Assembly: GCA_025351615.1 (NCBI GenBank)
Contig: JANXVP010000497.1
Span: 1 to 12,398 of the forward strand
Direction: 5' to 3'
Length of the DNA: 12,398 nucleotides
Source: Ramlibacter sp.
Lineage (GTDB): Bacteria; Pseudomonadota; Gammaproteobacteria; Burkholderiales; Burkholderiaceae_C
The notes under the pieces are model-generated. The model did not search any database. It saw only the letters and a list, made by a program, of their open reading frames with translations, and was not told the origin of the DNA. The translations under genes and the position numbers were made by a program. Shown piece by piece: positions 1 through 12,398 of the stretch; position 1 is the stretch's first letter; each line of letters opens with the position of its first letter.

Positions 1-336
1 CCCAAGGAACACAGCGACGCATACTGATCCAGCCGCTTTGTTGACACGAGCAGTGACATCAGCACGAACACTCTTTCGCTCCTGGACGAATCGAGCTGCA
101 TGCGATGTTTGGGGTATCAACCCGCGGTCGATCATGCTAAAAAAGTTACTCTCGCTCTCTGGCCGGGGATTGCGCTCATAGAAGGCGCCCTGGATCGCCC
201 TCAGATACAGCTCTGCTGCTTCCTCATATCTCCCGAGACTGTGGAAGTGAGTTCCCAGAACGTCGCAGGCCGACAGATCCCCCGCTGCTGCCTTTGAAGT
301 GACATCCGCGAGTTGAGAGGGGGACAGGGTCTGCAT
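1..336 (-). CDS. Cassette 3 gene: TPR-like protein, partial (C-terminus off the left edge)
   Basis: The frame opens with ATG at 336-334 and runs 112 codons to the window edge without a stop, so only the N-terminal part is visible. Residues about 27-46 (LGTHFHSLGRYEEAAELYL) fit one tetratricopeptide-type helix pair: the G-Y-x-x-A pattern followed by A-x-x-L-Y. This suggests a TPR or Sel1-like protein-protein interaction protein. No signal peptide or membrane segment is seen. The start lies 18 bases downstream of the GTTAGAC core, as expected for the first ORF of a cassette, and a GGAAG about 8 bases upstream may serve as ribosome binding site. Codon use is less GC-biased than in the chromosomal genes to the right. 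Family assignment rests on one repeat and is tentative; the function is unknown. Confidence 0.7.
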   Translation of the reverse strand, partial: MQTLSPSQLADVTSKAAAGDLSACDVLGTHFHSLGRYEEAAELYLRAIQGAFYERNPRPESESNFFSMIDRGLIPQTSHAARFVQERKSVRADVTARVNKAAGSVCVAVFLG

Positions 337-353
337 GGGGAGGGCTTCCTACG

Positions 354-431
354 GTCTAACGTTTGACATGAGCGGCAGCCTAAAGCGCGCGAAGCGGGCT
401 TTAGGATGTCCGCTCGATGGAAGGGTTAGCC
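354..431 (-). other. attC recombination site of cassette 2 (attC2)
   Basis: Read on the - strand, this 78-base site starts with the R'' core GGCTAAC (431-425) and ends with the R' core GTTAGAC (360-354). Between them is an imperfect palindrome: AGCGG...CCTAAAGC on the left arm pairs with GCTTTAGG...CCGCT on the right arm, leaving a GC-rich terminal loop near 386-397. Conserved outer cores around a sequence-variable but structure-conserved stem are the hallmark of attC (59-base element) sites, which IntI recognises as a folded single strand. The R'' core departs from RYYYAAC at its second base. The stop codon of the cassette 2 ORF lies inside R''. Confidence 0.88.
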
Positions 432-959
432 TCCAGGCGGTGTAGGTGGCCCGGCTTGCGGCAAGTTGGTGACATACATGGGGAGGACGCGCTTGCCTTC
501 CAAAAGCTCAACGGTCATTTCCCGGATTCGGCCCTGCTCGGCTTCCATTCGGCTATGGGCACCCGGCGAGTAGGTGCCATTCTTGATTTGCGTTTTGTTG
601 AAGTCGTAGCCCAAAGCTTTGCCCATCGCGCGAAGCATGTCGACCAGTAGATCGACCCGCCTTGTGCCCCAAGCGCCAGCTTCCATTCCGGTGTTACCCA
701 AGTGATCTAGGTACTGCTGCCACACTTCGAGCACCCTTTTCTCGGCCGGACGCTTGGTAGAAAACTCAAGGTCAATGGAGTTGAGCGCCTCAACATGCGC
801 GGGCGAGAGCGAATACGCCCGCGTGGCCATGAGAGTCTTAAAGATTCTGAGTTTCCTGCTCCGAACTTCGTTTCGGTCGTCCAGATAACGCGTTACCTGT
901 ACAGCGATGAGAGGGCTCACTGCCGTTGCAAGAATTATTAGAACTTCTGTAAGCGTCAC
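426..959 (-). CDS. Cassette 2 gene: membrane-anchored protein, DUF6680-like
   Basis: A 177-residue protein starting at GTG (959-957), 17 bases after the GTTAGCC core that opens the cassette. Residues about 4-21 form one hydrophobic helix, followed by a charged stretch (RYLDDRNEVRSRKLR). This suggests a single N-terminal membrane anchor with a cytoplasmic body. The body carries the blocks FKTLMATRAYSLS-HVEALNSIDLEF (40-66), VWQQYLDHL (79-87), LLVDMLRAMGKALGYDF (104-120) and Y-SPGAHSRMEAEQ (130-142). From memory these match the small DUF6680 family, whose biochemical role is not known to me. The C-terminus is proline/glycine-rich, and the TAA stop is formed by the attC R'' core. Ribosome binding is weak (AGAAAG upstream), so expression probably depends on an upstream integron promoter. 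The reading frame is well supported; the family name is moderately sure. Confidence 0.8.
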   Translation of the reverse strand: MTLTEVLIILATAVSPLIAVQVTRYLDDRNEVRSRKLRIFKTLMATRAYSLSPAHVEALNSIDLEFSTKRPAEKRVLEVWQQYLDHLGNTGMEAGAWGTRRVDLLVDMLRAMGKALGYDFNKTQIKNGTYSPGAHSRMEAEQGRIREMTVELLEGKRVLPMYVTNLPQAGPPTPPGG

Positions 960-975
960 AAGCGGTCTTTCTGGG

Positions 976-1062
976 GGCTAACGTCGGAGCTGACCGGAAA
1001 ACAACCCACGCGGCGGAGCCGCAGCCTGCAGTTGTTTTTCCGTGTCGAGCGACTTGTTAGGC
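976..1062 (-). other. attC recombination site of cassette 1 (attC1)
   Basis: On the - strand this 87-base site begins with the R'' core GCCTAAC (1062-1056) and ends with the R' core GTTAGCC (982-976). The arms fold onto each other: GTCG...CGGAAAAACAAC on the left pairs with GTTGTTTTCCG...CGAC on the right. Several mismatched or extrahelical bases interrupt the stem, as expected for attC, where they set strand choice. The apex contains its own GC-rich mini-hairpin (GCGGC-TCC-GCCGC). Its primary sequence is unlike attC2, so this is not an array of near-identical sites such as Vibrio VCRs. The stop codon of the cassette 1 ORF lies in R''. Confidence 0.92.
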
Positions 1063-1572
1063 AGCATACCGTGCCCCAGCTGCGAAGAACGCCAACAGTG
1101 CGCAACCGAGGGCGAGCAACAATGCTCCTGCTGCTCCCACGCCGAGCACGTGTGATCGAAGATAGGGTGACCACCCGCGGAACAAAAGCGCCTCCTCGGG
1201 ACGCCGCGCGTCGACGTGACAAGTTCGCAGGCGCCCTGCCTTAAGGTCTTCGAACAGTAGCAGTGGCGGTGACCGCGGCCTCATCCATTCAACGTCCAAA
1301 GGAAACACACGCCTAGCCTGAAATTGCCCGCCTTCGCTCGCGAAAGCGTAGCGGACTAGAACCATCGCAGTTCGATCTGTGAGCGCCCCAACAACCGCCT
1401 GTCCCGTCAGATTGTTCGGAACTAAGTTGACATCGATGACGGTCATCGGAAAGGCCGCATAGTGAGCCGTTCGTTCAATGAACCGTGCTTGCGCAATTGC
1501 CACGGTCAGGAGAGTAATGCCGATGAGAACAAGCGTGCCGAAGCAGAACCAAATCTCTGCGTCTATGCCCAT
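1057..1572 (-). CDS. Cassette 1 gene: two-helix membrane protein, DUF3592-like
   Basis: A 171-residue protein from the attI-proximal cassette, the position normally expressed best. Two hydrophobic helices at about 7-27 and 142-164 flank an extracytoplasmic-size domain. That domain contains a 'V-x-Y' strand (VLVRYAFASEGGQFQARRVF, 71-90) and, ahead of the second helix, a G-R-L-x-x-x-x-V-D-x-R-x-P-E-E-A-L-L-F-R-G pattern (113-133). This arrangement matches DUF3592 membrane proteins as I know them; the function is unknown. ATG lies 7 bases after the GTTAGGC core, leaving almost no leader and no good Shine-Dalgarno. The last codon and TAA stop come from the attC R'' box. The ORF fills the cassette, which supports it as real. 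Family call moderately sure. Confidence 0.84.
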   Translation of the reverse strand: MGIDAEIWFCFGTLVLIGITLLTVAIAQARFIERTAHYAAFPMTVIDVNLVPNNLTGQAVVGALTDRTAMVLVRYAFASEGGQFQARRVFPLDVEWMRPRSPPLLLFEDLKAGRLRTCHVDARRPEEALLFRGWSPYLRSHVLGVGAAGALLLALGCALLAFFAAGARYAA

Positions 1573-1579
1573 TGTTGCT

Positions 1580-1640
1580 GCCTAACTCAATGTAGCTCGT
1601 CCAATATCCTGCAAAGACAGGATATCCGCCCGAATATTGC
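1580..1640 (-). other. attI primary recombination site (approximate limits)
   Basis: The core GTTAGGC on the - strand (1586-1580) matches the GTTRRRY consensus exactly and lies immediately ahead of the first cassette ORF. There is no attC-like palindrome directly beside it, as expected for attI, which IntI binds as double-stranded DNA. Crossover is expected between G1586 and T1585. The outer limit is not visible from sequence; accessory IntI-binding repeats usually lie within about 60 bases on the integrase side, so 1640 is an estimate. Confidence 0.85.
1604..1625. repeat. Perfect 8-bp inverted repeat inside attI
   Basis: ATATCCTG (1604-1611) and its exact complement CAGGATAT (1618-1625) flank a 6-base spacer, CAAAGA. 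It sits 17 bases from the attI core, between the core and intI. It is not followed by a T-run in either direction, so it is unlikely to be a terminator. It could be a binding site for IntI or a dimeric regulator, or a hairpin in the cassette leader RNA. Role unknown. Confidence 0.6.
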
Positions 1641-1694
1641 CATCAGATCGACGTAGGCCGGCTAGGCGCAATGCGAGCCAGCCGTTGCCAGATC

Positions 1695-1722
1695 TTGTCA
1701 AGAACGACATACTGTGTTTATT
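1695..1722 (+). promoter_or_regulatory. Candidate intI promoter (Pint)
   Basis: TTGTCA (1695-1700) and TTTATT (1717-1722) are separated by 16 bases, matching the sigma-70 consensus at 5/6 and 4/6 positions. The -10 lies inside the LexA-type box, the arrangement that allows SOS repression of integrases. The predicted RNA start is only a dozen bases before the ATG. An alternative is TTGCCA (1685-1690) with TACTGT (1710-1715), spaced by 19. Confidence 0.5.
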
Positions 1723-1727
1723 GACAG
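1712..1727 (+). promoter_or_regulatory. LexA (SOS) box upstream of intI
   Basis: CTGT-GTTTATTG-ACAG is an exact CTGT-N8-ACAG LexA operator core, preceded by TA and followed by CT. It ends 14 bases before the intI ATG and overlaps the likely -10. LexA control of intI is established for class 1 and Vibrio integrons, where single-stranded DNA stress induces cassette shuffling. The exact match and its position make the assignment strong, though binding is not shown by sequence alone. Confidence 0.82.
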
Positions 1728-1741
1728 CTACGGATTCAGCC

Positions 1742-2788
1742 ATGAAACCCGACCTCCATATTCCACAGCCGCTGCGCCTGCTGGATCAAATGCGTGAGGT
1801 GCTGCGGTACAAACACTATAGCTTGCGCACCGAGCAGGCTTACCTTTACTGGGTGCGTTTCTTTGTTCGCTGGCATGGCCGGGGCGGCACGATGCGGCAC
1901 CCGAAGAGCATGGCCGCAGACGAGGTGCGTGCCTTCCTGACGATGCTTGCGACTGAGCGGAATGTGTCGGTGTCGACCCACAACCAGGCCCTGAGCGCAC
2001 TGCTGTTTCTGTATCGCGAGGTGCTGGGGATGGATCTTCCTTGGCTGCAGGATCTCAAACGCCCAACCCGTCCCCGGCGAATTCCCTCCGTCCTGACGCA
2101 GCCGGAGGTCGTCGCATTGCTCGGCGCGCTGGATGGAGACGTCGCATTGCTCGGCAAGTTGTTGTATGGCACGGGGATGCGTCTGATGGAGGGCCTGCGG
2201 CTGCGCGTGAAGGATGTGGATTTCGACCGGCAGGCCATCATGGTCCGTGAGGCCAAGGGCGGCAAAGACAGGGTGGTGATGTTGCCGCGCAGCCTGCTCC
2301 CATCGCTCAAGGCGCAGCTCGCGGCCGGCCGTGTCCGCTGGGAGCAAGACCGCCAGCGCGGAGCATCCGGCGTCGCAGTGCCCGACGCCCTGGCACTGAA
2401 GTATCCGGATCTGGGGCGGCGGTGGGGATGGTTCTGGGTATTTCCGGCCCCGGCCTTGTCGCTCGATCCCCGCTCGCGCATCGAGAGGCGGCACCATCTG
2501 TATGAAGAGCGTCTGCAACGGGCGATCAAGCTGGCCTGCGCGGCTGCCGGCATTTACAAGCAGGTCTCCGTCCACACCTTGCGTCACTCCTTCGCAACGC
2601 ACCTGCTGCAGGCCGGCACGGACATCCGCACGGTGCAGGAGTTACTGGGCCACAGCGACGTCAGCACGACGATGATCTACACCCATGTGCTGAAAGTCGC
2701 CGGCGGCGGCACAACGAGTCCACTCGATGCACTGTCGACAGCGCTGTCCCCGACCGAGTGCCGCGAACCAGAAGCGCTGTATGCCTGA
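1742..2788 (+). CDS. intI: Integron integrase IntI (tyrosine recombinase)
   Basis: A 348-residue site-specific recombinase that inserts and excises cassettes at attI and attC. An N-terminal SAM-like DNA-binding domain (about 14-105, with [10 protein letters not shown] at 25-34) precedes the catalytic domain. The expected active-site set is intact: R147 (GTGMR), K172, H278 and R281 (HTLRH), H304 (LLGHSD) and the nucleophile Y313 (IYTHV). The stretch about 195-235, with GVAVPDAL and WGWFWVF, is the insertion that separates IntI from XerC/D and helps bind folded attC. The sequence reads like the class 1 IntI1 group, and the residues are offset by one from IntI1 numbering as I recall it. The frame is open back to an ATG at 1637, but that start would place the LexA box and promoter inside the gene and add 35 residues foreign to the family. 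ATG 1742, with a weak CGGA 7 bases upstream, is therefore chosen. Probably functional. Confidence 0.96.
1760..1789 (-). promoter_or_regulatory. Weak candidate cassette promoter (Pc) inside intI
   Basis: On the - strand, TTGATC (1789-1784) and TGGAAT (1765-1760) are 18 bases apart (4/6 matches each). They point towards attI from within the start of intI, where Pc lies in class 1 integrons. A perfect TTGACA (1701-1696) closer to attI is a rival -35 but lacks a good -10. Low certainty; some promoter here is expected because the cassettes have none that I can see. Confidence 0.3.
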
Positions 2789-2807
2789 CCGCGCTTGCCG
2801 CCTCCCG

Positions 2808-4700
2808 CTACATCCCGATGACTTCCTCGAAGCGCTCGACCGCCGTCTCGCCCGCCTGCTGCTGCAGCGCCCACATCTGCGCATAACGGCCGCCCCGGGC
2901 CAGCAACTCGTTGTGGTTGCCGCGCTCCAGGATGCGGCCGGCGTCCAGCACCAGGATCTCGTGCGCATCGACCACGGTCGACAGCCGGTGCGCGATCAAC
3001 AGCGTGGTCTTGTTCTGCGCCGCGCTTTTTAACTCGGCCTGGATCGCGCGTTCGTTGGCCGAGTCCAGGGCCGACGTGGCTTCGTCGAAAATCAGGATCG
3101 GCGGGTTCTTCAGCAACGTGCGCGCGATGGCTACCCGCTGCTTCTCGCCGCCGGAAAGTTTGAGGCCGCGCTCTCCCACCATCGTCTGGTACCCCAACGG
3201 CGTCGACACGATGAAGCCGTGAATGCGCGCGGCGCGGGCCGCCTCTTCCACCTCGGCGCGGCTGGCGCCGGTCCGGCCATAGGCGATGTTGTATTCGACG
3301 GTGTCGTTGAACAGCACCGTGTCCTGCGGCACGATGCCGATCGCCTGCCGCACGCTGGACTGCGTGACTTCGCGGATGTCCTGGCCGGCGATGGTGATCC
3401 GCCCGGTCGGCCATGCGACATTGCCTGGAATGCCGACGTCGTAGAAACGGTAGAGCAGCCGCGCGAGCGTCGACTTGCCCGACCCCGACGGGCCGACCAC
3501 CGCCACCGTCTTGCCGGCCGGGATTTCGAAGCTGACGTCGTGCAGGATCGGCCGCGACGCCTCGTACGCAAAGTTGACGTGCTCGAAGCGAACGGTCGGT
3601 TCGTCCAGGGCGGCGAGCGCCTGCGCTCCCGGCTGGTCGGCGACCTCACGTTCCTTCTCCAGCAGCGCGAACATCTTGTCCAGGTCGGTTAGGCTCTGCT
3701 TGATCTCGCGGTACAGCACGCCCAAAAAGTTCAGCGGGATGTACAGCTGGATCATGAAGGCGTTGACCATCACCAGGTCGCCCAGCGTCATGCGGCCCGC
3801 GACGACACCCTGCGTTGCGCGCCAGAGCATCAGCACCAGGCCGATGGCGATGATCAGTTGCTGGCCGGTGTTGAGCATCGACAGCGTGGTCTGGCTTTTG
3901 AGCCGCGCCTTGCGCAGGCGCTGCAGGCTCTCGTCGTAACGGCTGGCTTCGAAGCCTTCGTTGTTGAAGTACTTGACCGTCTCGTAATTGAGCAGCGAGT
4001 CAACGGCCTTGGTGTGCGCGGCGGAATCGAACTCGTTGGCCTGCTTGCGGTACTTGGTGCGCCACTCGGTGATGCTGACGGTGAAGACGATGTAGAACGC
4101 CAGCGCGATCAGCGTGATCCAGGCGAACCAGGCGTCGAACTTCACGCCCAGGATCGTCAGCACCAGCACCACTTCGATCAGCGTGGGCACGATGCTGAAC
4201 AGCGAATACGAGATCAGCGATTCGATCCCGCGCACCCCGCGCTCGATGTCGCGTGTCATGCCGCCGGTCTGCCGCTCCAGGTGGAAGCGCAGGCTGAGCG
4301 CGTGCAGGTGCTGAAAGGTTTCCAGCGCGATGCGGCGGGCCGCGCCCTGGGTTGCCTTGGAAAAGATCAGTTCGCGCAGCTCGGTGAACAGGGTCGTCGA
4401 CAACCGCAGCAGGCCGTAGGCCACCAGCAGACCGAGCGGAACCACCAGCACGGCGGCGGGGTCCCCAGGTTTGAAGGACATCGCGTCCACCAGTATCTTC
4501 AGCAGCACCGGCACGCCGACGTTGGCCAGCTTGGCGCCGACCATGAACACCAGGGCTCCCACCACCCGCCACTTGTATTGCCAGAGGTACGGCAGCAGCC
4601 GCTGCAGCGTGGCCCAGTCTGATTTGTCGGGACGCGGGCCGGATGCCGGGCTGGCTGGGGGACGACGGGAGGAAGAGGCGGTTTCGCCGGCGCCCCGCAT
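2808..4700 (-). CDS. Atm1-type ABC exporter (fused membrane and ATPase half-transporter)
   Basis: A 630-residue half-transporter that would work as a homodimer in the inner membrane. Six predicted helices (about 46-70, 84-104, 165-185, 190-210, 277-296, 310-331) precede the nucleotide-binding domain. The domain has Walker A GPSGSGKST (403-411), Q-loop Q459, signature LSGGEKQ (515-521), Walker B ILIFDE (535-540) and H-loop H571. NYETVKYFNNE (238-248) is typical of the Atm1/HMT1 branch. Bacterial Atm1 exports glutathione conjugates and thiol-bound metals, and the mitochondrial relative supports Fe-S protein assembly; the exact substrate here is unknown. Residues 423-431 (GIPGNVAWP) look inserted between the Walker A helix and the next strand. 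The frame is open 100 codons upstream, but that stretch is low-complexity and antisense to yciA, so ATG 4700 is chosen, without a clear Shine-Dalgarno. It is divergent from yciA and convergent with intI. Confidence 0.92.
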   Translation of the reverse strand: MRGAGETASSSRRPPASPASGPRPDKSDWATLQRLLPYLWQYKWRVVGALVFMVGAKLANVGVPVLLKILVDAMSFKPGDPAAVLVVPLGLLVAYGLLRLSTTLFTELRELIFSKATQGAARRIALETFQHLHALSLRFHLERQTGGMTRDIERGVRGIESLISYSLFSIVPTLIEVVLVLTILGVKFDAWFAWITLIALAFYIVFTVSITEWRTKYRKQANEFDSAAHTKAVDSLLNYETVKYFNNEGFEASRYDESLQRLRKARLKSQTTLSMLNTGQQLIIAIGLVLMLWRATQGVVAGRMTLGDLVMVNAFMIQLYIPLNFLGVLYREIKQSLTDLDKMFALLEKEREVADQPGAQALAALDEPTVRFEHVNFAYEASRPILHDVSFEIPAGKTVAVVGPSGSGKSTLARLLYRFYDVGIPGNVAWPTGRITIAGQDIREVTQSSVRQAIGIVPQDTVLFNDTVEYNIAYGRTGASRAEVEEAARAARIHGFIVSTPLGYQTMVGERGLKLSGGEKQRVAIARTLLKNPPILIFDEATSALDSANERAIQAELKSAAQNKTTLLIAHRLSTVVDAHEILVLDAGRILERGNHNELLARGGRYAQMWALQQQAGETAVERFEEVIGM

Positions 4701-4727
4701 CAGGGACAATCGGAAGTTGACATCATT

Positions 4728-4734
4728 AGGGGAG
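4728..4734 (+). promoter_or_regulatory. Ribosome binding site that fixes the yciA start
   Basis: AGGGGAG lies 9 bases before ATG 4744. It selects that start over earlier in-frame ATGs, which would run into the divergent exporter gene. Confidence 0.7.
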
Positions 4735-4743
4735 ATTGTGCCC

Positions 4744-5175
4744 ATGTCCACCGAACCAAGCCCCCACCCCACCGATGCCCGCGGCGCCAGCGTCGCCCTG
4801 CCCACCGACAGCGAACTGGTGCTGAAGGTCATTCCCATGCCCGCGGACTGCAACGCCAACGGCGACATTTTCGGCGGCTGGGTGATGGCGCAGGTCGACC
4901 TGGCCGGCTCCGTGATTCCGGCCCGCCACACCGGCGGGCGGATGGCCACCGTCGCCGTGAAGGAATTCATCTTCAAGCAGCCGGTGCGGGTGGGCGACAT
5001 CCTGTCGTTCTATTCGCAGCTCGTTCGTATCGGCCGGACCTCGGTCACGGTGAAGGTGGAGGTTTATGCCGAGCGCTTTCACTCCCAGGGCCAGTACGTG
5101 AAGGTGACCGAGGCTTCTGTCACCTACGTAGCCATCGATGCCAACGGCAAGCCGCGGCCGATCATGAGGGATTGA
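4744..5175 (+). CDS. yciA: YciA-type acyl-CoA thioesterase (hotdog fold)
   Basis: A 143-residue cytoplasmic enzyme expected to hydrolyse acyl-CoA to free acid and CoA, with broad chain-length range in characterised YciA proteins. The block MPADCNANGDIFGGWVMAQ (32-50) is nearly the YciA signature and contains the catalytic Asp (D41). Further matches are the strand block FKQPVRVGD (77-85) and the end YVAID-NGKPRP (128-139). Length fits the single-hotdog YciA family, which forms hexamers. Its first 20 residues are a Pro/Ser-rich extension. Only 43 bases separate it from the divergent exporter gene, so control regions must overlap coding DNA. The stop codon overlaps the end of the crotonase gene on the other strand by 14 bases. 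Confidence 0.92.
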   Translation: MSTEPSPHPTDARGASVALPTDSELVLKVIPMPADCNANGDIFGGWVMAQVDLAGSVIPARHTGGRMATVAVKEFIFKQPVRVGDILSFYSQLVRIGRTSVTVKVEVYAERFHSQGQYVKVTEASVTYVAIDANGKPRPIMRD

Positions 5176-5989
5176 ACTTGCCGTGCCGGCCCTCGCCGCC
5201 GGCGAAGCGGCCGGCGCCTTCGAAGCCGTCGCCGATCCGGTGTTTGCCGCGCTCCCACTCCTGGTGCAGCGCCTGGGCCAGGGGCAGGTCCCACTGACGG
5301 TACGCGCTCATGCGGTCGGCATTCATGGTCGCCTGCGGGAAGGCGCAGAGCTGATTTGCCAGCGCGATGGCCGCCTCTCGCGCCTGTCCCGTCGGAACGA
5401 CGCGGTTGGCCAGCCCCATCTGCAGGGCCTCGGGCGCCTGCACCTTGCGACCGGTAAGGATCAGGTCCATCGCGTGGCCCGTGCCGACCAGGCGGGGCAG
5501 CCGCACGGTGCCGCCATCGATCAGCGGCACGCCGAAGCGGCGGCAGTAGACGCCGAAGAACGCGTCTTCGTCCATCACCCGCATGTCGCACCACAGCGCC
5601 AGCTCCATTCCGCCCGCCACCGCCGCGCCACTGACGGCGGCGATGACGGGTTTGGATAGCAGCAGGCGCGACGGGCCCATCGGTCCCAAGGGCGCGACGC
5701 CACCTTCCGCTGCCATGGCGCCAGGGTCGAAGTCCAGGTCGACCAGCACGCCCGGGCCGCCGCCCTGCCGCGCCATCTTCGCGGCGGCCTGCAGGTCCCA
5801 GCCAGCGCAGAAATGGCCGTTCGCACCGTGAAAAACGGCAACCCGCGCGCTGTCGTCCGCGTCGAAGTCGATGAACGCCTGGTACAGCTCGCGCGCCGTC
5901 AGCGCATCGACTGCGTTGCGCACGTCGGCGCGATCCAGCGTCACGACGGTGACCTGCTCCAGCTTTTCGACGCGCACCGCTTTTTCCAT
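5162..5989 (-). CDS. Crotonase-family protein (enoyl-CoA hydratase/isomerase-like)
   Basis: A 275-residue member of the crotonase superfamily, whose enzymes stabilise an acyl-CoA enolate in an oxyanion hole. HFCAGWDL (59-66) and GAAVAGGMELAL (121-132) supply the two oxyanion-hole segments. E129 aligns with the first hydratase glutamate (rat mitochondrial Glu144). The position of the second (Glu164), 20 residues on, is C149 in VYCRRFGVPLIDGGT. Classical hydratase activity is therefore doubtful; isomerase, hydrolase or other crotonase chemistry is possible. The C-terminus has the RFAGGEGRHG ending common in this subgroup. ATG 5989 is chosen over an in-frame TTG at 6007; neither has a clear ribosome binding site. 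It is tail-to-tail with yciA (14-base overlap) and divergent from the liv operon (98 bases), so a shared role in acyl-CoA metabolism is plausible. Confidence 0.88.
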   Translation of the reverse strand: MEKAVRVEKLEQVTVVTLDRADVRNAVDALTARELYQAFIDFDADDSARVAVFHGANGHFCAGWDLQAAAKMARQGGGPGVLVDLDFDPGAMAAEGGVAPLGPMGPSRLLLSKPVIAAVSGAAVAGGMELALWCDMRVMDEDAFFGVYCRRFGVPLIDGGTVRLPRLVGTGHAMDLILTGRKVQAPEALQMGLANRVVPTGQAREAAIALANQLCAFPQATMNADRMSAYRQWDLPLAQALHQEWERGKHRIGDGFEGAGRFAGGEGRHGKFNPS

Positions 5990-6087
5990 GCGCCGATTAC
6001 ACCGCAATCCGCACCAGTCAGGGGCGTGAAAATGGCAGTGCGTGGGGACAACCCTGTACCGGGCGGCGCATTCCCGCAGCTATAACC

Positions 6088-6996
6088 GTGACGACAACCA
6101 ACGACCGGGCCCGTCCATTGCTGCAATTCATTCAACTGGTGATCAGCGGCATCGCGCAAGGGTGCATCTACGGGCTAATCGCGCTGGGATTCGTGCTGAT
6201 CTACAAGGCCACCGAAACCGTCAGCTTCGCCCAAGGCGAGCTGATGATGCTGGGGGCGTTTTGCGGCCTGGCATTGATGTCGCTGTTCGGCTTTTCGTTC
6301 TGGCTGGCGGTGCTGGGCGCGATCGTTGCCATGGCGCTGTTCGGCATGCTGCTCGAGCTGGCCGTGATCCGTCCGATCCTCGGCCAGCCCGCCTTCTCGA
6401 TCGTGATGCTCACCATCGGCATCGGCTATGTGGCGCGCGGCCTGATCACCACCATTCCCGGCATCGGCACCGAAACCCACACCCTGCCTGTGCCGTACAA
6501 GGACCAGGTGTGGAGCGCCGGCCCGCTGCTGCTCAACGCCGAGCAGATGGTGGTGATCGGCGCCACCGCCGTGCTGTGCCTGCTGTTGTTCGCAGTGTTC
6601 CGCTACAGCAAGGTCGGCATCGCGATGCAGGCCACGTCGCAAAACCAGCTCGCCGCCTACTACATGGGCATTCCGGTGAAGAAGCTCAACACGCTGGTGT
6701 GGGGCCTGGCGGCCGCAGTCGCCGCCGTTGCCGGCCTGCTGCTGGCACCGATCACTTTCGTGCACGCGAACATGGGCTTCATCGGACTGAAGGCGTTTCC
6801 GGCCGCGGTGGTCGGCGGCTTCGGCAGCCTGCCTGGCGCCATCGTCGGCGGGCTGGTCATCGGCATCGTCGAATCGCTCTCAGGCTTCTACCTGCCCGAA
6901 GGTTTCAAGGACACGGCCGCGTACATCGTGGTGTTGGTGATGCTGATGGTCAAACCGAACGGGTTGTTCGGGGAGAAGCTGAGAAAAAAGGTCTAG
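6088..6996 (+). CDS. livH: LivH-type ABC transporter permease
   Basis: A 302-residue inner-membrane permease of the branched-chain amino acid (HAAT) ABC importer family, pairing with the LivM-type permease. Hydrophobic helices fill the chain. The N-terminal ISGIAQGCIYGLIALGFVLIYKATE region and the FAQGELMMLGAF block (47-58) are classic LivH. The cytoplasmic loop GIAMQATSQNQLAAYYMGIP (177-196) is the ATPase-contacting loop, and VVGGFGSLPGAIVGG (241-255) precedes the last helices. Translation appears to start at GTG 6088, which lacks a good Shine-Dalgarno; no upstream in-frame ATG exists before the divergent gene. A TATAAC just before the start has no matching -35, so I cannot name a promoter in 5990-6087. 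It is the first gene of the operon. Confidence 0.92.
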   Translation: MTTTNDRARPLLQFIQLVISGIAQGCIYGLIALGFVLIYKATETVSFAQGELMMLGAFCGLALMSLFGFSFWLAVLGAIVAMALFGMLLELAVIRPILGQPAFSIVMLTIGIGYVARGLITTIPGIGTETHTLPVPYKDQVWSAGPLLLNAEQMVVIGATAVLCLLLFAVFRYSKVGIAMQATSQNQLAAYYMGIPVKKLNTLVWGLAAAVAAVAGLLLAPITFVHANMGFIGLKAFPAAVVGGFGSLPGAIVGGLVIGIVESLSGFYLPEGFKDTAAYIVVLVMLMVKPNGLFGEKLRKKV

Positions 6997-7003
6997 ACCT
7001 TGT

Positions 7004-7043
7004 GTGACAGACCAAGAATTGCGGAGCAATTTTGCTCTGTCAC
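7004..7043 (+). repeat. Long hairpin between livH and livM
   Basis: GTGACAGA (7004-7011) pairs exactly with TCTGTCAC (7036-7043). Inside, AATTGC (7017-7022) pairs with GCAATT (7026-7031) around a GGA loop, with a G-T pair and small bulge between the two stems. There is no T-run after it, so it is not a classical intrinsic terminator. It could be an mRNA-stabilising hairpin that sets livH/livM ratio, or a dispersed REP-like palindrome. Two nested perfect arms make chance unlikely. Confidence 0.75.
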
Positions 7044-7083
7044 CAACGCCTTGTCCTTCTGATATTTTTCCTGCTGATTAAAT

Positions 7084-8160
7084 ATGCGATTCATCTTCAA
7101 GACCGACTACGGCCAGGACATCAAGCTGGCGCGCCACGGCGGCCATGTGTTCTGGTATGGCGCGCTCGGGCTGCTGCTGGTCGCCGCGCCCTGGGTCGTT
7201 CCGGAATACTGGCTGGCGCAACTGACATTCGTGCTGATCTACGGCATCGTCGGACTCGGCCTGATGCTGCTGGCCGGGTTCACAGGCCTGTTCTCGCTCG
7301 GCCATGCAGCCTTCCTGGGAGTCGGCGCCTACACCCAGGCCTACCTCACCAGCCACGCCGTTCCCTTCCCGATCGCGCTGGCCGGTGCAGCCGCGCTGTC
7401 GGCAGTGGTCGGGGTTGTGGTCGGCCTGCCGGCACTGCGGGTGAAGGGCATCTACCTCGGTATAGCGACCTTGTCCTTCGGCTTCATCGTCGAGGAAGTT
7501 TTCGCACGCTGGGAAAGCGTCACCGGCGGCAACGCCGGCAAACGCGTGGCGGCGCCGGAGCTGTTCGGCTGGTCGCTGGGCTCCGGCGGCGCCTTCTATT
7601 TTTTGTGCCTGGCGATCGCGGTGGTCGCGACACTGGCTATTCTCAACTTGTTGCGCTCGCCGACTGGCCGCGCCTTCGTCGCCATCCGCGACTCCGAAAT
7701 CTCGGCGCAGAGCATGGGCATCCACCTCGCGCGTTACAAGACGCTGTCGTTCGCCCTGTCGGCGGCGCTGGCCGGCATCGGCGGCGCGCTTTACGCGCAC
7801 AAGCTGCAGTTCATTTCGCCCGACCAGTTCAACATCCTGCAATCGATCGACCTGTTGCTGATGATCGTGGTCGGCGGCCTGGGCTCGGTGCACGGCGCAT
7901 TTCTGGGCGCCATCTTCCTGATCTCGATGCCGCAACTGATCTCGCTGACCAAGGACCATCTGCCCCCGGTGATCGGACAGGCGCCCGGGCTGCAGTCCGT
8001 GGTGTATGGCGCGGTGCTGATCGCCTTCGTGCTGTTCGAGCCGCTTGGCATCTACGGCCGCTGGCTGAAGATCCGCACCTGGTTTCAGCTGTTTCCGTTC
8101 TACCGCAAGGGCCTGTTCAAGCGGCAGAAGAGTTTCACCAGATCGGACAGGTTGAGATGA
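7084..8160 (+). CDS. livM: LivM-type ABC transporter permease
   Basis: A 358-residue inner-membrane permease, partner of LivH in the importer channel. Helices begin at about 24. GFTGLFSLGHAAFLGVGAY (65-83) is the LivM signature, with GLPALRVKGIYLGIATLSF (114-132) and the ATPase-contacting loop from about 193 to 213 (RAFVAIRDSEISAQSMGI). The C-terminal tail after 340 is basic and cytoplasmic. A leader of 87 bases with a strong hairpin separates it from livH, and no clear Shine-Dalgarno precedes ATG 7084. Its TGA overlaps the livG ATG (ATGA at 8157-8160), indicating translational coupling. Confidence 0.93.
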   Translation: MRFIFKTDYGQDIKLARHGGHVFWYGALGLLLVAAPWVVPEYWLAQLTFVLIYGIVGLGLMLLAGFTGLFSLGHAAFLGVGAYTQAYLTSHAVPFPIALAGAAALSAVVGVVVGLPALRVKGIYLGIATLSFGFIVEEVFARWESVTGGNAGKRVAAPELFGWSLGSGGAFYFLCLAIAVVATLAILNLLRSPTGRAFVAIRDSEISAQSMGIHLARYKTLSFALSAALAGIGGALYAHKLQFISPDQFNILQSIDLLLMIVVGGLGSVHGAFLGAIFLISMPQLISLTKDHLPPVIGQAPGLQSVVYGAVLIAFVLFEPLGIYGRWLKIRTWFQLFPFYRKGLFKRQKSFTRSDRLR

Positions 8161-8996
8161 GCGCGCCGTTCCCTCGCCAGGCCCCGGACGAACCGGGAGC
8201 CGTTCTGCTGTCGGCCAAAAACCTCAGCGTTCGTTTCGGCGGCGTGCTGGCCGTCAACAACGTCAGCTTCGACGTCAAGCGCGGCGAGGTATTCACGCTG
8301 ATCGGCCCCAACGGCGCGGGCAAGACGACGGTCTTCAACCTGATCAGCCGCATCTACACGCCGACCGCGGGCAGCATCGAATTCGCCGGCCAGGTCCTGA
8401 CCGACCAGCCGCCGCACAGGATCGCCTCGCTCGGCATCGCGCGCACCTTCCAGAACATCGAACTGTTCGAGCACGCCACGGTGCTGCACAACCTGTTGAT
8501 CGGCCGGCATACCCACAGCCGCAGCGGCATCTGGAGCGAGATGCTCTTCACCGGCAAGGTGCGCCGGGCCGAACTCGCGGCCCGCGAAAAGGTGGAGCGC
8601 ATCATCGAGCTGCTGGACCTGCAGCACCACCGGGATGCGATGGTGGCAGGCCTGCCGTATGGCGTGCGCAAGGTGGTGGAGATGGCGCGGGCGCTGTGCA
8701 CCGAGCCCAGGCTGCTGCTGCTGGACGAACCGTCGTCGGGCCTGAACGTGGAAGAGACCGACGACATGGCGTTCTGGATCCAGGACATCCGGCATGAACT
8801 GGGCATCACCGTGCTGATGGTGGAACACGACATGAGCCTGGTCTCCAAGGTGTCGGATCGGGTGCTGGCGATGAATCAGGGCGAAGTGCTGACGACCGGC
8901 ACGCCGCGCGAGGTGCAGAACGATCCCGGCGTGATCGAGGCCTATCTCGGCTCCGTCGAAGACGTGGCGTCACTGCGCCGGGAGGCCGGCTTATGA
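8157..8996 (+). CDS. livG: LivG-type ABC transporter ATPase
   Basis: A 279-residue ATPase that powers the importer together with LivF. Motifs in order: Walker A GPNGAGKTT (50-58), Q-loop Q99 in ARTFQN, degenerate signature LPYGVRK (166-172) as is normal for LivG, Walker B LLLLDEP (186-192), and H-loop H224 in VEHDMSLV. NQGEVLTTGTP (240-250) and VIEAYLG (259-265) are the usual LivG C-terminal marks. The start is the ATG that overlaps the livM stop; the frame is open far upstream inside livM, but that stretch is out-of-frame shadow. The stop overlaps the livF start by ATGA (8993-8996). Confidence 0.95.
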   Translation: MSAPFPRQAPDEPGAVLLSAKNLSVRFGGVLAVNNVSFDVKRGEVFTLIGPNGAGKTTVFNLISRIYTPTAGSIEFAGQVLTDQPPHRIASLGIARTFQNIELFEHATVLHNLLIGRHTHSRSGIWSEMLFTGKVRRAELAAREKVERIIELLDLQHHRDAMVAGLPYGVRKVVEMARALCTEPRLLLLDEPSSGLNVEETDDMAFWIQDIRHELGITVLMVEHDMSLVSKVSDRVLAMNQGEVLTTGTPREVQNDPGVIEAYLGSVEDVASLRREAGL

Positions 8997-9781
8997 CCGT
9001 GCCCATCACCGACCAGCCGGTCCTTAAACTGATGAACGTCGAGTCCGCCTACGGGCCGGTCAAGGCGATCCGCGGGGTCAGCCTGCAGGTGCGGCGCGGT
9101 GAAATCGCGACGGTGCTCGGCTCCAACGGCGCCGGCAAGAGCACGATCCTGAAAACGATCTCCGGCATCATCGACCCGCGCAAGGGAAGCATCGAATTCA
9201 AGGGCAGTCCGATCACCGCGCGAGACCCGGCCTTCATCGTGCAGCAAGGCCTGTCGCACGTGCCAGAGGGACGCGAAGTTTTTGCGCTGCTCAGCGTGCG
9301 CGACAACCTGGCGATGGGCGCCTACACCCGAAGCGACCGCGATGGCGCGGCCCGGGACATGGAAACCGTCTTCGGCTACTTTCCGATCTTGCGCGAGCGC
9401 GCCACGCAGCACGCAGGGCTGCTGTCTGGCGGCCAGCAGCAGATGTTGGCAATCTCGCGCGCGCTGATGGCGGCGCCCGACCTGATCCTGCTGGACGAGC
9501 CGAGCCTGGGACTGTCGCCCAAGCTGACCCGCGAGATCTTCGAGATCGTGGTGCGAATCAATCGCGAGCGCGGCACCACCATCCTGCTGGTGGAGCAGAA
9601 CGCCAACATGGCGCTCAACGCCGCGGACTACGGATATGTCCTGGAAAATGGACGCATCGTGATGGAAGACACCTGCGCCAGGCTGCGTGACAAGGACGAC
9701 ATCAAGGAGTTCTATCTCGGCATGAAGGAAGCCGGCGTGCGCGGCGAGCGGCGCTGGAAGAAGAAGAAGAACTGGCGATGA
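8993..9781 (+). CDS. livF: LivF-type ABC transporter ATPase
   Basis: A 262-residue ATPase, second subunit of the nucleotide-binding pair. Walker A GSNGAGKST (43-51), HVPEGREVF (89-97), signature LSGGQQQ (144-150), Walker B LILLDEP (164-170). The H-loop position carries Gln (VEQN, 200-203), which is standard in LivF. The end is unusual: after EFYLGMKE the chain continues into a basic tail, GERRWKKKKNWR (251-262), beyond the usual LivF terminus. The start ATG overlaps the livG stop, and the last bases overlap a short downstream mini-ORF. Confidence 0.94.
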   Translation: MTVPITDQPVLKLMNVESAYGPVKAIRGVSLQVRRGEIATVLGSNGAGKSTILKTISGIIDPRKGSIEFKGSPITARDPAFIVQQGLSHVPEGREVFALLSVRDNLAMGAYTRSDRDGAARDMETVFGYFPILRERATQHAGLLSGGQQQMLAISRALMAAPDLILLDEPSLGLSPKLTREIFEIVVRINRERGTTILLVEQNANMALNAADYGYVLENGRIVMEDTCARLRDKDDIKEFYLGMKEAGVRGERRWKKKKNWR

Positions 9782-9804
9782 ACGACGACTCTGACAGCCC
9801 ATGA
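9778..9804 (+). other. 8-codon mini-ORF bridging livF and the ligase gene
   Basis: ATG 9778 overlaps the livF TGA (ATGA). The frame reads MNDDSDSP and its TGA (9802-9804) overlaps the ATG of the ligase gene (ATGA at 9801-9804). The ligase start has no visible Shine-Dalgarno, so ribosomes finishing livF could be handed on through this peptide. It may equally be chance: no homology can be judged in 8 residues. Confidence 0.35.
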
Positions 9805-11657
9805 GCAACCTCTGGAACCTTTCCGGCCTCCAGCCCGAGACGCGCATCGTCCTCGAGGGCGAAACCATTCCGGCAATGTTCTGGAACGGCGTCGCCAAGC
9901 GCGGCGAGCAGGTCTGGATGCGGCAGAAGCAGCTGGGCATCTGGCGCGCCTGGAGCTGGACGCAGACCGGCAACGCGGTGCGCGAGGCTGCGGGAGGCCT
10001 GCTGGCGCTGGGCTTCCAGCCCGGCGATACCGCCTCCATCCTGTCCAACACCGTGATCGAATGGGTGCTGGCGGACATCGCGGTCCTGTCTTGCGGCGGC
10101 GTCTCCAACGGCATCTATCCGACCGACGCGGCGTCGCAGGTGCATTACCTGTGCGAGGACTCCGTCACCAGCATCCTGTTCGTAGAAGACGACGAGCAGC
10201 TCGACAAGGCGCTCGAAGTCCGCCCGCAATTGCCCGGCCTGAAGAAGATCGTCGTCTTCGACATGGAAGGCCTGCGCGACCTCGACGACGCGGACGTGAT
10301 CAGCTTCGACCGCTTGCGCGAGTTGGGGCGCGAGTACAACGCCGCACATCGCGAGGCGGTGATGGAGCGAGTCCGCGCCTGCCGGCCGCAGGACCTGGCG
10401 ATCCTGGTCTACACCTCCGGCACCACCGGCAAGCCCAAGGGTGCGATGCACAGCCACAAGGGCCTGGTCTACACCGTCCATGGCTACAACACGCTGGTGG
10501 CGCAGGACGAGCGCGACGAGCGCATGTGCTTCCTGCCGCTGTGCCACATCGCGGAGCGCATGGGCGGCGAGTACCACGCGCTCTACACCGGCGCCATCCT
10601 CAACTTCGTCGAGAATCCGGAAACGGTCCCTGAGAACGTGCGCGAGATTTCGCCCACGGTCTTCACCGCCGTGCCGCGCGTCTGGGAGAAGTTCTATTCC
10701 GGCGTGATGATCGCGCTGAAGGAATCCAGTCCGCTGCAGCAAGCCGCCTACGGCTGGGGCATCGGCGTCGGTACGCAGATCGCCGCCCAGGTGCTGGCCG
10801 GCGAAGCCGTCGGCAGTTTCCTGAAGTTCAAGTTCACGCTGGCGCGCTGGATCGCACTGAACAACGTGCGCAAGATGATCGGCATCCACCGCTCGCGTTT
10901 CCTGGTCACCGGCGCCGCGCCGATCTCGCCCGATCTGGTGAAGTGGTACCTGGCGCTGGGCGTCCCGATGCTCGAGGTCTGGGGCATGACGGAGTCGTGC
11001 GGAGCCGCAACGGGCGTGCCAGCGACGCGCATGAAACCCGGCTCGATCGGCCCAGCCGCCTCTTACAACGAAGTGAGGCTCGACCCGGCCACCGGCGAGA
11101 TCCTGGTGCGCGGCGGCAATGTCTTCATGGGTTACCTGAACCTGCCGGAAAAGACTGCCGAGACCATCGATGCCGACGGCTGGCTGCACACCGGCGACGT
11201 CGGGCTGATGGACGATGAAGGGTTCTTCCGCATCACCGACCGGATGAAAGACATCATCATCACGGCGGGCGGCAAGAACATCACGCCCAGCGAGCTGGAG
11301 AACGAGCTCAAATTCTCGCCCTACATCACCGACGCGGTGGTGACCGGCGACAAGCGGCCCTACCTGACGGTGATCGTGATGATCGACCAGGAGAACGTCG
11401 AGAAGTTCGCGCAGGACAACGACGTGCCGTTCGGCAACTACGCCAGCCTGACGCGCGCGGCCGAAGTGCAGGCGCTGATCCAGGCCGACCTCGACCGCGT
11501 GAACAAGAAGTTCGCGCGTGTCGAGCAGATCAAGAAGTTCTGGCTGCTCGACATGCAGCTCAGTGCCGAAGACGAGGAACTCACGCCCACGCTCAAGCTC
11601 AAGCGCAAGCTCGTCGAGAAGAAATACGCCACGCAGGTCGAGGCCATGTACCGCTGA
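9801..11657 (+). CDS. Long-chain-type acyl-CoA synthetase (AMP-forming)
   Basis: A 618-residue adenylate-forming ligase expected to activate a carboxylic acid with ATP to an acyl-AMP and then to acyl-CoA. The P-loop YTSGTTGKPKG (204-214) is complete. Others are GAAPIS (371-376), WGMTES (394-399), GWLHTGD (460-466, D466 binds ribose), TDRMKDIIITAGGKNITP (479-496, R481) and a C-terminal lysine in LTPTLKLKRK (594-603), probably K599. The length and the extended middle part fit the COG1022 long-chain group rather than the short FadD group. Its position between livF and a periplasmic binding protein suggests it acts on the imported substrate; chain length or aromaticity cannot be read from sequence. 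Starts at an ATGA overlap; 33 bases follow before the next gene. Confidence 0.93.
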   Translation: MSNLWNLSGLQPETRIVLEGETIPAMFWNGVAKRGEQVWMRQKQLGIWRAWSWTQTGNAVREAAGGLLALGFQPGDTASILSNTVIEWVLADIAVLSCGGVSNGIYPTDAASQVHYLCEDSVTSILFVEDDEQLDKALEVRPQLPGLKKIVVFDMEGLRDLDDADVISFDRLRELGREYNAAHREAVMERVRACRPQDLAILVYTSGTTGKPKGAMHSHKGLVYTVHGYNTLVAQDERDERMCFLPLCHIAERMGGEYHALYTGAILNFVENPETVPENVREISPTVFTAVPRVWEKFYSGVMIALKESSPLQQAAYGWGIGVGTQIAAQVLAGEAVGSFLKFKFTLARWIALNNVRKMIGIHRSRFLVTGAAPISPDLVKWYLALGVPMLEVWGMTESCGAATGVPATRMKPGSIGPAASYNEVRLDPATGEILVRGGNVFMGYLNLPEKTAETIDADGWLHTGDVGLMDDEGFFRITDRMKDIIITAGGKNITPSELENELKFSPYITDAVVTGDKRPYLTVIVMIDQENVEKFAQDNDVPFGNYASLTRAAEVQALIQADLDRVNKKFARVEQIKKFWLLDMQLSAEDEELTPTLKLKRKLVEKKYATQVEAMYR

Positions 11658-11690
11658 CCGCACTTTCCACCACCTCAACGGAGACCCGCC

Positions 11691-12398
11691 ATGAAACCCG
11701 TGCTGACCCCCATCACCACTCTGCTGGCCACCCTGCTGGCTGCAATCGCCGGCACCGCCTTCGCCGCCGAACAACAAGGCGTGAGCAAGACCGAGATCGT
11801 CATCGGTTCGATCCAGGACCTGTCGGGCCCGCTCGCCGGCTTCGGCAAGCAGATCAGGAACGGCATGCTGCTGCGCGTGGACGAAATCAACGAGCAGGGC
11901 GGCGTGAACGGCCGCAAGCTCAAGCTGCTGATCGAGGACTCGGGTTACGACCCGAAGAAGGCGGTGCTCGCAGCGCAGAAGCTCGTCAACCAGGACAAGA
12001 TCTTCATCATGGCCGGCCACCTGGGCACGGCCCAGAACAACGCGGCCATGCCGGTGCAGTTCGAGAAGAACATCATCAACTTCTACCCGGTGACGGCGGC
12101 CCGCGAGATGTACGAGCCGTTCAACCGCCTCAAGTACGCTTTCGCCGCCACCTACTTCGACCAGATGCGCGGCGCGGTGCCGAAAATGGTCAAGGAAAAG
12201 GCGGCGAAGAAGGTCTGCACGATCTACCAAGACGACGAGTTCGGGCTCGAAGTGGTGCGCGGCGCCGAGGCGGGGCTGAAGACGATGGGCGTGGAGTTCA
12301 CTGAAAAGACGAGCTACAAACGCGGCGCGACCGACTTCTCTTCCCAGGTGGCGCGCATGAAGGCGGCGGGCTGCGACTTCGTGGTGCTGGGCACCATC
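11691..12398 (+). CDS. Periplasmic binding protein of the Liv-type importer (partial)
   Basis: The frame starts at ATG 11691, with GGAG (11680-11683) 7 bases ahead, and runs 236 codons to the right edge without a stop. Residues 1-25 are a Sec signal peptide (LLATLLAAIAGTAFA, cleavage likely after AFA). The mature part is a type I periplasmic binding fold (Peripla_BP_6, LivJ/LivK-like): IVIGSIQDLSGPLAGFGKQ (36-54), INEQGGVNGRKLKLLIED (67-84), YDPKKAV (86-92) and FAATYFDQMRGAV (151-163). It should capture the ligand and deliver it to LivHMGF. About 130-150 residues are likely missing, judging from family length. Family members bind amino acids, amides, urea or aromatic acids. The usual ligand-contact segment near AGHLGTAQN (108-116) looks unlike the Ser/Thr-rich version in LivJ, which agrees with a non-amino-acid ligand but does not prove it. 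Confidence 0.93.
   Translation, partial: MKPVLTPITTLLATLLAAIAGTAFAAEQQGVSKTEIVIGSIQDLSGPLAGFGKQIRNGMLLRVDEINEQGGVNGRKLKLLIEDSGYDPKKAVLAAQKLVNQDKIFIMAGHLGTAQNNAAMPVQFEKNIINFYPVTAAREMYEPFNRLKYAFAATYFDQMRGAVPKMVKEKAAKKVCTIYQDDEFGLEVVRGAEAGLKTMGVEFTEKTSYKRGATDFSSQVARMKAAGCDFVVLGTI

Follow-up and report, generated by a model that had tools for sequence, protein, structure and literature searches.

The window, a stretch of 12,398 nucleotides that makes up the whole of contig C351 in a 3.86-Mb assembly of 583 contigs, is with high confidence best explained as a whole as a chromosomal integron with the typical architecture, carried by a Ramlibacter-like genome of the Burkholderiales. Its predicted function is that of an apparently working gene-collecting platform on the chromosome of an environmental bacterium. 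The integron is ordinary in that 35 of the 60 genomes of the genus have an intI match at E ≤ 1e-40, and the window adds a complete, apparently intact platform to the genus; at E ≤ 1e-60, 137 of 299 sampled genomes of the family had a match. The integron's one less ordinary feature is the presence of a different integrase at the same spot in related species, a pattern that, from the gene comparisons given below, suggests replacement of the integron platform at one chromosomal site. The features on which the description depends are as follows.

1..359, minus strand: cassette 3, 5' part; gene 1-336, first 112 aa, with the gene cut by the contig end
354..431, minus strand: attC of cassette 2 (covariance model R1, 71.1 bits, E 1.1e-16)
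360..981, minus strand: cassette 2; gene 426-959, 177 aa, DUF6680 (PF20385)
976..1062, minus strand: attC of cassette 1 (R1, 43.7 bits, E 1.2e-9)
982..1585, minus strand: cassette 1, crossover to crossover; gene 1057-1572, 171 aa
1580..1640, minus strand: attI region, read from the sequence; crossover in GTTAGGC between 1586 and 1585; outer limit approximate
1685..1713, plus strand: promoter-like site for intI; 9 of 12 consensus positions, one found against 0.3 expected, weak alone
1712..1727, no strand assigned: LexA-type (SOS) box CTGT-N8-ACAG, ending 14 bases before the intI start
1742..2788, plus strand: intI, integron integrase, 348 aa, intact; TIGR02249 and NF011946
2808..4700, minus strand: ABC-transporter gene, PF00664 and PF00005, which marks the address and converges on intI

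The integrase and its recombination sites

The integrase gene opens with an ATG at 1742, its stop codon ends at 2788, and there are no internal stops. The protein passed the cut-offs of the integron integrase model TIGR02249 (438.4 bits; cut-off, 265) and of NF011946 (440.4 bits; cut-off, 435), which bears out the reading of an integron with an intact integrase in the initial annotation. A XerC or XerD identity, which had been named as the finding that would speak against that reading, was checked with the family models and is ruled out, since the scores against XerD (148.7 bits; cut-off, 329.6) and XerC (147.5 bits; cut-off, 335.15) were both far below the cut-offs. The top match in the PDB was IntI4 (2a3v; E 1.5e-82), with residues 14 to 330 aligned, and the alignment runs through a stretch at about residue 248 that XerC and XerD are without and that we take to be the integron-specific stretch. 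Residues R147, H278, R281, H304, and Y313, at motif positions taken from the alignment, are all present and presumably form the catalytic set. The closest rows to the window IntI were the metagenome proteins P0001 (97%), P0002 (92%), and P0003 (89%).

The attC sites were scored with R1, a covariance model of 25 attC sites adjoining intI in relatives, none of them from the window's own genome. It matched both sites exactly where the initial annotation had put them, at 354-431 and 976-1062, so that the lack of model matches which had been set as a second ground for rejecting the integron was not observed. In a scan with the filters off, covering 42 kb in five stretches, eight attC sites of the genome scored at least 41.7 bits and all else scored at most 12.7 bits, the best of the remainder being the opposite strand of one of the same eight sites. 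Both attC sites of the window lie on the minus strand, 3' of minus-strand cassette genes, in register and in one direction.

The crossover heptamer of attI, GTTAGGC, is at 1586-1580 on the minus strand. The block beside the crossover could be aligned in five of seven clade relatives (L054, L055, L057, L060, and L062), whose integrases fall in the same 22-row clade as the window IntI, and none was observed in L058 or L078, the contigs of which both start less than 140 bases before intI. With the SOS box at 1712-1727, the crossover at 1586/1585, and both attC sites found, the geometry described in the initial annotation is correct. The box pattern CTGT-N8-ACAG had one match in the 12.4-kb window against 0.12 expected, and at least one match appeared in 20 of 200 shuffles. 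A strict box stands at the same place in two of the seven aligned relatives (L057 and L060) and the looser CTG-N10-CAG in one (L055); a box was absent at the matching place in the remaining four. The second hexamer of the promoter-like site, the sole such site for intI in 1560-1860, overlaps the box by two bases. SOS control of intI is likely. No sigma-70 consensus for a cassette promoter was found on the minus strand in 1560-1860. In a platform of this kind, IntI would recombine the folded bottom strand of attC with the double-stranded attI at 1586/1585 and would in this way take up and release cassettes, the LexA box would tie that recombination to DNA damage, and transcription of the cassette genes would lead away from attI along the minus strand.

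The cassettes and the extent of the array

The array in the window consists of two complete cassettes and part of a third, which is cut by the contig end, and it does run off the left edge as was first noted. Comparison with Pfam and NCBIfam linked none of the cassette proteins to a resistance family, in agreement with the earlier remark that no cassette gene resembles antibiotic resistance. The description of the cassettes as new stands less well, since cassette 2 encodes a member of a named family of unknown function, PF20385, and the cassette 1 protein has relatives. The 171-aa protein of cassette 1 has no Pfam match by itself, and a search with it returned seven rows, itself and six relatives at 45 to 63% identity; among four relatives that were scanned, one passed DUF3592 and one matched DUF3592 below the cut-off. 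The partial protein of cassette 3 gave weak TPR-like matches, below the cut-off. The cassette 2 protein scored 182.2 bits against PF20385 (cut-off, 23.2), and 699 relatives were found among 755 candidates. The DUF6680 family is sparse in the bacterial family sampled here, occurring in 6 of 299 genomes with the window's genome included. Because an attC adjoins the gene in three of the five DUF6680 loci other than the window (L242, L245, and L246, and not in the other two), DUF6680 moves as a cassette repeatedly. Our literature search found no paper on DUF6680.

When positions 1 to 2900 of the window were compared with the window's own genome, no overlapping contig end was found that would extend the array leftward; the three places matched were the window itself, an attC on C382, and a distant recombinase. 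At least six further attC sites lie on other contigs, one on C382, three on C3, one on C105, and one on C37. This count is a lower bound, as 150 of 4388 first-look candidates were scored there, and it leaves out a ninth attC match with an E value of 0.37. The chromosomal genes flanking these sites were absent beside intI in the 24 relatives' loci compared, so the sites are unplaced, and they may be the rest of the array, integrase-less clusters, or contamination. The array of one relative, G005, was followed to its end and had no flank in common with C382, C3, C105, or C37. Arrays in relatives are long, with 103 attC matches in 15 of 20 loci searched. A tRNA scan of the window found none, and an Rfam scan gave one chance match and nothing relevant.

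Integrase lineages beside the ABC-transporter gene

The intI and ABC-transporter genes lie tail to tail with 19 bases between their stops. Of the 60 genus genomes, 52 have the ABC gene, and in 12 (G000, G005, G011, G016, G019, G020, G023, G029, G034, G039, G042, and G043), matched by contig and position, an intI converges on it within 2.4 kb; the G034 gene is a 102-residue piece at a contig end, which leaves 11 full-length integrases at this address. The gene order ABC transporter, thioesterase, enoyl-CoA hydratase, and liv beside intI recurs in L093, L094, L096, L102, and L116. The neighborhood is that of a sedentary integron, with the relatives' gene order and no mobile-element genes, as read from the right side, the contig ending on the left. 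The designation as a chromosomal-type integron is thus supported by an address that recurs within the genus. An empty site could not be defined, because the genes that follow the ABC gene differ among 18 genomes with no intI there. Some species among those 18 share the next gene. In G050, which has no intI there, three attC sites follow the ABC gene at a distance of 3.3 to 5 kb.

Among the 11 full-length integrases at the address, at least three lineages can be told apart. Lineage A is represented there by the window; lineage B by G005, G011, G019, G023, G029, G039, and G042 (support, 95/96); and lineage C by G016, G020, and G043 together with rows from elsewhere, with moderate support (91/82). 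A single clade for the ten address integrases first sampled was rejected (p-AU 5.6e-5), as was a clade of the window, its two near rows, and L084 (p-AU 0.0014) and one of the window, L084, and L102 (p-AU 1.8e-7), although these p-values are optimistic because the groups were defined with the first tree already in view. In the tree of the ABC gene, the window and G039 are sisters (100/99) with 90% identity, whereas their integrases are 73% identical and belong to lineages A and B. It is this pair alone that carries weight, because the 11-row ABC tree leaves most of its remaining forks open. Since the window and G039 are placed differently by the ABC and IntI trees, the integrase was not found to descend with its host; this disagreement, read from two gene trees, limits the description "sedentary by descent" and not the description "chromosomal." A 130-row quick tree groups the integrases of the genus partly otherwise, with L084 and L091 separated from the other lineage B members. 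Further lineage A integrases occur in G023, G025, G035, and G056, where the stretches lack the ABC gene, and three of these four genes are partial or broken. The G034 piece lies near lineage A in the tree, but it fills 29% of the columns and decides nothing.

The platform that the window has at this address differs from that of its nearest relatives, so it is probable that integrase and attI were exchanged there as the genus evolved. The simplest account is that the two were exchanged together, because the attI block goes with lineage A and because on the intI side nothing before position 1774 could be aligned between the window and L084. In its full form, that the site 3' of the ABC gene in Ramlibacter has been taken over at least twice by different platforms, with integrase and attI swapped as a unit, we hold the proposal to be evenly balanced. 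If it is true, what stays constant about the integron in this genus is its address and not its integrase. Ramlibacter would then provide a natural series in which to ask if a newly arrived integrase is able to work with resident cassettes, a question with consequences for the movement of integrons and cassette pools from host to host. We regard the history of the ABC address as moderately interesting.

The lineages could instead be old side-by-side duplicates that were lost differently. Genomes can carry two integrases, since G023 holds one of lineage A elsewhere and one of lineage B at the ABC address, and paralogous intI genes are named as one cause of tree conflict in the accessible text of a genome review (PMC2426708). 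Against that, no genome among the stretches fetched has two integrases side by side at the ABC address, and lineage A in G023, G025, G035, and G056 sits in stretches without the ABC gene; we consider differential loss possible and rather unlikely. A further alternative is that the contig is an assembly chimera, with intI and the ABC gene wrongly joined. The assembly is indeed fragmented, with its 583 contigs, 91.1% completeness, and 2.65% contamination, and the integrase relatives of 89 to 97% sit on short contigs. The same convergent neighbors occur in 11 other genus genomes, with match ends as close as 29 bases apart in G043 and 49 bases in G020, and a chimeric join would have to fall at that very place, which makes a chimera very improbable. 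Replacement of the platform, the reading that we prefer, also has a precedent: at the ilvD address of Xanthomonas, X. arboricola clade B carries an integrase substituted from another source, according to the available part of that report (PMC12444791). Many lateral integrase transfers are described for Shewanella in the part available of PMC9229058.

Comparison with class 1 and other chromosomal integrons

A class 1 integron is expected to show near identity to IntI1. The initial annotation had read the window integrase as similar to the IntI1 branch, and the integron as a possible environmental relative of the class 1 lineage, a tie that the phylogeny does not support. The window IntI shares 61.7% identity over 321 residues with an IntI1 from one plasmid, which is nearer to L053 (73.7%), L050 (72.3%), and L047 (71.5%). 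In a tree of 46 rows, which left out IntI2, IntI3, and published chromosomal class 1 integrases, a 39-row clade (100/98) holds the window IntI with IntI1 outside it, and IntI1 groups with L053, L050, L186, and L125. Forcing IntI1 and the window IntI together cost 145.7 log-likelihood units and was rejected (p-AU 5.2e-87). Both integrases do lie within the broad Burkholderiales part of the tree, and a review, in its accessible portion, traces class 1 integrons to an ancestor on a Burkholderiales chromosome. On this evidence, it is scarcely credible that the window integron belongs to the class 1 lineage as an environmental form or is a near ancestor of it, and the window does not advance the question of class 1 origin. 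The two have the same general build and differ in the integrase, by identity and by clade, and in that there is no resistance cassette among the two complete cassettes of the window.

The closest likeness is to the chromosomal, or sedentary, integrons of the Burkholderiales with integrases of the soil/freshwater group, which have the same integrase family, attI, attC type, non-resistance cassettes, and chromosomal address. The window differs from them in that its integrase lineage is unlike that of its nearest hosts at this address. Complete integrons occur in about 10% of betaproteobacterial genomes, as stated in the available text of a review (PMC8618304). We found no paper with a title devoted to Ramlibacter integrons, in a search that left subscription papers largely outside, and none on sedentary chromosomal integrons in the Comamonadaceae; an article that turned up for Ramlibacter and integron (PMC11662351) concerns dfrB genes, judging by the part available. 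The ilvD integrons of Xanthomonas, as far as the accessible text of PMC12444791 describes them, are alike in having a fixed chromosomal address, one reported integrase substitution, and attC clusters without intI elsewhere in the genomes. They differ in host order and in address, and integrase descent there is mostly vertical, unlike the ABC address described here, where 11 full-length integrases fall into at least three lineages.

Cassette material on contigs other than the window

The assembly that contains the window carries at least six additional attC sites, which lie on four contigs without intI (C382, C3, C105 and C37).

attC sites on contigs without intI (L numbers denote the DNA stretches examined)
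L006 525-602, contig C382: attC
L143 1070-1171, 1512-1601 and 1994-2084, contig C3: three attC
L144 8593-8685, contig C105: attC
L145 3873-3953, contig C37: attC

The genes adjoining these six sites include an isochorismatase-like gene, a DUF4345 gene, a GNAT acetyltransferase gene and small genes without a family. The protein encoded by cassette 1 (window 1057-1572, minus strand) is identical to an entry in the protein set, P0121, whose longest contig is 2,517 bases, compared with 12,398 bases for the window. Because of this difference in length, cassette 1 may be present on a further contig besides the window.

Cassettes and integrases in relatives

In one genus genome, G050, where no intI match was detected, the ABC-transporter gene that marks the integron address is followed at a distance of 3.3 to 5 kb by three attC sites (L239 6835-8589). 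Perhaps these three sites represent cassettes that remained after loss of the integrase. An integrase on a Pectobacterium zantedeschiae plasmid (L111 8311-9321) is, in the integrase tree, nearly identical to one from a Burkholderiaceae metagenome-assembled genome (L119), and this near-identity makes transfer across orders likely.

Putative mobile elements near integron genes and cassettes

In G056, a reading frame (L249 556-1917, complement orientation) lies close to a truncated lineage A intI and looks similar to those of group II intron reverse transcriptases. The G011 array (L150) contains two 356-amino-acid reading frames, 3403-4473 and 5222-6292, with identical beginnings, and both adjoin one common short flanking sequence. 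We take these frames to resemble transposases of the IS110/IS1111 type, elements that are known to insert into attC sites.
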